Assembly (NCBI GenBank): GCA_016195815.1
Contig: JACPYX010000007.1
Span: forward strand, 620,001-684,000
Direction: 5' to 3'
DNA: 64,000 nt
Source of the DNA: Chloroflexota bacterium
GTDB taxonomy: Bacteria > Chloroflexota > Anaerolineae > Anaerolineales > Villigracilaceae
Numbering within the stretch: position 1 is the stretch's first letter; each line of letters opens with the position of its first letter. A program made the translations under genes and the position numbers. Below, one piece after another: positions 1 through 64,000 of the stretch. The notes beneath the pieces are model-generated. The model searched no databases, had not been told where the DNA came from, and saw only the letters and a program-made list of their open reading frames with translations.

Positions 1-539
1 ATGATCAACACCATAAGGGGAAATTGAAAATACATGTATGTGAGACTTAATCCCAAGAAGCTGTAGAGATTAAACCCCGCCGTATAAATATTCACGCCAA
101 AGATATTTTTTAAAATGGCAGTGATGAAACCCGTGCGGCCCAGCGTAGCCACGAAGGCAAATGCCAATGGCACGCCTGCAAAGTTCGAGGCCACCGCTGA
201 AAATGTGATCAACATGGAGCGTAATGGCTTGGGCAGTCCGCCGATAGTCACTGAATAGGCAAGGAAGAAACCGAAAATTCCGCCGCCAATTGCTGTAACC
301 GCGCTGATCTGAATGCTCAAGAGATAAGAACTTACGATAGTTTGATTTTGAAATAGCTGGGCCAGGTTGTCAAGCGTGAATCTTCCTTGACCGTCCAGAA
401 AAGCGTCTATCATTAAACGGGCAGACGGCCAAATTAGAAAAAGAATCGCAAACAAGAAAAAAGGCAAAGCCCCGAGCCATTTTTTGGCGCTAACAGTTGA
501 TGTTGATCTTCGGGAGGCGGGAAGCGCTATTTGTGCCAT
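1..539 (-). CDS. ABC transporter permease, partial (3' end off window)
   Basis: Start codon at 539-537, preceded on the minus strand by an AGGAG Shine-Dalgarno. About 179 codons are visible before the left edge. The N-terminus is a short basic segment (MAQIALPASRRS) followed by a membrane helix at about residues 22-41, a soluble loop, and further hydrophobic segments from about residue 90. This is the layout of the inner-membrane permeases (BPD_transp_1) that work with spermidine/putrescine, iron or thiamine type binding proteins. It follows the binding-protein gene at 621-1754 on the same strand and would form the membrane channel of that importer. The EAA loop that contacts the ATPase lies beyond the window. 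Family assignment is good; the substrate is unknown. Confidence 0.8.
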   Translation of the reverse strand, partial: MAQIALPASRRSTSTVSAKKWLGALPFFLFAILFLIWPSARLMIDAFLDGQGRFTLDNLAQLFQNQTIVSSYLLSIQISAVTAIGGGIFGFFLAYSVTIGGLPKPLRSMLITFSAVASNFAGVPLAFAFVATLGRTGFITAILKNIFGVNIYTAGFNLYSFLGLSLTYMYFQFPLMVLI

Positions 540-566
540 AACCTGCTCCTGAGTGAAAGCTTTTTA

Positions 567-599
567 TAGTGAGACCCTGCTTATGGCAGGGTCTCACTA
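567..599. repeat. 14-bp hairpin between binding-protein and permease genes
   Basis: Perfect inverted repeat: arms 567-580 and 586-599 around a 5-nt loop. No T-run follows it in the minus direction (the sequence reads ATAAAAAG), so it is not a classical terminator. In many importer operons an intercistronic stem after the binding-protein gene protects the upstream mRNA and lowers permease expression. That role is inferred here. Confidence 0.7.
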
Positions 600-620
600 A
601 TATTATTGGGAAGAACTAAA

Positions 621-1754
621 TTACGGGGCGGCCTTGATATCGGAACCTACCGCGGAATCCCAATTCTTGGTGATCAAGTCTTTGGCGCCGCTCAGTTGGG
701 CGTCGGTCGGGAAGATTGCACCGGAAACATCGGGGAGCTTGGCCGCGAGGTCGGCAGGCACAACATTGCGAGCGCGCAGGTCAGCTTCTCGAATCGGGCG
801 GCAATAGCCCTTCATCCATTGCAGCTGTCCAGCATCCGAATAAAGATATTCCATCCACAACTTGGCGGCGTTGGGATGCGGGGCATAGGCGCTGATCGCC
901 TGAACATATACGCCAGCAAAACGGCCGGTCTTGGGGATGACAACCGTGACCTTCGGGTTGCCATTGAAGGAATCAATGCCAGCCAGGGCGTTATAGTCCC
1001 AGGTAATGCGGATCGGAGTTTCACCCTTGGCAACCAGGCCGTTGTTGGCAATCAATGGAACCAAATTGCCAGCCTTATTCAACTTGGAGAAAAAGTCGAG
1101 GCCGGCCTGGGCGTTATCAACCGAACCGCCATTAGCCAGGGCAGATGCAAACACTGCCTGAATGGCCTGATTCGAAGTGCGCGGGTCACCGGAGAGAGCA
1201 ACCTGGCCCTTGTAAGCGGGATCTAATAGATCGGACCAATCCTGCGGAACCTTGGGCTGAACATCGGTATTGACCATGAAAGCCATGACACCATAATAGT
1301 CGCCATACCAATAGCCATCAGCGCTCTTGGCAGAATCGGGGATAGTATCCCATGTGGAGACTTTATACGGCGTGAACAGGGCCTTATTGGACTCGCCAAA
1401 TGAATAACCAACGTCAACAACATCGGGAGCCTGCGGCCCCTTGTTGTCTTTATTGGCTGTGATGGCAGTGATCTCATCGCCAGAACCCGCATCCGGGTTG
1501 ATCTCATTGACGGTCAGGCCGTATTTGGCCTTGAAGTCGTCAATGGCGCCGCCGTAGTTGCACCAATCACGAGGAAGCGCAATTACATTCAAAGAGCCTT
1601 CAGCTTTGGCCGCGGCAATCAACGCATCCATACTGCCGCCGCTTGCGGCGGGGGCCGATGTGGCGGCGGGCGTTGCCGCAGAGCCGCAAGCGGAAAGAAT
1701 TATGCTGGCGACCAGGATTAGCGGGAAAACATAGAACAAAGTCTTTTTGGTCAT
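621..1754 (-). CDS. ABC transporter substrate-binding lipoprotein (PotD/AfuA/ThiB-type)
   Basis: 377 aa, start ATG at 1754 with AGGAG upstream. The N-terminus is a lipoprotein signal: basic start, hydrophobic stretch, then the lipobox LSAC with Cys23 as the lipidated residue, followed by an Ala/Ser/Thr-rich linker. The mature part has the look of extracellular solute-binding proteins of the polyamine/iron/thiamine cluster, with segments such as VPQDWSDLLDPAYKGQVAL and a C-terminal APHPNAAKLWMEYL stretch. It would capture substrate at the outer face of the membrane and pass it to the permease encoded just downstream (1-539). The ATPase gene is not in the window. The ligand cannot be told from sequence; polyamine, Fe3+ and thiamine are all possible. 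Confidence 0.88.
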   Translation of the reverse strand: MTKKTLFYVFPLILVASIILSACGSAATPAATSAPAASGGSMDALIAAAKAEGSLNVIALPRDWCNYGGAIDDFKAKYGLTVNEINPDAGSGDEITAITANKDNKGPQAPDVVDVGYSFGESNKALFTPYKVSTWDTIPDSAKSADGYWYGDYYGVMAFMVNTDVQPKVPQDWSDLLDPAYKGQVALSGDPRTSNQAIQAVFASALANGGSVDNAQAGLDFFSKLNKAGNLVPLIANNGLVAKGETPIRITWDYNALAGIDSFNGNPKVTVVIPKTGRFAGVYVQAISAYAPHPNAAKLWMEYLYSDAGQLQWMKGYCRPIREADLRARNVVPADLAAKLPDVSGAIFPTDAQLSGAKDLITKNWDSAVGSDIKAAP

Positions 1755-1807
1755 TCTCTTCTTCTCCTTTTGGGTTTTGTATGAAAGCCATCTGCTTCCA
1801 TGCTTGG

Positions 1808-1837
1808 ATTATATACCAAATACAATATCTTAACCAA
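1808..1837 (-). promoter_or_regulatory. Candidate promoter for the binding-protein gene
   Basis: Minus-strand TATAAT at 1813-1808, with a weak -35 (TTGGTT at 1837-1832, spacing 18). It lies about 54 nt upstream of the ATG at 1754. The -10 is perfect; the -35 matches 3 of 6. Confidence 0.5.
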
Positions 1838-1851
1838 AATTAAACCAGACC

Positions 1852-2043
1852 TTAACTGGGCTGGGTTGTGAGATTTAGTTCTAGTTTGAAATCAAAAGAC
1901 GATGGAGTCGGCAAGCTCATCTCAGACGGGTTGACTGGCAAAATATATCGTTCACGCGCCGCCGGCCAAAACCCCCAAAGTAGCAGACCGCAGGATAGCG
2001 CAAGCAACAGAACTCCCAGCAGGATACGCAACCGCCTTGCCAT
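1852..2043 (-). CDS. Small single-pass membrane protein, unknown function
   Basis: 63 aa using the ATG at 2043 (MARRLRILLG...). A basic N-terminus is followed by one strongly hydrophobic helix (about residues 7-25, LLGVLLLALSCGLLLWGF) and a short polar, Pro/Ser-rich tail. An upstream in-frame start at 2070 exists, but a perfect TATAAT lies 6 nt ahead of the 2043 ATG, so the mRNA would begin at or near that ATG and the longer form would not be transcribed. It lies between the ATP-grasp gene and the importer, all on the minus strand. No family recognised. Confidence 0.55.
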   Translation of the reverse strand: MARRLRILLGVLLLALSCGLLLWGFWPAARERYILPVNPSEMSLPTPSSFDFKLELNLTTQPS

Positions 2044-2049
2044 GCGACA

Positions 2050-2078
2050 ATTATATACCGGACTAATCACAAAGACAA
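2050..2078 (-). promoter_or_regulatory. Leaderless-type promoter of the small membrane protein
   Basis: Minus-strand TTGTCT (2078-2073), 17-bp spacer, TATAAT (2055-2050), then 6 nt to the ATG at 2043. The expected transcription start falls on or next to the start codon. The promoter overlaps nothing coding downstream of the ATP-grasp stop at 2088. Confidence 0.6.
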
Positions 2079-2087
2079 ATGAACGGG

Positions 2088-3047
2088 CTATTTAGCGCGC
2101 TTCGCCGCCCGAATCTTTTGACGAATGATGGCCGAACGGAAGATGCGGTCGAAGAATCCATCATAGCCATCCGCATCGTATAAGATCATGTAATCGGCCG
2201 GGCCATATTCCTCCGGCAAATATAAGATGCCGCCGTTTGGATTGATCTCCAAAATAAACAACTCACCCTTTTCGTTCATGCGCACATCACAACGGCCGTA
2301 ACCGGTTGCACCCATCGCCAGATACATCCGCCGGCCAACGTCCTGCAAATGCGAGATCAACTTCGCATCTTTTACTTCGCGAAATTCAAACGGCACCGAA
2401 TAATCCCACTTGATATCGGCATGCCAAAAATCATGGCCTTCGGGAAAAATTAATTCCGTCGGCGGATAAACAAACGGCTTGGATAAATCATCGGGGTTGT
2501 CAACGATGAAGACATTAAACTCGCGGCCGACGATAAACTCTTCGACGCGCGCCGACCCAAATTCAGACGAGATGCGTTCGAACTGGACCCGCAACTGGTC
2601 CGCCGTTTCGACGCGGCTTTCGCGCGTCATTCCGAGACTGCTATAACTGCGCGGATGTTTGACCATCAGCGGATAACGCAAATCGCTGGTGAGTTTTTCC
2701 AGGTCGTCGCTCGTTTTGACATTGTACCCGCGCGCAAAGCCAATTCCGTTTGCACCCGCCACGGATTGCATTTCTTCGCGGGTCGGGTCGTAGCAATTAC
2801 TGCTCGCACCCGTGAACGGCAGGTTGAGTTCCTCGAGCGCCTGGACAACGTCCAGACCGGGATAATCTTCATCCGCTGCGCCATCGCATAAATTGAAATA
2901 AACATCGAAGCGATTTTCCTTGGCGAGAGCGGCAAGCCTATCCATTACGGGCCGGCGCAGCGTGACCATCTCCCAGTCGAATTTTTTCAGGAACGCCGCA
3001 GGCGTAAAACCATAAGTCTCGTCATCGTAAAGAACACACACACGCAT
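2088..3047 (-). CDS. ATP-grasp ligase, D-Ala-D-Ala ligase-like
   Basis: 319 aa, ATG at 3047 with GAGGTGA upstream. The C-terminal half carries the ATP-grasp signature: GYGRCDVR at residues 249-256 and the Mg-binding EINPNGG at residues 267-273. The N-terminal third (MRVCVLYDDET...) resembles the Rossmann-like first domain of D-alanine-D-alanine ligases. Length fits the family (about 300-360 aa). These enzymes join a carboxylate to an amine using ATP through an acyl-phosphate. The central region departs from canonical Ddl, and no mur or van genes adjoin, so the true substrate may be another peptide or amino acid. Superfamily is confident, reaction is not. Confidence 0.8.
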   Translation of the reverse strand: MRVCVLYDDETYGFTPAAFLKKFDWEMVTLRRPVMDRLAALAKENRFDVYFNLCDGAADEDYPGLDVVQALEELNLPFTGASSNCYDPTREEMQSVAGANGIGFARGYNVKTSDDLEKLTSDLRYPLMVKHPRSYSSLGMTRESRVETADQLRVQFERISSEFGSARVEEFIVGREFNVFIVDNPDDLSKPFVYPPTELIFPEGHDFWHADIKWDYSVPFEFREVKDAKLISHLQDVGRRMYLAMGATGYGRCDVRMNEKGELFILEINPNGGILYLPEEYGPADYMILYDADGYDGFFDRIFRSAIIRQKIRAAKRAK

Positions 3048-3390
3048 AAGTCACCTCGTTTTATAAACGAACGTTATCATAGAAATATTTTATATACAAT
3101 GTTTTGTTGTTCCAAAGTAGCTTAATATTTTCGCTTACCGCAAAATCAAAACGGTTGTAGATATGGTGTTCATGGACTGGTTAATTGAAACAGCGAGGGC
3201 AACATTATGAAAGTCTTTCTCAGTTCTACCTACCTTTTTTGTTTCAAGCAGATTTCATGACATTTGTTACAGAACGAAAAAGGAATTGGTTGTAAAATTG
3301 GCGAGTCATTGGAGACCGAATGGCAACACACAGGGGCACACGCCAGGCTCGCTACCCAAAATTTGACATACATCAAATTTAGGAGATCAA
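3048..3390. other. 343-bp gene-free region between ATP-grasp gene and tnaA
   Basis: It separates the divergent ATP-grasp gene and tryptophanase gene. I see short unconvincing reading frames only, none with a Trp codon placed as in the enteric tnaC leader. The one clear structure is the inverted repeat at 3359-3380. Promoters for both flanking genes must lie here; a TATAAA-like box sits about 15 bp upstream of the ATP-grasp start, but I could not fix pairs with good -35 boxes. Confidence 0.6.
3359..3380 (+). promoter_or_regulatory. Perfect 8-bp inverted repeat just before the tnaA ribosome-binding site
   Basis: AAATTTGA, 6-nt spacer, TCAAATTT, ending 1-2 nt before the AGGAG that serves the ATG at 3391. 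It could be an operator for a dimeric regulator or an mRNA hairpin that touches the ribosome-binding site. The role is inferred. Confidence 0.5.
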
Positions 3391-4770
3391 ATGACTACAA
3401 CCTACCCACCCGAACCGTTTCGCATCAAAGTAACCGAACCGATCCGCCTCATTCCACGTGAAGAACGCGAAGCCGCCCTCAAAGAGGCTGGCTACAATCT
3501 CTTCTCCCTCAAAGCCGAAGATATCTTCATTGACCTGCTGACCGACTCTGGCACCGGCGCAATGAGTTCGGAACAATGGGCGGCCATCATGCGCGGCGAC
3601 GAGTCCTACGCGGGCGCGCGCTCGTTTTATCGTCTCAAAGCCGCAGTAGACGATATTTTCGGCTTCAAGTATTTTGTCCCAGCGCACCAGGGACGCGCCG
3701 CTGAAAATATACTGGCCGCCTGCCTCGTCAAGCCGGGCAACTATATTCCGAGCAACATGCACTTCGACACCACCGACGCCAATATCCGCGCCCGCGGCGG
3801 GCGGCCAACCAACCTCGTCATTGACGAGGCCTTCGACCCCGCCAATCCGCATCCGTTCAAAGGCAACATGGACATCGCCAAACTCAAAGCCTTCATCGAA
3901 AAGGTCGGGGTTGCGAATATCCCCTTCGGGATGATGACCGTTACAAACAACGCGGGAGGCGGTCAGCCTGTTTCGATGGAAAATCTCAAAGCGGTCGCGG
4001 CTGTCTATCGCGAATCGAAAATCCCGTTCTTCATCGACGCGGCGCGCTACGCCGAAAACTGTTTCTTCATCAAACAGCGTGAACCTGGCTATGAGTCGAA
4101 ATCCGTTAAAAACATCGCGCATGAAATGTTCGCGCTGGCCGACGGGATGACCATGTCTGCCAAGAAGGACGCGATCGTCAACATCGGCGGCTTGTTATGT
4201 TTGAATGATGAAGTGCTCTTCGGGCAAGTGAAAAATGAATTGATCCTGCGCGAAGGCTTCCCCACCTACGGCGGACTCGCAGGCCGCGACCTCGACGCGA
4301 TGGCAGTCGGCTTATACGAGGGTCTCGATGAAAATTATCTCTTCTATCGTTTGGGACAAACTGCCTATCTTGCCGCGCGACTCAACGAAACAGGCATTCC
4401 CACCATCCAACCAGCGGGCGGGCACGCGGTATACATTGACGCACGCGCAGTCCTGCCGCGCATCCCGCAGAACGAATTCCCCGCGCAGGCCTTGTGCGTT
4501 GAACTCTATCGCGAAGGCGCCATCCGCGGAGTTGAAATTGGCTCGGTCATGTTTGCCTATCCCGATCCGGACTCTGGAAAAATGATCTATCCAAAACTGG
4601 AACTTTTGCGCCTCGCCATTCCACGCCGGATGTACACGCAATCTCACATGGACTATGTGGCGGATTGCGCCGCGAAAATCAAATCGCGCGCCGATAAAGT
4701 TCGTGGCTACAAATTCACATACGCGCCAGAATTACTGCGGCACTTCACTGCACGCTTTGAACCGCTTTAA
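3391..4770 (+). CDS. tnaA: Tryptophanase (beta-eliminating lyase)
   Basis: 459 aa, ATG at 3391 with AGGAG 6 nt upstream. A PLP enzyme of the tryptophanase/tyrosine phenol-lyase family, aligning from the N-terminal EPFRIKV through the C-terminal LLRHFTARF. The PLP lysine is the second Lys of SAKKD (Lys259). Tyrosine phenol-lyase has a diagnostic Arg (in MERG) that binds the phenol; here the same place reads VEIG (residues 381-384) as in tryptophanases, so tryptophan is the more likely substrate, giving indole, pyruvate and ammonia. Overall the sequence is intermediate between the two subfamilies (IPREER near the N-terminus and [12 protein letters not shown] look lyase-like). No tryptophan permease lies nearby. 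Cytoplasmic, normally a homotetramer. Confidence 0.88.
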
Positions 4771-4777
4771 GTTGTAT

Positions 4778-4866
4778 GTCATTGCGATGAGCTGCTTCAC
4801 AGGTGGCGAAGCAATCTCTCTGTCAAAGACGAGAGTGCTTCGCTCCTTTCATTCGCTCGCAATGAC
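4778..4866. repeat. Dispersed palindromic element with 10-bp terminal inverted repeats
   Basis: Begins GTCATTGCGA and ends with its exact reverse complement TCGCAATGAC. Internal stretches (GAAGCAATCTC, GTGCTTCGCTCC) resemble a family of short noncoding repeats found scattered in many bacterial genomes. It fills most of the 119 bp between tnaA and recJ. It has no coding capacity of its own and could fold into a long imperfect stem. Confidence 0.7.
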
Positions 4867-4875
4867 GCCTGAAAC

Positions 4876-4904
4876 TTGACACCCAACACTTGACACAGGA
4901 TACT
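4876..4904 (+). promoter_or_regulatory. recJ promoter, leaderless type
   Basis: Perfect TTGACA at 4876-4881, 17-bp spacer, GATACT (4 of 6 matches) at 4899-4904, then 6 nt to the GTG at 4911. It lies immediately after the palindromic element. Confidence 0.6.
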
Positions 4905-4910
4905 GGACGC

Positions 4911-7244
4911 GTGACTCGCTGGATTGATCCATCACCGATACAAATTCCCGCCTCATTCGCGGATATTAACCTGCCCCCGCTCATCGCGCAGACTCTCGTC
5001 CGACGCGGCATCCGCGACGCGGCTTCGGCGCGCGCATTTCTTCACCCGGATTTACTTCCATCTACATCATTTCCTGGGATTGAAAAAGCGGCTGAATATA
5101 TTTTTCTGGCTACGCGCACCGACCAGCCAATCTGCGTTTGGGGCGACTTCGACGTGGATGGCCAAACATCAACAACCCTGCTTGTTCAAACACTGCAAGC
5201 CATCGGCGCGAATGTTACATATTACATTCCAATTCGCGGTAAAGAGAGTCACGGCGTTCATATTGAAACGCTCAAGCCGATTATTGATAACGGCGCAAAG
5301 TTAATCGTCACCTGCGATACAGGCATCAGCGCGCACGAAGCCGTTGATTACGCAAATTCGCGCGGAGTTGATGTAATTGTCACCGACCATCACGATTTGG
5401 GTGAGACGCTTCCGAATGCAAAAACAATCGTCAATCCAAAATTATTATCAAAAGATCATCTGCTCGCAAACTTAGCGGGCGTAGGAGTCGCATATAAATT
5501 AGCCGAAGTGTTGATTGGGAATTGGGGAGCGGGGAACGGGAAGCGGGAATCATCTCCCAATTCCCAATCTCCAACTCTCGATTCACTTTTGGATTTGGTA
5601 GCCTTGGGATTAATCGCAGATGTAGCGCTATTAAAAGGCGAAACCCGTTCACTGGCTCAAAAAGGTATTCAAAAATTACGAGAGACCAAACGACTTGGCC
5701 TGAAAGTGATAGCCGAGTTATCAGGGACAAATCTCGAAACACTGACCGAAGAAACCATCGGCTTTACCTTTGCGCCGCGATTGAATGCGCTCGGCAGGTT
5801 GAGCGATGCAAACCCCGCCGTTGAATTATTGCTCACACAAGACCCAGCGCGCGCCCGCGTGCTTGCCGCGCAGATCGAAGGCCTCAACGCGCAACGCAGA
5901 CTGCTGACGAGTCAAGTCTACGAAGCGGCGGAGGCGCAACTGCGCGAGAATCCCAGCTTGCTCACCGAACCCGCGATCATTTTATCCCACCGTGATTGGC
6001 CCGGCGGCGTGGTGGGCATCGTCGCAAACAGACTCGTCGAACGCTATCACAAGCCTGCCCTGCTCTTGACCGAGTCCGAAGGCAGCATCCTGCGCGGCTC
6101 GGCGCGCTCCATTGAGGGACTGCACATCACCGAAGCCATCGCATCGCAAAAAGATATTCTGCTCAATTTCGGCGGGCATCCGATGGCCGCGGGTTTATCG
6201 CTTGAAGCAAACAGGTTGAATGAATTTCGCAAAGGGCTTGGAAAAGCAATCGAAAAACAACTAGGCGCAGTCGTTCTCGAAGAACCGTCCCTGCAAATAG
6301 ACGCATGGCTTGGGTTCAATGAAATCGATTTCGAATTGGCAAATGCCCTGGAATCACTTTCTCCATTCGGCGCTGGCAACCCAGAGCTGACTTTGGCATC
6401 GCACAATCTAACATTGAAGTCTGTCAAAGAAATAGGAAAGACGAAAGAACACCTTCGTTTGAACATTGAGGATGAAAACGGAAATACTCAAAGTATCTTG
6501 TGGTGGAACGGCGCAGGCGAAGAACTGCCTGATGCCGAATCAAAAATTGACGCGGCTTACTCCCTGCGCGCCGGTACTTATCGCGGACAAAAACAACTGA
6601 CTTTGCAATTTAAAGAATTCCGCGTCGTTGAAGAAAGGCCGATTGAGCTCAGGCATCACAAACTTGAAGTGATTGATCTACGGTTGCAGGTTGGAAAATT
6701 TCAGGGTTTGATGGTTGAAATTTTCGCTGAGGGCGAACACAAAAAGAAGGCGAATGGCAACGACAGATATTCCCTCTCTCGATCCGACGAGCTGGCAATT
6801 TACACCATTCCGCCAAGTCCGCATGAACTACAAGCGGTGATCGAGAAGGTGAAGCCGAAAAAAATCTATGTGATGGGAATTGCTCCAACGGAAGAAAAGA
6901 CGGATGAATTCTTGTCGCGTTTGGCGGGGATGGCAAAGTTTGCCATCAACCAGCGAAATGGAAAAGTAAGCATTCAAGAATTGGCGGCGGCCACCGCGCA
7001 ACGCGAGGCGACGATCCGCGTTGGCTTGGAATGGCTTGGGGCGGGCGGACATGTCCGGGTCCGGGACGAAGCGGAAAGTCCGCCGCTCTTAGCGGAGGAG
7101 ATAATTTTGTCAGCGGGAGATGGGGAATCCAATCCATATTTGCAGAAAGAATTATATATCGCGGTCAAGGGCCTGTTGGCAGAGACCGCCGCGTATCGCG
7201 CCCACTTTGCGCGCACAGAGGCTGAATCGCTTTTCAAGTTTTGA
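4911..7244 (+). CDS. recJ: Single-stranded-DNA-specific exonuclease RecJ
   Basis: 777 aa from GTG 4911 (TRWIDPSPIQ..., the usual RecJ opening); a TTG at 4890 is also in frame but lies upstream of the predicted transcript start. DHH-family motifs are intact: GDFDVDG (78-84), CDTG (135-138), VTDHHD (157-162). The DHHA1 part contains HRDWPGGVVGI (360-370) and FGGHPMAAG (420-428), followed by an OB-fold region. RecJ degrades ssDNA 5' to 3' in recombination and mismatch repair. At 777 aa it is about 200 aa longer than E. coli RecJ, the excess being a C-terminal extension with a winged-helix-like end. Residues 203-222 are a Gly/Ser/Asn-rich insertion encoded by a palindromic G-rich sequence (see findings). 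Confidence 0.93.
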   Translation: MTRWIDPSPIQIPASFADINLPPLIAQTLVRRGIRDAASARAFLHPDLLPSTSFPGIEKAAEYIFLATRTDQPICVWGDFDVDGQTSTTLLVQTLQAIGANVTYYIPIRGKESHGVHIETLKPIIDNGAKLIVTCDTGISAHEAVDYANSRGVDVIVTDHHDLGETLPNAKTIVNPKLLSKDHLLANLAGVGVAYKLAEVLIGNWGAGNGKRESSPNSQSPTLDSLLDLVALGLIADVALLKGETRSLAQKGIQKLRETKRLGLKVIAELSGTNLETLTEETIGFTFAPRLNALGRLSDANPAVELLLTQDPARARVLAAQIEGLNAQRRLLTSQVYEAAEAQLRENPSLLTEPAIILSHRDWPGGVVGIVANRLVERYHKPALLLTESEGSILRGSARSIEGLHITEAIASQKDILLNFGGHPMAAGLSLEANRLNEFRKGLGKAIEKQLGAVVLEEPSLQIDAWLGFNEIDFELANALESLSPFGAGNPELTLASHNLTLKSVKEIGKTKEHLRLNIEDENGNTQSILWWNGAGEELPDAESKIDAAYSLRAGTYRGQKQLTLQFKEFRVVEERPIELRHHKLEVIDLRLQVGKFQGLMVEIFAEGEHKKKANGNDRYSLSRSDELAIYTIPPSPHELQAVIEKVKPKKIYVMGIAPTEEKTDEFLSRLAGMAKFAINQRNGKVSIQELAAATAQREATIRVGLEWLGAGGHVRVRDEAESPPLLAEEIILSAGDGESNPYLQKELYIAVKGLLAETAAYRAHFARTEAESLFKF
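5513..5569 (+). repeat. G-run inverted repeat inserted in frame within recJ
   Basis: Arms 5513-5529 and 5554-5569 are complementary with one extra G. The left half holds five G-tracts (5517-5519, 5524-5527, 5531-5534, 5538-5540, 5545-5547), which fits the G3+N1-7 quadruplex pattern. It codes for a low-complexity loop between RecJ motif III and the conserved LLDLVALG segment. Confidence 0.75.
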
Positions 7245-7247
7245 GAT

Positions 7248-7253
7248 TACAAT
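7248..7253 (+). promoter_or_regulatory. Candidate -10 box, 6 nt before the thioesterase ATG
   Basis: TACAAT (5 of 6) ending 6 nt before the ATG at 7260. No good -35 is visible, so this is weaker than the other leaderless-type sites. The gene could also be read through from recJ, whose stop is 15 nt upstream. Confidence 0.35.
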
Positions 7254-7259
7254 CCAGCC

Positions 7260-7697
7260 ATGAAAAGAAAACTTCCTGAACACGGATGGTGTTTTGTGTG
7301 CGGGTCTGAAAACCCGCACAGCATTGGAATAACCATGTGGGTAAACGACGATGGCGTAATGACCTCGGAATTTACACTGACAAACGCACAACAAGGCCCG
7401 CCCGGATATTCACATGGCGGTGCGTCGGCGGCGATCCTCGATGAGGCAATGGGATTGGTGGTCTGGGCGGCGGGTATGAAAGTCGCAGCGGTCAACCTGG
7501 AAATCAATTATCACAAGCCCCTGCCCCTCCAACAGCATTTAACGCTGGAGGCGCGCATCACAGAAAAAGATGAGCGCAAGGTATTCTCTGCCGGGGAAAT
7601 CCGTTTGCCCGATGGAACCATCGCGGTCAGCGGGCGCGGGATTTATGTCGTCGCACCGCAGTTGTTTGAAAAGGTGGGGCTGATTCGCGCTGAGTAA
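7260..7697 (+). CDS. PaaI-type hotdog-fold thioesterase
   Basis: 145 aa. Shows the PaaI/4HBT pattern: a GWCFVCGSENPHSIGI opening, then GYSHGGASAAILDEAMGL (about residues 54-71), where the HGG loop and the helix Asp/Glu form the active site, and NLEINYHKPLPL further on. Such enzymes hydrolyse acyl-CoA or acyl-ACP thioesters as dimers or tetramers in the cytoplasm. It starts 15 nt after recJ with no recognisable Shine-Dalgarno. Acyl specificity cannot be told; a housekeeping role in clearing acyl-CoA is plausible. Confidence 0.85.
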   Translation: MKRKLPEHGWCFVCGSENPHSIGITMWVNDDGVMTSEFTLTNAQQGPPGYSHGGASAAILDEAMGLVVWAAGMKVAAVNLEINYHKPLPLQQHLTLEARITEKDERKVFSAGEIRLPDGTIAVSGRGIYVVAPQLFEKVGLIRAE

Positions 7698-7705
7698 AAC
7701 TGATC

Positions 7706-8194
7706 TCATTCTGTTTCTTCCAATCTGCTAACCGCCGCAAAGCGCGCATTTGTTAGTCTCGTCAAATCAGCGACAGGCAATTTGATATTCAACCCCCTCT
7801 GCCCGCCCGAAACATGGATTTCGGAAAAATTTTGCGCGGAAGAATCAACGATGACTTGAAAGCCTTTGTTGATCAACGCCAGCGGAGAGATTCCGCCCGC
7901 CTGCAGGCCGGTCAAGGCTTCGGCTTCGCGCTCGGTGGGCAGATAGACTTTCTTCTCATTCAGCGCGGCGGCCAGCAATTTCAAATCCACATTTGAGTTG
8001 CCGGGGACAACCGCCAGTAACGGCTTGCGGGGTTTGTCGCGGGTGACGACAATTGTTTTGAAAACGGAGGCCGGATCAAGGTCCAGAAGACGAGCCGTTT
8101 CGAGCGCGCCGAGTTTTTCGGCAGGCAGGTCATACGTCGTATATTTAATTTTGCGCGAGTCCAACAGTCGCGTAACGTTATTGACAATCGTCAT
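7706..8194 (-). CDS. ybaK: Cys-tRNA(Pro)/Cys-tRNA(Cys) deacylase YbaK/EbsC
   Basis: 162 aa, ATG at 8194 with AAGGAAAG upstream. Matches the YbaK/EbsC branch of the INS/YbaK editing superfamily: ALETARLLDLDPASVFKTIVV near residues 30-50 with the conserved catalytic Lys (FKT), VPGNSNVDLKLLAA, and GGISPLAL with the glycine pair near residue 115. It hydrolyses Cys mis-attached to tRNA(Pro) in trans. It is transcribed divergently from the C69 peptidase gene across a 74-bp gap, with its own TATAAT. Convergent with the thioesterase gene, leaving only 8 bp between stops. Confidence 0.9.
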   Translation of the reverse strand: MTIVNNVTRLLDSRKIKYTTYDLPAEKLGALETARLLDLDPASVFKTIVVTRDKPRKPLLAVVPGNSNVDLKLLAAALNEKKVYLPTEREAEALTGLQAGGISPLALINKGFQVIVDSSAQNFSEIHVSGGQRGLNIKLPVADLTRLTNARFAAVSRLEETE

Positions 8195-8214
8195 GGCTTT
8201 CCTTATTTGACAAA

Positions 8215-8220
8215 ATTATA
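8215..8220 (-). promoter_or_regulatory. -10 box of ybaK
   Basis: Minus-strand TATAAT at 8220-8215, 20 nt before the ATG at 8194. A TTGACG at 8246-8241 lies at a long spacing of 20 bp. Its upstream part overlaps the divergent promoter of the C69 gene. Confidence 0.5.
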
Positions 8221-8232
8221 ACCTTGAAGAGG

Positions 8233-8261
8233 TTGCCGTCCGTCAAATTTCAGGATATAGT
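8233..8261 (+). promoter_or_regulatory. Promoter of the C69 peptidase gene, leaderless type
   Basis: TTGCCG (8233-8238), 17-bp spacer, TATAGT (8256-8261), 7 nt to the ATG at 8269. Confidence 0.55.
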
Positions 8262-8268
8262 AACGGCC

Positions 8269-9609
8269 ATGTGTGATACTTTGATTGCCACCCCCGAAAC
8301 GACCAAAGACGGCGTGATGATTTTTGGAAAAAACTCCGATCGTGAGCCGAATGAGGCGCATCATGTCGTGAGTTACCCGGCCATGGATCACGCGCAGGAT
8401 AGCCGCGTCAAATGCACCTATATTGACATCCCGCAGGCCAGACATACGTATGCGATCCTGCTGGCGAAACCCTTCTGGATCTGGGGCGCAGAAATGGGCG
8501 CTAACGAACACGGGCTGGTGATTGGCAACGAGGCACTCTTCACGCGCATCCCTTACAACAAAAACGGCGGCCTGCTCGGCATGGATCTGTTGCGGCTGGC
8601 CCTCGAACGCGCCGCGACGGCGCATGAGGGCGTGAAGATCATCACTGACTTGCTGGCGCAATTTAGTCAGGGCGGAAATCACGGCCTGGCACACGAAACG
8701 TATTATCACAACAGTTACATTTTGGCCGACCCGCACGACGCCTGGGTGCTCGAAACTGCCGGGCGGCATTGGGCCGCCAAAAAGATCAAAGGAATCTATT
8801 CGATCTCGAACGGCATCACCATCGAAAACGATTTCGATCTCGCTTCGCCCGAACTTGTTTCGTTCGCGGTCCAACGGGGCTGGTGCAAAAACGAATCCGA
8901 TTTCAGCTTTGCGCGCTGCTATTCAGATTTGATTTTTACGCGCTTCTCCGATTGCCGCAAACGCCGCGCCCGAAGCATGTACCTGCTTGACGCGCAACGC
9001 GGGCAGATTACCGTCGAGACTATGATGTCCGCACTGCGCGACCATGGTCAGGCCGACGGCTCGCAACGCTCCGCGGATGAAAGCCTGGCGGGCGCGGATA
9101 TTTGCATGCACGCCGGGTTCGGCCCCATTCGCATCTCGCAGACGACCGGCTCGATGGTCTCTTATTTGGATGCGAAGTCCCCGCTACATTTCGCGACTGC
9201 AACCGCTGCGCCCTGCACGAGCATTTTCAAACCCATCTGGATTGACGCTTCATTGCCGGACCTCGGGCCGGCCCCCGTTGAAACATACGATTCATCCACC
9301 CTGTTCTGGCGTCACGAAAGATTGCATCGTTCCACTTTACGCGACCATGAGAACTTAATTGCAACTTTCGCGCCTGAGCGCAACGCACTGGAACGCGAGT
9401 TTGTGGCTGAGGCATTTTCAGCACGGACAAAAAACGCCGCCGCCCGCGCAAAGGTAAGTGCGGAATGCTTCGCCCGCGCCGACGAAGCCGAAGCCAAATG
9501 GTTGGCGCGCGTACAAAGCGCGCCGTCCGATCAAAGCTGGCATCACGCCTCGGCCTGGAAACAATACAATCGGGACGCAAAAATCCCGGCGAAAGTTCTG
9601 CAATCTTGA
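8269..9609 (+). CDS. Peptidase C69 / secernin-type Ntn-hydrolase
   Basis: 446 aa from the ATG at 8269. A longer frame reaches 8224, but the shorter start places Cys at position 2 (MCDTLIATPETT). In this N-terminal nucleophile hydrolase family Met removal exposes Cys as the catalytic residue, so 8269 must be the functional start; the promoter placement agrees. Family features: FGKNSDREPNEAH (19-31), WGAEMGANEHGLVIGNEALF, and a YILADPHDAWVLETAGRHW segment. C69 enzymes cleave dipeptides or other amide bonds. No signal peptide, so a cytoplasmic enzyme is expected. The divergent neighbour is ybaK. Substrate unknown. Confidence 0.87.
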   Translation: MCDTLIATPETTKDGVMIFGKNSDREPNEAHHVVSYPAMDHAQDSRVKCTYIDIPQARHTYAILLAKPFWIWGAEMGANEHGLVIGNEALFTRIPYNKNGGLLGMDLLRLALERAATAHEGVKIITDLLAQFSQGGNHGLAHETYYHNSYILADPHDAWVLETAGRHWAAKKIKGIYSISNGITIENDFDLASPELVSFAVQRGWCKNESDFSFARCYSDLIFTRFSDCRKRRARSMYLLDAQRGQITVETMMSALRDHGQADGSQRSADESLAGADICMHAGFGPIRISQTTGSMVSYLDAKSPLHFATATAAPCTSIFKPIWIDASLPDLGPAPVETYDSSTLFWRHERLHRSTLRDHENLIATFAPERNALEREFVAEAFSARTKNAAARAKVSAECFARADEAEAKWLARVQSAPSDQSWHHASAWKQYNRDAKIPAKVLQS

Positions 9610-9651
9610 TCGCAAGCAATTGCGACTCATTAATTTCTCATTGACTTGGAC

Positions 9652-9657
9652 TAAAAT
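9652..9657 (+). promoter_or_regulatory. Candidate -10 box of rel, 7 nt before its ATG
   Basis: TAAAAT at 9652-9657 (5 of 6) with a poor -35 (TTAATT, 16-bp spacing). The 7 nt to the ATG read AGAGGGG, which could also act as a short Shine-Dalgarno if transcription starts further upstream. Confidence 0.4.
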
Positions 9658-9664
9658 AGAGGGG

Positions 9665-11890
9665 ATGAAATCGGCAACGGCCACCGCTATCCCGTTGGAA
9701 AAATTGCTCGAACAACTGCCTGAGACTTATTCTCTTGCAGATAAAGAGTTGGTCCAGCGCGCCTATCGCGCGGCGGAAGAAGCCCATCGCGGCCAAAAAC
9801 GAAATTCCGGCGAGCCTTACATCAATCACTGTCTGGCTGTTACTCAAATACTTGCAGAGCTGCGCGTGCCTCCCGAAGTGCTGGCCGCCGGACTCTTGCA
9901 CGATACCGTTGAAGATACTACCGTCACGCTCAACGACATCCGCCAGGACTTCGGGGATATCGTTGCCAATCTCGTGGACGGCGTCACCAAGTTGACCAAC
10001 CTGCCGCGCGTCTCGCGCGACGACCAGCACGCTGAGAAACCTCCTGCGCTCGAACCTGACACACAATCCGCACCGCTCGCCCTCGGACGCCGCCGCCCCG
10101 ACATGGCGTCTGAGACGCTTCGCAAAACCTTCCTCGCCATGGGCGACGATGTGCGCGTGGTGCTGATCAAACTGGCCGACCGCCTGCACAACATGCGGAC
10201 TCTCGGCCACATGCCCGAAGCCAAACGGAAGCGCATCGCCCAGCAGACCCTTGAGATTTTTGCGCCCCTCGCTAACCGCCTCGGCATCTGGCAGGTCAAG
10301 TGGGAATTGGAAGACCTCGCCTTTCGCTACGTCAACCCGGCCAAGTATAAGGAAATTGCCGAACAACTGGCAGAACGCCTTCCGGACCGCGAAGCACAGA
10401 TCAAAGCAATTGTTGAAGGCCTCAGGGAACTTTTCGAGAAAAACAGCATTCGCGTCGATATCAGCGGACGACCGAAACATATTTATTCGATCTATAAAAA
10501 AATGCAACAGAAAGGCAAAGCCTTCGAATCGGTACGCGACGTGCGCGCAGTCCGCATCATCGTTCCAGATATAACAGCATGTTACACCGCTCTCGGACTG
10601 ATCCACAATCGCTGGCGCCCCATGCCCGGCGAATTCGATGACTACATCGCCGCCCCGAAAGACAACTTTTATCAATCCCTGCATACCGCCGTCATCTGGG
10701 AAGATGGCAAACCGCTCGAAGTTCAGATTCGCACACAGGAGATGCACCAAAGCGCGGAATACGGCATCGCCGCCCACTGGCGCTACAAAGAGGGCGCCAA
10801 ACGCGACAAATCCTACGAACAACGCATCAACTGGCTCCGCAACATGATGGAGTGGCGCTCGGATGTAAACGACGCCACTGAATTCGTCGAGTCTATGCGC
10901 TCGGACGTTTTCCAGGATCGCGTCTACGTCTTCACACCGCGCGGCGATATCATTGACCTGCCCGCTGGCTGCACGCCGCTCGATTTTGCCTATCACGTTC
11001 ATACCGATATTGGGCATCGCTGCCGGGGTGCAAAAATTAACGGAAAACTTGTCCCGCTTTACCACGAGTTGAAAACCGGCGACCAGATTGAAATCCTGAC
11101 CGCGAAGCGGGGCGGGCCCAGCCGCGATTGGCTGAACTCCAACCTGGGACTCATCAAAACCCAGCGCGCCAAATCCAAGATCCGCGCCTGGTTCAAGAAA
11201 CAAGATCACGAACAAAACCTGGCGCAGGGCCGGCTTTTACTCGAACGCGAAATACAACGGCTTGGGCTTCCTGAACTTAACTTTGAAAAGATGGCGCGCG
11301 ACCTTTCGTACAAGACCCCGGATGAAATGTTCGTTGACCTCGGCACGGGCGATCTATCGCTTGGCAAAGTTATTAATGAAATCTCAGAGACGGAAGAAAA
11401 TGCCAGCCTGCTCACCGCAGACGCTCCCAAAAAAGTAACAGCCATTACAGACGCCGTCAACGTGGTGGGACTGAAAGGCCTGCTGACCACGATGGGCAAA
11501 TGCTGTAACCCTGCTCCCGGCGACCAGATCATCGGTTACATTACGCGCGGCCGCGGTGCGACTATTCACCGGCAGGATTGCCCCAACGTTCTCCGATTAA
11601 GATCAAGCGACAGGGAGCGCATCGTGCGCGTGGATTGGGGTACACAGATACGCACATATCCCGTCTCAATCCGCATCCGCGCCTACGATCGCCAGGGCTT
11701 GATGGGCGATGTCTCGAATCTGCTCAACGATGATGGCGTCAACATTGCTGATGTAAAAGTAAACGTCAATCGCAGCCTGGCTGAACTGCGCTTGGTCGTC
11801 GAAGTGCAGGATATTTCCCAGCTCAGCAAGATCCTGACCAAACTCGAAAACGTCCCCAATGTAACAGAAGCGCACCGCATCACCGGATGA
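9665..11890 (+). CDS. rel: Bifunctional (p)ppGpp synthetase/hydrolase (Rel/SpoT)
   Basis: 741 aa from ATG 9665; the open frame extends upstream into the C69 gene but that part is not homologous. Order of domains: HD hydrolase (HD at 79-80, DRLHNMRT at 172-179), synthetase from about 263 (RVDISGRPKHIYSIYKKM), TGS at about 419-480 (DRVYVFTPRGDIIDLPAG), a helical region, the Cys/His segment with GRGATIHRQDCPN near residue 630, and a C-terminal ACT domain. Both catalytic halves keep their motifs, so it should make and degrade (p)ppGpp in response to amino-acid starvation on the ribosome. Odd: a Pro/charged insertion of about 34 residues (115-148) within the hydrolase domain. Confidence 0.95.
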   Translation: MKSATATAIPLEKLLEQLPETYSLADKELVQRAYRAAEEAHRGQKRNSGEPYINHCLAVTQILAELRVPPEVLAAGLLHDTVEDTTVTLNDIRQDFGDIVANLVDGVTKLTNLPRVSRDDQHAEKPPALEPDTQSAPLALGRRRPDMASETLRKTFLAMGDDVRVVLIKLADRLHNMRTLGHMPEAKRKRIAQQTLEIFAPLANRLGIWQVKWELEDLAFRYVNPAKYKEIAEQLAERLPDREAQIKAIVEGLRELFEKNSIRVDISGRPKHIYSIYKKMQQKGKAFESVRDVRAVRIIVPDITACYTALGLIHNRWRPMPGEFDDYIAAPKDNFYQSLHTAVIWEDGKPLEVQIRTQEMHQSAEYGIAAHWRYKEGAKRDKSYEQRINWLRNMMEWRSDVNDATEFVESMRSDVFQDRVYVFTPRGDIIDLPAGCTPLDFAYHVHTDIGHRCRGAKINGKLVPLYHELKTGDQIEILTAKRGGPSRDWLNSNLGLIKTQRAKSKIRAWFKKQDHEQNLAQGRLLLEREIQRLGLPELNFEKMARDLSYKTPDEMFVDLGTGDLSLGKVINEISETEENASLLTADAPKKVTAITDAVNVVGLKGLLTTMGKCCNPAPGDQIIGYITRGRGATIHRQDCPNVLRLRSSDRERIVRVDWGTQIRTYPVSIRIRAYDRQGLMGDVSNLLNDDGVNIADVKVNVNRSLAELRLVVEVQDISQLSKILTKLENVPNVTEAHRITG

Positions 11891-11899
11891 TTCTGACTC

Positions 11900-11927
11900 T
11901 TAACAACTTTTTCATCGGTGGTATAAT
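11900..11927 (+). promoter_or_regulatory. moeA promoter with extended -10
   Basis: TTAACA (11900-11905), 16-bp spacer, TGGTATAAT (extended -10, hexamer at 11922-11927). The ATG at 11943 is 15 nt downstream, so a leader of only about 8 nt is expected. It overlaps the end of rel. Confidence 0.6.
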
Positions 11928-11942
11928 GCGCCCGCTTTCAAA

Positions 11943-13172
11943 ATGTCACTGCTCAGCGTACAGGCGGCTCAGGAACGCATCAACTCTCACTTCAAGGCAG
12001 TAGAGACCGAAACTCTGTCTCTTGCTCAGTGCACAGCACGCGTCCTCGCCGCGGATATTCTCTCCTCCGACCTGCCCCCCTTCGACAATTCATCTGTGGA
12101 CGGTTTCGCCGTCAAGGCCCGCGATCTGGCGGAAACAGCCAGCGCCTCGCCCCGGACCTTACGCGTGGTGGCCGATATACCGGCCGGCTCAGCTTCTGAC
12201 ATCGCGCTCGCACACGGACAAGCCGCGCGCATTATGACGGGCGCGCCGCTGCCAAAAGGTGCAGACGCGGTCATTATGGTGGAAGATACGGATTTTAACA
12301 ATCGCAACACTGGAACGCCTGCGCCTGAAATTGTTCAAGCATTCAAGAAGATAAACCCCGGCGAAAACATCCGCAGGCGCGGCATGGATGTCAAGACGGG
12401 TCACAAGGTCTTGTTCGCGGGAAACAAACTGCGCGCGCAGGATATGGGCTTGCTTGCCATGCTGGGTGTGGCTAAGGTCACAGTCTATCGAAAACCGCGC
12501 GTGGCATTACTCTCCAGCGGCGATGAATTGACGCCGGTTGAACTGCCTCTCATGCCTGGCAAGATCAGAGATTCGAATTCATACGTCCTTGCATCCATGA
12601 TCGCGGATGCCGGTTGCGAAGTATTACCGCTCGGCATCGCGCTTGACAGATATAACGATATTCAATTTCTGCTCGATCAGGCCATCAGCATGAATGCAGA
12701 TGTGATCGTTTCGTCTGCCGGAGTGAGCGTGGGCGCATTCGACTTCATAAAGGAAGTAGTCGAGTCACAGGGCAGGCTTGATTTTTGGAAAGTCAATATG
12801 CGGCCAGGCAAACCGCTGGCCTTCGGTGAATATCGCGGTGTGCCTTTCATTGGATTGCCGGGCAATCCGGTATCGGCCTTCGTGGGGTTTGAAGTTTTTG
12901 TGCGCGGCGCGCTGGGCCGGCTGGCAGGCTTGAAAACGGTGGCCCGCGCAAAGGTCCGCGTAAGACTCGCCGAGGCCGTTGAGTCGGATGGGCGCGAAAG
13001 TTATCTGCGCGTCGTTGTCGAGGACGACGGACAAGGCTTATTCGTAAAACTGGCCGGACACCAGGGCTCCGGAAATTTGCTTTCGCTCGTTCAGGCAAAC
13101 GCTTTACTTGTAGTGCCCGCTGGGGTAAAATCGCTCGCCATAGGCGCACAGGCAGAGGCCTGGTTATTATGA
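11943..13172 (+). CDS. moeA: Molybdopterin molybdenumtransferase MoeA
   Basis: 409 aa, the usual MoeA length. Characteristic segments: PPFDNSSVDGFAV (about 45-57), RIMTGAPLPKGADAVIMVEDT, then SSAGVSVGAFDF and RPGKPLAFG with GLPGNPVSAFVGFE in the MPT-binding domain. MoeA inserts molybdate into adenylylated molybdopterin, the last step of Moco synthesis, and acts as a dimer. The earlier-step genes moaC, moaD and moaE lie 22-25 kb downstream on the other strand. Its stop overlaps the ATG of the VKOR gene by 4 nt (ATGA), indicating translational coupling. Confidence 0.95.
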   Translation: MSLLSVQAAQERINSHFKAVETETLSLAQCTARVLAADILSSDLPPFDNSSVDGFAVKARDLAETASASPRTLRVVADIPAGSASDIALAHGQAARIMTGAPLPKGADAVIMVEDTDFNNRNTGTPAPEIVQAFKKINPGENIRRRGMDVKTGHKVLFAGNKLRAQDMGLLAMLGVAKVTVYRKPRVALLSSGDELTPVELPLMPGKIRDSNSYVLASMIADAGCEVLPLGIALDRYNDIQFLLDQAISMNADVIVSSAGVSVGAFDFIKEVVESQGRLDFWKVNMRPGKPLAFGEYRGVPFIGLPGNPVSAFVGFEVFVRGALGRLAGLKTVARAKVRVRLAEAVESDGRESYLRVVVEDDGQGLFVKLAGHQGSGNLLSLVQANALLVVPAGVKSLAIGAQAEAWLL

Positions 13173-13609
13173 AAAGCAGAACGAATAAGTGGCTTTACAG
13201 AATTTCGATCGCACTGGCTGTGCTTGGCCTGCTGGTTTCCATTTACATGACGATTTATAAATTGACAGAAAACAACACCATGTGTTTGGGAAGCGGGGAT
13301 TGCGCCGCCGTGAACGCCAGCATCTATTCGGAAGTGAATGGCATTCCAGTTGCCGTGGTCGGCGTTGCGGGTTATCTGGCGATACTGGTCTTGCTGCTGA
13401 TGGAAAATCGGATGGAATTCCTGAAGACGAACGGCACACTGGTTATCTTTGGCCTGACACTGGTTGGCTTTCTGTTCACGGTTTATCTGATCTATATTGA
13501 AATCTTTTTGATACGCGCGCTATGCCCCTTCTGCGTCACGTCGCAAGCCGCAATGACTTTGCTTTTTATACTTTCGGTTATCCGGCTGGTTCGCCAGCCA
13601 AATCATTAA
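13169..13609 (+). CDS. Vitamin K epoxide reductase (VKOR) family membrane protein
   Basis: 146 aa with four hydrophobic helices. Conserved VKOR layout: a periplasm-side loop with a Cys pair (Cys39 and Cys45 in MCLGSGDC), the following Ser51, and the active-site CPFC (119-122) at the start of the last helix, facing the quinone. Bacterial VKORs re-oxidise a DsbA-like thioredoxin and pass electrons to quinone, replacing DsbB. There is no fused thioredoxin domain, so a separate partner is needed and none is seen in the window. Overlaps moeA by 4 nt; followed 12 nt later by the small Cys-motif protein. Confidence 0.88.
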   Translation: MKSRTNKWLYRISIALAVLGLLVSIYMTIYKLTENNTMCLGSGDCAAVNASIYSEVNGIPVAVVGVAGYLAILVLLLMENRMEFLKTNGTLVIFGLTLVGFLFTVYLIYIEIFLIRALCPFCVTSQAAMTLLFILSVIRLVRQPNH

Positions 13610-13621
13610 GGAGAAGCTTCA

Positions 13622-13849
13622 ATGGCCCGCATTCGCTGTCACTATACAGATTGTGTCTTCCTTGACGAAGGATACTGCTCCGCCGCCGCAGTGGAGATCG
13701 ATCCTGATACGGGTTGCGCAACCTATTCCCCAACCGATGCAGCCGCAAAGGATGCCTGGGACGAGGAAGAAGAACTCGACGAATGGGAAGAAGAAGAGTT
13801 GGACGAGGACGAAGAGGAAACCTGGGACGAAGAAGAAGACGAGTTTTAG
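13622..13849 (+). CDS. DUF1540-like four-Cys protein with extreme acidic tail
   Basis: 75 aa, ATG preceded by AAGGAGAAG. The first 35 residues hold four cysteines (6, 11, 19, 32) in a C-x4-C-x7-C-x12-C pattern like the DUF1540 zinc-binding family. The last 32 residues are almost pure acid: 24 Asp/Glu with three Trp. Predicted cytoplasmic, very low pI. The acidic end could bind basic protein, RNA-binding factors or metal ions; no function is known to me. It is last in the moeA-VKOR-small-protein unit and is followed by a strong terminator. Confidence 0.75.
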   Translation: MARIRCHYTDCVFLDEGYCSAAAVEIDPDTGCATYSPTDAAAKDAWDEEEELDEWEEEELDEDEEETWDEEEDEF

Positions 13850-13872
13850 CCCCAAACAATTTAATAACTGCC

Positions 13873-13920
13873 AAATCAAAAGAGCCAAAATGCAAATGAC
13901 GCCTTTGGCTCTTTTGATTT
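13873..13920. terminator. Bidirectional terminator
   Basis: 17-bp perfect stem (arms 13873-13889 and 13904-13920) with a 14-nt loop, T-rich on the plus side and A-rich on the left. It lies between the convergent small acidic protein gene and the SpoU methyltransferase gene. Confidence 0.85.
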
Positions 13921-13936
13921 TGAATCCATTGATTCT

Positions 13937-14719
13937 TCAGTTGAAAAAATGATATAGCAACACCCCCGCCGCCACACCGAGATTCAAAGAAGAGGCTCGT
14001 CCGCGCATCGGCAGGGAAACGCGCGCGTCACACACAGCCAATTGTTCGGGCGAAAGTCCTTTTTGCTCGCTTCCGAAAAGAAGAAGCCAGGAGGGTTTCG
14101 GTCGAAAATTTCGATAATCAGAATCTGCATGGGCAGAGGTTCCGATCAACTGAAAACCGCCGCGCTTCTTCCAATCCATAAATTCAGCAAAAGTCGTTTG
14201 CACTACCGGTTTCGAGAACAGCGCGCCCATGCTGGCGCGGACAGAAGTTGGATGATATAGATCCACACCTCCATCGAGCAGGAACAAGGCGTCTGCACCG
14301 GCCGCATCCAGCGTGCGGAGGATCGTCCCGACATTGCCCGGATCTTGAGGTGAAACCACAGCCGCGCCTGTTCGGACAGAAACCAATTCATCGAGCTGCA
14401 TTCGCTTTTGACCGACAATGGCGAGGATGCCCTGCGGGTTGTCTTTCTCAGCCAGCGATTCCATCACTTGCGCGGAGACCGGCTGGAGCGCGGCTTGAAG
14501 CGCTGCATGCCTTAGCAGTTGCCGGCCAAAGTCACTGGCCAGCATGTCGGGCGCGTAAAGGATGGTTTGAATCTCCCAGTTTGCCGCAACTGCCTCGCCA
14601 ACATGATGGATTCCTTCTACAAGAAACAGGCCCGTTTCCATGCGTTCTTTACGCTGGCGCAATGCACGCGCCTGCTTAATCAAAGGGTTGGAAAGGCTGG
14701 TGATAGTTGATTTATCCAC
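13937..14719 (-). CDS. TrmH/SpoU-family RNA 2'-O-methyltransferase
   Basis: 260 aa using GTG at 14719 (MDKSTITSLSNPLIKQ...). An ATG at 14737 is in frame but lies inside the terminator and -10 region, so GTG is preferred. SPOUT motifs are present: VSPQDPGNVGTILRTLDAAG (motif 1), FGSEQKGLS (motif 2) and LPMRGRASSLNLGVAAGVLLY (motif 3), which form the knotted SAM site. The N-terminal part matches the SpoU substrate-binding domain. The likely target is 2'-O-ribose in 23S rRNA or tRNA; the exact nucleotide cannot be told. Confidence 0.88.
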   Translation of the reverse strand: MDKSTITSLSNPLIKQARALRQRKERMETGLFLVEGIHHVGEAVAANWEIQTILYAPDMLASDFGRQLLRHAALQAALQPVSAQVMESLAEKDNPQGILAIVGQKRMQLDELVSVRTGAAVVSPQDPGNVGTILRTLDAAGADALFLLDGGVDLYHPTSVRASMGALFSKPVVQTTFAEFMDWKKRGGFQLIGTSAHADSDYRNFRPKPSWLLLFGSEQKGLSPEQLAVCDARVSLPMRGRASSLNLGVAAGVLLYHFFN

Positions 14720-14725
14720 GCCCCC

Positions 14726-14731
14726 ATTGTA
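14726..14731 (-). promoter_or_regulatory. -10 box of the methyltransferase gene, fused to the upstream terminator
   Basis: Minus-strand TACAAT at 14731-14726, 6 nt before the GTG at 14719. Its first T is the last base of the preceding terminator's T-rich arm. Confidence 0.5.
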
Positions 14732-14773
14732 AAACAAACTTCCGAAATCTTATGGGCTTCGGAAGTTTGTTTT
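14731..14773 (-). terminator. Terminator of the cupredoxin gene
   Basis: 16-bp stem (arms 14731-14746 and 14758-14773) with an 11-nt loop; the distal arm reads TTTGTTTT in the minus direction. It begins 2 nt after the cupredoxin stop codon. Confidence 0.8.
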
Positions 14774-14775
14774 GG

Positions 14776-15183
14776 TTATTTTTCCACGACCAGTTTGGCG
14801 GCCATCCCCGCTTCAAGATGCCCCGGAGTGCGGCAGACAACTTCATAATCGCCAGGTTCCGCCGGCGCCGTGAACGTGACATTTGCAGACGCGCCAGGTT
14901 GAACTTCAACCTGCCAATAAACATTCGGGAGATCTTCATCGCCAAACGAAGCGCCGGCAGATTGCCCAAGCTTCATGATCACAAAGTTGTGAATCACTGC
15001 GCCATTATTCGCGGCATTCAACGTGACCGTCTGCCCGGCCGGAACCGTGAATGTATTCGGGCTGAATTGAAAATCAGTCATCGTGACGTTGATGGTGTTC
15101 GACACAGTTCCTGCTCCGCCGCAAGCAGCCAGGACCAACAAAAGGCCGAGAACGACAACAGTAAGTGAAATGCGGTTTTTCAT
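14776..15183 (-). CDS. Plastocyanin/azurin-like cupredoxin lipoprotein
   Basis: 135 aa, ATG at 15183 with AAGGAG upstream. Signal peptide with lipobox LAAC, Cys21 lipidated, so anchored outside the membrane. The rest is one cupredoxin domain: INVTMTDFQFSPNTFTVPAG opens the barrel, and the type 1 copper ligands are visible as His65 (IHNF), Cys117, His122 and Met127 (C-x4-H-x4-M). It should carry single electrons, for example to a terminal oxidase or nitrite/N2O reductase; no such enzyme is in the window. Monocistronic, bounded by a terminator. Confidence 0.88.
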   Translation of the reverse strand: MKNRISLTVVVLGLLLVLAACGGAGTVSNTINVTMTDFQFSPNTFTVPAGQTVTLNAANNGAVIHNFVIMKLGQSAGASFGDEDLPNVYWQVEVQPGASANVTFTAPAEPGDYEVVCRTPGHLEAGMAAKLVVEK

Positions 15184-15312
15184 TTTGTGCTCCTTTGATT
15201 AAACAAATTTAGCACGGGAAGGATAATCTTGCAAGGCAATTTCAACAAAATTGTTTTCTCTCTATAAAAGAAAATTGTTGTACACTTGGACAAATCCTGC
15301 AAGGAGAAAATC

Positions 15313-16431
15313 ATGAACGCCCCTAAATTTTCCGATCTAAACCCGCCATCACGCATCCTGCTTGGACCCGGGCCGGGCATGACGCACCCGCGCGTGATGC
15401 GCGCCCTGACGGCCCCCACGCTCGGCCATCTCGACCCCGAATTGCTGAAAATCTACGCCGAAGAACAAGACCTGCTTCGTTATCTTTTCCAGACCAAAAA
15501 CGAATGGACATTCGCCTTATCCGGCACAGGCACTTCCGGCATGGAAGCCGCGCTGACCAATTTGATCGAACCCGGCGATGATGTGCTTTCCTGCATTCAT
15601 GGATATTTCGGCGCGCGCCTGGCAGAAATTGCAGAACGCCAGGGCGCACAAGTTGACCGCATCGAAAAACCGCTCGGACAAATTTTCAGCGTTGACGAAA
15701 TCGAGTCTGCACTCAAAAAGAAAAAATATAAATTGATAACCATCGTTCACGCCGAGACGTCCACCGGCGCGGAACAATTGCACATCAAGGAAATTTCCGC
15801 CGCGGCTCATCAACAAGGCGCATTGATCGTGCTTGACGCGGTCACATCGCTGGGCGGGATCCCGGTCAAGATTGACGAGTGGGATATAGACATAGCCTAT
15901 TCCGGCTCACAAAAAAATCTCGGCGCACCGTCCGGGCTTGCTCCAATTACAGCCGGTCCGCGCGCAAAAGGAGTGATCGAGAAACGCGCAAAACCCGTCT
16001 CATCGTTTTATCTTGACCTGAAACAATATGCCAACTACTGGGGCAACGCACACGGATACCATCACACGGCTTCGGCCAGCCTGCACTTCGGTCTGCGCGA
16101 AGGATTGCGCGTGATCGCCGAGGAAGGCCAGGAAAACGCCTTCGCCCGCTATCGCGCCAACGCTGAAATTCTGTGGCGCGGACTCGAAGCCATGGGCGTG
16201 CCGCCGTTCATTCCGATTGAATATCGCCTGCCTCCGCTGACCACGGCCAAAGTCCCGAAAGGATGCGACCCGCACAAAGTCCGCGCGCGGCTGCTTAACG
16301 AATACAACATCGAGATCGCGGCCGGTTTCGGCGCGCTTAAGGATGAAGTCTGGCGCATCGGCCTGATGGGATATTCCAGCCGCCGCGAAAACATTACGCT
16401 CTTCCTGGCGGCATTACAGGAATTGTTATAA
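15313..16431 (+). CDS. Class V aminotransferase (serine-pyruvate / alanine-glyoxylate type)
   Basis: 372 aa from ATG 15313 (AAGGAG 8 nt upstream; the frame is open to 15286 but without a ribosome site). Family features: LLGPGPGMTHPRVM near the start, SGTGTSGMEAAL (70-81) in the cofactor loop, Asp175 (LDAVTS) binding the PLP ring nitrogen, and Lys201 in GSQKNLGAPSGLAP as the PLP lysine. It transfers an amino group from alanine or serine to glyoxylate or hydroxypyruvate. Cytoplasmic dimer expected. Isolated gene, divergent from the cupredoxin gene. Precise amino donor unknown. Confidence 0.9.
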   Translation: MNAPKFSDLNPPSRILLGPGPGMTHPRVMRALTAPTLGHLDPELLKIYAEEQDLLRYLFQTKNEWTFALSGTGTSGMEAALTNLIEPGDDVLSCIHGYFGARLAEIAERQGAQVDRIEKPLGQIFSVDEIESALKKKKYKLITIVHAETSTGAEQLHIKEISAAAHQQGALIVLDAVTSLGGIPVKIDEWDIDIAYSGSQKNLGAPSGLAPITAGPRAKGVIEKRAKPVSSFYLDLKQYANYWGNAHGYHHTASASLHFGLREGLRVIAEEGQENAFARYRANAEILWRGLEAMGVPPFIPIEYRLPPLTTAKVPKGCDPHKVRARLLNEYNIEIAAGFGALKDEVWRIGLMGYSSRRENITLFLAALQELL

Positions 16432-16475
16432 ATTGCCCGCGAGTTTTTCCTCACACTCCGTCCATTGGCCAGGCC

Positions 16476-17684
16476 ATGAATAATAACCGCTCATTAATTC
16501 TCAGGAGAGCCTTCACAATTTCCACTTTCATTGTGCTTGGCGCACTGTTTTATTTTCGAGCGATACAAAATTATTTACGCCAGGATTACACCAACTCCAA
16601 TTTCTTTTTCTTCTGGCTTTCGGGGCGCATGATAAATCTGGGTCAAAATCCATACGACCCGGTTCAATGGCTGGCAGGACACGCCGCCTTCGGCGCGACA
16701 TGGATACCCAACAAGATTTTTCCTTATCCCCTGCCGCTGGCTTTCTTCATGACGCCGCTTGGATTGCTTCCGCTCGGGCAGTCTTATATTGCATGGCAAA
16801 TCGTTTCACAAATTATTCTGGCGATTACTGTTTACGCGCTGTTGCGGCATTGGCAGGAACAGCCGCAAAGAATGATCTTCCTGCCGTTAATGATTTTCCT
16901 GCTGTTCTTCGGCCCGGTCTTTTTGACTTTGCAAATCGGCTCCATCGGCCCGCTGGCGCTGGGCGCGGTTCTGCTGTCCATCCTTTCTCTTGAAAAAAAG
17001 CGATCCTTTCTGGCGGGAGCGGTTCTCGCACTGACGATCCTAAAACCGCCGCAGGGAATCACTATTCTCGCTCTCGCCGGAATCTGGTTCCTTGCCCGCC
17101 GCGATTGGAAGGCCATTCTTGGCCTGGGCCTGGGCGGGATATTTTTGTTGCTTTTGGGAATTGCCCGCGACCCTTTGTGGCTAGTCAAATTCCGCGCCGC
17201 CAGCCAGGCTGTGTTGGAGCGGACCCTGGGCATTCATTCCAACATCTATAGTTTCGCCTATCTGGCGTGCGGCCAGAACCTATCTTGTATGTGGATTTTT
17301 GGCACGCTTGGGACTCTTCTTGTGCTCGGATTAGGCGGAATCTATCTCTGGCGCAGCAAAGAGCGGCTGACGCCCTGGGAAGCGTTCAATATCATTCTGC
17401 CGCTTGGATTCGTTTCGACCATTTATCTCTGGTCGTACGACCAGTTGCTTTACGTGATCCCGATCACATGGATAACAGCGAAACTGATCGAAAGAACAAA
17501 GTCTTACATTCCGGCTTTCATTTTCCTGATCGTTCTGGATCTATTTTCATTTGCCGCGCTTCTCGTGCAAGCCAACACGCGCAAGGACCTCTTCAGTATC
17601 GCGACAACGATTCTGACGCTTGGGATGTGTCTTTTGCTCATGCACTGGAAAGCGCAACCGGAGCCATCCATGCCGACAGCTTGA
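16476..17684 (+). CDS. Polytopic membrane protein, glycosyltransferase family 87 (DUF2029)-like
   Basis: 402 aa with roughly ten hydrophobic helices. The first helix is followed by an external loop with NFFFFWLSGRMINLGQNPYDP (about 43-63), where the acidic residue near the end of the first loop is typical of GT-C enzymes of the DUF2029/GT87 group, which use polyprenyl-phosphate sugars. Charged loops are short. Such proteins add mannose or other sugars to lipids or wall polymers. No other glycan gene is adjacent. Superfamily call moderate, sugar unknown. Confidence 0.7.
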   Translation: MNNNRSLILRRAFTISTFIVLGALFYFRAIQNYLRQDYTNSNFFFFWLSGRMINLGQNPYDPVQWLAGHAAFGATWIPNKIFPYPLPLAFFMTPLGLLPLGQSYIAWQIVSQIILAITVYALLRHWQEQPQRMIFLPLMIFLLFFGPVFLTLQIGSIGPLALGAVLLSILSLEKKRSFLAGAVLALTILKPPQGITILALAGIWFLARRDWKAILGLGLGGIFLLLLGIARDPLWLVKFRAASQAVLERTLGIHSNIYSFAYLACGQNLSCMWIFGTLGTLLVLGLGGIYLWRSKERLTPWEAFNIILPLGFVSTIYLWSYDQLLYVIPITWITAKLIERTKSYIPAFIFLIVLDLFSFAALLVQANTRKDLFSIATTILTLGMCLLLMHWKAQPEPSMPTA

Positions 17685-17719
17685 AATGGTCAGCAGGCAA
17701 ATGCAATGCCTGACGAACG

Positions 17720-17748
17720 TTCAACTCCTCATCGCCTCAAGTTATAAT
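17720..17748 (+). promoter_or_regulatory. Leaderless-type promoter of the G5/3D protein gene
   Basis: TTCAAC (17720-17725), 17-bp spacer, perfect TATAAT (17743-17748), 6 nt to the ATG at 17755. Confidence 0.55.
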
Positions 17749-17754
17749 TACCGC

Positions 17755-18957
17755 ATGAGAATCCTTCGCTGGCTGGCTCCGCTTCTTTTATTTTTTCTGT
17801 TCGCGTGTCAGGCAGGGACTTCACCCACCGTCACCATTCTTGACGGCAAGAACAGCTACACATTGATAACAAATGAACGCGAAGCGGGCAAACTTATTGT
17901 GCAGGCCGGGATCGTGCTCGGTTCCGCCGACCGCCTCTTCTTCAATGGTTACGCGGTGTCGGTCAGCCAGCAGCTTGCGCCGGCCAAAACGACCACACTT
18001 CAAATCCGCCGCGCAATGACAATCACAATCAACGGCAGGGCAATTCAAAGCGCGGCATTGACCGTTGGCGAGGCCATGTCTGAAGCGGGCTTGCAGTTAT
18101 ACGCGGCCGATCAACTCGACCCGCCAGCCGATACGCCGATCGCGAACGCGATGACTGTGACTTACACTCCTTCACGCGAATTCATCGTCAGTGTGGATGG
18201 CAGGCAGGTACGCATCCGCTCTGCGGCGCGGACGGTGGGCGGTGCGCTGGCCGAGGCGGGGATTCCGCTGCTCGGGCTGGACTCCAGCCAGCCGTCTGAG
18301 AATGAGGCGCTTCCACAAGATGGACAGATACGCATCGTGCGCATTAGCGAATCAGTTGTGCTGGCGCAAAAGTCCATCCCGTTTAATAGTGAGTTTCAAT
18401 CATCCGCGAACGTCGAACTTGACCGCCAGGAAATCCTGCAACCCGGCCAGCCCGGCTTGGCCGTGAGCCGCGTGAGAATTCGATATCAAGATGGTGTGGA
18501 GGTCGCGCGGCAAACCGAATCAGAAACTGTGGTGCGTCCGCCGAAAGATCGCGTGGTGGGATACGGGACAAAACCCGTTGTCAAAACTGCTACGGTGGAC
18601 GGCGTGCAGATTCAATACTGGCGCGCGGTGCAAATGTTCGCCACTGCCTACTCGCCTTGCAATTCGGCGGCAGACCGCTGTTATCCATCTACCGCAAGCG
18701 GCAAGTCCGTGCAAAAAGGCGTGGTGGCTTTTATCTATCGTTGGTACATCAACATGCGCGGACAGGCATTGTATATCCCCGGTTACGGGTTCGCCAGCGT
18801 GGAAGATACGGGCGGAGGGATTCCCGGCAAGGCCTGGATCGATCTTGGCTACACCGACGCGCAGTATGGGTCGGAAGGCGGGGGCCAATGGGGCAAATGG
18901 GTCACGGTTTATTTTCTGGCGCCGGTGCCAACGAACATCATGTATGTGCTGGAATAA
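17755..18957 (+). CDS. Lipoprotein with DUF348, G5 and 3D domains (RpfB/YabE-like)
   Basis: 400 aa from ATG 17755. The open frame extends to 17620 but lies upstream of the TATAAT and inside the previous gene. Signal with lipobox LFAC, Cys18. Then ubiquitin-like DUF348 repeats (TVTILDGKNSYTLITNE, MTITINGRAIQSAALTVGEA, EFIVSVDGRQVRIRSAARTVGGAL), a G5-like domain at about 205-280, and a C-terminal 3D domain (about 295-400) with the conserved Asp residues in VEDTGGGIPGKAWIDLGY. 3D domains act in wall hydrolases such as MltA and Rpf-like proteins. It should bind or cut peptidoglycan at the outer face. It starts a tight run with the LCP gene. Confidence 0.87.
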   Translation: MRILRWLAPLLLFFLFACQAGTSPTVTILDGKNSYTLITNEREAGKLIVQAGIVLGSADRLFFNGYAVSVSQQLAPAKTTTLQIRRAMTITINGRAIQSAALTVGEAMSEAGLQLYAADQLDPPADTPIANAMTVTYTPSREFIVSVDGRQVRIRSAARTVGGALAEAGIPLLGLDSSQPSENEALPQDGQIRIVRISESVVLAQKSIPFNSEFQSSANVELDRQEILQPGQPGLAVSRVRIRYQDGVEVARQTESETVVRPPKDRVVGYGTKPVVKTATVDGVQIQYWRAVQMFATAYSPCNSAADRCYPSTASGKSVQKGVVAFIYRWYINMRGQALYIPGYGFASVEDTGGGIPGKAWIDLGYTDAQYGSEGGGQWGKWVTVYFLAPVPTNIMYVLE

Positions 18958-20082
18958 ATGACATCCCCTCAAAAGATTATCATCACGTTTCTTGGCATAC
19001 TGGCATCTGCCCTTATCGCGGCGGTCGGTTATGCCGGCTGGCAGGTTTATCAAGGCTGGGCCGGGTTGCCGCTTGGCGCAGTGCTGCCAACTTCGCCTTA
19101 TACCCCAATTGGAATGCCCGCCACATGGACCGCAATGCCGCCCGATTCCGTTGGATTGAATCCACTTGTCACAACAACACCGTATGGCGCTCCTCGCTGC
19201 GGCGGCCCGCGCGCGATGACCATCCTCGCCATAGGTTCGGACACGCGCGGCTCTGGATACACCTGGGGCTTATCCGACGTAATGCGCGCCGTACGCGTCG
19301 ACTTTGTGACGCCGCGCGTAACCGTGCTGGATTTTCCGCGCGACCTGTGGGTGGAAATTCCATATATCGCCGATAATTTAAACGGACAGGATCGCGAAAA
19401 ACTCAACCAGGCCTATCTTTACGGGAACCCCGGAGACGGCTTCCGTTACTGGGATGACCCAAGCGCCGGGCCGGGCCTGCTGGCGCGCACACTTGACTTA
19501 AACTTCGGCCTCAAAGTAGATCATTATCTTGCAGTCAACATGAAGACTTTCGTCAAAATGGTGGACGCGGTCGGGGGCATTGACGTAACACTGGATAAGC
19601 CCCTGCCCAACAGCAACGACGCCGACCTGCAAGCTGGCACTCATCATCTCGATGGCACCAAGGCATTGGAAATCGCCCGCAATCGCGTCGACGGCGTTTT
19701 CGCGCGCGGCGATTATCAAAACATCGTTTTATGCGCCCTGCAAAAGAAACTCACCAGCCCAAAAGTTGTGACGCAAATCCCGGGCTTGATAAAATCATTT
19801 CAAGGCTCAGTGCAAACCGACCTGACTCCCAACATGATGAGTCAGTTGGCATGCCTCGGCACACAACTGCCCCGCTCGAACATCTCCTTCTATAATTTCC
19901 CATCGGACCTTTTTACAGGCACGCGCATTTACGACCCGGTGTTCAAGAAAAATGTTTTTGTGTGGGACGTCAACTTCGGCATCCTGCGTGGCTACGTTGC
20001 GCAATTCCAAGCCGGCACGTGGCCTGCCTCGCCGGAAGCCGTCTCCGCAGCCGAAACCGAAAGCGCATCCTTTTGCAACTAA
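18958..20082 (+). CDS. LytR-CpsA-Psr (LCP) family wall-polymer transferase
   Basis: 374 aa; its ATG follows the stop of the 3D gene with no gap. One N-terminal transmembrane helix (about 7-29), a Pro-rich linker, then the LCP domain: ILAIGSDTRG (about 89-98), VTVLDFPRDLWVEIP with the catalytic-site Arg, and LDGTKALEIARNRVDGVFARGDYQN. LCP enzymes move glycopolymers from undecaprenyl lipid to peptidoglycan or proteins on the outside of the cell. Its pairing with the 3D protein points to envelope assembly. The usual C-terminal accessory domain is short here. Confidence 0.9.
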   Translation: MTSPQKIIITFLGILASALIAAVGYAGWQVYQGWAGLPLGAVLPTSPYTPIGMPATWTAMPPDSVGLNPLVTTTPYGAPRCGGPRAMTILAIGSDTRGSGYTWGLSDVMRAVRVDFVTPRVTVLDFPRDLWVEIPYIADNLNGQDREKLNQAYLYGNPGDGFRYWDDPSAGPGLLARTLDLNFGLKVDHYLAVNMKTFVKMVDAVGGIDVTLDKPLPNSNDADLQAGTHHLDGTKALEIARNRVDGVFARGDYQNIVLCALQKKLTSPKVVTQIPGLIKSFQGSVQTDLTPNMMSQLACLGTQLPRSNISFYNFPSDLFTGTRIYDPVFKKNVFVWDVNFGILRGYVAQFQAGTWPASPEAVSAAETESASFCN

Positions 20083-20939
20083 AAAACATCCCCCCCAAAA
20101 GTTCCGCTGCACTGCTTAAACAGCACGGCCTGCGCGCCGATAAAAAGTTCGGGCAGAATTTTTTGGAAGACTCACGCGCCCTGGAAAATATCGTCTCAGC
20201 AGCCGGGATTCAAGATGTGGACGCGGTTCTGGAGATCGGACCCGGCCTCGGAGGCCTGACGCGTCATCTGGCCGCGTCCGCGCGTGAAGTAGTAGCGGTC
20301 GAACTGGACGAGAAACTGATGCCCGTTTTACGCGGCGTTCTCAAACCCTTTGCCAATGTCCGCTTAATTCACGCCGACATTTTAAACTGCTCCCCGAAAG
20401 ACCTTGGCCTTCCGCCCAACTACATCGTCGCCGCAAATATTCCTTACAACATCACCTCGGCCATCATCCGCCACTTGTTGGAATCAGACCCGAAGCCGCG
20501 CCGCATCGTGCTGACCATCCAGAAGGAAGTAGCCGAACGCATCTGCGAAGCGCCGCCTGATATGAGCCTTCTGGCACTCAGCGTGCAGGTGTATGGCAAA
20601 CCGGCCATCGCGGCACACATTCCGGCCAGCGCATTTTTCCCCGCGCCCAAAGTTGATTCGTCCGTGGTGAGAATTGAGATTTATCCTGAGCCTCTGATCC
20701 CACACCCCATGCTCCCCGTTTTCTTCAAACTCATCAAAGCCGGGTTTAGCCAGAAACGCAAAAAACTCCGCAATTCGTTATCGGCCGGATTACACATCCA
20801 ACCCGCAAATACCGAAGCCTTGCTCATGCGCGGCGGTATTGATCCGCACAGGCGGGCTGAGACATTAAGCATAGATGAGTGGGCCATGCTGTGCATTCAT
20901 TTCAGGCAACACGCTGGCGGTATAATCACGCCACACTAA
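20073..20939 (+). CDS. rsmA: 16S rRNA dimethyladenosine transferase RsmA (KsgA)
   Basis: 288 aa if the TTG at 20073 is the start; this overlaps the LCP stop by 10 nt. No ATG occurs in the frame before conserved sequence, so a non-ATG start is needed. Motifs: KKFGQNFLEDS, VLEIGPGLGGLT (SAM site), VVAVELDEKL, and NIPYNITSAI (catalytic N-x-P-Y). The C-terminal helical domain is complete. RsmA dimethylates two adjacent adenosines in the 3' hairpin of 16S rRNA, a late step of 30S maturation. Sequence homology is secure; the start is not. Confidence 0.9.
   Translation: MQLKNIPPKSSAALLKQHGLRADKKFGQNFLEDSRALENIVSAAGIQDVDAVLEIGPGLGGLTRHLAASAREVVAVELDEKLMPVLRGVLKPFANVRLIHADILNCSPKDLGLPPNYIVAANIPYNITSAIIRHLLESDPKPRRIVLTIQKEVAERICEAPPDMSLLALSVQVYGKPAIAAHIPASAFFPAPKVDSSVVRIEIYPEPLIPHPMLPVFFKLIKAGFSQKRKKLRNSLSAGLHIQPANTEALLMRGGIDPHRRAETLSIDEWAMLCIHFRQHAGGIITPH
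20921..20926 (+). promoter_or_regulatory. -10 box upstream of the acyl-CoA dehydrogenase
   Basis: Perfect TATAAT 28 nt upstream of the ATG at 20955, lying within the last codons of rsmA. No clear -35. Confidence 0.45.
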
Positions 20940-20954
20940 TTTATGGAGACTAAC

Positions 20955-22124
20955 ATGAGCGATGTTTTATTTCCCCTCAGCGACGAACACAAAATGATCC
21001 GCGATGCGGCCCATGATTTCGCGCAGAAAGAAATCGCCCCGATTGCGGCGCAATTCGACGAAAGCGGCGAATTCCCCTACGAGACGATCAAAAAAATGGG
21101 CGCGATGGGCTTCATGGGCATCGAAGTCCCAGAACAATACGGCGGCGCAGGCATGGACACGCTGGCCTACGTTCTAGCCATGGAAGAGATCGCCAAAGTA
21201 GACGCGTCGCACAGCGTAATCATGTCGGTCAATAACTCGTTGTACTGTCACGGCATTATGATTTTCGGCACAGAGGAACAAAAGCAGAAATTCCTGAAAC
21301 CGGTCGCGTCGGGCGCCGCGATAGGCGCTTATTCGCTGACCGAACCCATGTCCGGCTCGGATGCGGGGACGATGAAAAGCCGCGCCGCGCGCGACGGCGA
21401 TTTTTATATCCTGAACGGACGCAAGTCGTGGGTCACGTCCGGCCCGGTCGCCGATTATTTCGTCGTCTTCATGGTCACCGATCCCGGCAAAAAACAAAAG
21501 GGCATTAGCGCCTTTCTCGTGGATGCAAAAAATGCAAGCGGTTTCATTCGCGGAAAAAAAGAACCCAAACTGGGCATCCGCGCTTCGGCCACCAGCGAAT
21601 TGATCTTTGAGAATTGCCGTATACCCGCCGCGAATATGCTCGGCAGGGAAGGCGATGGATTCAAGATCGCCATGACCGTTTTGGATGTCGGCCGCATCGG
21701 CATCGGGACTCAGGCACTGGGCATCGCCGAAGCGGCCTACGAGGCCAGCGTTTCTTATGCGCGTGAGCGCGAGGCCTTCGGCCAAAAGATCGGCGAATTT
21801 CAGGGAACCGGTTTCAAGATCGCAGACATGAAAACGCGCATCGAAGCTTCGCGTTTGTTGATCTACAATGCCGCTCTGGCGAAAGAGCGCTCCAAAAAGA
21901 CCGGCGAAAGATTTACCCTGCAATCATCCATGGCGAAATTGTTTGCATCCGAAACCGCCATGTTCTGCGCCCATGCCGCAGTGCAGATTCATGGCGGCAT
22001 GGGATACAGCAAAGAGCTTCCCGTCGAACGTTATTTCCGCGATGCAAAGATCACCGAAATCTACGAAGGCACCAGCGAAATCCAGCGGCTCGTCATCAGC
22101 CGCTCCGAATTGGGTTTTAAATAA
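20955..22124 (+). CDS. Acyl-CoA dehydrogenase (short/branched-chain, butyryl-CoA type)
   Basis: 389 aa from ATG 20955, served by GGAG 6 nt upstream; an ATG at 20943 is in frame but overlaps that site. Domain order: N-terminal helices, a beta domain with YSLTEPMSGSDAGTM (FAD/substrate contacts) and WVTSGPVADYFVVF, and a C-terminal helical domain with GGMGYSKELPVERYFRDAKITEIYEGTSEIQR. The catalytic base is the Glu in IYEGTSEI. It oxidises acyl-CoA to enoyl-CoA, passing electrons to an ETF, which is not in the window. Genes for acyl-CoA carboxylation follow a few kb later. Confidence 0.92.
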   Translation: MSDVLFPLSDEHKMIRDAAHDFAQKEIAPIAAQFDESGEFPYETIKKMGAMGFMGIEVPEQYGGAGMDTLAYVLAMEEIAKVDASHSVIMSVNNSLYCHGIMIFGTEEQKQKFLKPVASGAAIGAYSLTEPMSGSDAGTMKSRAARDGDFYILNGRKSWVTSGPVADYFVVFMVTDPGKKQKGISAFLVDAKNASGFIRGKKEPKLGIRASATSELIFENCRIPAANMLGREGDGFKIAMTVLDVGRIGIGTQALGIAEAAYEASVSYAREREAFGQKIGEFQGTGFKIADMKTRIEASRLLIYNAALAKERSKKTGERFTLQSSMAKLFASETAMFCAHAAVQIHGGMGYSKELPVERYFRDAKITEIYEGTSEIQRLVISRSELGFK

Positions 22125-22216
22125 TCAGCCGCGCCGAAATTTGGAAGCGGCACATGCCTTCGTCATCGGCCCGAGCGAACATTTTGGCAAGATCAACCTG
22201 AATATTGGATAGGTAA

Positions 22217-24292
22217 ATGAAACGGCTTGCGTGGTTTGAAATTCTTCTCGTGATCGTGTTTATGACAATTCAGTTCTATGCGGCATTTTCCGATGCGAAC
22301 AACTTCCCAAGCACATGGTTCATTCGTGATGACGCGTATTATTATTTCAAAGTGGCGCAGAACATAAGCCAGGGGTTGGGCAGTACGTTCGACGGCATAA
22401 ACCAGACCAATGGCTATCATCCGTTATGGATGCTGGTCACTATACCGGTCTTTGCGCTGGCGCGCTTCGATTTAATCCTGCCTCTGCGCGTCCTGTTGAT
22501 CGTCTTGAGCGGATTCAGTCTTGGGACTGCCATCCTGCTTTATCGGTTAATAAGCGGGGCAGTCTCGCCTCCGGCCGGGATGCTGGCCGCCATGTACTGG
22601 CTGTTCAGCCTCTACATAAAATTTGTATATTACAAAACAGGGCTCGAATCTGGGATCGCATTGTTTTTTATCGTCCTGTTTCTTTATATGATTTACAAAA
22701 TGGAGATCGGTTGGCGCAAAATGCGCCCCACCCTTCGACAGATCGCATGGCTGGGATTGGTTGCGACACTGGCTACATTCAGCAGACTCGACCTGGTCTT
22801 CTTTGCGGCCGTCGCGGGCATCTGGATCGTATTTCGCGCTACGCCAATCAGATATCTTCTGCCGCTGGACATCCTGGCCGTCATTGCATCTGTATTGACG
22901 GCGTTTATTGCGCGGCTCGGAATATTGGGATACTATGCGGTCTCGACCTCTGCCGTAATCATGATCCTGGCGGGATTGGTTATCAAGATTCCTGTCTTTT
23001 ATTTTTATAACCTCTACCAACGCCCTGCAAATATGAAATTATCCAAGACCCTGCAAAATATAATATTGGCAACCGCAATCAGCAGTGGGATCTTGATTGT
23101 TCTCTTGCTGGCGGGAACCGCCCTGCGGATTTTACCGACCTTCTCGCGCGCAATACTTCTGCTGGATGCCCTATTCACGCTCGGGTTTCTCCTTCTGATT
23201 CGTGCGGCCGCATACGTTTTCCGCAACCCTGGCGCGAGTCTGGAAATAATCCCGCCCCTGGATCAGCTAAAAGAGCATTGGAAAGACTGGCTCACAGAGG
23301 GGTCAATCTATTACGGTATTCTCGGCGGCTTGCTCTCCATCTACATGCTGTGGAACAAACTCGCATTTGGGGTATTCAGCCCGGTCAGCGGAGATATTAA
23401 ACGCTGGTGGGGTACGTTCGCGATCAATGTGTACGGCGGACCTGCCAAGAATTTGCTTTCGTTTCTGGCGCTGAATCCGCAAACCGATTTCAGCGCATGG
23501 GAACCATTCGCCACTTCGTTGAGAGATTGGAGCGAAAAATTTTTATATCAGAATCAGGATTTGGCGTACACTCCACTCAGGCAACAAAACTTCCTGATTA
23601 TCGTTGCCGTCACTCTAATCATTTTCTGTATTTTTCTTCTATTGAGGCGGAAACAGTCGGTTAGGGCCGTTATTCAAACGGGACTGATCCCATTACTGGC
23701 CGGAAGCTGGCTCCAGATACTTTCGTACAACATCACCGGATACGCGTCATTAAAAGAATGGTACTGGCTGACCGAACAAATATTTTCGATCATCATAACG
23801 ATAGTTCTGGTAAATATCTTTTTCGACCTTGTGCTCAACAGATGGGCAATCACACGATTCTTGATGTGGGCGCTGGTGGCAGTATACGGTTTTACTTTGG
23901 CTTTCAATTATTGGGAGGATACTCGTTTGCAAATGACCTACAGCCCTCCTCCTCCCGGCACGCCCTATGTGCAGGTAGTGCCTTTTCTAGAGTCGCACAC
24001 CCAATCGGGCGACGTGATTGGCATGACCGGCGGCGGCAATGTCGGTTATTTCATCCGCAATAGGACAATCGTCAACATGGACGGACTGATCAACAGCAAT
24101 GAATATTTCCAGGCTTTGAAAAACGGTACCGGCTCGGATTATTTATACGATAAAGGGATGAGGTACGTTTTTGCCAATCCGGACATATTGAGCGCAAACC
24201 CGTATCGCGGTCAATACACCAATCGCCTGCAGCCGATCATTGACTGGGGCGGAAAAGATTTGATGCGGCTGCTTCCCAAACCGACCCAATAA
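22217..24292 (+). CDS. Large polytopic membrane protein, family-39-like glycosyltransferase (GT-C)
   Basis: 691 aa with more than ten hydrophobic helices. After the first helix, the external loop carries NFPSTWFIRDDAYYYFKVAQN (about 32-52), with the Asp pair typical of GT-C enzymes, then GINQTNGYHPLWML. A soluble C-terminal part includes VVPFLESHTQSGDVIGMTG and NRTIVNMDGLINSNEYFQAL, a pattern common in this class. It probably moves a sugar from a polyprenyl carrier to a lipid, protein or glycan outside the membrane. It overlaps the next gene by 1 nt (TAATG). No specific substrate can be assigned. Confidence 0.68.
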   Translation: MKRLAWFEILLVIVFMTIQFYAAFSDANNFPSTWFIRDDAYYYFKVAQNISQGLGSTFDGINQTNGYHPLWMLVTIPVFALARFDLILPLRVLLIVLSGFSLGTAILLYRLISGAVSPPAGMLAAMYWLFSLYIKFVYYKTGLESGIALFFIVLFLYMIYKMEIGWRKMRPTLRQIAWLGLVATLATFSRLDLVFFAAVAGIWIVFRATPIRYLLPLDILAVIASVLTAFIARLGILGYYAVSTSAVIMILAGLVIKIPVFYFYNLYQRPANMKLSKTLQNIILATAISSGILIVLLLAGTALRILPTFSRAILLLDALFTLGFLLLIRAAAYVFRNPGASLEIIPPLDQLKEHWKDWLTEGSIYYGILGGLLSIYMLWNKLAFGVFSPVSGDIKRWWGTFAINVYGGPAKNLLSFLALNPQTDFSAWEPFATSLRDWSEKFLYQNQDLAYTPLRQQNFLIIVAVTLIIFCIFLLLRRKQSVRAVIQTGLIPLLAGSWLQILSYNITGYASLKEWYWLTEQIFSIIITIVLVNIFFDLVLNRWAITRFLMWALVAVYGFTLAFNYWEDTRLQMTYSPPPPGTPYVQVVPFLESHTQSGDVIGMTGGGNVGYFIRNRTIVNMDGLINSNEYFQALKNGTGSDYLYDKGMRYVFANPDILSANPYRGQYTNRLQPIIDWGGKDLMRLLPKPTQ

Positions 24293-24738
24293 TGAGCATC
24301 CGCCGCAGTTTTTCTTTTGAAGTAACTCTGCTTCTCTGGATGGTGTTAATCCTGACGACATCCAATGCAGTGCGCCTGATTTCAGCCATTCTCTGGCGCG
24401 ACACACTGGCAATATACGCCTCATATCCCGGGCCGATTTACATTGCCGCGACCGGAGCGTTCTGGGCTTTGACAGGCCTGTTCCTGTTATGGAGTTGGTG
24501 GCATCGGAAATCCTATACGCGCACGGCCCTGCTTACGGCATCAGCCGCGTATTCGCTGTGGGTTTGGGCAGACCGGCTCTTCGTCCAGACTGCGAAGCGG
24601 CCCAATTGGCCCTTCGATCTTCTCATTACAGTTATCCTGCTGGCATATGCAACAACAGTGATATTTAATCCAAAGAATCTGAAATATTTTAAAAGAGAGG
24701 CCTATGAACGAGAACCCGAAAACCATCCATCTTCGTGA
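24292..24738 (+). CDS. Small four-helix membrane protein, unknown
   Basis: 148 aa with four hydrophobic segments (about residues 10-31, 47-69, 78-95, 105-121) and a basic, polar C-terminus. The ATG shares a base with the stop of the preceding GT-C gene, and its end overlaps the carboxyltransferase gene by 35 nt, so it is translationally linked to both. It may help the upstream membrane enzyme; no family is recognised. The long overlap with the conserved carboxyltransferase start is genuine, since both frames stay open and that gene has its own GAGAGG site. Confidence 0.65.
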
Positions 24739-26254
24739 GATGAGGGCAAAATCACAGTTGGGCGGAGGCGCAGACCGCATCGCGGCTCAACACAAGAAGG
24801 GCCGCCTGACCGCGCGCGAACGCATTGACATCCTGCTAGATAAAGGTTCCTTTCGTGAGATGGACGCCTTTATCGAACATCGCACACACCACTTTAATCT
24901 TGACGAGCAGAAATTCCTGAGCGACTCAGTAGTGACCGGTTGGGGAACCATCGAAGGCCGATTGGTATATGTCTTCTCGCAAGACTTCACAGTCTTCGGC
25001 GGCTCACTGGGCGAGGTCCATGCAGAAAAGATCTGCAAAGTCATGGATATGGCGATGAAAACTGGCGCGCCTGTGATCGGATTAAACGACTCAGGCGGCG
25101 CGCGCATTCAGGAAGGCGTGGTTTCACTGGGCGGTTATGCTGATATTTTCCTGCGCAACACACTGGCCTCGGGCGTCATCCCGCAAATCAGCGCCATTAT
25201 GGGACCCTGTGCCGGGGGTGCGGTTTATTCGCCAGCTCTCACCGATTTCATTTTCATGGTGCGAAATTCTTCGTACATGTTCGTCACCGGCCCGGACGTG
25301 GTCAAGACTGTGACGCATGAGGATGTTTCGTTCGAAGATCTGGGCGGCGCCAGCGTTCACTCGGAGAAATCGGGCGTGTGTCATGTAACTGCTGACAGCG
25401 AAGCGGACACCTTGTTCCTGATCCGCAGGCTGCTCGAATACCTGCCACAGAACAATATGGAAGACCCTCCTTTCGTTCAGAATGGAGACGACCCCCTCCG
25501 CATGGAAGAAGGACTCAATTCGATCGTTCCCGAATCTCCCGATAAGCCTTACGATATTAAAGAAGTAATCCGCATGATCGTAGACAACGGGCAGTTCTTT
25601 GAAATCCACGAGAACTTTGCGGCAAATATTGTGGTCGGTTTCGCACGGCTCGGCGGGCACTCTATCGGCATCGTTGCAAATCAGCCTGCGGTGCTGGCAG
25701 GCGTGTTGGACATTGACGCCAGCGAGAAGGGCGCGCGTTTTGTGCGCCTGTGCGATTCTTTCAACATTCCGATCATCACCTTTGAAGATGTGCCGGGTTT
25801 CCTGCCAGGCACACACCAGGAACACGGCGGCATCATTCGTTCCGGCGCGAAACTGCTATATGCCTATTGCGAAGCAACCGTGCCGAAGTTGACCGTGATC
25901 ACGCGCAAGGCGTATGGCGGCGCGTATTGCGTTATGTCGTCCAAGCACATCCGAAGCGACTTAAACCTGGCCTGGCCGACCGCCGAAATCGCGGTCATGG
26001 GGCCGGACGGAGCGGTCAGTATTATCTTTCGCAAGGAACTCGAAAAAGCCAAAGACCCAGTCAAACGAAAAGCCGAACTGGTGGCAGAATATCGCGAGAA
26101 GTTTGCCAACCCGTATGTGGCGGCAGAGCGCGGCTATGTGGACGATGTCATCGAGCCGAAAGAAACACGCCCCCGCCTGATCAACGCGCTGGAAATGCTG
26201 CAAAACAAGCGCGATGCAAATCCCGCCAAGAAACACGGCAACATTCCCCTTTAA
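24704..26254 (+). CDS. pccB: Acyl-CoA carboxylase carboxyltransferase subunit (propionyl-CoA carboxylase beta type)
   Basis: 516 aa, ATG 24704 with GAGAGG. The full-length carboxyltransferase (both crotonase-like halves) is present: [15 protein letters not shown] near residue 38, [48 protein letters not shown] (acyl-CoA oxyanion site), then the biotin-side half with [40 protein letters not shown] and AYGGAYCVM. It transfers CO2 from carboxybiotin to propionyl- or acetyl-CoA. The biotin carboxylase and BCCP genes follow, forming a complete three-part enzyme. Propionyl versus acetyl preference is inferred from resemblance to PccB only. Confidence 0.93.
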
Positions 26255-26268
26255 ATGTCAGTGTTTCA

Positions 26269-26299
26269 GTTTCAAGCTTCACGATGCAATGCTTGAAAC
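26269..26299. repeat. 9-bp inverted repeat in the pccB-accC gap
   Basis: GTTTCAAGC at 26269-26277 and GCTTGAAAC at 26291-26299 with a 13-nt loop, within the 72 bp between the two subunit genes. No T-run follows, so it is more likely an mRNA-processing or pausing stem than a terminator. Confidence 0.5.
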
Positions 26300-26326
26300 C
26301 TGATGCAGAATACGAACGGAGCTTTT

Positions 26327-27838
26327 ATGTTCAAGAAAATCCTGGTTGCAAATCGCGGTGAGATTGCCGTCCGCATTTTGCGCGCATGCCGTGAACTCGG
26401 TATTGACACAGTTGCAGTCTACTCAGAAGCAGACCGTAACGCCTTGCATGTCCGTTATGCCGATGAGGCGTATTTGCTCGGCCCGGCGCCCTCCCGCGAA
26501 TCTTATCTGCGCGCCGACAAGATCATAGATATCGCCCGTAAATGCGGCGCGGACGCCATCCACCCTGGATATGGTTTTTTGGCAGAACGCGAAGCATTTG
26601 CCGCAGCCTGCGCCGACGCAGGTATTACATACATCGGACCAAAGCCGTCGGCCATCGCAGCCATGGGCGACAAAATGACGGCCCGCGACACGGTTGCGGC
26701 CGCGGGCGTGCCGGTTGTGCCCGGAACCGAGGGCAAGGGCGCAATGCGCGACGAAGAACTCCTGGCCCTGGCCCCAAAAATCGGATTTCCTTTGCTGGTC
26801 AAAGCCAGCGCGGGCGGGGGCGGAAAAGGAATGCGCGAGGTAACATCGCTCGCAGAGATGCCGGCCCTGCTTGCATCCGCGCGGCGCGAAGCGGAATCGG
26901 CCTTCGGCGACGGAAATGTTTATATCGAAAAATTGGTCTCGGGGGCGCGGCATATCGAGATCCAGATTCTGGCCGATACACACGGAAACGCCATCTATCT
27001 CGGTGAGCGCGATTGTTCCATTCAGCGCCGCCACCAGAAGTTGATCGAAGAAGCTCCATCTCCATTTGTGGACGAAGAACTTCGCCGCAAGATGGGCGAA
27101 GTGGCCGTCAAGGCTGCACAATCTGTGGATTATGTTAATGCAGGCACGATCGAATTTTTAGTTGACAAGGATAGCAATTTCTTCTTCCTTGAGATGAATA
27201 CCCGCCTGCAAGTGGAACATCCCGTTACGGAATTGGTCACAGGCATTGACATCGTAGCCGAACAGATCCGCATTGCGCGCGGACGCCAGTTGAGCTACAA
27301 GCAGCAAGACGTTGTGCTGCGCGGACACGCCCTCGAATGCCGCATCAACGCCGAGGATCCGTATAACGGTTTCATGCCCTCGACAGGCACCATCACCCAT
27401 AGTCTTTTGCCGACCGGCCCAGGCGTCCGCGTGGACACGGGCGTTTATCCCGGCTTTGAGATCACACCGTTCTACGACCCAATGATCGCCAAGCTGATCG
27501 TGTGGGGCGAAACGCGCGGCCAGGCCATTTTACGGATGCGCCGCGCGCTCGAGGAATACCGCATTGTCGGCGTGCGAACCAACATCCCCTTCCACCAGAC
27601 CATGATGGACAGCCACCGCTTCATGGCCGGACAATATGATACGCGCTTCGTTGAGGAGCGTTTTTCCATGCCTGAGCTTGAGCATGACCAGGAAATGCAC
27701 TATCCCGAGATCGCGGCTGTCTTTGCCACACTGGCCGCCCACCATGAAGCCCAGCGCTCGGCGCAATTCGTCATGCGCAACGAACGCGATGCCAGCAACT
27801 GGAAATGGGTCGGTCGCTGGGAACGCATGCACAGATAG
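26327..27838 (+). CDS. accC: Acetyl/propionyl-CoA carboxylase, biotin carboxylase subunit
   Basis: 503 aa from ATG 26327 with CGGAG upstream; the frame opens at 26303 but without a ribosome site. ATP-grasp carboxylase: FKKILVANRGEIAVRILRA at the start, ASAGGGGKGMRE glycine-rich ATP lid, HIEIQI, GERDCSIQRRHQKLIEEAPS, and EMNTRLQVEHPVTE with the catalytic Glu and Arg. It carboxylates the biotin of the BCCP using ATP and bicarbonate. The C-terminus extends about 50 aa beyond bacterial AccC (about 450 aa) but lacks a biotin domain, which is supplied by the next gene. Confidence 0.93.
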   Translation: MFKKILVANRGEIAVRILRACRELGIDTVAVYSEADRNALHVRYADEAYLLGPAPSRESYLRADKIIDIARKCGADAIHPGYGFLAEREAFAAACADAGITYIGPKPSAIAAMGDKMTARDTVAAAGVPVVPGTEGKGAMRDEELLALAPKIGFPLLVKASAGGGGKGMREVTSLAEMPALLASARREAESAFGDGNVYIEKLVSGARHIEIQILADTHGNAIYLGERDCSIQRRHQKLIEEAPSPFVDEELRRKMGEVAVKAAQSVDYVNAGTIEFLVDKDSNFFFLEMNTRLQVEHPVTELVTGIDIVAEQIRIARGRQLSYKQQDVVLRGHALECRINAEDPYNGFMPSTGTITHSLLPTGPGVRVDTGVYPGFEITPFYDPMIAKLIVWGETRGQAILRMRRALEEYRIVGVRTNIPFHQTMMDSHRFMAGQYDTRFVEERFSMPELEHDQEMHYPEIAAVFATLAAHHEAQRSAQFVMRNERDASNWKWVGRWERMHR

Positions 27839-27849
27839 GCCGGTGACAG

Positions 27850-28347
27850 ATGAAATACGTAACGACAGTTGCCCATAAAGAATATACCATCGAGATCATT
27901 GACGAAAAGCATATCAGCATTGACGGCAAAATCGTGGAGGTGGATTTTGAATCTGTCAACGGCCAGCCTGTTTATTCGATGCTGATTGACGGGAAGTCAT
28001 ACGAGTCTTACGTCTATCAGGGCGAAGAGGAATGGCAGGTACTCTTGCTCGGACGGCAATACCCGATCAAAGTCGAAGATGAGCGCGAGCGGCGGTTGAA
28101 ATCCTCCGCTGGAGGCAAAACAGAATTAACAGGCGAATTCCACCTGAAAGCCCCCATGCCCGGGCTGGTTGTAGCAGTCACAGTCGAGGAAGGCCAGCAG
28201 GTCGAAAAAGGACAGGTATTGGCAATCCTCGAGTCAATGAAGATGCAGAATGAATTAAAGTCTCCACGCGCAGGAACGGTGCAACGTATCAAGGTCAAAG
28301 CCGGCGAGTCTGTTGAGATCAGGCAGACCATGTTGAGCGTGGCGTAA
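27850..28347 (+). CDS. Biotin carboxyl carrier protein of the acyl-CoA carboxylase
   Basis: 165 aa, 11 nt after the biotin carboxylase gene. The C-terminal biotinyl domain (about 95-165) has APMPGLVVAVTVEEGQQVEKG and the biotinylation motif ESMKM with Lys131. The N-terminal half (HISIDGKIVEVDFESVNGQP...) resembles the beta-barrel (BT-like) segment seen in the alpha subunits of propionyl-CoA and 3-methylcrotonyl-CoA carboxylases, which would make this a split alpha subunit. It carries CO2 between the carboxylase and carboxyltransferase sites. Its stop is directly followed by the ATG of the CYTH gene. Confidence 0.9.
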   Translation: MKYVTTVAHKEYTIEIIDEKHISIDGKIVEVDFESVNGQPVYSMLIDGKSYESYVYQGEEEWQVLLLGRQYPIKVEDERERRLKSSAGGKTELTGEFHLKAPMPGLVVAVTVEEGQQVEKGQVLAILESMKMQNELKSPRAGTVQRIKVKAGESVEIRQTMLSVA

Positions 28348-28971
28348 ATGGCTGAACAGCACCAGGAGGTTGAGGCTAAATTCTACATCAGCAGTCTGTC
28401 TGATATTGAAATGCGTCTCCGCAAACTGGAGGCGCATTTGCCTGGGCCGCGCGTGCGTGAAGTCAACTTGCGATTTGATAAACCGGATGGCGAGTTTCAA
28501 CGCGCGGGAAAAGTCCTGCGCCTACGCCGGGATGGATCAATTCATTTGACATACAAAGATGGAAGCAGGTCGAAAGATGGCGCAATCAGCCGCCGCGAGA
28601 TTGAATTTGAAGTCAGCAATTTTGAGACGGCCAGGTGCTTCATCGAAGCACTTGGATATCAGGTTATTTTTCTTTACGAAAAATATCGAACAACTTATGA
28701 ACTCGATGGCGCGCGCGTCATGTTGGACGAAACGCCCATCGGCAGTTTCGTCGAGATCGAAGGCGAATTGGATTCGCTCAGGCCAGTCGCTAAAAAACTC
28801 GGCCTGGACTGGAACACCGCAATCCCGGCAAGTTATCACGCGCTGTTTGAGCGCGTTTGCAAGGCGCGCGGATTTACTTTCCGCGATCTGAGTTTCGAGA
28901 ATTTCAAAGGCGTGGAAATCAGGCCGGACGATTTTGGCGCGCATATTTCAATGAACAATACTGAGGCATAA
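28348..28971 (+). CDS. CYTH-domain protein (CyaB/thiamine-triphosphatase-like)
   Basis: 207 aa. The CYTH signature ExExK is at residues 7-11 (EVEAK), followed by the alternating Arg/Lys and Glu strands of the triphosphate tunnel (LRKLEA, VLRLRRDGSIHLTYK, REIEFEV, EKYRTTYEL, VMLDETPIGSFVEIEGE). CYTH enzymes act on triphosphates: class IV adenylate cyclase, thiamine triphosphatase or inorganic triphosphatase. Which one applies cannot be told. It is placed with no gap between the BCCP and a PhoD-like phosphatase, so a phosphate-related role with the latter is possible. Confidence 0.85.
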   Translation: MAEQHQEVEAKFYISSLSDIEMRLRKLEAHLPGPRVREVNLRFDKPDGEFQRAGKVLRLRRDGSIHLTYKDGSRSKDGAISRREIEFEVSNFETARCFIEALGYQVIFLYEKYRTTYELDGARVMLDETPIGSFVEIEGELDSLRPVAKKLGLDWNTAIPASYHALFERVCKARGFTFRDLSFENFKGVEIRPDDFGAHISMNNTEA

Positions 28972-30396
28972 ATGGCAGAACTCATTCTAGGCCCGCTCAT
29001 TGGCGGACTCTCACATAACAGCGTCAACTTATGGGGCCGCGCCGATGCGGCCTCCGCGCTTTACGCGTGGATCGCAACTTTACCCGACCTCAGCGATTCA
29101 TATCTCGCGGGCCAGGCCGACCTAAACTATGCAAGCGGATTTGCCGGCATTGTCCCCATCAAAAAATTAAAGCCCGAAACCACCTACTATTTCGCCCTGT
29201 CACTTGAAGACAAGCAACCCGCCAAAGAAACATTCCGATTCTTCAAGACCTCACCGAAGCCGGGGCAGATACGCTCGTTCCGTTTTGCGTTCGGTTCCTG
29301 CTTCCGTCTCGACAACGATCATCCCGGCCAGGCTTTCCGCCATATTCTTGATCATCAAAAAGACTTGTCCTTTTTGATGATGCTCGGCGATCAGGTCTAC
29401 GCCGACGAATGGAAGCACAACGGCATCGGGCGCGTGGCGGTCACACGCGACGAATATCGCCAGGTCTACCTGAACACATGGTCCGATCCCGATTTGCGCG
29501 AACTGCTGGCCAATGTGCCGGTCTATATGACACTCGACGATCACGAAGTGGACAACGATTGGCACTGGGAAAATTTGGCGCGCGATACTGCCGTCGTACC
29601 CTGGTATACGCGCCTGATCCGCCGCTTCGGCGGACGCCCGCTGGCTGAACGACGCATCCCGCGCCAGCGCATCCGCGACGCTTTGCAGGCTTACTGGGAA
29701 CACCAGGGCATCCACGCGCCGAAAATGCTTTTACCGATGGAACGCGATAAGGATACCGGCGACTTCAATCTCATGGAGGAAGATGCCGGCTCGCTGGCCT
29801 ACACGTTTTATTATGGCCCGGCGGCTTTCTTTGTGATGGACACGCGCACCATGCGCGTCCACAATCGCGATACGCAGATCGTACTCGGCGAAGCGCAATG
29901 GAAGGTCTTGAAAGAGTGGCTGATGGATGTGAAAGACACATACCCCGTCAAGTTTCTCGTCTCGTCCTCGGCCTTTCTATTCGAGATGTTCGGCGACATT
30001 GCGAACGATCGCTGGTCTGGTTTTCCAAAAGAGCGCGATCAATTGCTTTACTTTCTTGCCGAACAGGGCATCGAAGGCGTTTACATTTTGGCAGGCGATT
30101 TGCATGAGGCCCACGCCATCTCCGCTCAACTTTCCGGCCCTGATGGAAAAGACATCCCAATCTGGGAATTCTGCGCCACGCCCTTTAAACAAGAGATCAA
30201 CTGGCTGGCAAAACTACTGATCATCGAGCCGTCCAGCGCCGCGCTCAAGAATGCACGTGTTCACTTTTCGATTGGCAAGATCAACTACGGCGTGGTAGAA
30301 GTCGAGTTGGATAAATCCGGCAATCAAAAAGTCACCTACATCGTCAATTACAAAGATAAGGAATGGATGACAAGGTCAATCAGTTCTAAAGGATAA
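28972..30396 (+). CDS. PhoD-like metallophosphatase (alkaline phosphatase D family)
   Basis: 474 aa, ATG directly after the CYTH stop. N-terminal fibronectin-like part (LWGRADAASALYAWIA..., TTYYFALSLEDKQPA), then the PhoD catalytic domain: FRFAFGSCFRLDN, MLGDQVYADEW (metal Asp), YMTLDDHEVDNDWHWEN (metal ligands), and VYILAGDLHEAHAI (metal His). PhoD enzymes are phosphodiesterase/monoesterases using Ca and Fe. Unlike secreted PhoD it has no Tat or Sec signal at this start, so it may be cytoplasmic. Last gene of the carboxylase run and followed by a hairpin. Confidence 0.87.
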   Translation: MAELILGPLIGGLSHNSVNLWGRADAASALYAWIATLPDLSDSYLAGQADLNYASGFAGIVPIKKLKPETTYYFALSLEDKQPAKETFRFFKTSPKPGQIRSFRFAFGSCFRLDNDHPGQAFRHILDHQKDLSFLMMLGDQVYADEWKHNGIGRVAVTRDEYRQVYLNTWSDPDLRELLANVPVYMTLDDHEVDNDWHWENLARDTAVVPWYTRLIRRFGGRPLAERRIPRQRIRDALQAYWEHQGIHAPKMLLPMERDKDTGDFNLMEEDAGSLAYTFYYGPAAFFVMDTRTMRVHNRDTQIVLGEAQWKVLKEWLMDVKDTYPVKFLVSSSAFLFEMFGDIANDRWSGFPKERDQLLYFLAEQGIEGVYILAGDLHEAHAISAQLSGPDGKDIPIWEFCATPFKQEINWLAKLLIIEPSSAALKNARVHFSIGKINYGVVEVELDKSGNQKVTYIVNYKDKEWMTRSISSKG

Positions 30397-30405
30397 AAGA
30401 AGGAT

Positions 30406-30444
30406 TCAAAATGACAGCCGCTTGAGAAGTGACTGTCATTTTGA
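30406..30444. terminator. Hairpin between convergent PhoD-like gene and murI
   Basis: 12-bp stem, arms 30406-30417 and 30433-30444, with a 15-nt loop. The right arm covers the murI stop codon. AT-rich on both flanks but without a long T-run. Confidence 0.6.
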
Positions 30445-31269
30445 TTTAACCGTGTGATCGTCCAGCCAAACCGCCGGTTGAACGATTCCATTTTCTCCCG
30501 ACAATTTCGGCAAAAGATTTTTCATCGCATCAGCCGGGCCGCTTGTAAAATAACGGACATCAGCGCCTGCACCGCCCGGACTCTTCAATCCGCCCGCCTC
30601 CAACAGACGTTTGGCCTGCCGCGCCACCGCTGGGGCTGGGTCAATCACCCGCACCTTTTCTCCCACGATCTGCTCGATGAGCGGAATTACAAACGGATAA
30701 TGTGTGCATCCCAGCACCACTGTGTCAATATTTTTTTCAAGCATTGGATTCAGCGCGTCTTCCAAAATCTTGCGCGTCTGTGTTCCATCCAAATCTCCTT
30801 TTTCGATTTGCTGGACCAGGCCGGGACAAGTGTTTTGCAGCAACTCCACACCCGCCGCGAAACGTTCAACGACGGACGCGTACAGTGCGCCCTGAAAAGT
30901 CGCCGGTGTCGCCAGCACAGCGACCACGCCGGTCTCGGTGTGTTCTGCCGCGGGCTTGACCGCCGGTTCCATACCAACGAAGGGAATATCCGGGAATGTC
31001 TCGCGCAGATATTTCAAGGCCGCGGCAGAGGCCGTGTTACAAGCCACGACAATTATTTTTGCATCCTGCGCAAGTAAAAACCTTGTAATCCCCTCCGAGA
31101 AATTTTGAATCTGCTTTAGCGGGCGAGGGCCATACGGCACGTGTCCCTGATCGCCGAAATAGACGACCGACTCTTCGGGCATCTGCCCGCGAATGGCGCG
31201 CAGAACGGAGAGTCCGCCGACGCCGGAATCAAACACGCCGATTGGGTTTTGAAAATTGATTGGGGGCAT
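30436..31269 (-). CDS. murI: Glutamate racemase MurI
   Basis: 277 aa from ATG 31269 (MPPINFQNPIGVFDSGVGGL...). The open frame runs back to 31413, but that part lies within the upstream terminator and gene. The two catalytic cysteines are in VVACNTAS (Cys77) and LGCTHYPF (Cys188); the Asp/Ser of GVFDSGVGGLSVL and PYGPRP are also present. It interconverts L- and D-glutamate, giving the D-Glu of peptidoglycan. It is preceded on the same strand by the C26 amidotransferase gene and its terminator. Confidence 0.94.
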   Translation of the reverse strand: MPPINFQNPIGVFDSGVGGLSVLRAIRGQMPEESVVYFGDQGHVPYGPRPLKQIQNFSEGITRFLLAQDAKIIVVACNTASAAALKYLRETFPDIPFVGMEPAVKPAAEHTETGVVAVLATPATFQGALYASVVERFAAGVELLQNTCPGLVQQIEKGDLDGTQTRKILEDALNPMLEKNIDTVVLGCTHYPFVIPLIEQIVGEKVRVIDPAPAVARQAKRLLEAGGLKSPGGAGADVRYFTSGPADAMKNLLPKLSGENGIVQPAVWLDDHTVKSK

Positions 31270-31282
31270 TACTGAATCATAA

Positions 31283-31320
31283 AACGCAAAACGCAATCCG
31301 TAAAGCCTGCGTTTTGCGTT
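31283..31320 (-). terminator. Terminator of the C26 amidotransferase gene
   Basis: 13-bp perfect stem (arms 31283-31295 and 31308-31320), 12-nt loop, followed in the minus direction by TTTTATGATT. It lies between the amidotransferase stop (31335) and the murI start (31269). Confidence 0.75.
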
Positions 31321-31334
31321 CTGGATTTTAGTTT

Positions 31335-32048
31335 TTATTTTCCTGCCGCTTCGACAAACTTCCTGAATAAATTCCGCGCAGATTGCTGGTCGGTCAGCCA
31401 TTCGGGGTGCCATTGCACGGCGATGCCAAATGGATGATCGGGCAACTCAATCGCTTCCGCAAGTCCGTCCGGCGCATGCCCCGTCACGCGCAAAGAGGGC
31501 GCAATGTCTTTCAAGCCCTGGTGATGCAAACTATTGACTTTGACAATCGGCTCGCCCAAAATCTCTGCGATGCGCGTGCCTTCTTCGATCTTGACTTCAT
31601 GCACCAGCACCGTCCGCAGGTTGCCGGGATAAGCGTGATCGAGCGCATTCGGCAATTGGTCGGGCAGGTGCGTGTACAGTGTCCCACCCAAAGCCACGTT
31701 GACGGCTTGCGCGCCGCGGCAAATGCCGAGGAAAGGTTTGCCGCCGGAGGCCGCAGCGCGGATCAAGTTCATTTCAACGGCGTCCCGCAACGGATCCACT
31801 TCGTCAATGCGGGGATGCGCATCGCCGGTGAAAAGGTCGAGGGAAATATCTCCGCCGCCGGAGAAGAGCAGCCCGTCGAGGCGGGCATAGAGCGCATCCC
31901 ATCCACTTTCTGCAATTAGCGACGGAATCAGAACCGGCACACCACCCGCCTGCATAATGGCCTTGATATACGACTGCATCAAGTATGATGTGGGATAGCC
32001 GTGAATATTTTTGCCTTCGTTCGTAGTGATTCCGATAATGGGATTCAT
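31335..32048 (-). CDS. Class I glutamine amidotransferase, peptidase C26 (PuuD-like)
   Basis: 237 aa from ATG 32048 (MNPIIGITTNEG...). The ATG at 32060 lies at the edge of the preceding terminator. Nucleophile Cys110 is in FLGICRGAQAVNVALGG; the catalytic His is in AVQWHPEW near the C-terminus; LLFSGGGDISLDLF marks the family. C26 enzymes hydrolyse gamma-glutamyl bonds, for example gamma-glutamyl-GABA in putrescine breakdown. No other putrescine-degradation gene is seen. The true gamma-glutamyl substrate is unknown. Confidence 0.88.
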   Translation of the reverse strand: MNPIIGITTNEGKNIHGYPTSYLMQSYIKAIMQAGGVPVLIPSLIAESGWDALYARLDGLLFSGGGDISLDLFTGDAHPRIDEVDPLRDAVEMNLIRAAASGGKPFLGICRGAQAVNVALGGTLYTHLPDQLPNALDHAYPGNLRTVLVHEVKIEEGTRIAEILGEPIVKVNSLHHQGLKDIAPSLRVTGHAPDGLAEAIELPDHPFGIAVQWHPEWLTDQQSARNLFRKFVEAAGK

Positions 32049-32059
32049 ATTTAAACGCA

Positions 32060-32094
32060 AAGACCCTAAAGCTTTTATAAAGCTTTAGGGTCTT
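32060..32094 (-). terminator. rplS terminator
   Basis: Very strong: 16-bp perfect stem (arms 32060-32075 and 32079-32094) with a 3-nt loop, starting 4 nt after the rplS stop. No T-run follows, but the amidotransferase ATG is only 12 nt beyond it. Confidence 0.8.
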
Positions 32095-32098
32095 GGAA

Positions 32099-32446
32099 TT
32101 AGTCGAACTTTTGCTTGAGGCGGGCAGACTTGCCTGTGCGACTTCGCATGAAGTAAAGCTGGGCGCGGTTGACCTGGTTATGGCGTTCGACCAACACTTT
32201 GTCAATGCGCGGCGAGCGGAGCAGGAAAGTGCGCTCCACGCCAATCCCATTCGAGGCCATGCGGCGAACAGTCATATTTGCATCGTTGCCGCCCTTGCGC
32301 AGGCGGATGACAATCCCTTTGAATTCCTGAATACGCTCGCGATCGCCTTCCTTGATCTTGACATGCACGCTGACAGTATCACCGGGGCGCAGTTCAGGGA
32401 TCTTTTCGTTTTTCTTGGCCTCAACGGCCTTTACCATATCAGTCAT
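32099..32446 (-). CDS. rplS: 50S ribosomal protein L19
   Basis: 115 aa, ATG with AAGGAAG upstream. The whole sequence is L19: IPELRPGDTVSVHVKIKEGDRERIQEFKG, VIRLRKGG, MTVRRMASNGIGVERTFLLRSPRIDKV and the RAQLYFMRSRTGKSARLKQK tail. It sits at the 30S-50S interface. It is its own unit here, with its own promoter and terminator, not in the usual rpsP-rimM-trmD-rplS operon. Confidence 0.97.
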   Translation of the reverse strand: MTDMVKAVEAKKNEKIPELRPGDTVSVHVKIKEGDRERIQEFKGIVIRLRKGGNDANMTVRRMASNGIGVERTFLLRSPRIDKVLVERHNQVNRAQLYFMRSRTGKSARLKQKFD

Positions 32447-32495
32447 TTCGTTCTTCCTTACGTTGTGAATGTGTCTGTTTTTTTAGCGACGGCGG

Positions 32496-32524
32496 ATTAT
32501 AGCATGTGAGCGGGCAATTCACAA
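32496..32524 (-). promoter_or_regulatory. rplS promoter
   Basis: Minus-strand TTGTGA (32524-32519), 17-bp spacer, and extended -10 TGCTATAAT with the hexamer at 32501-32496. The leader is about 45 nt. Confidence 0.65.
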
Positions 32525-32556
32525 GGCACGGCGGAACACTGGTCGCTGGATACCGG

Positions 32557-33795
32557 TTACTGATATTTCCTCACCGCCAGCACCGCGTTATGACCGCCGA
32601 AGCCAAAGGCGTTGCTGATGGCGAGCGTGATCTTTTTCTCGCGGGCCTTGTTCGGAATGTAATCAAGGTCGCATTCGGGGTCGGGAGTCTCGTAATGAAT
32701 CGTCGGCGGCAGAATACCCTCGCGCACAGTTTGAACACAGAAGATCGCCTCCAGCGCGCCGGTCGCGCCCATCATGTGCCCGGTCATGGATTTTGTAGAC
32801 GAGATCGGAACCTTATAAGCCAGCTCGTTTCCAAAGGCCGCCTTGACAGCCCGGGTCTCAGATTGATCGTTCAATTGCGTTCCCGTGCCATGAGCGCTGA
32901 TATAGCCGACTTCATCCGCGTTAGCTTGCGCTGAACGCAGCGCCTGGCGAATGGCCGCCGCCCCGCCTTCGCCAAATTCGTGCGGGGCAGTCACATGATA
33001 CGCGTCGGCTGTTGAACCGTAACCGGCCAGTTCCGCAAAGATATTTGCACCGCGCTCTTTGGCATGAGACTCTTTTTCCAGCACCAACACCGCCGCGCCT
33101 TCACCCATCACCAGGCCGTCGCGGTTCTTGTCAAACGGCTGGGGCGTCATCGAATAATCATCGTTGCGGCGCGACATCGCACCGACGCGATCGAACGCGG
33201 CCACGCCCACCGACGACACAGTCGACTCGGACGCACCGGCCAACGCCACATCAATCATGCCGGCTTTGAGCATCATCAAAGCCATGCCAATTCCGTCCGC
33301 GCCCGAAGCGCAGGCCGATGCCACCGAAAAGCACGGGCCTTTGATCTTGTGATCAATCGCCACCAATCCCGCGCCGCCGTTCGACATCAACATCGGAATC
33401 AAAAACGGGCTGACACGCCGCGGGCCTTCTTTATCATTTACCAGCACCGCGTCGGCCAGCGAGCGCAAACCGCCGATTGCAGATGAAATCACAATGCCAA
33501 TGCGCGGCGCGTTAGCTTCAGTCACTTCCAAACCGGCGGAGGCGATGGCTTCCTTCGCGGCGGCGGTCGCCAATTGCTCAAAGCGATCGCGGCGGCGCGC
33601 TTCCCTGCCATCCATATATCTTTCCGCATCGAAATTCTTTACTTCACAGGCGATGTGCACTTGCAGGCTGGAATGATCAAATAAAGTGATCGGCCCTACA
33701 CCCGAAACGCCGTTCGTAACATTCTTCCACGTTTCCGCCACATTCAAACCGAGCGGGCTGACCGTCCCCATGCCTGTAATGACAATCCGTTCCAT
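32557..33795 (-). CDS. fabF: Beta-ketoacyl-ACP synthase II
   Basis: 412 aa, ATG with GAGGAG upstream. Catalytic triad Cys-His-His: Cys162 in SVASACASGADGIG, His in SAHGTGTQLND, His in KSMTGHMMGATGALEA. N-terminal RIVITGMGTVSPLGLN and C-terminal NAFGFGGHNAVLA are standard. It elongates acyl-ACP with malonyl-ACP in fatty-acid synthesis. Stand-alone from other fab genes; it lies 10 nt behind a threonine-synthase-like gene on the same strand. Confidence 0.95.
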   Translation of the reverse strand: MERIVITGMGTVSPLGLNVAETWKNVTNGVSGVGPITLFDHSSLQVHIACEVKNFDAERYMDGREARRRDRFEQLATAAAKEAIASAGLEVTEANAPRIGIVISSAIGGLRSLADAVLVNDKEGPRRVSPFLIPMLMSNGGAGLVAIDHKIKGPCFSVASACASGADGIGMALMMLKAGMIDVALAGASESTVSSVGVAAFDRVGAMSRRNDDYSMTPQPFDKNRDGLVMGEGAAVLVLEKESHAKERGANIFAELAGYGSTADAYHVTAPHEFGEGGAAAIRQALRSAQANADEVGYISAHGTGTQLNDQSETRAVKAAFGNELAYKVPISSTKSMTGHMMGATGALEAIFCVQTVREGILPPTIHYETPDPECDLDYIPNKAREKKITLAISNAFGFGGHNAVLAVRKYQ

Positions 33796-33805
33796 ATCTG
33801 CTCCT

Positions 33806-34876
33806 CTATATACGAACTTTATAGCCAGAACCCGTCAAAATTGCGACAACCGGATCGGGCAATTCCGGCAATGTTTCTTCCAACGCGTGCCAGATCAGCG
33901 CGGAGGTTGGCTCTACATAAAACCCCCGATTCGCCAACGCGTCACGCCCCGACAAAATAAATGCTTCATCCACCGACGTGAAGCGGCCTCCGCTTTCGCG
34001 CGTGATCTTCACGACAGCCTCTGCTCGCAACGAACGTCCGCGCACGCCCTCAGCCAGAGTCTGCTCATCGCCGGCGCCATCCATCGTACCATTTTTCCAC
34101 AGGGCAACCAGCGGCTGGCAGGCACTGGCCTGCGCGCCGACAATCATCGGCATTTTCTCGACCATGCCTGCGTTTAGCATTGCTTGAAAGCCGCGGCCCA
34201 AGGCGAGCAGGAGTCCGCCCTGCCCCGCGGGGACAACCACCGCGCCGGGCGCGCCTCCGAGTTGCTCGACGATTTCGTACGCGCAGGTTGCGTAGCCGGG
34301 AAGACAGAACGGCAAATACGCGTGGCTGGCGTAAACCATTCCCGCCTGCGCGGCTTTACGGACAGCTTGCGCGGCGTTCACGCGCGGACCGCGCACGGTC
34401 ACCAATTCTGCGCCATACATTTCGATCTGCTGCCGCTTCGGCCCCGAGGCGGATTCAGGCACATAGACGCGCGCTTTGATTCCCGCCCGCGCCGCGTAGG
34501 CTGCGAACGATGCGCCCGCGTTGCCGGATGAATCTTCTATGGCTTCTGTCACGCCGCGCGAAACAAGAAACGAAACAAGAGTCGCCATGCCGCGGTCTTT
34601 GAATGATCCGCTCGGATTGGCATACTCGCATTTGAAAAAGACTTCGCGGCCAAAAACTTTGGCGGAAATTAATGGGGTGTTGCCTTCGCCCAGTGAAACG
34701 GAATCCGCTGAAAGCCCAAAAGAAGAAGCGTAACGCCAGATACCCGGTCGAATCGAATCAACGGCATTGAAAGTCAGCGGCTCGACGTAATCATACAATC
34801 CGCCGCAATTCGGGCATTCATACGGCGCGCCCAGGTCGGGATAGGGCCGTCCGCAATTCACACAGGCAATTTTCAT
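33806..34876 (-). CDS. Threonine synthase-like PLP enzyme with N-terminal zinc ribbon
   Basis: 356 aa from ATG 34876, which overlaps the GNAT stop (ATGA). N-terminal four-Cys ribbon (Cys5, 8, 21, 24). PLP fold type II: SLGEGNTPLI, then NPSGSFKDRGM with the PLP Lys, SSGNAGASFAAYAARAG (phosphate/Ser-Gly-Asn loop), and VVPAGQGGLLLALGRG. Threonine synthase makes threonine from O-phosphohomoserine. The C-terminal part is shorter than classical ThrC and the family also includes related lyases, so threonine synthase is the best but not certain reading. No thrA or thrB nearby. Confidence 0.8.
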   Translation of the reverse strand: MKIACVNCGRPYPDLGAPYECPNCGGLYDYVEPLTFNAVDSIRPGIWRYASSFGLSADSVSLGEGNTPLISAKVFGREVFFKCEYANPSGSFKDRGMATLVSFLVSRGVTEAIEDSSGNAGASFAAYAARAGIKARVYVPESASGPKRQQIEMYGAELVTVRGPRVNAAQAVRKAAQAGMVYASHAYLPFCLPGYATCAYEIVEQLGGAPGAVVVPAGQGGLLLALGRGFQAMLNAGMVEKMPMIVGAQASACQPLVALWKNGTMDGAGDEQTLAEGVRGRSLRAEAVVKITRESGGRFTSVDEAFILSGRDALANRGFYVEPTSALIWHALEETLPELPDPVVAILTGSGYKVRI

Positions 34877-35418
34877 TTTCCCCACTCGGATTCGAGAATG
34901 CCATAATAATATTCGTCGCCCCAGTAATTTCCCATCCAGAAACTTTTAATAAAATGGGCTTCACGCCGAAAGCCAAGTCTCTCCAGCAAGCGGACGGAGG
35001 CCGTATTCTCGGTGTCACAATCTGCAACGACTCGATGAACGCGCAATTCATTAAAAAAGAAATCAAGCAGGCGCCTTACCGCTTCACTTGCATATCCTTT
35101 TCCCCAATATGCGCGCGCCAATGTATATCCAATGCGGGCTTGTGGATAATCACCCTGTCCAAGCAGATAGAACAGATCGCCGATCAATTTGCCTGTTTCT
35201 TTGTTTTCGATGGCAGCTTGATAACCTGCGCCAATTGCAACAGGGCTTATTGTTTTCATTTGAGCAATGAATTCAACTGCCTTCTCGCGGGAATACGGAA
35301 AACCCCAGCCCTGATATTTGGCTACTTCAGAGTCGTTGCGATAAGCGAGAAAAACATCCAGGTCTGAATCGCAAAAAGCGCGGATAATGAGACGTTCGGT
35401 TTCCAACGGAAAAGGCAT
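34873..35418 (-). CDS. GNAT acetyltransferase, RimJ/RimL type
   Basis: 181 aa. Opens TERLIIRAFCDSDLDVFLAYRND, has RIGYTLARAYWGKGYASEAVRRLLDF (acetyl-CoA pyrophosphate loop, Q/R-x-x-G-x-A like) and ends with NTASVRLLERLGFRREAHFIKSFWMGNYWGDEYYYGIL. This pattern matches the RimJ/RimL-like Acetyltransf_3 group that acetylates protein N-termini or small molecules. It sits between moaE and the threonine-synthase-like gene, overlapping the latter by 4 nt. Target unknown. Confidence 0.87.
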   Translation of the reverse strand: MPFPLETERLIIRAFCDSDLDVFLAYRNDSEVAKYQGWGFPYSREKAVEFIAQMKTISPVAIGAGYQAAIENKETGKLIGDLFYLLGQGDYPQARIGYTLARAYWGKGYASEAVRRLLDFFFNELRVHRVVADCDTENTASVRLLERLGFRREAHFIKSFWMGNYWGDEYYYGILESEWGK

Positions 35419-35448
35419 TCAAGTCTCCAGGATCAACCACATTCAAAA

Positions 35449-35916
35449 TCACTCGCCCGGCTTGGGCAGGTAATCGCCTTCGACCCAAAATTCACCGTTG
35501 GTACCGACTTCTTTCTTCCAGACCGGGACAATCTCTTTCAAGCGGTCAATGCCGTAGCGCGCCGCCTCGAAGACGCCAGTATCGCGATGAGCGGCAGTGC
35601 AGGCGATCAATACTGTCGGCGTTTGCGGATAGAGTTTACCCACGCGCTGGACAATGGCGATGCCTTCGATGGCCGGCCATTTGACGCGGATCTCGTCCGC
35701 GACCTGTTTCATCTTGGTTTCGGCCATCGGGACATAAGCTTCGTATTCGAGATAGGCCGTATCGTGCACTTCTCCGCGCCTGGTTTCGCCGCGTACCATG
35801 CCAGTGAAAATGGCCGCCGCGCCCGTGTTCGGCAAAGTAATTTGCGCGAGCAGGTCGTTCAAATCAAGTTCGGATTCGGTGATGGAGAAGATCGTTGGAA
35901 GGTTTGAAGGCTGCAT
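35449..35916 (-). CDS. moaE: Molybdopterin synthase catalytic subunit MoaE
   Basis: 155 aa from ATG 35916; a TTG at 35934 is also in frame. Conserved segments: GAAAIFTGMVRGETR, LEYEAYVPMAETKM, IAIVQRVGKLYP, CTAAHRDTGVFEAARYGIDRLKEIVPVWKKE. The last contains the active-site Lys pair. With MoaD thiocarboxylate it converts precursor Z (cPMP) to molybdopterin. moaC, moaD and moaE lie in this order on the minus strand with short gaps. Confidence 0.95.
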   Translation of the reverse strand: MQPSNLPTIFSITESELDLNDLLAQITLPNTGAAAIFTGMVRGETRRGEVHDTAYLEYEAYVPMAETKMKQVADEIRVKWPAIEGIAIVQRVGKLYPQTPTVLIACTAAHRDTGVFEAARYGIDRLKEIVPVWKKEVGTNGEFWVEGDYLPKPGE

Positions 35917-35977
35917 ATTGAGGAAAGGGAACAATATTTGATATTCAGAATTCGGGTCCGAGGATGCGATAGTCGAT

Positions 35978-36235
35978 TTACGAATCCCAACTCCCGCCCG
36001 ATACTGGCGGAAACATGGCGATTTCGGCGTTGGCGGGAATCACCGCTTCGTCAAACGCATATTCCTTGTTGACTGAGATCAAAACGGATTGCATGGATTG
36101 TTTGAGATTTGGGTAATCAGCAGAGATTTTGTCTTTCAATTCCTGCACGGTCATGCCTTCAGGAATTTCGAGTTCGAGGAATTTCATTCCGGCGCGGTCG
36201 CGCAAAGTGGCGAAGAAGAGAAGTTTTACGCGCAT
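35978..36235 (-). CDS. moaD: Molybdopterin synthase sulfur carrier MoaD with four-residue C-terminal extension
   Basis: 85 aa, ubiquitin-like fold: MRVKLLFFATLRDRAG, MTVQELKDKI, VLISVNKEYAFDEAVIPANAEIAMFPPVSGG. Canonical MoaD ends exactly at the Gly-Gly that MoeB adenylates. Here the frame continues SWDS before the TAA, so the Gly-Gly is residues 80-81 of 85. Either a peptidase trims the tail or this copy is inactive. I checked the codons GGC GGG AGT TGG GAT TCG TAA. Positioned between moaC and moaE, so it belongs to the Moco unit. Confidence 0.9.
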   Translation of the reverse strand: MRVKLLFFATLRDRAGMKFLELEIPEGMTVQELKDKISADYPNLKQSMQSVLISVNKEYAFDEAVIPANAEIAMFPPVSGGSWDS

Positions 36236-36257
36236 CGTTTAAATCCAAACATTATTT

Positions 36258-36737
36258 TTATTCATTGATTATGTCGCCCGACTGTCCGCCATGTTTTTCG
36301 ACAAGTCGAATGTTTTGAATCCGCATGGTCTTCTCGGCGGCCTTTGCCATATCATAAACTGTAAGCGCCGCGACCGAGACGGCGGTGAGCGCTTCCATTT
36401 CGACGCCGGTCTTACCGGTGGTTTTCGTCGTGGCGGTAATGACGACACCCGGCAATGACTCGTCGAGCGTGAGGGTTACATCCACTTGAGTAAGCGGCAA
36501 AGGATGACATAACGGGATCAGCTCTGAGGTCCGTTTGGATGCGCTAATACCCGCGATTTGGGCAATGGTCAACACATCGCCTTTTTTGATCTGTCCGGCG
36601 CGGATCAGGGCCAAGGTTTCTTTCTTCATGTGGACTTCGCCAGACGCGACGGCGCTTCGCTCGGTATCCGGCTTGCCGCCGACATCCACCATGTGGACGC
36701 GCCCACTTTCATCGAGGTGAGTTAATTTGGTTGGCAT
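36258..36737 (-). CDS. moaC: Cyclic pyranopterin monophosphate synthase MoaC
   Basis: 159 aa from ATG 36737; earlier in-frame starts lie inside the promoter. Family motifs: [44 protein letters not shown] (the LCHPL substrate segment), [23 protein letters not shown] with the catalytic Asp/Lys. It converts the GTP-derived 3',8-cyclo intermediate made by MoaA to cPMP. moaA is not in the window. First gene of the moaC-moaD-moaE-GNAT-thrC-like-fabF run, and divergent from scpA. Confidence 0.95.
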
Positions 36738-36744
36738 GGACAGG

Positions 36745-36750
36745 ATTATA
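36745..36750 (-). promoter_or_regulatory. moaC -10 box, leaderless type
   Basis: Minus-strand TATAAT at 36750-36745, 7 nt before the ATG at 36737. The -35 zone falls on the scpA -10 box. Confidence 0.5.
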
Positions 36751-36767
36751 CCTTGCGCCAACTCGAA

Positions 36768-36776
36768 TGATATAAT
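36768..36776 (+). promoter_or_regulatory. scpA extended -10 box
   Basis: TGATATAAT with the hexamer at 36771-36776, 10 nt before the ATG at 36787. It is back-to-back with the moaC -10, the two hexamers being separated by 20 bp. Confidence 0.5.
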
Positions 36777-36786
36777 TCGCCCACTT

Positions 36787-37557
36787 ATGGAAAACCTGCT
36801 CGGTCGCCAAACGAATTACACTGTCCACATTCCCGTTTACGAAGGTCCGCTCGACCTTTTACTCAGCCTGATCGAGCGAGCCGAGCTGGACATTACATCG
36901 GTCTCGCTGGCGATGGTGACCGACCAGTATCTCGCGTATATTCACGGCCTCGAACAAATCCGCGCCGATGAAATCTCGGCCTTTTTGGTGATCGCCGCCA
37001 AATTATTGCAGATCAAATCCGAAGCGCTTCTGCCGCGTCCACCGGTGCGCGAAGCGGGTGAAGAAAATGTGGGCGACGATCTGGTGCGGCAACTGCGCCT
37101 ATATAAGCGCTTCAAGGAAATTGCGCTGTGGCTGGAGACGCGGCAGGAAGCCCATTTGCGGACTCACCTGCGAGTTGCGCCTCCGCCAAAAGCGGAAGCC
37201 AAACTCGATCTCTCGTATCTTAACCTCGACCAGTTGCTGGCTGCCGCGCAATCGGCCTTTGCCAAAGGGGCAGAAAAGCAGCCGCTCAACACCATTATCG
37301 CCGCGCCCAAGATCACCATTCGCGAGAAGATCGACATGATCTCCAGGCGGCTGGGCAAGAACGAGCACGCACATTTTCGCGAATTACTGGGCGAAAAGCC
37401 AACTCGTCTTGAGATCGTTGTGACCTTCCTGGCCCTGCTGGAACTGGTAAAACGTTATCGAATCAACGCGCATCAAAACGGTTTGTTTACCGATATTGAA
37501 ATTGACCGGCTCGAAGAATGGAAAGACGGCGAAGAAATCGAACTTGAGTTCGAGTAG
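36787..37557 (+). CDS. scpA: Segregation and condensation protein A
   Basis: 256 aa from ATG 36787 ([26 protein letters not shown]...); the longer frame from 36727 overlaps the promoter. Kleisin features: N-terminal [32 protein letters not shown], then [17 protein letters not shown], and a C-terminal winged-helix that includes [18 protein letters not shown]. ScpA bridges the SMC heads with ScpB to fold and segregate the chromosome. Its partner scpB lies at 56999-57556 rather than next to it; smc is not in the window. Confidence 0.94.
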
Positions 37558-37664
37558 TTTTCAGTTTTTTCACATGATTCAACGCAAAGCCGCAAAGATC
37601 TGAAAAAACTCCTTGTCTTGGAAATGATCGTGAGGAAAAGCTGATTCGGGCCGGCGAAGTTTTA

Positions 37665-39374
37665 TTGAAAAGCCAGGACAAATGGCTGCATTTCTCAAAG
37701 CCAGTAAAAATTGTGACCGCCTCAAAAGCGGATGAAGTCGGCGCCGCGCTGCGCGAAGTTGAACAGGCCGTCTCAATGCACAATCTGCACGCGGCCGGGT
37801 TTTTGAGCTATGAAGCCGCGCCCGCATTCGACAGCGCCTTGCGCGTTTTGCCCGCGCAGGATTTTCCATTGACCTGGTTTGGTTTATATCCTGAGCCATC
37901 CATGATCTCCCTGCCCGCGCCAGAAAATCCAGCGGCTGTCTTAAATTGGCGACCCACGGTTGAGCAGGGCGAATATAATGCTGCGATTGAAAATATCAAA
38001 CGAAGCATCGAACGGGGACTGACCTACCAGGTCAATTACACGATGCGCCTGCGGGCAGATTTTCCCGGCGATACGTGGGATTTCTTTTTAAATCTTGTAC
38101 AGACTCAAAACAAGTATGCCGCATACGCGGACGCGGGGCGATTCGTAATTTGCTCCGCATCGCCCGAATTATTTTTTGAACTGGACGGGGAAAATATCCT
38201 AAGCCGCCCGATGAAAGGCACAGTCCGGCGCGGACGAAACAATGCCGAAGATACAGAGCAGGCAAAATGGCTGCGCGACTCGATCAAGAACCGCGCTGAA
38301 AACGTGATGATCGTGGACATGATCCGCAACGACCTGGGACGGATCGCTCAAATCGGCAGCGTGCATGTTCCTGAATTGTTTAGCATTGAAAAATATTCAA
38401 CCTTGTTACAGATGACTTCAACGGTGCGCGCCAAAACCCGCGCGCCGTTGGCGGAAATATTCGGCGCGCTATTTCCGTGCCCATCCATCACGGGCGCGCC
38501 AAAAGTCAGCACGATGAATTTGATCGCCGGGTTTGAATCCACGCCGCGCAGAATCTATACGGGAAGTATCGGTTTTATTGCACCAGGTCGAAAAGCGCAA
38601 TTCAACGTCGCGATCCGCACGGTATTAATTGACAGACACAAGAGACAGGCCGAGTATGGAGTCGGCGGCGGAATCGTTTGGGACTCCGACAGCACAGACG
38701 AATATAACGAAGCCTTGTTGAAAACACGAATATTGACGGAACATCGCGGGGAATTTTCCCTGCTGGAAACAATCCTTTGGACGCCGCAAGAAGGTTATTT
38801 TCTGGGCGAGAATCACATTCGGCGAATGTCTAATTCGGCGGATTATTTTGGCTTTCCATTTTCCAAAGAAGAACTGGAAAACCATCTCGATGAAATGGCC
38901 TTGAAATTTACTTCCCCGCAACGCGTGCGGGTCTTGCTGAATCGGTCTGGAAAACTGTCTGGGGAAGCAAAAGACATTTTGCAAAACAATAAAAAAACGC
39001 TCAAAGTCCGTCTTGCCGCAAAGCCGGTCAATTCGGGTAATGTTTTTCTTTTTCATAAAACCACGCGACGCGAAATCTACGAGGAAGCATTTAAATCATA
39101 TAACGGGTACGATGATATCCTGTTCTTCAACGAGAAAAACGAATTGACGGAATTTACGATCGGGAATCTCGTCGCAGCACTGAACGGGGAATTGGTCACA
39201 CCGCCTGTCGAATGCGGATTGCTGGCAGGCACATTCCGCGAGCATTTGCTCCACACAGGAGAGATCAAAGAGCAGGTGGTAAAGATTGAGGACTTAAAAG
39301 GATGCCAAAAAATATTTCTCGTCAACTCTATTCGGAAATGGGCAGAGATCAAATTGGAGAATCCTGCCCAATAA
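37665..39374 (+). CDS. pabBC: Bifunctional aminodeoxychorismate synthase / lyase (PabB-PabC fusion)
   Basis: 569 aa if the TTG at 37665 is used; the frame is open further upstream (TTG 37617) and the N-terminus is uncertain. Residues about 1-355 are PabB (chorismate-binding): RGLTYQVNYTMRL, CSASPELFFEL, RPMKGTVRRGR with the catalytic Lys, IVDMIRNDLGRIA, CPSITGAPK. Residues about 365-569 are a class IV aminotransferase-like PabC (LLETILWTPQEGYFLGENHIRRM, DILFFNEKNELTEFTIGNLV, GLLAGTFREHLL). Together they take chorismate plus ammonia to p-aminobenzoate for folate. The glutaminase (PabA) is not nearby. It ends at a strong terminator. Confidence 0.9.
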   Translation: MKSQDKWLHFSKPVKIVTASKADEVGAALREVEQAVSMHNLHAAGFLSYEAAPAFDSALRVLPAQDFPLTWFGLYPEPSMISLPAPENPAAVLNWRPTVEQGEYNAAIENIKRSIERGLTYQVNYTMRLRADFPGDTWDFFLNLVQTQNKYAAYADAGRFVICSASPELFFELDGENILSRPMKGTVRRGRNNAEDTEQAKWLRDSIKNRAENVMIVDMIRNDLGRIAQIGSVHVPELFSIEKYSTLLQMTSTVRAKTRAPLAEIFGALFPCPSITGAPKVSTMNLIAGFESTPRRIYTGSIGFIAPGRKAQFNVAIRTVLIDRHKRQAEYGVGGGIVWDSDSTDEYNEALLKTRILTEHRGEFSLLETILWTPQEGYFLGENHIRRMSNSADYFGFPFSKEELENHLDEMALKFTSPQRVRVLLNRSGKLSGEAKDILQNNKKTLKVRLAAKPVNSGNVFLFHKTTRREIYEEAFKSYNGYDDILFFNEKNELTEFTIGNLVAALNGELVTPPVECGLLAGTFREHLLHTGEIKEQVVKIEDLKGCQKIFLVNSIRKWAEIKLENPAQ

Positions 39375-39396
39375 GCACCTGACGCGCATTTCATGC

Positions 39397-39431
39397 AAAA
39401 AAAGGACTCCCCGACGGGGAGTCCTTTTTTT
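39397..39431. terminator. Bidirectional terminator between pabBC and tRNA-Gln
   Basis: 16-bp stem (arms 39397-39412 and 39416-39431) with a 3-nt GAC loop, flanked by an A-run on the left and a T-run on the right, so it works in both directions for the convergent units. Confidence 0.92.
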
Positions 39432-39432
39432 G

Positions 39433-39503
39433 CTGGGGGCAATGGATTCGAACCACTACTAACTGTTCCAGAGACAGTCGTCCTGCCATTAGACGAGCCC
39501 CCA
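39433..39503 (-). tRNA. tRNA-Gln (anticodon CTG)
   Basis: 71 nt on the minus strand. 7-bp acceptor stem (TGGGGGC / GCCCCCA, discriminator G), D-arm GTC...GAC, anticodon stem ACTGT/ACAGT with loop CTCTGGA so the anticodon is CTG (codon CAG), 4-nt variable region, and T-arm AGTGG-TTCGAAT-CCATT. The 3' CCA is not encoded (the sequence after the discriminator is CAAAA). It is followed at once by the bidirectional terminator. The gene for its cognate GlnRS lies about 560 bp to the right. Confidence 0.93.
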
Positions 39504-39554
39504 ATAATCCAGCGGGCAATATTTTAGCATGCCCTATCGAATAACGCAACCCAA

Positions 39555-39896
39555 CTATTTGCGCGCCGCGCGGCGGGTGTTATCCTCCACGTCGAGGAAA
39601 ATTAACAAGGCGGAAGATATCGCTTGCAAGCCTACAAAATAAAATATTCCAGGCAATGGCTGGGTAAGATAAGGAGAGAAGAGATTTAGCACATCGATGG
39701 TGGACATACCCTTGCTATAGAACAAACCACTGAAATATTGCGGCAAGAATTGAAATAACGAGAGCAATGCCGCCAGGATGTAAACGGAAAGTACAACCCA
39801 CGATAGGATGCGCGCTAAATTTGCCAGGCGTAGAACTGCGTCGCAGTCGAAATATGTTCCGGTGAAATTGGTTTTTGATTCGGTGGGGTCAGTCAT
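39555..39896 (-). CDS. Small membrane protein, unknown
   Basis: 113 aa, ATG with AAGGAGATG upstream. Two hydrophobic helices (about residues 31-52 and 83-99) separated by a polar loop with [16 protein letters not shown], and a basic C-terminus. No family recognised. It lies between tRNA-Gln and glnS, transcribed toward the tRNA, so it might be co-transcribed with it. Confidence 0.65.
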
Positions 39897-39938
39897 TGAA
39901 CATCTCCTTTTTTTTGCCTGGTCAAATTATAAAGCAGT

Positions 39939-39944
39939 TATAAT
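39939..39944 (+). promoter_or_regulatory. glnS -10 box
   Basis: Perfect TATAAT. TTGCCT lies 19 bp upstream, a long spacing. An in-frame ATG at 39943 overlaps this box and so cannot be in the transcript, which favours the 40060 start and gives a leader of about 110 nt. Confidence 0.5.
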
Positions 39945-40059
39945 GGGCGCAGAAAAGTTCCCGAAACGGCGCCCGGTTGATATTCCAGAAAAAGAAGCGG
40001 TTCTTCATCCGCAATACGCACGGACTTTCCGCATCACAAAACACAAAGGTACATCTTAC

Positions 40060-41733
40060 ATGAGTCCCGAAGAAAACAAGCCCACCGATTTTATCCGCGA
40101 GGCGGTCGCGGAAGATTTAAAAAGCGGCCGCTTCAATTACGTGCGTACGCGCCTGCCGCCTGAGCCGAACGGCTATCTGCATATCGGACACGCCAAGGCT
40201 TTTCTAATTGACTATCTGATCGCGAAGGAATTCGGCGGCGAGCTAAACTTGCGCTTCGATGATACCAACCCGGCCAAAGAGGAGACCGAATACGTGGAGG
40301 CCATCAAAGAAGATGCGCGCTGGCTCGGCATTGACTGGGGCGGCCGCGAGTTTTACGCGTCGGATTATTTCGACAAACTTTATGAATGGGCCATCGCGCT
40401 GATCAAAAAAGGCAAAGCATATGTAGACGACCAGACCGCCGAGCAGGTCAGCAAGAGCCGCGGCACACTGACAGAAGCGGGCGTCGAAAGTCCGTTCCGC
40501 AACCGTTCGGTGGAAGAAAATCTCGACCTGCTGGAACGCATGAAGAAAGGCGAATTTCCAGATGGCTCACGCATCCTGCGCGCCAGGATTGACATGGCAC
40601 ATCCAAACATGGTCATGCGCGACCCGGCCATGTATCGCATCATCCACGAACCGGCGCATCATCGCACTGGAAACAAATGGTGCATTTATCCGCTTTATGA
40701 TTGGTCGCACGGGCAAAACGACTCGATGGAAGGCATCACACATTCCCTGTGTTCGCTCGAGTATGAAATCCATCGCCCGCTTTATGAATGGTTTCTGAAA
40801 GAGCTGGGCGTCTTCCAGCCGCGCCAGATCGAGTTCTCGCGTTTGAATCTCACCTTCGCCATGATGAGCAAACGCAAACTTCGCAAACTGGTCGAGATGA
40901 AAATCGTCAACGGCTGGGACGACCCGCGCCTTACCACGTTACGCGGCCTGCGCCGCCGCGGCGTCACACCCGCAGCGATTCTCGATTTCATCAAGCGCAT
41001 TGGCGTTGCCAAGGCCGATAGCTGGATTGACATGGCCCTGCTCGATTCGTGCGTCCGAGAAGATCTCAATAAACATTCCCTGCGCCGCATGGCCGTGCTC
41101 AAGCCGCTCAAGGTTGTCATTGATAACTATCCTGAAGGCCAGGCCGAGGAAATGGATGCAATCAACAATCCCGAAGACCCAGGTGCGGGCGCGCGTAAAA
41201 TTCCGTTCTCGAAAGTGCTTTACATCGAGCAGGATGATTTTCGCGAAACGCCGCCGCCCAAATATTATCGTTTGTATCCCGGCAGCGAGGTCCGCTTGAG
41301 GTATGCGTATTTCATCAAGTGCACGCACATCGTCAAAGATGCGAACGGGGAAATTATCGAAGTCCACGCCACGTATGATCCGGCCACGCAAGGCGGCGAC
41401 GCACCCGATGGGCGCAAGGTCAAATCCACGATCCACTGGGTTTCTGCCGCGCACGCCAAACAAGCCGAATTCCGCATGTATGACCGGTTGTTCACGAAAG
41501 AAAACCCGGACGAAGGCGATGACTTCACCGCCTTTGTAAATCCAAACTCGCTGGAAATTCTCAGCGGATATGTGGAACCGCATCTAGCCTCGGCGAAAGC
41601 GGGCGACCGTTTCCAATTCGAACGCCAGGGATATTTTTGCGCCGACCCCGACTCCACGCCCGATAGACCTGTTTTCAACCTGACGGTTGGCCTAAGAGAC
41701 TCGTGGGCGAAAATAGAAAAGAAGCAAGGATAA
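40060..41733 (+). CDS. glnS: Glutaminyl-tRNA synthetase
   Basis: 557 aa from ATG 40060 with AAAGGT upstream. Class I signatures: [15 protein letters not shown] (HIGH at 41-44) and the KMSKS equivalent MMSKRKLRK. GlnRS-type catalytic core ([30 protein letters not shown]) followed by the two-barrel anticodon-binding region ([13 protein letters not shown]..., [47 protein letters not shown]). It charges tRNA-Gln directly with Gln. No YqeY tail. Many bacteria lack GlnRS and use GatCAB instead; here gltX is also present, convergent at 41772-43262, with a shared terminator. Confidence 0.96.
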
Positions 41734-41738
41734 TAATC

Positions 41739-41768
41739 AGAAGCGGCGATCACCGGATCGCCGCTTCT
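41739..41768. terminator. Bidirectional hairpin between glnS and gltX
   Basis: 13-bp GC-rich perfect stem (arms 41739-41751 and 41756-41768), 4-nt loop. No T-run; it ends 3 nt before the gltX stop. Confidence 0.7.
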
Positions 41769-41771
41769 AAG

Positions 41772-43262
41772 TTAAGGCATACTCTCCAACATTTCAATCG
41801 CCTTTTGCAAACGCTCAAGTACTTTGGCGCGCCCAATGATCTCCATGCTCTCAAATAACGGCGGGCTGACCTTTTGCCCGGTGACGGCCACGCGCACGAT
41901 ACCGAAAACCTGATTCGGATTCAGCGCCAGTTTTTCCACCAATGCGCGCATGGGCGGTTCGGCGGCGGCATGATTGATTTCAGGCAGGGCGGCGAGAATC
42001 TCATGGGCTTTGCGCGCCACGTTCGCGGATTGTCTGGCGTCGAGGCCTTTGGCGATCAAATCGTCAGGGTTGGGTTCCACCGTTTCTTTGAAGAAGAAAC
42101 CGGCGAAGTCAATGCCGTCGTCAAGTGTGACGAGGCGCTCGCGAATCAGTGGGATGATTCGCAGGAGGCGCGCGTCGTCCACGTTGAATCCGGCTTTCGT
42201 AAGAAAAGGCTTGATACGCGCGGCCAGTTCGTCGGTCGAAAAGAGGCGGATATGTGTCCCGTTGAAATGATCCAACTTTTGGAAATTGACGGCGGCGGGC
42301 GACGGGTTCAAATGGTCGAGGCTGAATTTTTCGATCATATCGCTCATCGTCAACACATCGTTTTCGGCCACGCCCCAACCCATCAGCGCCATCCAGTTGA
42401 GCAGGCCTTCGGGCGTGAAGCCGAGTTCTTGCATATCCTTGATAAAAATGGAGTAACCATCTTTAACCGCCTCAGCCGCCTCGCGTTTTGACATTTTTCC
42501 TTTGCCGCTCGGCTTGAGAAATATCGAAAGATGAACCCACTCCGGCTCGTCCCAGCCAAAGGCGCGCACGATGTTGACGTGCAACGGAAATGTGCCGAGC
42601 CATTCCGAACCGCGCAAGACATGCGTGATCTGCATGAGGTGATCGTCCACCATCGCGGCCAGATGATAGGTCGGCAGGCCGTCGGTTTTCAAGATGACGG
42701 AATCATCGAGGTTTTTGTTCTCGATGACAATGTCGCCTCGCAAAAGATCGCGGGCGGTCGTGGAGCCTTCAAACGGCATTTTAAAACGGATGACATATTT
42801 TTCGCCGCCGGCAATGCGACGCGCAGCTTCGTCGGAAGAAAGTTTGCGACAAGTGCCATCGTAGCGAGTTGTCTCTTTGCGCTTCTGCTGTTCCTGCCGG
42901 ACTTTTTCCAAACGGTCGGGCGTGCAGAAACATGGATAGGCATGGCCGTTATCCACCAGCATTTTTGCATGTTGTGTGTAGAGGTCGCGGCGTTCCGTCT
43001 GACGATAGGGGCCAAACGCGCCGCCCACATCGGGGCCTTCATCGTAGTCCAGACCGAGCCAGCGCAACCCATCCATGATTTCCCGCTCCGCGCCAGGGAT
43101 GGTCCGCTTTAAATCTGTATCTTCGATGCGCAATATAAATTTTCCGCTCGTCTTTTTGGCAAGCAGATAATCATAAAGCGCAGTGCGCGCCGTACCGAGG
43201 TGCATGTGCCCGGTTGGAGATGGAGCAACGCGCACGCGGGCAGGCCTGGTATAGTCTGTCAT
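41772..43262 (-). CDS. gltX: Glutamyl-tRNA synthetase
   Basis: 496 aa, ATG at 43262. Class I motifs: VRVAPSPTGHMHLGTARTALYDYLLAKKTSGKF near the start (HMHLG as HIGH) and LKPSGKGKMSKREAAE (KMSKS). FILRIEDTDLKRTIPGAEREIMDGLRWLGLDYDEG is typical. Charges tRNA-Glu with Glu; with GlnRS beside it, it need not be a non-discriminating enzyme. The C-terminal helical anticodon domain is complete, ending KVLERLQKAIEMLE. Confidence 0.96.
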   Translation of the reverse strand: MTDYTRPARVRVAPSPTGHMHLGTARTALYDYLLAKKTSGKFILRIEDTDLKRTIPGAEREIMDGLRWLGLDYDEGPDVGGAFGPYRQTERRDLYTQHAKMLVDNGHAYPCFCTPDRLEKVRQEQQKRKETTRYDGTCRKLSSDEAARRIAGGEKYVIRFKMPFEGSTTARDLLRGDIVIENKNLDDSVILKTDGLPTYHLAAMVDDHLMQITHVLRGSEWLGTFPLHVNIVRAFGWDEPEWVHLSIFLKPSGKGKMSKREAAEAVKDGYSIFIKDMQELGFTPEGLLNWMALMGWGVAENDVLTMSDMIEKFSLDHLNPSPAAVNFQKLDHFNGTHIRLFSTDELAARIKPFLTKAGFNVDDARLLRIIPLIRERLVTLDDGIDFAGFFFKETVEPNPDDLIAKGLDARQSANVARKAHEILAALPEINHAAAEPPMRALVEKLALNPNQVFGIVRVAVTGQKVSPPLFESMEIIGRAKVLERLQKAIEMLESMP

Positions 43263-43323
43263 GAAAAGCCTTTCAGGGAGAAATTTGAAAAAAATTTGGC
43301 GACTTTTCCGAACAAAGTCAGAT

Positions 43324-44448
43324 CTAAAAATCCATGGATTTATGCCGCATGGTAACGCTCTCGACGAGACCGATCCCGACCATGAGCGACATCAACCCGG
43401 AGCCGCCGTAACTTATAAAAGGCAGCGGCAAACCCGAAACGGGAATCAACCGCAAATTAACGGCAATATTTGCAGATCCTTGAAAGAACAACAACATGGC
43501 AACGCCAAATGCGATCATTGCGCCGGAGAGATCCCGCGCCTTCTGTGCCGCCCGGAAACATCGCCAGATGATGAACGCCTCCATCGCAATGACGATAATC
43601 GCGCCTGCCAGGCCAAATTCTTCGGCAGTGGCCGAAAAGATAAAGTCGGTATGGCGGACTTTCAAGAAACGGAACTGTGTCTGTGTGCCGTAGCCATAGC
43701 CCTTGCCGAATAAGCCGCCCGAACCAATGGCGATCAAAGCCTGATCAACGTTATATTTTGAACCGTAGGTGGCGTTTGGATCGGGCAAAATGAAATTCAC
43801 AATGCGATCCTGTTGATACTTCTGCAAGAAAGGCAAACGGATGCCCGAAATAGTCAACGCAACCAAAGCGCCAAAAGCAAGCGCGCCAACAGCGCCGAAG
43901 ATAATTACATGCTTCAATTGCAAGCCGTTCATCCAAACCATGCCGGCCCAGATGACCATCGTCACGATTACATTCGACAGGTTGGGCTGAAGCAATATCC
44001 AAATGACCAATCCCCACACCCACGCCAGGCTTTTTATCAGCCATTTAAGATCGCGCGGATCGTTCTGGCTTTTTTCGAAATAACGCGCCAGAACCAAAAT
44101 CACAACGATCTTGGCAAACTCAGTGGGCTGGAGAAACAGCACGCCGACGGTGAACCAGCGCTGCGCGCCGAACGCCGCCTGCCCCAGACCCGAAAGAGCC
44201 AGCAGGAAAATCATCATTATGAGATAGATGGGCCAATGAAGCGAAAGCCAGTAACGATAATCAATGCCGGCAAGCAGAACAATGACGACCAACCCAATCA
44301 ACACAAAGTAGATCTGCCGGTTGCCCAGAGGCAGAAGGCCCTCATTCCCCGCAATGGCCGAGCGGATCATCATAACCCCGAACGTGCTGGCCAGCACGAC
44401 CGCGCCAAGCAGCAGGAAATCGAAATTACGCCAGGATAGACCGCGCAT
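43324..44448 (-). CDS. rodA: Peptidoglycan glycosyltransferase RodA (SEDS family)
   Basis: 374 aa with about ten helices. SEDS features: GAQRWFTVGVLFLQPTEFAKIVVILVLA, the long external loop with NVDQALIAIGSGGLFGKGYGYGTQTQFRFLKVRHTDFIFSATAEEFG, and SGLPLPFISYGGSGLMSLMVGIGLV. It polymerises lipid II into glycan strands with a class B PBP. RodA rather than FtsW is called because mrdA (PBP2) and mreBCD are in the same cluster. It starts 3 nt after minE and is the last gene of the cluster. Confidence 0.93.
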   Translation of the reverse strand: MRGLSWRNFDFLLLGAVVLASTFGVMMIRSAIAGNEGLLPLGNRQIYFVLIGLVVIVLLAGIDYRYWLSLHWPIYLIMMIFLLALSGLGQAAFGAQRWFTVGVLFLQPTEFAKIVVILVLARYFEKSQNDPRDLKWLIKSLAWVWGLVIWILLQPNLSNVIVTMVIWAGMVWMNGLQLKHVIIFGAVGALAFGALVALTISGIRLPFLQKYQQDRIVNFILPDPNATYGSKYNVDQALIAIGSGGLFGKGYGYGTQTQFRFLKVRHTDFIFSATAEEFGLAGAIIVIAMEAFIIWRCFRAAQKARDLSGAMIAFGVAMLLFFQGSANIAVNLRLIPVSGLPLPFISYGGSGLMSLMVGIGLVESVTMRHKSMDF

Positions 44449-44451
44449 CGC

Positions 44452-44709
44452 TTATCCGGCAGAGCGGCGTGTTACGTTCCGCAATGGGATATCCGCCACT
44501 AGTCGCTGGGAACGTCCATCATGCTGGAGGTCAATTAACACAGAATCCGCATCAATGTCAACGTGCCGCGAAATGACCTGAATCAGCTCATCTTTGAGCG
44601 CGGTCAATTCAGCAGGCGACAAGTCAGTGCGGTCATGAATAAGCACCAATTGCAGGCGTTCTTTTGCGCTCTCGGCGCTGCGTTTGCGTCCGCCAAACCA
44701 GCTCATCAT
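44452..44709 (-). CDS. minE: Cell division topological specificity factor MinE
   Basis: 85 aa from ATG 44709, which overlaps the minD stop (AATGATG; a second ATG at 44706 is equally possible). MSWFGGRKRSAESAKERLQLVLIHDRTDLSP is the N-terminal membrane-targeting and anti-MinCD helix, followed by LTALKDELIQVISRHVDIDADSVLIDLQ, the dimerisation part. MinE makes MinCD oscillate or displaces it so septa form mid-cell. Slightly shorter than E. coli MinE (88 aa). Confidence 0.92.
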   Translation of the reverse strand: MMSWFGGRKRSAESAKERLQLVLIHDRTDLSPAELTALKDELIQVISRHVDIDADSVLIDLQHDGRSQRLVADIPLRNVTRRSAG

Positions 44710-45503
44710 TTCTTGCCTGCCATCTTCTGGATGCGATCCCACAATCCGCTTTGTTTTTCAAGATCAAGGAATGGAACTTCATCGCCCCGGATACGTTTGG
44801 CAATGTTACGAAAAGCCTGCCCGGCCCGACTCTTCGCGTCTTGCGCCACCGGCACACCGCGGTTGGAACCGACGAGCACGCCCTCATCTTCGGGAACAAT
44901 GCCGATCAATTGAATGCCAAGCAGATCCAAAACATCCTCGGCCGATAACATATCATGCTGTTTCACCAGAATTGGATTTAAACGATTTATGATCAAAGCT
45001 GTCGAGCGTTTCTCTTCTGCTTCGAGAATACCAACCACACGGTCGGCATCGCGCACAGCAGAGACCTCAGGGTTGGTCACGACGAGCACGCGGTCGGCGG
45101 GAGCGATGGCATTCCGAAAACCGCGTTCGATGCCCGCAGGAGAGTCGATCAAAACAAAGTCCGCCTCGGGGCGAAGTTCATTGCACAGGCGGGTCATATC
45201 GCTCGGCGAGACCGAATTCTTGTCCCGCGTTTGGGCCGCCGGGATCAGATAAAGTTCGGGAAAATGTTTGTCGCGAATCATCGCCTGACGCAGTTTGCAA
45301 CGCCCTTCGATCACATCCACAATATCGTAAACGATGCGATTCTCAAGACCCATCACTACGTCAAGGTTTCGGAGGCCAATGTCGCCGTCAACACAGACGA
45401 CCTTCGCCCCGTCCGCGGCTAGAGCCACAGCAATATTTGCGACCGTCGTAGTTTTACCAACGCCGCCTTTTCCGGATGAAATAGTAATCACTTGAGCTGT
45501 CAT
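44706..45503 (-). CDS. minD: Septum site-determining ATPase MinD
   Basis: 265 aa. Deviant Walker A ITISSGKGGVGKTTTVANIAVALA (about 6-29), DGDIGLRNLDVVMGLENRIVYD, and DFVLIDSPAGIERGFRNAI (Walker B region). The C-terminal amphipathic segment (AGQAFRNIAKRIRGDEVPFLDLEKQSGLWDRIQKM) would be the membrane-targeting helix. It recruits MinC to the membrane in its ATP form. Gene order minC-minD-minE as in E. coli. Confidence 0.95.
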   Translation of the reverse strand: MTAQVITISSGKGGVGKTTTVANIAVALAADGAKVVCVDGDIGLRNLDVVMGLENRIVYDIVDVIEGRCKLRQAMIRDKHFPELYLIPAAQTRDKNSVSPSDMTRLCNELRPEADFVLIDSPAGIERGFRNAIAPADRVLVVTNPEVSAVRDADRVVGILEAEEKRSTALIINRLNPILVKQHDMLSAEDVLDLLGIQLIGIVPEDEGVLVGSNRGVPVAQDAKSRAGQAFRNIAKRIRGDEVPFLDLEKQSGLWDRIQKMAGKK

Positions 45504-45510
45504 AAATATC

Positions 45511-46197
45511 CTATTGACCGGGCTGCCAGGGTTCGATCACAACCCGTTCACCACGGATAAAAGCCATTTCGGGCTTCCCGGTTTCTTTTTTATCCTGGAT
45601 GTTCATTGCATCTGCCGCGACCTGCAGGCGGATCGGTGCGAAATCGAGCGCACACACCACTGCGGCCTCATCACCCTTCGAACCCGCATGGACAGCGCCA
45701 CGCAGCCGCCCCCAAATGATAATGCTGCCTTCAGCAGCGATCTCGGCGCCCGGGTTGACATCTCCCAACACAACTATATGCCCGCGGAATTCGATGCGCG
45801 CGCCCGAACGGATGGTTTTATTCAGAAAAAGGGCGGTTTCCTCGCCGAGGTCCTGCACTTCGAAGCGCCGCCCATCTTCAGGTCGAGGCTTGGAAATACG
45901 TGTCGCCAGGCCGAGCAGTTGGGCAGTCTTCTCAGTCGTCGGCGATTCGCCGATCACCGCCCACAGTGAAACGTTGCGCTCCGACAATTGATCGCGTAAT
46001 TCCACCATTTCATTGACTTTGAGAATCTGCGCTCCGACATCCAGGGCAAGCCGTGCGCCCTGAAAAAAAGATTGCTTCTCGTCTATTTGAGACAGCAAAG
46101 CCGCGTGTTGATCTTCCCACGACGCGTCGGATAGCGAGACCAACAAACCGTCCCGGAGTCCTTTGATCTGAACTAAAGAAGCTAAATCATTCATCAT
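45511..46197 (-). CDS. minC: Septum site-determining protein MinC
   Basis: 228 aa from ATG 46197 (a GTG at 46212 is in frame and closer to the -10). N-terminal part (VQIKGLRDGLLVSLSD..., FFQGARLALDVGAQ) is the FtsZ-inhibiting MinC_N; the C-terminal beta-helix reads IRSGARIEFRGHIVVLGDVNPGAEIAAEGSIIIWGRLRGAVHAG, the MinD-binding MinC_C. Terminal residues EPWQPGQ. It blocks FtsZ ring formation away from mid-cell. Has its own TATAAT at 46215-46220, so it may be transcribed apart from the mre genes. Confidence 0.93.
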   Translation of the reverse strand: MMNDLASLVQIKGLRDGLLVSLSDASWEDQHAALLSQIDEKQSFFQGARLALDVGAQILKVNEMVELRDQLSERNVSLWAVIGESPTTEKTAQLLGLATRISKPRPEDGRRFEVQDLGEETALFLNKTIRSGARIEFRGHIVVLGDVNPGAEIAAEGSIIIWGRLRGAVHAGSKGDEAAVVCALDFAPIRLQVAADAMNIQDKKETGKPEMAFIRGERVVIEPWQPGQ

Positions 46198-46214
46198 GCA
46201 AGAAACTATCACAA

Positions 46215-46220
46215 ATTATA
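46215..46220 (-). promoter_or_regulatory. -10 box upstream of minC
   Basis: Minus-strand TATAAT (46220-46215), 17 nt ahead of the ATG at 46197, in the 54-bp gap between mrdA and minC. Confidence 0.5.
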
Positions 46221-46251
46221 GCATGACAATTGCCAGGATAATTTCCCGGCA

Positions 46252-48528
46252 TCAGCCGCCGTTTTTTGCCAGATCAATTGATTTCAGTTCGAAATAAGCC
46301 TTCAAGACTCGAGCAACCACCGGGGCCGCCACGCTGGCTCCTTCTCCGCCATTATACTCAAAAGCCAGGACGACAATTTCAGGGTTGTCATAAGGAGCAT
46401 AGGAAAGCGTCCATGAATGCGTTGGCCATGAGCCGAATTGACACCGATTTGCTTTAAGAGCCACATCGTCACAATACTCAGCAGTACCGGTTTTGCCTGC
46501 GACCGCAATCGGCAACGGATACCGTTCGCTGTAAATTGCGTAGAGCGTGCCGCGCGGATCTGTAACCGCCAAGCGCATACCGGCTTGAACGCTTTTCACA
46601 ACAGACGGACTTTCGGTCTTTTTCTGGTCTGTCTTTATGCAATTACCGCCTTCACAGTTATATACCGCAATACGGGGGTCAGTCGTAATATCCCATTTCA
46701 TATTGGCAGTAAAAGGAGAAATCTGGTAACTGCCGGCGGGTAACTGCTTTACGATCGTGGAATCTGCAAGATTAAACCAGGCTTGAGTCGTATTGCCTCT
46801 ATCGTCAGAGACGGTACGCGGAACCCAAATTGTAAAGTCGGTTGGGCTAAACCAAACGGTCTGAACTTTTCCCTCGCTATCTGTCACTTCGCGCACAATG
46901 GTTGGCTGCATCAGCTTTCCATCATTCGCCATTGTTGCGCCAGACATGAGAACTTGCAAGGGTGTTGCCAAAACATAGCCCTGTCCAACGCTGGCAATAT
47001 AAGTATCGCCTGTGGACCAGTTCTCGCCCTGGTTGATGCGCTTCCATTGCGGGTCGGGGATCAATCCATCCGCTTCGCCCGGCAACTCGATGCCAGAAGC
47101 TGCGCCATATCCGAGCGCGCGCGCATATTCGCCCAGTCGGAAAATGCCAAGCCCCTGTTTGATCTCGTCGCCATACCCGCCGCCCAGTTTGTAAAAACAG
47201 ACGTTACTGGAATAGGCAATGCAGCGCAAAAAATCAAGCGTGCCAAACCCGGCAGGATTAAGCACACCCCTGATGTTATAAATCCAGTCCACGAAGGGAC
47301 GCACATTCTGGCCGGGTATACAAGGTTCATTGGGCGTGAACTGCTCACACAACTCCAATTTTCCCGGCGTTTGTATGATCTGACTCGTAGTGACAACGCC
47401 TTCGTTCAACGCGCCATTCGCCGTCGAAAGTTTGAACACAGAGCCAGGCGGATACTCACTTTGAATTGCGTTATTCAAGAGCGGGCGTCGCGGATCCTGG
47501 CTCAATTGATTATAGTAATAGCCAGGAATGAAACGCGACATGCGGTTATTTTCATAAGTAGGGTACGACACCATTGCCAGAATCTCGCCAGTCTTTGGAT
47601 TCATGGCGATTACCACGCCGCTCGAAATGCGCTGTTGGCCGCTATTGCCATAGAACCAACGGTTCCAGAAATTAATCTCCTGCAATAGAGACGCTTCTGC
47701 GACGGCTTGCAGCCGCGTATCAATCGTGAGCGTAACGTTATAGCCAGGAATCGGCGCGATGGGAGGTTCAAGATTGCGAAGTTCCTGGCCGGCCACGTCT
47801 ACTTGAATCACGCGCTTGCCGTTTACGCCCGCCAAGACCTCCTGCAAAGAAGTCTCCACACCGGCGTAACCAATTTTGTCGCGGTTGGGAACAAAGCCTT
47901 TCGCGCGCAAGCTCTGCTCAAGTGATGCCGGAATAGGGCCGAGAAAACCAATCAGGTTTGCTGTTAATGAGCCGGTCGGATAATCTCGAATGGGAACGAT
48001 CTCAACGCCCACGCCGGGCCAGTCCACGCTTCGTTCACTGACAAGACGGGCCACATTTTCGGAGATATTGCATTTTATTTGAACCGGTGTATATGGCGCC
48101 AGAGAATCGCCCAGTGCAACCAACTGATTGATACCCGGCCCTTCGACACAGGGAGCAAACAGCTTGGCTTCTTCCAATGTGCCGCTGTTTACCGGCACGC
48201 CTGTAAGAGTTGAAATCTCGCGATAGATACGCTGGGTATCCGCATCATCGTCCGGGACGTATGCAGGAGTAATGACCAGATTGTAAGATGCGGCATTACG
48301 AGCCAGGATGAAACCATTGCGATCGTAGATAATGCCGCGCGGAGCCGGAGAACTGATCTCTTTGGTGTAATTCTCAACCGCTTGATCAATATATGATTGA
48401 CTGTCAAAGACCTGCATGGAGATAAGACGCCCCAGCAACGTAGTCAAAATCAGCACGATAACCCCATAGATCACAAACAATCGCCATGTTTCAAAGCGAG
48501 AGTTGCGGGGCACAGCATGCGAACTCAT
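46252..48528 (-). CDS. mrdA: Penicillin-binding protein 2 (class B transpeptidase)
   Basis: 758 aa from ATG 48528 with GGAGG upstream; it overlaps the mreD stop. One N-terminal membrane helix (about 15-37), a dimerisation domain with ISSPAPRGIIYDRNG, and the transpeptidase domain: S-x-x-K in YPPGSVFKLSTA (Ser363, Lys366), S-x-N in SSNVCFYK, and K-T-G at 679-681 (GKTGTAEYCDD). It cross-links peptidoglycan together with RodA during elongation. About 100 aa longer than E. coli PBP2 (633), the excess falling partly within the region before the KTG motif. Confidence 0.95.
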   Translation of the reverse strand: MSSHAVPRNSRFETWRLFVIYGVIVLILTTLLGRLISMQVFDSQSYIDQAVENYTKEISSPAPRGIIYDRNGFILARNAASYNLVITPAYVPDDDADTQRIYREISTLTGVPVNSGTLEEAKLFAPCVEGPGINQLVALGDSLAPYTPVQIKCNISENVARLVSERSVDWPGVGVEIVPIRDYPTGSLTANLIGFLGPIPASLEQSLRAKGFVPNRDKIGYAGVETSLQEVLAGVNGKRVIQVDVAGQELRNLEPPIAPIPGYNVTLTIDTRLQAVAEASLLQEINFWNRWFYGNSGQQRISSGVVIAMNPKTGEILAMVSYPTYENNRMSRFIPGYYYNQLSQDPRRPLLNNAIQSEYPPGSVFKLSTANGALNEGVVTTSQIIQTPGKLELCEQFTPNEPCIPGQNVRPFVDWIYNIRGVLNPAGFGTLDFLRCIAYSSNVCFYKLGGGYGDEIKQGLGIFRLGEYARALGYGAASGIELPGEADGLIPDPQWKRINQGENWSTGDTYIASVGQGYVLATPLQVLMSGATMANDGKLMQPTIVREVTDSEGKVQTVWFSPTDFTIWVPRTVSDDRGNTTQAWFNLADSTIVKQLPAGSYQISPFTANMKWDITTDPRIAVYNCEGGNCIKTDQKKTESPSVVKSVQAGMRLAVTDPRGTLYAIYSERYPLPIAVAGKTGTAEYCDDVALKANRCQFGSWPTHSWTLSYAPYDNPEIVVLAFEYNGGEGASVAAPVVARVLKAYFELKSIDLAKNGG

Positions 48529-49025
48529 ACTTCCTCCATAGATGGAAAGACCCAACGGGCAATATCACGCATGAAGCCATAGATCGGGATCGAAAGCAAA
48601 AGGTTGAGCAAAAGGCTTGGAAGTGTGATCAGGCCCATTGAATCGCGAAACGGCAACGGGTCCCCGGCGACGCGCAGATATGCGTACGACAACAGGTGCA
48701 TGGTCAGCGTCCCCAGGAAAGTCACGCTGAACATAGCCAGCAAGGGCGCCCGCCAGACACGTCGTTGAAGTATTAACCCCATAAAAACAACGCCGAAATA
48801 TCCGGCGACATAAATAAACCAGGGTAAACGCGAAGAGAAGCTGACCATGATAGCGGCCAGGAATGCCCAATGAAATGCGGTTGTGACGCCTTCCTGCAAA
48901 GCCCAGGCGGCCAGAATCACCAATACAAGGTCAGCATAACCTGCAAGCAGGGAAACCTGACTCACAATTGCGGACTGCAAAATAACGGCCAGCCCGAGTA
49001 GTGGAATTGCAATAATGTTCCGCAT
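48525..49025 (-). CDS. mreD: Rod shape-determining protein MreD
   Basis: 166 aa from ATG 49025, which starts 1 nt after the mreC stop. Five to six hydrophobic helices: LLGLAVILQSAIVSQVSLLAG, LVLVILAAWALQEG, WFIYVAGYFGVVFMGLIL, LLLNLLLSIPIYGFMRDIARWVF. The gene position between mreC and mrdA confirms the call. Integral membrane partner of MreC and MreB in the elongasome. Confidence 0.9.
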   Translation of the reverse strand: MRNIIAIPLLGLAVILQSAIVSQVSLLAGYADLVLVILAAWALQEGVTTAFHWAFLAAIMVSFSSRLPWFIYVAGYFGVVFMGLILQRRVWRAPLLAMFSVTFLGTLTMHLLSYAYLRVAGDPLPFRDSMGLITLPSLLLNLLLSIPIYGFMRDIARWVFPSMEEV

Positions 49026-49026
49026 A

Positions 49027-49872
49027 TCAGGGTGTAACCGTTGGGATAAGAGGAGCGATGTCAACTGCACGAAAATTAGTAATGACCAGAACGATCTGCA
49101 AGCGGCTAAAGTCAACAGCAGGCTGAACGGTGGCTTGCTGGAATAGTTCAGCGGCCAGTTTGCGGACGTTGACCACCTGCCCCACGATCAGATCGGGAGG
49201 AAAGCCGCCGCCCAAACCGGAGGTCAGGATAAGATCGCCCGGCTGTACTGTCGCACTCTGCGAGATCAAGTCAAGCGAAACATCGCCTGTGATCGAGCCA
49301 ATCAGCATAGCATCTGTCTTGGTATTTTTAAGATACACATTGACCGAAGAAGCCGGATCGGTAATCAGCTGAACGCGTGCCGCATCTGCAATCACTGCGT
49401 CAACACGGCCCACCAGGCCTTCACTCGTCACCACCGGCATGCCGCGCCGAATATCGTCATTCGATCCGCGATTGATAATGATGTAATGCAAAAATGGGCT
49501 GGGATCGCGCCCAATCACCGAAGCGGCCTTATAACTGCTGTCAGGATTGGTGCGGGAAAAAGCCACCAAGGCGGCCAAAATCTCGGTTTCGTTAACCCGT
49601 TGCTGTAAACTGATGACTTGCGCTTGCAAATCGGAGACTTGCTTCTGAAGCTCGGCGTTGCGAGAACGCAAACTGACAATATCGCGCGGCGCGGCTAAAA
49701 ATTCCTGAATGGCCAGATAGCGCGTGGCGAACCATTGCTGGACTGAGACCAACCCGCCGGTAAATTGGTTAGTAACCGAACTAAAGAAACCGCCAAAGGA
49801 AAGCACAAGAATTCCCCCGACAACTAAAAAGATAATGGTAGTTTGCAAAGTACGAGAAAACAAATCTTTCAT
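49027..49872 (-). CDS. mreC: Rod shape-determining protein MreC
   Basis: 281 aa. One N-terminal membrane helix (about 10-31), a coiled coil (about 64-97: NAELQKQVSDLQAQVISLQQRVNETE), then the beta domain with ASVIGRDPSPFLHYIIINRGSNDDIRRGMPVVTSEGLVGRV and VQPGDLILTSGLGGGFPPDLIVGQV. MreC spans the periplasm-side space and activates PBP2-RodA. It starts 44 nt after mreB. Confidence 0.94.
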   Translation of the reverse strand: MKDLFSRTLQTTIIFLVVGGILVLSFGGFFSSVTNQFTGGLVSVQQWFATRYLAIQEFLAAPRDIVSLRSRNAELQKQVSDLQAQVISLQQRVNETEILAALVAFSRTNPDSSYKAASVIGRDPSPFLHYIIINRGSNDDIRRGMPVVTSEGLVGRVDAVIADAARVQLITDPASSVNVYLKNTKTDAMLIGSITGDVSLDLISQSATVQPGDLILTSGLGGGFPPDLIVGQVVNVRKLAAELFQQATVQPAVDFSRLQIVLVITNFRAVDIAPLIPTVTP

Positions 49873-49916
49873 TTTTTATTAAAGGGAAAACACGAGACGC
49901 GAAGCAGACACGGGCA

Positions 49917-50987
49917 CTATGCGCCATGACGCGTGCTGCCTCGCTCCAATCCAACCAGATAACGACTCAAATTATCCATATCTTCAAAAATGATCGCGGC
50001 CCCGCGTGCCACACAAGTTAACGGGTCTTCTGCGACCCAAACGCGCAACTTAAGTTCATCTGTCAGGCGATCGGCCAGCCCTTGCAACAGGGCGCCGCCG
50101 CCTGCCAGGCAAATTCCAATATCCATCAGGTCCGATACGATCTCCGGCGGAATTTCGTCAAGCGCGTCGCGCACCGTGTCAATGATCACCTGCACAGAAC
50201 TCGAAAGGGCTTCTCGAATTTCCACTGAGGAAATTTCCACAGTCTCAGGCAGGCCAGTCACAAGATTGCGCCCGCGCACTTCCATCGTTTTTTCAGGCTG
50301 AAGCGGGTACGCCGAGCCGATTTTCCATTTCACCTGCTCGGCAATGCCTTCGCCGATCAACAAATTATATTTGTTGCGCAAATATTGGACGATGTCCTGG
50401 TCCATTTCGTCGCCAGCCACGCGTAGAGAACGGGACGCCACAACACCGCCAATGGACATGACAGCCACTTCAGTTGTCCCCCCGCCGATATCAACGACCA
50501 TTGAACCGCGTACTTCACCGATAGGCAGACCAGCTCCCAGCGCCGCCGCAATCGGCTCCTCGATCAACATCGTCTGGCGCGCGCCTGATGCCATCACCGC
50601 GTCATAGACAGCGCGCTTTTCCACTTCCGTCACCCCGGTTGGAAGGCCGACTACTACGCGCGGACGAGGCAACGGCACCACGCTTTGTTCATGCACCTTA
50701 CCTATAAAATACTCCAGCATAACCTGAGTAACATCAAATTCAGAAATAACACCATCGCGCACAGGCCGCACGACAATTACATTGCCGGGAGTCCGTCCAA
50801 CCATTTCCTTGGCTTCGAGACCGATTGCCAACGGCAATCGCGACTTCTTGTCTATGGTTACCCAGGAAGGTTCATTAATGACAATGCCCTTGCCGCGTAC
50901 GTGCACAAGGGTGTTCGCGGTGCCAAGGTCAATTGCGATGTCTAGGGAAAACAGGCCTAACAGCCAGTTTATTGGGTTGAAAGCCAA
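49917..50987 (-). CDS. mreB: Rod shape-determining actin homolog MreB
   Basis: 356 aa starting with TTG at 50987; GAGGAG lies 7 nt upstream and no ATG precedes the conserved LFSLDIAIDLGTANTLVHVRGKGIVINEPSWVTID. Actin-fold phosphate loops: DIAIDLGTANT, MVVDIGGGTTEVAVMSIGG, and ICLAGGGALLQGLADRL. The N-terminal FNPINWLLGLFS is an amphipathic membrane-binding segment. MreB filaments guide PBP2/RodA along the lateral wall. First gene of the cluster, with an extended -10 promoter. Confidence 0.96.
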   Translation of the reverse strand: MAFNPINWLLGLFSLDIAIDLGTANTLVHVRGKGIVINEPSWVTIDKKSRLPLAIGLEAKEMVGRTPGNVIVVRPVRDGVISEFDVTQVMLEYFIGKVHEQSVVPLPRPRVVVGLPTGVTEVEKRAVYDAVMASGARQTMLIEEPIAAALGAGLPIGEVRGSMVVDIGGGTTEVAVMSIGGVVASRSLRVAGDEMDQDIVQYLRNKYNLLIGEGIAEQVKWKIGSAYPLQPEKTMEVRGRNLVTGLPETVEISSVEIREALSSSVQVIIDTVRDALDEIPPEIVSDLMDIGICLAGGGALLQGLADRLTDELKLRVWVAEDPLTCVARGAAIIFEDMDNLSRYLVGLERGSTRHGA

Positions 50988-51037
50988 ATGAAGGCTCCTC
51001 TATGAGATATCTTGCAAACCAGCCGCTTGCTAAAATG

Positions 51038-51046
51038 ATTATATCA
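51038..51046 (-). promoter_or_regulatory. mreB extended -10 box
   Basis: TGATATAAT on the minus strand, hexamer at 51043-51038, about 51 nt upstream of the TTG start. No good -35, as is common with extended -10 promoters. Confidence 0.55.
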
Positions 51047-51093
51047 TAAGGCGTATAACTCATATTTGTATAACCATATACCGTCAAATGGGA

Positions 51094-51099
51094 TAAAAT
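51094..51099 (+). promoter_or_regulatory. Candidate degV -10 box
   Basis: TAAAAT 34 nt before the ATG at 51133. No clear -35; a weak call. Confidence 0.35.
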
Positions 51100-51132
51100 A
51101 TTTCAATCTCAATTATGCTTCCAGGAGGCATC

Positions 51133-51987
51133 ATGGCAAAAATTGCATTCGTCACTGACAGCACGGCATACATCCCCGCCGATCTCGTCAAGAAATACAA
51201 CATCACGGTTGCACCGCAGGTATTAATCTGGGGCGAACAGACATATCAGGACGGCGTAGATATTCAACCGGACGAATTTTATACTCGGTTGAAAACATCC
51301 AAAGTCATGCCGACCACTTCGCAGGTCTCGATCCCTACAATGCAGAATATTTTTCAAGGTTTGGTGGAAAAAGGCTTCGACGTTATAGGGGTCTTCATAT
51401 CAGGGAAACTTTCTGGCACACTGCAATCTGCAATGCAAGGCCGCGATGCCCTGGGCGCAAGCGCAGAAAAAGTAACAGTCATTGACAGTAATTCCACAGC
51501 CATGGCGATGGGTTTTCAAGTATTAAATGCCGCGCGCGCTGCAGAACAAGGCGCAAGTCCTGCAGATTGCAAAGCGCTGGTTGAAAAAGCCCGCAGCCAC
51601 ACCGGCGTTTATTTTGCAGTGGATACGCTCGAATTCCTGCACCGAGGCGGACGCATCGGCGGCGCGCAGCGTTTTATCGGCTCCGCGCTCAATCTCAAAC
51701 CAATCCTCGCGCTCAAAGACGGGCGCATTGAAGCCGAAGACCGCGTCCGCACCAAGAGCAAGGCCGTTGCCCGCGTGCTCGAGTTGGTCGCAGAACAACT
51801 TGCGGGAAAATCAAATATTCACATCGCAACCCTGCATGCCAACGCAGAAGCAGAAGCCCGCGAACTGCTTGATACAGCCGGCAAACAGCTTAATGCAGTT
51901 GAAAGCGTTCTCTCTTCGGTAAGCCCGGTAGTTGGCACACACGCCGGGCCGGGCACAATCGGCCTGGCCTTTATGGCAGGCATGTAA
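51133..51987 (+). CDS. DegV family fatty-acid-binding protein
   Basis: 284 aa from ATG 51133, preceded by AGGAGG. DegV pattern: IAFVTDSTAYIPADLVKKYNITVAPQVLIW, TSKVMPTTSQVS (fatty-acid carboxylate contact), ISGKLSGTLQSA, IDSNSTAMAMGF, and VGTHAGPGTIGLAFMAG at the C-terminus. DegV/FakB proteins hold a fatty acid for the kinase FakA, which makes acyl-phosphate for lipid synthesis. No fakA-like gene is in the window. Divergent from mreB. Confidence 0.92.
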   Translation: MAKIAFVTDSTAYIPADLVKKYNITVAPQVLIWGEQTYQDGVDIQPDEFYTRLKTSKVMPTTSQVSIPTMQNIFQGLVEKGFDVIGVFISGKLSGTLQSAMQGRDALGASAEKVTVIDSNSTAMAMGFQVLNAARAAEQGASPADCKALVEKARSHTGVYFAVDTLEFLHRGGRIGGAQRFIGSALNLKPILALKDGRIEAEDRVRTKSKAVARVLELVAEQLAGKSNIHIATLHANAEAEARELLDTAGKQLNAVESVLSSVSPVVGTHAGPGTIGLAFMAGM

Positions 51988-52029
51988 AATTTAATTTCCC
52001 GCCCGCTCGGGATAGAAATTTTGCACAGG

Positions 52030-52035
52030 TATAAT
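52030..52035 (+). promoter_or_regulatory. udk -10 box, leaderless type
   Basis: Perfect TATAAT, 7 nt before the ATG at 52043. The -35 (TCGGGA, 17-bp spacing) is poor. Confidence 0.5.
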
Positions 52036-52042
52036 TTCAAGC

Positions 52043-52666
52043 ATGAAACATCCCGACCCTTTGGTGATAGGCATCGCGGGCGGCTCTGGTTCAGGCAAAA
52101 CCACCGTTGCCCAGGAAATCCTAAACCGCGTCGGCCCGGACCGCATAGCCTTCCTGCAACATGATTCATATTACAAGGATTTAAGCGGACTTCCGCCGAC
52201 CCAACGCGCCGAGATCAACTTCGATCACCCCAACTCGCTCGAGACCGAACTGCTGATCGAGCATATCGGTTCGTTGCGGGATGGCAAGCCGGTTGAGGTC
52301 CCGATCTACGATTTCTCAACCGACAGCCGCACCAGCCAGACCTTCACGGTCGCACCGCGCCCTGTGATTCTAGTTGAGGGAATCCTGATCTTCACCGAAG
52401 CCGCTTTGCGCGAACTATTTGACGTGAAAATCTTTGTTGACACCGATGCCGACCTGCGCTTCATCCGCCGGCTACAGCGCGATCTCGCCGAACGCGGCAG
52501 GACAACAGAAGCCGTTATCAAACAATATAAAGCCACAGTCAGGCCGATGCACCTGGAATTCGTTGAACCGTCCAAACGCTACGCAGACGTGATCATCCCG
52601 GAGGGCGGCTTCAACAGCGCCGCATTAGATATGGTGGTGGCACGCATTGATGTGCTGCTGAAATAA
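52043..52666 (+). CDS. udk: Uridine kinase
   Basis: 207 aa, typical length. P-loop GGSGSGKT at 13-20; [29 protein letters not shown] contains the uridine-binding part; [12 protein letters not shown] and [30 protein letters not shown] (Walker B-like), then [21 protein letters not shown], the lid. Phosphorylates uridine and cytidine in pyrimidine salvage. No Shine-Dalgarno is seen, which agrees with the leaderless promoter. Confidence 0.94.
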
Positions 52667-52722
52667 TTTTCGTAAAGGCAGAACCAAGCCTGCTTCTACA
52701 CATTCTCAAAAAAGGAGAGAAC

Positions 52723-53232
52723 ATGGCAAAACAATGGAACACCCCGCCTGCAATGGTCATTGATGCGAAGAAAAAATACAAGGCGCACATGGAAACCGAA
52801 AAAGGCACAATGGTGATCGAACTATTCGCAGATAAGGCCCCGAAGACAGTCAACAACTTTGTCTTTCTTTCGCGCGAAGGCTTTTACGAAGGCATCATCT
52901 TCCATCGCGTGATTGCCGACTTCATGGTTCAAGGCGGTGACCCAACCGGAAAAGGCTCTGGCGGCCCGGGCTACAAATTCGGTGACGAATTTCATCCGAG
53001 CCTTAAACATGATAAGGGCGGTCTGCTATCCATGGCAAACGCCGGCCCCGGCACAAATGGCTCACAATTCTTCATTACCCATGTCCCCACTCCCTGGTTG
53101 GATAACAAACACAGCATCTTCGGCCAGGTTGTCGAAGGCATGGATGTGCTCATGTCAATTCCGCCGCGTGATCCTATGCGCCCCGAATATCCCGGCGTGA
53201 AGATATTGCATGTCACAATTGAAGAAGAATAA
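52723..53232 (+). CDS. Cyclophilin-type peptidyl-prolyl cis-trans isomerase
   Basis: 169 aa, AAAAAGGAGAG upstream of the ATG. Cyclophilin motifs: [57 protein letters not shown] (the catalytic Arg in FHR), [19 protein letters not shown] and [17 protein letters not shown]. No signal peptide, so cytoplasmic. It speeds proline isomerisation in folding proteins. Its end overlaps the start of the next gene by 23 nt. Confidence 0.95.
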
Positions 53233-53917
53233 AAGGCCCACTCCAGACAAAACAAAGGCTTCCCTAAAAATATCCGGGAGCCCGCGTAAACAGAAGCAGG
53301 ATGACGAAAAACTTGAGCAACCAATCCAGCCTGCTTCGAAAATGCATGCATCGCTGAACAAGGCAAAAACTTCAAATTTTTGGACGAATACCTTGCGCGT
53401 GCTCGCCCTGTTGGTTGTTATCGGAATCACGGTCTTGATCTACGTTATTCGCGACCATGTGAAGGACTTCGCCGCCCTTGGCTATCCCGGAATTTTCCTG
53501 ATCGCAATGCTCGCCAATGCAACCGTATTTATTCCAGCGCCCGGCGCAGCCGTTGTCTTTGCAATGGGCAGTATCTTCAATCCATTGGGGGTGGCGCTGG
53601 CTGCCGGGACAGGCGGAGCTTTGGGCGAACTCTCCGGCTATTTGGCTGGTTTTAGCGGACAAGCCGTCGTCGAGAATACCGAACTTTATAACCGCATCCG
53701 CCCCTGGGTCAAGAAATATGGCGGCTGGACAATCCTTGTGTTCTCCGCTGTTCCAAATCCGTTTTTCGACATAGCAGGCATTGCGGCGGGTGTTGCAAAA
53801 ATGCCGTTGTGGCAATTTCTGCTTTTTGGCTGGATTGGACAAATCATCAAGATGGCGATATTTGCATTTGCAGGCGCGCATTCGATGAACTGGCTGGCCA
53901 GGCTATTCATGAAATAG
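53210..53917 (+). CDS. VTT (DedA/TVP38-like) membrane protein
   Basis: 235 aa from ATG 53210, within the end of the cyclophilin gene; a start at 53342 (MHASLNK) would remove a basic, Lys/Pro-rich 44-aa lead. Helices from about residue 63; VTT domain with [45 protein letters not shown] and [44 protein letters not shown], the re-entrant loop pattern of SNARE-associated/DedA-type scramblases. Likely moves lipids such as undecaprenyl-phosphate or phospholipids across the membrane. Confidence 0.85.
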
Positions 53918-53929
53918 GAAAGAAAAACG

Positions 53930-55288
53930 ATGGCTGATTATCAGAAAATTGATACTTATCTTCAAAATAACCTCGACAAGAGTATCGCCGAGTTGTCGAA
54001 ACTGGTTGCCCAGCCGAGCGTGGGCGCGCAAAATTTAGGGCTTAAAGAATGCGCGGCGTTGGTTGGTGAAATGCTCAGGGCACGCGGCTTCAAAGTCGAA
54101 ATCATGGATACAGAAGGCGCGCCGGTTGTCTTCGCGGAACGCAAGGGCAGATCAGATAAGACTCTGTTGATTTATAACCATTACGATGTGCAGCCGCCGG
54201 AACCGCTGGAGCTATGGGAATCGCCTCCGTTTGAGCCAAGCCTGCGCAACGGCAAGTTGTATGGCCGCGGTGTCAGCGACGATAAAGGCCATATTACATC
54301 GCGCCTGTTCGCCATCGACTCGCTCCTCGACTCAGGCGGCGAACTTCCCTGCAACATCAAATTTATTATCGAGGGCGAAGAAGAAACCAGCAGTGTCCAT
54401 CTTTACGATTATATTTTGAAAAATAAAGACCGCTTGAAAGCCGATGCCTGCATGTGGGAGTTCGGCGGCGTGGATTATCGCGATGTGCCCATGCAATACC
54501 TGGGACTGCGCGGCATTTGCTATGTCGAACTCAGCGTCGAGACAGCTGGCACTGATGTCCACTCCGGTTTGGGTGGTTCGATCTTCCCGAATGCGGCGTG
54601 GAGGTTGGTTTGGGCTTTGAGTTCGCTCAAAGGGCAGGATGAAAAAATCCGAATCCCCGGTTTCTACGACGGAATCCAGCCGCCGTCTGCGCGCGACCGT
54701 GAATTAATGTCCGCACTGCCCGAAGTGGCTGACGAATATAAATCCATGTACGGTGTCAAGAATTTTATCAAGGGCCTGACCGGCGGCCTTGATCTGCGCA
54801 TCGAAGAAGTCTTCACGCCGACCTGCACCATTTGCGGATTGACTTCCGGCTATCAAGGCCCAGGCTCGAAGACAGTCTTACCGGCACGCGCCTCGGCCAA
54901 AGTTGATTTTCGCCTTGTCATTGGGCAAGAACCTGCCGACATTCGAAAAAAGCTGCGGGCCTATTTGGATGCACAGGGTTTTAGCGATGTGCAGATCACC
55001 GATCTGGGCGGTGATGCCGCGGCCCGCACCGATCCCGATCATCCGTTCATCCAATTGGTTGCTCGCACCGCGCAAGAGGTTTACGAGATGCCCATGCAGC
55101 TTGTGCCAATGATAGGCGGTTCGGGACCCAGCCATCCGTTCGTGCATGACCTGGGCCTGCCCGTCGCAACTGGAGGCATCGGGCATCCCGATACCCGCGC
55201 CCACGCCCCCAACGAGAACGTGCGAATTGACTTGTACCTTAAACACGCCCGCCACATGGCTCGTATAATTACCGAGTTCGCAAGTTGA
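53930..55288 (+). CDS. M20 family metallopeptidase (dipeptidase-like)
   Basis: 452 aa. Two-zinc site: His84 in IYNHYDVQPPEPLELW, Asp117 in YGRGVSDDKGHI (bridging), Glu150/151 in IIEGEEETSS (base and ligand), and a His near GGSGPSHPF. The Bac_dimerisation lid lies at about 195-300. The layout matches the M20 dipeptidases of the carnosinase/DapE-like group that cut dipeptides or acyl-amino acids in the cytoplasm. No signal peptide. It ends at a strong terminator overlapping its stop. Confidence 0.93.
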   Translation: MADYQKIDTYLQNNLDKSIAELSKLVAQPSVGAQNLGLKECAALVGEMLRARGFKVEIMDTEGAPVVFAERKGRSDKTLLIYNHYDVQPPEPLELWESPPFEPSLRNGKLYGRGVSDDKGHITSRLFAIDSLLDSGGELPCNIKFIIEGEEETSSVHLYDYILKNKDRLKADACMWEFGGVDYRDVPMQYLGLRGICYVELSVETAGTDVHSGLGGSIFPNAAWRLVWALSSLKGQDEKIRIPGFYDGIQPPSARDRELMSALPEVADEYKSMYGVKNFIKGLTGGLDLRIEEVFTPTCTICGLTSGYQGPGSKTVLPARASAKVDFRLVIGQEPADIRKKLRAYLDAQGFSDVQITDLGGDAAARTDPDHPFIQLVARTAQEVYEMPMQLVPMIGGSGPSHPFVHDLGLPVATGGIGHPDTRAHAPNENVRIDLYLKHARHMARIITEFAS

Positions 55289-55330
55289 TAAAAAAGAAGC
55301 CCAGCGAAAATGCTGGGCTTCTTTTTTATC
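55287..55330 (+). terminator. Terminator of the M20 peptidase gene
   Basis: 19-bp perfect stem (arms 55287-55305 and 55312-55330) with a 6-nt GAAAAT loop and a six-T run inside the right arm. The left arm begins within the stop codon. Confidence 0.92.
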
Positions 55331-55443
55331 AAAGTGACCTTATTCACTCCAAATTCGTGACATACTTTCTCTTGAATCCGCATATAATCTACTTGTACTA
55401 ATTTTCACAACAAATCGGCCTATGGCCTACAAGGAGAACATAT

Positions 55444-56079
55444 ATGTTAGTCGGTGAAAGAATGTCGCATCCCGTAATTTCAGTCCTGGCAGAGACACCC
55501 ATCCAGGACGCATTAGCCCTGTTCAAGAAAGAGCACATCCGCCGTGCGCCGGTCATTAAGAACGGCAAACTGGTTGGCATTATCTCTGAAACTGACTTGC
55601 TCAACGCATCTCCATCGCCAATATCGAGCCTGAGCATCTGGGAAATGAATTACCTGCTCAGCAAGGTAACGGTCAAGCAGGTGATGTCAAAGAAAGTAAT
55701 GACCATAGAGGAAGATACTCCCATCGAGGAAGCAGCCCGCATTATGGCCGACAACAAGATCGGCGGCCTGCCAGTCGTCCGAGCCGGAAAGGTGGTCGGC
55801 ATCATTACTGAAACCGATCTTTTCAAGATTTTACTTGAACTTATGGGTGCGCGCGAAAAAGGCGTTCGCGTGACTGCTCTGATTCAAAACAAGCCCGGTA
55901 CGCTGGCAAAGATCACCAAATCCATTAGTGAAGCAGGCGGAGACTTCATCGCTTTTGGACAATTCACCGGTGAAGATCCAAGCACCAGACTGATCACATT
56001 TAAAACTGCCGGCTTAAAGAAAGAGCAAGTTAAAAAAGCGATTTGGGGTATTGCAAAGGAAGTTTGGGATATTCGATAA
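55444..56079 (+). CDS. CBS-pair and ACT domain regulatory protein (AcuB-like)
   Basis: 211 aa, AAGGAG 8 nt upstream of the ATG. Two CBS domains (about 1-55 and 76-130; MSHPVISVLAETPIQDALALF and MSKKVMTIEEDTPIEEAARIM) and a C-terminal ACT domain (about 139-211; VRVTALIQNKPGTLAKITKSISEAGGDFIAF). CBS pairs bind adenosyl nucleotides and ACT binds amino acids, so it senses energy and amino-acid state. The same layout occurs in AcuB of acetoin catabolism, but no acetoin genes are here. Partner unknown; cytoplasmic. Confidence 0.88.
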   Translation: MLVGERMSHPVISVLAETPIQDALALFKKEHIRRAPVIKNGKLVGIISETDLLNASPSPISSLSIWEMNYLLSKVTVKQVMSKKVMTIEEDTPIEEAARIMADNKIGGLPVVRAGKVVGIITETDLFKILLELMGAREKGVRVTALIQNKPGTLAKITKSISEAGGDFIAFGQFTGEDPSTRLITFKTAGLKKEQVKKAIWGIAKEVWDIR

Positions 56080-56093
56080 ATAAAACGCAGCCA

Positions 56094-56126
56094 TAAAAGA
56101 CCCCGAAATCGTTTCGGGGTCTTTTA
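56094..56126. terminator. Bidirectional terminator between CBS-ACT gene and rluB
   Basis: 15-bp perfect stem (arms 56094-56108 and 56112-56126), 3-nt TCG loop, with T/A tracts in the outer part of the stem on both sides. Confidence 0.88.
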
Positions 56127-56143
56127 GCTGAAGATTCTGGATA

Positions 56144-56995
56144 TTATTTTTTAGATCGAGTAGGGCGCGATGACTCGCGTCTTGATTTCTCTTTGCGATC
56201 ATTGACGCTTGCCCGTTCAACCCTGACCAGGCGCGGCTTGCGCCCCAACGGCTTTCCCTTATTCGGACGCTCAGAACGAACGGCCTTCCCGCCCTGCAGT
56301 TCTTGAATTTCCTGCTCGGTCAGGTGACGCCAATCGCCTGGCTTCATGGCTCCAAGCCATAAGGTTCCGATGCGAATGCGGACAATACGAATCACCGGCA
56401 AACCCAGCAATGCGCCGATCTCGCGAATTTGGCGATTGCGCCCCTCCCCCATCGTGACGCGAATCCACGCGCCCTTGCCTGCGCCCGACTCAACATAAAC
56501 TTTAGCCGGCGCGGTTTTATAACCATCTTCCATCACCACGCCTCGCCGCCAGGTTTCGATCTGTTGCGGATCGGGGCGGCGCGCCACCAAAACCTTATAT
56601 TCTTTTTCATGACCGTAGCGCGGATGGGTAAGCCGGTTGGTCAGACCGCCGTCGTTAGTCATCAAGATCAAACCTTCACTGTCCCAATCCAAACGGCCGA
56701 CAGGATATAGTGTTCCCGTCTCCGGGATTAGGTCGCGGACTGTTTTACGCCCGACTTCATCATCTACAGAAGAAATAATGTTGCGCGGCTTATATAGGGC
56801 AATATAGGTTAACTTTTCACGCGCCGGAAGGGGCCGGTTATCAAGGCTGATCTTATCCGTCGACGGATCGGCCTTTTGTCCAAGAATCGCAATTTGACCA
56901 TTGACGCGCACGCGCCCGGCAATGATGAATTCTTCACAGGCGCGCCGCGAACCGTAACCGGCCTGGGCAAGAAGTTTTTGCAGGCGTTCTTGCAT
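56144..56995 (-). CDS. rluB: Ribosomal large subunit pseudouridine synthase, RluB/RsuA family
   Basis: 283 aa. N-terminal S4 domain (MQERLQKLLAQAGYGSRRACEEFIIAGRVRVNGQ), then the catalytic domain with PVGRLDWDSEGLILMTNDG (catalytic Asp103) and RVTMGEGRNRQIREIGALLG. The last about 45 residues are a highly basic, Arg/Ser/Lys-rich tail, likely an rRNA contact. RluB modifies U2605 of 23S; the exact target here is inferred. It follows scpB by 3 nt, the common scpA-scpB-rluB order minus scpA. Confidence 0.92.
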   Translation of the reverse strand: MQERLQKLLAQAGYGSRRACEEFIIAGRVRVNGQIAILGQKADPSTDKISLDNRPLPAREKLTYIALYKPRNIISSVDDEVGRKTVRDLIPETGTLYPVGRLDWDSEGLILMTNDGGLTNRLTHPRYGHEKEYKVLVARRPDPQQIETWRRGVVMEDGYKTAPAKVYVESGAGKGAWIRVTMGEGRNRQIREIGALLGLPVIRIVRIRIGTLWLGAMKPGDWRHLTEQEIQELQGGKAVRSERPNKGKPLGRKPRLVRVERASVNDRKEKSRRESSRPTRSKK

Positions 56996-56998
56996 TAT

Positions 56999-57556
56999 CT
57001 ATCCTTTCAACAACTCATTCTGAGGCGCATCGGCATCGGGCAATTCGAGCGGGGGCAATTCAGTGATCGAATTGATGCCAAAGTGCTGTAAAAATTCCGG
57101 GGAGGTTGAATACAAGATCGGGCGGCCCGGCCCATCGGTGCGACCTGTCTCCTGGATCAGACCTTTGCTCAACAGGCTCTTCATCATCCCATCCGAGTTG
57201 ACGCCGCGCAGAGAATCCACTTGCGGACGCGTGACCGGTTGCTGATAGGCGATGATCGCCAGTGTTTCGAGCGCGGCGCGGCTGAGGCGGCTGGTCGCTT
57301 CGAGGCCGAGGAACCGCTCAACAGCCCCGGCCAGTTGCGGCGCAGTGGTCAATTGAACGCGCCCGGCATGACGCTGGAGTCGCAGGCCGCGCGTTTGGAG
57401 CGATTCGTCCAATTCGATCAAGGCACGCTCCACCGTCGAAGCAGTCACATCCAACGCTTCGGCCAGATGCGCTGGCGTCACAGGCTCAGCCGCAACAAAA
57501 AGCAATCCTTCGATTTGGACGGAAAGCGGCAGGTTGTTTGTTTCGTTTTCGCTCAT
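56999..57556 (-). CDS. scpB: Segregation and condensation protein B
   Basis: 185 aa from ATG 57556 (MSENETNNLPLSVQIEGLLFVAAEPVTPAHLAEALD...). Two winged-helix domains with IEGLLFVAAEPV, ALETLAIIAYQQPVTRPQVDSLRGVNSDGMMKSLLSKGLI and GRPILYSTSPEFLQHFGI. It joins ScpA and SMC in the condensin complex. It is directly upstream of rluB on the minus strand. A longer frame to 57577 overlaps the divergent promoter. Confidence 0.94.
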   Translation of the reverse strand: MSENETNNLPLSVQIEGLLFVAAEPVTPAHLAEALDVTASTVERALIELDESLQTRGLRLQRHAGRVQLTTAPQLAGAVERFLGLEATSRLSRAALETLAIIAYQQPVTRPQVDSLRGVNSDGMMKSLLSKGLIQETGRTDGPGRPILYSTSPEFLQHFGINSITELPPLELPDADAPQNELLKG

Positions 57557-57558
57557 GC

Positions 57559-57564
57559 TATAAT
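57559..57564 (+). promoter_or_regulatory. -10 box of the lipoprotein gene
   Basis: Perfect TATAAT, 31 nt before the ATG at 57596 and 3 nt upstream of the divergent scpB start codon. TTGTTT lies 19 bp upstream. Confidence 0.5.
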
Positions 57565-57595
57565 AACTCCCGTTCAATCCCTTTCGAGAGTGAAG

Positions 57596-58156
57596 ATGAT
57601 GAAAAAAATTTTTATTGCCCTAAGCACTTTAGCTTTTGCATCGCTGGCCTGTTCGATCTTTATTGGCGGGCCGGCGTATCCCGATACGCCCATCCCGATT
57701 TCCACCGAAGCCGCGCAGAATTTGCAAGATCAAGCCAGGCAGGCCATTGCAGATGGAGCCCAAACCGGAACTGTAACATTACAGATCACAGAGAACCAAT
57801 TGACTTCTTACCTGGCGTTCAAACTTGATTCGCAGGCCAACCCGCTTATTACCGACCCGCAAGTGCAATTACGCGACGGGCAAATGAAAGTGTTCGGCAA
57901 AGCGAAACGAGGCATATTCAACGCCAACATCAGCATCGCCATGAATGTTACTGTGGACGAGCAGGGCAAACCCAAGATCGAGATCACCCAAGCCGACTTT
58001 GGCCCGCTGCCCACTCCGCAAGGACTCAATGATGCGGTCAGCGCCGTCGTTGGCGAAGCTTTCACTGGTTCGCTCGGACCTGTCGCAACCGGCTTCCGTT
58101 TAGAGAGCATCGCCATCGCTGACGGCACTATGACAATCACGGGCCGTGTCAAATAG
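57596..58156 (+). CDS. Lipoprotein, unknown function
   Basis: 186 aa from the first of two adjacent ATGs (57596 or 57599). Signal peptide KKIFIALSTLAFASLACS with lipobox LAC (Cys18/19). Mature part has a Pro/Thr linker then a domain with TGTVTLQITENQLTSYLAFKLDSQ, VQLRDGQMKVFGKAKRG and PVATGFRLESIAIADGTMTITGR. It looks like a beta-rich barrel of the kind that binds lipid or polymer, but no named family is recognised. Anchored on the outer face. It lies just upstream of the G5/propeller lipoprotein gene, probably co-transcribed. Confidence 0.75.
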   Translation: MMKKIFIALSTLAFASLACSIFIGGPAYPDTPIPISTEAAQNLQDQARQAIADGAQTGTVTLQITENQLTSYLAFKLDSQANPLITDPQVQLRDGQMKVFGKAKRGIFNANISIAMNVTVDEQGKPKIEITQADFGPLPTPQGLNDAVSAVVGEAFTGSLGPVATGFRLESIAIADGTMTITGRVK

Positions 58157-58173
58157 CGGTTGGGATTATACCA

Positions 58174-59790
58174 GTGGTTCAAACGGCTTCGCCACACAAT
58201 CAACGAAGAACACAGAGAATCTTTTGTATTCTCTTTGTGATCCTATTGGCGGCGCCGATCTTATCGGGTTGCCAGCTCACACAAGCCGGGCGAAGTCAGA
58301 TCAATATCAAGATCACCGCCGAGGGAAAGACGCAACAAGTCAGTGTGCCGGCCGGAAGCACCGTGACGCAGGCGTTACAGCAAATTGGGATTGCGCCGGG
58401 CGATCTTGATAAATCCGAGCCGCCGTTTTATACAATATTAAGTAATGGCGATTCGGTCAAGCTGACGCGTGTCGAAGAAAAGTTCGAGACCGAAACACAG
58501 ACCATTCCATTTGACCGGCAAATTGTTCGGAACGAATCGCTGCCCGAAGGACAGGAACGGCTTGTCCAGGCCGGAGTCAACGGTCAGCAGGAAGTAACGT
58601 ATCGGCGCATACTTGAGGACGGCTTGGAAACCAGCAAATCAGCGGTCAAGACTGTCGTTATGCAAACTGCAGTGCCTGAGATCATCATGGTCGGCGCACA
58701 GGCGTCGTTCGCTCCGCTTCCCATTCCCGGCAAGATCGCGTTTATGGCGGGCGGCAACGCCTGGATCATGGACACGTCCACTGCCAATCGCCGTTTGCTT
58801 GTCAACAGCGGCGATCTCGATGGGCGCATTTTTTCGCTTTCACCAGACGGCGGATACTTGCTCTACACGCGCAAATCAAAAAAGCCCGCCGACCAGCAGA
58901 TCAACACCCTGTGGGCTGTCAACACAAAATCGGCCAGCCCATCGCCGATAAGCCTGAATGCCAGCAACGTGGTCCATTTCGCGGCCTGGGTTCCAAATAC
59001 ATTGAACACAATTGCTTATTCCACAGTTGAGCCGCGCAGCGCAGCCCCCGGCTGGCAGGCCAATAACGATTTGTATAAAATCCAAATCGGTGGAACGCCG
59101 CGCAAAATTCTTGAAGCCAACAGCGGCGGCGTGTACGGATGGTGGGGTATGTCGTTTGCGTTCTCGCCAGATGGCCGCCTTGCGTATGCGCGGCCAGACG
59201 GCATCGGACTCGTGAGTCAAGATGGCGGCTATCTCTCGCCGCTGCTCGACATCACACCCCTGCAAACTCGCAGCGATTGGGCTTGGATTCCAGGAATAAC
59301 CTGGGGCGGCGATGGCAAGACACTTTATTTTGTGGACCACGCGCCCGCACCCGCACCCGTAACCGCCGAAGAATCGCCCCTCTTCGACCTGCAAGCGGCT
59401 TCGCTTTCGAACGACGCGACCGTACAACTGTCAGCGCAAGTTGGCATGTTCGCTTACCCATCCGCCTCCCCCGTCCGCGCGAACGGTGCGGAAAAGGCCT
59501 ATCAGGTCGCGTATCTGCAAGCCATCTTCCCCGATCAAAGCGAGACCAGCCGCTATCGTTTGATCGTCATGGATCGCGACGGGTCGAACCGCCGCGTTTT
59601 ATTCCCCTCCGCCGATTCGACCGGCATCGAACCGCAGACTCCGGTCTGGGCGCCGCAGCCCATTCAAGGTCAGACTGGTGATTTCCTGGCCGTTATTTAT
59701 CAAGGCAATCTCTGGTTAATAGACAGCGGAAGCGGCCAGGCCTATCAGATTACAGGCGATGGATTGATATCAAGAATTGATTGGAAATAA
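58174..59790 (+). CDS. Lipoprotein with DUF348, G5 and PD40 beta-propeller domains
   Basis: 538 aa from GTG 58174. Signal: [23 protein letters not shown] with lipobox Cys33. A ubiquitin-like DUF348 domain follows ([31 protein letters not shown]), then a canonical G5 domain ([38 protein letters not shown]), then from about residue 185 a TolB/WD40-like propeller of PD40 repeats ([71 protein letters not shown]). G5 domains bind N-acetyl sugars. This fusion is unusual; it could anchor a propeller to peptidoglycan. Same domain set at its start as the 17755 protein. Confidence 0.85.
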
Positions 59791-59797
59791 AATCCGT

Positions 59798-59820
59798 AGC
59801 GCGACTTAATAAGCCGCGCT
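59798..59820 (+). terminator. Weak hairpin after the propeller lipoprotein gene
   Basis: 10-bp stem with one mismatch (arms 59798-59807 and 59811-59820) and 3-nt loop, no T-run. It might terminate or process the transcript before the epimerase gene. Confidence 0.35.
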
Positions 59821-59841
59821 GCAATCTTACAGAAGGTATTC

Positions 59842-60797
<956 letters not shown>

Positions 60798-60801
<4 letters not shown>

Positions 60802-61253
60802 TTTCAATTCTACATAACCCTGTTGAGCGAACCCGCTTCCTGAAATTTCTCGTCGTCGGCACATTGGGCGCAGCCATAGACTTTGGCATCGCCAACCTGC
60901 TGACTCATTTCGCAGGTATGCCGCTCGTCTATGCCGGGACGATTTCCTTCGCTTGCGCGGTCATCAGCAATTTCGTCTGGAACCGCCATTGGACGTACCC
61001 CGAATCGCGCTCGCGTCATCTCGCGCATCAACTCGGAATGTTCTTCATCGTCAACGTGGCGGGCATTGCCATCCGCGTTCCCATTTTGAGTTTTGGCGAA
61101 CCTCCGCTGCAAAACTTTTTCCAAAACCTTCAACTTAAACTGCCCTTCACTCCGGAGTTCCTTGCCCGCAATCTCACACTTGCAATAGCTGTCGGAATTG
61201 TGATGCTGTGGAACTTCTTCGTCAACCGCTATTGGACGTATAATGATATTTAA
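60798..61253 (+). CDS. GtrA family membrane protein
   Basis: 151 aa, ATGA overlap with the epimerase gene. Four helices; the GtrA pattern is [23 protein letters not shown] near the start and [19 protein letters not shown], with [12 protein letters not shown] at the end. GtrA proteins are thought to flip polyprenyl-phosphate sugars across the membrane for outside glycosyltransferases. This fits the membrane GT-C enzymes encoded a kilobase downstream (62132 and 63818). Confidence 0.9.
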
Positions 61254-61268
61254 AGCAAGAGGCAGACT

Positions 61269-61634
61269 ATGGCGATTATTCCGATCTATAATTCCAAAGG
61301 CGATCCAGACGCATTCATGGAGTATCCGCACATTTTCAATCGCAACGGTGACTGGGTTGGCTGGGTCACACAAAAACGGGAGATATATGCGGCAGATGGA
61401 GTGTATGTCGGATATCTGACCAACGACCCGCGCATCCTGCGCAAGCGCGCCACATCCGCTCTCAAACCTCGACTTGAACCGCCCGCCGCGCCGAAAAGAA
61501 TTTACCCTCCCGCCACCCTGCCCCTCGCCCCGCTGATGAGCGAATTGGCTCCCGGCACCATTGATGTGCTGCTCGACGAACCTGAACGCCTTCACACACT
61601 CGATGTCGGCGAACTCCGCGCAGACCTTGATTGA
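61269..61634 (+). CDS. Hypothetical protein, possible beta-flower-type repeat domain
   Basis: 121 aa. The first about 55 residues show three similar short units, each an aromatic/Gly turn: IPIYNSKGDPDAFM, HIFNRNGDWVGWVTQ, EIYAADGVYVGYLTND, as in a small repeated beta fold. The rest is Pro-rich and ends in an acidic segment (LLDEPERLHTLDVGELRADLD). No catalytic motif, no signal peptide. The repeat reading is from visual comparison and the function is unknown. Gene has AAGAGGCAG upstream. Confidence 0.6.
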   Translation: MAIIPIYNSKGDPDAFMEYPHIFNRNGDWVGWVTQKREIYAADGVYVGYLTNDPRILRKRATSALKPRLEPPAAPKRIYPPATLPLAPLMSELAPGTIDVLLDEPERLHTLDVGELRADLD

Positions 61635-61654
61635 TACTTTGGGACAATTTTGAT

Positions 61655-62125
61655 ATGACCGATTCTGCAAAAACTGTACGCGCCTCGCGCATCAGCATCG
61701 CCCAACTCATGCAACCCGAACACGCCAACAATCTCGGCAACGTGCATGGCGGTTGGATCATGAAGCTGGTAGACGAAGCGGGAGCGCTGGCCTGCATGCG
61801 TCACGCGCAAAGACGCGTGGTCACCGTCGCGATCGACTCAATGGTCTTCCGCAACCCGATCAAGATCAGCGACCTGGTCATCCTGACCGCCGAAGTCACT
61901 TATGCAGGCCGCACATCCATGGAAGTTGAAGTGCAGGTGCAGGCCGAGAATCCGATCACCGGCGAACGAACACACACCAACACCGCTTATCTTGTCTACG
62001 TCGCGCTGGATGACAACGGTAAACCCACCTCCGTCCCGCCGCTGAAAGCCGAGACCGAAGACGACAAACTCAAAATGCAGGCAGCCCAGGAGCGACAGAA
62101 ACGAAGGCTGGCCGGAAAAAAATAG
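61655..62125 (+). CDS. Acyl-CoA thioesterase, YciA/BFIT-type hotdog
   Basis: 156 aa from ATG 61655. HotDog acyl-CoA hydrolase pattern: QLMQPEHANNLGNVHGGWIMKLVDEAGALACMRHA with the catalytic Asp/Glu, RVVTVAIDSMVFRNPIKISDLVILTAEVTYAGRTSMEVEVQVQAE. The C-terminus is charged and basic. It hydrolyses acyl-CoA to the acid and CoA in the cytoplasm. It follows the small hypothetical by 20 nt and is followed by a membrane protein gene 6 nt on. Confidence 0.9.
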   Translation: MTDSAKTVRASRISIAQLMQPEHANNLGNVHGGWIMKLVDEAGALACMRHAQRRVVTVAIDSMVFRNPIKISDLVILTAEVTYAGRTSMEVEVQVQAENPITGERTHTNTAYLVYVALDDNGKPTSVPPLKAETEDDKLKMQAAQERQKRRLAGKK

Positions 62126-62131
62126 GCGCAA

Positions 62132-63805
62132 ATGCTGGCAACACTTATTATCTGGGCCTATTCTTTCGCGCTGTTCTACATTTATGGCTGGGGTGGACTG
62201 ATATTTCTGCGAAAAATCTTTCAGCTTCAAGATGAACCCCCTGTATCTGGGCCAGTCATTGTCGTTGCAGGGATGGCTATTCTCACCACGCTCGCCTCAT
62301 TTTTATCCCTCTTCATTCCGCTTGGAAGGCTGGCCGCAATATTGATTTTGATTGGCGGGATATTGATCGCAATTACAACGCGCCCATGGAAAAAAACCAG
62401 GCTTCCGGCTTATCATTTTCTGGTTTGGGTTTTGCTTGCCGCCGCGGGGCTAACTACCCTTGAAAATGCCATACATGCGCCAACCAATTCCGACACAGCC
62501 CTATACCACGCACAAGCCATCCGATGGATTGAAAGTTTTCGCGTCGTTCCGGGGTTAGCCAACCTGCACAACCGGCTTGGATTCAATTCTTCGTGGTTTG
62601 TTCTGAATGCGGCATTTAGCTTTGCCTTCCTTGGCATCCAGTCCTTTCATTTGATGAACAGCGTGATTATGCTGGTTGGGTTATTCTATTTTTCTCAGGG
62701 CCTGCAAAACATACTTCAAAGAAAAATAACAACCTCATCTATTGCAAAAACCGTCCTGTTCTTTTTATCTCTATATCTTTATGGAAACGACATAGCATCC
62801 CCGAGCACGGATCTCCCCGCCACTTTGCTGACCTGGATGGTCTCCATTCTGTTGCTGGAAAAACTAGAGTCGCGCGGCATACAGTTTGATATTTTCAGTG
62901 TGGTAATTTTCCTCTTAGCCATTTTTGCGCTCACCGTCAAGCTCTCAGTACTTCCATTAGCGGTGATTGCATTCCTGGTCGTTCTGCAACAGATTAGAAT
63001 AAGAGATTCCGTATGCACGCTTAGGCTGGTCAGTCTCGGCTTGCTTGTTTTATTACCATGGCTCATTCGAAACATCATTTTATCGGGGTATCTGGTTTTT
63101 CCTGTAAGCCAAATTGATATTTTTGGATTTGATTGGAAATATCCTCGCGAAAATGCAGATGCAAACCGATTGGCAATTATTTGGTTCGCGCGCTTTCCGG
63201 GCAAAAACTGGTCGGATTTCGTAGGCCTGTCATTTAATGCGTGGGTGCCGCAATGGTTCAACGGTCTTTCTTTCATTCAAAGAAACCTCTTTTCTGTCGC
63301 AATCATGTCGCCATTAATTCTTGTATTGTTCATGAAAGAACGCGGCTTAAGGCTCTTTAAACAATTCTTTCTGCCTTATTTTGTGAATTATATGGGGGTG
63401 ATTTTTTGGTTTCTGACGGCCCCGGATGTACGGTTTGGATATGGCTTTTTGACCATGTCAATTGTTCTGGCTTTTTCTCCGCTTATTGCTCTCGTGCTGA
63501 CACAATTTACATCATACACTGGCTTCGTAACGGCTATACTATTTCCCCTACTGATTTTTTATCAAGGATATTCGCTGGCCGAAGCAGCCGATCCTGTTTT
63601 CATTAAACAGCATCTTATTCTTCCCGCTGACTACCTCCCCTCCCGCGCCAACCCCTGCCCGATTAGCAACGGCACGGTATTCTGTCGAAAAGAAGGCGGA
63701 CAATGTAACTATGCTGATTTCCCCTGCATTCCATCGCCGCGTCCAAATGTGGAGATGCGCGGAGCAGACTGGCAGGACGGTTTCAGAACTGTTCAAGTGC
63801 CGTAA
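62132..63805 (+). CDS. Polytopic membrane protein, GT-C-like glycosyltransferase
   Basis: 557 aa with more than ten hydrophobic helices. After the fourth helix comes the conserved-looking loop PTNSDTALYHAQAIRWIESF (about 117-136), VVPGLANLHNRLGFNSSWF, with the Asp of SDTALYH in the place of the GT-C catalytic loop. A Cys-rich C-terminal tail (PCPISNGTVFCRKEGGQCNYADFPC) could carry disulfides outside the cell. The protein resembles large leptospiral-type membrane GTs; no sugar can be assigned. Runs with the thioesterase gene and the next GT gene. Confidence 0.68.
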   Translation: MLATLIIWAYSFALFYIYGWGGLIFLRKIFQLQDEPPVSGPVIVVAGMAILTTLASFLSLFIPLGRLAAILILIGGILIAITTRPWKKTRLPAYHFLVWVLLAAAGLTTLENAIHAPTNSDTALYHAQAIRWIESFRVVPGLANLHNRLGFNSSWFVLNAAFSFAFLGIQSFHLMNSVIMLVGLFYFSQGLQNILQRKITTSSIAKTVLFFLSLYLYGNDIASPSTDLPATLLTWMVSILLLEKLESRGIQFDIFSVVIFLLAIFALTVKLSVLPLAVIAFLVVLQQIRIRDSVCTLRLVSLGLLVLLPWLIRNIILSGYLVFPVSQIDIFGFDWKYPRENADANRLAIIWFARFPGKNWSDFVGLSFNAWVPQWFNGLSFIQRNLFSVAIMSPLILVLFMKERGLRLFKQFFLPYFVNYMGVIFWFLTAPDVRFGYGFLTMSIVLAFSPLIALVLTQFTSYTGFVTAILFPLLIFYQGYSLAEAADPVFIKQHLILPADYLPSRANPCPISNGTVFCRKEGGQCNYADFPCIPSPRPNVEMRGADWQDGFRTVQVP

Positions 63806-63817
63806 AAATATTTGCCC

Positions 63818-64000
63818 ATGAAGAACATCAAGGCCAATCCAAATTTCCCCATTATCTTGTTGATTCTTATCGGCCTGCTCGCCGGCCTCTTTACTTTTCG
63901 CGATTACGGCCTCTCGTGGGACGAGCCGCTCTTCTACAAATACGCCGACGCGCTCGGGTACGCTTACACGCCATCCAATTGGTTCAGCGGGAACTTCGAC
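63818..64000 (+). CDS. Membrane glycosyltransferase (family 39-like), partial, 3' end off window
   Basis: 61 codons visible from ATG 63818 to the right edge. One hydrophobic N-terminal helix (PIILLILIGLLAGLFTF) followed by RDYGLSWDEPLFYKYADALGYAY. The DYGLSWDEP motif, with Asp and Glu in the first external loop, is the hallmark of GT-C family 39/ArnT-type mannosyl or arabinosyl transferases. Polyprenyl-phosphate sugars would be the donors. It starts 12 nt after the preceding GT-like gene, so they are probably one unit. Confidence 0.75.
   Translation, partial: MKNIKANPNFPIILLILIGLLAGLFTFRDYGLSWDEPLFYKYADALGYAYTPSNWFSGNFD

Follow-up and report, generated by a model that had tools for sequence, protein, structure and literature searches.

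The window, i.e. the whole stretch of 64,000 nucleotides analysed here, contains a gene whose product starts like the wall-associated proteins RpfB and YabE and ends in a β-propeller. This raises the question of what a DUF348-G5 head does when its tail is not a wall-cutting domain. The initial annotation had described the protein as such a head followed by a PD40 propeller with no catalytic wall domain, and this architecture was confirmed by Pfam and by an AlphaFold2 model. The gene and its parts are:

58174 to 59790, + strand: gene of the DUF348-G5-propeller lipoprotein (GTG start, 538 amino acids; relatives found)
58174 to 58272, + strand: lipoprotein signal peptide up to the lipobox LSGC with Cys33 (from the alignment and a model helix at residues 12-30)
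58306 to 58413, + strand: DUF348, the G5-linked ubiquitin-like domain, residues 45-80 (Pfam, 24.7 bits)
58486 to 58698, + strand: G5 domain, residues 105-175 (Pfam, 69.9 bits; found at the same place in the genome search)
58720 to 59787, + strand: C-terminal β-propeller, residues 183-538 (model, fold matches and PD40; seven blades assigned)

Both head domains scored above their curated Pfam cut-offs, G5 with 69.9 bits against 23 and DUF348 barely with 24.7 bits against 24, which assigns the protein to those with a wall-associated G5/DUF348 head. PD40 was detected with 22.7 bits (cut-off 20.9). A Pfam scan of the aligned relatives (E up to 1) found G5 in 45/45, DUF348 in 43/45 and PD40 in 40/45. 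The lipobox Cys33 was conserved in all 45 rows of the alignment and, together with the signal peptide, identifies the protein as a predicted bacterial lipoprotein. It is presumably anchored in the membrane and extracytoplasmic, judging from its sequence. Neither an Rpf nor an Sps/3D catalytic domain was detected in the 538 residues by Pfam at E values up to 10.

The AlphaFold2 model was built on the 45-row alignment and reached a mean pLDDT of 88.5 and a pTM of 0.70. Residues 183-538 were modelled as seven four-stranded blades, the count being read from the DSSP strand list and not from the coordinates. The last strand (532-537) closes the first blade and the chain stops at residue 538 in the model, so that no room is left for a wall hydrolase. 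Structure prediction had been named as the check on the C-terminal half, and it returned a propeller and not a known wall hydrolase. The top Foldseek match was RpfB (5e27) for the head, over about 140 columns with an E value of 1.4e-11, followed by propellers. For the propeller, the best VIA-align row was the S9 peptidase 8wt1_C (Z 24.2, 294 aligned residues, rmsd 2.8), and just below it unrelated propellers were broadly tied. Given that such generic, unrelated propellers dominate the matches, the tail fold is a propeller without a clear functional relative. The description of the tail as TolB-like thus held for the propeller itself, while the TolB label proved to be loose. A PD40-type envelope propeller is shared with TolB, but the head of the 538-residue protein is of the DUF348-G5 type instead, and membership in the TolB family was rejected with 18.5 bits for TIGR02800 against a cut-off of 343.15 (NCBIfam).

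Conservation was unevenly distributed over the two faces of the propeller. The loops of the BC+DA face had a mean Jensen-Shannon score of 0.610 (113 residues) and those of the AB+CD face one of 0.495 (67 residues; one-sided Mann-Whitney p 1.8e-5, with residues that are not independent and strands taken from the model). Aromatic residues were abundant in the conserved loops, namely W294, Y321, W323, W324, W369 and W371. Conservation of the top face is common among propellers. The modelled face suggests a putative binding face, for which no particular ligand is specified.

The head has a second bearer in the source genome. A G5 search of the whole genome retrieved exactly two proteins and no third, and the propeller-type gene is present in a single copy. 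The other G5 protein and its neighbour are:

17755 to 18957, + strand: the other G5 protein of the genome, with three DUF348 domains, G5 and a weak 3D match (for comparison; Pfam and genome G5 search)
18958 to 20082, + strand: LytR-CpsA-Psr protein right after the 3D-type paralogue (context; Pfam, 103.6 bits)

The LytR-CpsA-Psr family joins glycopolymers to the wall. The paralogue has the DUF348-G5-3D plan in its shape, as initially proposed, while its 3D match itself stayed below the Pfam cut-off (17.4 against 23.8 bits). A C-terminal, Asp-rich 3D-like motif was recognised by eye in another 18 G5 proteins from relatives, and Pfam confirmed 3D in both of those that were scanned (L138 and L139). 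The two heads in the window are distant, with 21% identity. A tree of 67 heads, comprising all 19 available 3D-type heads and alternate propeller-type heads (48/95; PR_L178 forms a long branch), was split into the two types by one branch. This branch had a support of 95/91 and was present in 94% of 200 bootstrap trees. A single branch between the types indicates that the tail exchange was one old event and not peculiar to the window. The earlier suggestion of paralogous heads with exchanged tails is supported in this form, and repeated recent swapping of tails found no support, as the tree contains one change. PD40 lipoproteins that stand alone and lack a G5 head (L214-L217) occur in the same family and were similar to part of the propeller; they could be kin of the tail donor.

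The DUF348-G5 head is shared with RpfB from actinobacteria and YabE/SpsB from firmicutes. Those proteins end in a muralytic Rpf or Sps/3D tail, whereas that of the 538-residue protein is a propeller; they carry two or three DUF348 domains, the latter one DUF348 and a lipobox. The genomic context differs too, with tatD/ksgA for RpfB/YabE and scpB, an LmeA-like gene, a decarboxylase gene and GtrA here. An exchange of Rpf and Sps tails behind the DUF348-G5 head was described as non-orthologous domain displacement in the available portion of Ravagnani et al. (PMC1084345). The present protein extends the range of such tails, i.e. a head of the RpfB/YabE type can carry a non-lytic one.

The DUF348-G5-propeller lipoproteins are a stable and widespread family of the Anaerolineae. 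Among near genomes, 60/61 contained the family, the source genome included (37/37 of its own family and 23/24 from other families of the order), and the same was true for 138/247 genomes sampled from the class at E values up to 1e-30. Four genomes of the same order had no match (G040, G212, G244 and G332). A draw of 301 genomes from the phylum gave 30 matches, including G228 and G280, which have 3D-type heads and do not belong to the propeller family. After removal of the 3D-type matches, the family was found in 27/38 genomes within the class and in full length in only 1/263 outside, where genomes in unlisted rows are assigned to other classes in view of how the list was ordered; the one exception, G070, is a genome with 8% contamination. 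Six short peptide patterns, which detect close relatives only, were searched in one genome per species (84,980 species) and led to 78 loci in Chloroflexota or its members. A cultured strain, Ornatilinea apprima P3M-1, also carries a member of the family (L065). The genomes used were mostly draft MAGs. A chance open reading frame or a one-off fusion is ruled out by the many relatives. A mobile-element origin found no support among plasmids, where the search returned three records that each matched by the G5 part only.

The genes next to the propeller gene in the window are:

56999 to 57577, - strand: scpB, a divergent marker of the conserved locus that is not thought to be functionally involved (Pfam SMC_ScpB)
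57596 to 58156, + strand: LmeA-like phospholipid-binding lipoprotein, 186 amino acids (Pfam LmeA, 33.1 bits, cut-off 27.3)
59842 to 60801, + strand: SDR protein like UDP-glucuronate decarboxylase (UDP-xylose synthase) (PDB match, E 2.8e-106)
60798 to 61253, + strand: GtrA-family membrane protein, its start overlapping the end of the preceding gene (Pfam GtrA, 80.6 bits, above the cut-off)

Only 17 bp separate the LmeA-like gene from the propeller gene. The closest PDB entry for the SDR protein was UDP-glucuronic acid decarboxylase 1, and the next family followed with an E value of 1.5e-41. This arrangement of the order was counted in 78 loci (L003-L080), each time considering only those with sufficient flank. 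An LmeA-like gene lay immediately upstream on the same strand in 68/76 loci, a UDP-glucuronate decarboxylase gene within 500 bp downstream in 70/74, GtrA next in line in 67/71, and scpB upstream and divergent in 69/72. Part of this synteny may be plain locus conservation because scpB, which is unrelated to glycans, was also kept. In mycobacteria, LmeA binds phospholipids and belongs to lipomannan synthesis, according to the accessible part of PMC8972800.

Beyond the order, we chose 49 loci (L149-L197) manually, not at random, from class and phylum matches for a spread of families and contig sizes. With L078-L080, three of the most divergent loci, they amount to 52, or 51 distinct ones as L149 equals L080; L150, L156 and L157 come from the window's order and L152 from another class. 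A Wzy_C-type gene (O-antigen ligase/polymerase) followed downstream on the same strand in 34/51 distinct loci from at least 20 families, with only a short Wzy protein in L177. In 28 of these 34 loci, a protein of more than 800 residues begins within 100 bp downstream or overlaps the propeller gene. L078-L080 are examples of this kind, where the propeller gene is followed by one for a Wzy_C protein of about 1045 residues and then by the decarboxylase gene. Decarboxylase genes were found downstream in 27/51 and GtrA genes in 14/51 distinct loci. The downstream Wzy gene was missing in 17/51, and 13 of these also lacked decarboxylase and GtrA (one of them, L151, being a contig end with a flank of 206 bp). 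Across the class, the scpB side varies and the glycan genes recur in several arrangements.

The large Wzy_C proteins are fusions of about 1040 residues (e.g. L078:7506-10640, L080:4418-7558, L179:9016-12159 and L185:4416-7547). In a profile of five fusions, the N-terminal part matched PslG (E 1.8e-23) and GH39 xylosidases, and the C-terminal part matched the polysaccharide polymerase/ligase 7tpg (E 1.3e-4). Across 32 sequences, the ligase part showed nearly invariant His and Asp motifs. Where the second PslG-like acidic residue aligns, which we take to be catalytic in PslG, E was present in 11/32 and N in 14/32 sequences, and the hydrolase part is thus probably inactive in many fusions; it may be a binding relic. 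A search for the fusion, in which none of the genomes served as a positive control, was empty for the source genome, whose two Wzy_C proteins are located elsewhere, away from the propeller gene. With the fusion not found there, the partner in the window's order would have to be another enzyme.

From the domains, the predicted fold, the conservation of one face, the distribution and the gene neighbourhood, which were established directly, we infer where the protein sits, its binding to the wall, and its partner, sugar and function as follows. The propeller lipoprotein would be a wall-docked accessory of surface-polysaccharide assembly or anchoring with a putative wall-binding head, a reading based on sequence to which we give an even chance. 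Sitting at the outer surface of the membrane, it would touch peptidoglycan or another amino-sugar polymer with its DUF348-G5 head; penicillin-binding transpeptidases are present in the source genome. The conserved propeller face would hold a membrane glycan enzyme by its extracytoplasmic part, this enzyme being a Wzy-type ligase/polymerase or one equivalent in function; alternatively, it would hold the growing surface polysaccharide. Going by the names of their families, the decarboxylase could feed the polymer with UDP-xylose and the GtrA protein by flipping a lipid-linked sugar. The outcome would be a pentose- or uronate-containing surface glycan that is assembled and lodged in the wall. The gene is flanked by genes of surface-glycan biosynthesis, and no kinase or regulator was found among the neighbours scanned, which suits an organiser of polysaccharide assembly better than a wall sensor. 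Accordingly, the initial proposal that the protein senses or organises the wall rather than cutting it is borne out for the absence of a cutting domain; organisation is favoured, in the form of polysaccharide assembly, and sensing of the wall fits less well.

The closest precedent is MMAR_1667/Rv3035 from mycobacteria, a predicted propeller lipoprotein that scaffolds a membrane-bound wall glycosyltransferase, to which the present protein is likened by description only (PMC12802301, available part). MMAR_1667 has a predicted eight-bladed WD40-type propeller and a predicted lipoprotein signal; FecB and AftB, an arabinosyltransferase, were recovered with it in pull-downs, and its loss resembles the loss of these partners (same part of PMC12802301). 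It differs in its eight predicted blades versus seven here, and the portion of this source at hand mentions no G5 or DUF348 domain for it. MMAR_1667 was seen in a physical complex, whereas the link to glycan enzymes here comes from gene adjacency.

A more specific version of the polysaccharide-assembly role is speculative and, taken as a whole, rather improbable. It assumes a system specific to Anaerolineae, in which the PslG-Wzy fusion would pass a xylose- or uronate-derived chain to the wall-docked propeller lipoprotein for fixation to the wall, and in which an RpfB/YabE-like ancestor would have exchanged its muralytic tail for the propeller. If this were true, one paralogue would use this type of head to cut the wall and the other to attach glycan.

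Among the other explanations, a purely structural tether, with the head on the wall, the propeller on another envelope protein or layer and no part in glycan synthesis, is unlikely, although several observations agree with it. The head family is wall-associated according to the literature, and the operon-like gene order may reflect old locus conservation, given that scpB was retained as well. Chloroflexota envelopes also leave room for a tether, being multilayered with no clear outer membrane and with a poorly defined layer make-up, as stated in the accessible part of PMC13319060. The class-wide comparison argues against it, as the scpB side changes there and the glycan genes nevertheless recur in several arrangements.

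Quite unlikely is a wall or envelope sensor, in which the G5 head and the propeller would read the state of the wall and signal to a membrane protein in the manner of LpqB. LpqB, itself a lipoprotein, combines a small domain at its N-terminus with a propeller and is proposed to relay the wall state to MtrAB in actinobacteria. The 538-residue protein shares this coarse layout of lipoprotein, small head and propeller, and its propeller has one conserved face. None of the families that we take to be those of LpqB (LpqB propeller and GerMN) is included in the four Pfam families listed for the window protein, where HMMER filters drop weak matches. The mtrAB-lpqB operon forms a three-component system, according to the available part of PMC10714768; this context is missing here, as neither a kinase nor a response regulator was found among the flanking genes scanned in the window. 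A response-regulator-like cluster occurred in only 5/52 loci and at variable distance, and the recurrent neighbours are glycan enzymes.

It is very unlikely that the propeller itself acts on glycans as a lyase or glycosidase of a kind without a Pfam model. The surroundings of the conserved face contain conserved residues of the types W, H, E, R and D (H389, E286, R288, W294, W323, W324 and W369), and propeller enzymes such as oligogalacturonate lyase are among the fold matches. Against this, Pfam and NCBIfam reported no glycosidase or lyase family in the protein, and generic propellers dominate the fold matches. The propellers of S9 peptidases (8wt1 and 3azo) are the best fold match, but these enzymes have their catalytic domain outside the propeller; membership in the S9 prolyl oligopeptidases was rejected, as there is no α/β-hydrolase domain and the chain closes at residue 538 in the model. 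A wall hydrolase is dismissed, since Pfam and NCBIfam gave no catalytic domain and the model terminates with the propeller.

Neither the head nor the propeller nor the general kind of role is new. In a literature search that covered subscription journals thinly, none of the papers listed combined 'G5 domain' with either 'PD40' or 'WD40-like'. The combination of G5 and propeller, its conservation throughout the Anaerolineae and the tie to the PslG-Wzy fusion appear to be new, as no description of them was found in the literature searched. Nearly all members of one large order have the family, which is also common in the class and clearly linked to glycan assembly by its gene order. It gives a way into the question of how these bacteria build or anchor their outer layers.

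Some further genes were observed around the propeller gene. In the window, GtrA is followed by a small 'beta flower' protein (61269-61634; PF21784), whose place is kept in many loci of the order. An open reading frame at 62132-63805 encodes 557 residues with about eleven hydrophobic stretches and without a Pfam hit; it was rejected as a conserved partner, as tblastn gave an empty result in 109 loci. In L074, an APH-family phosphotransferase gene (7480-8379) follows the propeller gene and replaces the decarboxylase and GtrA genes. A macro-domain gene was located just upstream of the decarboxylase gene in 7/52 loci, namely L078, L171, L174, L175, L182, L183 and L187, with the member of L078 checked by Pfam.
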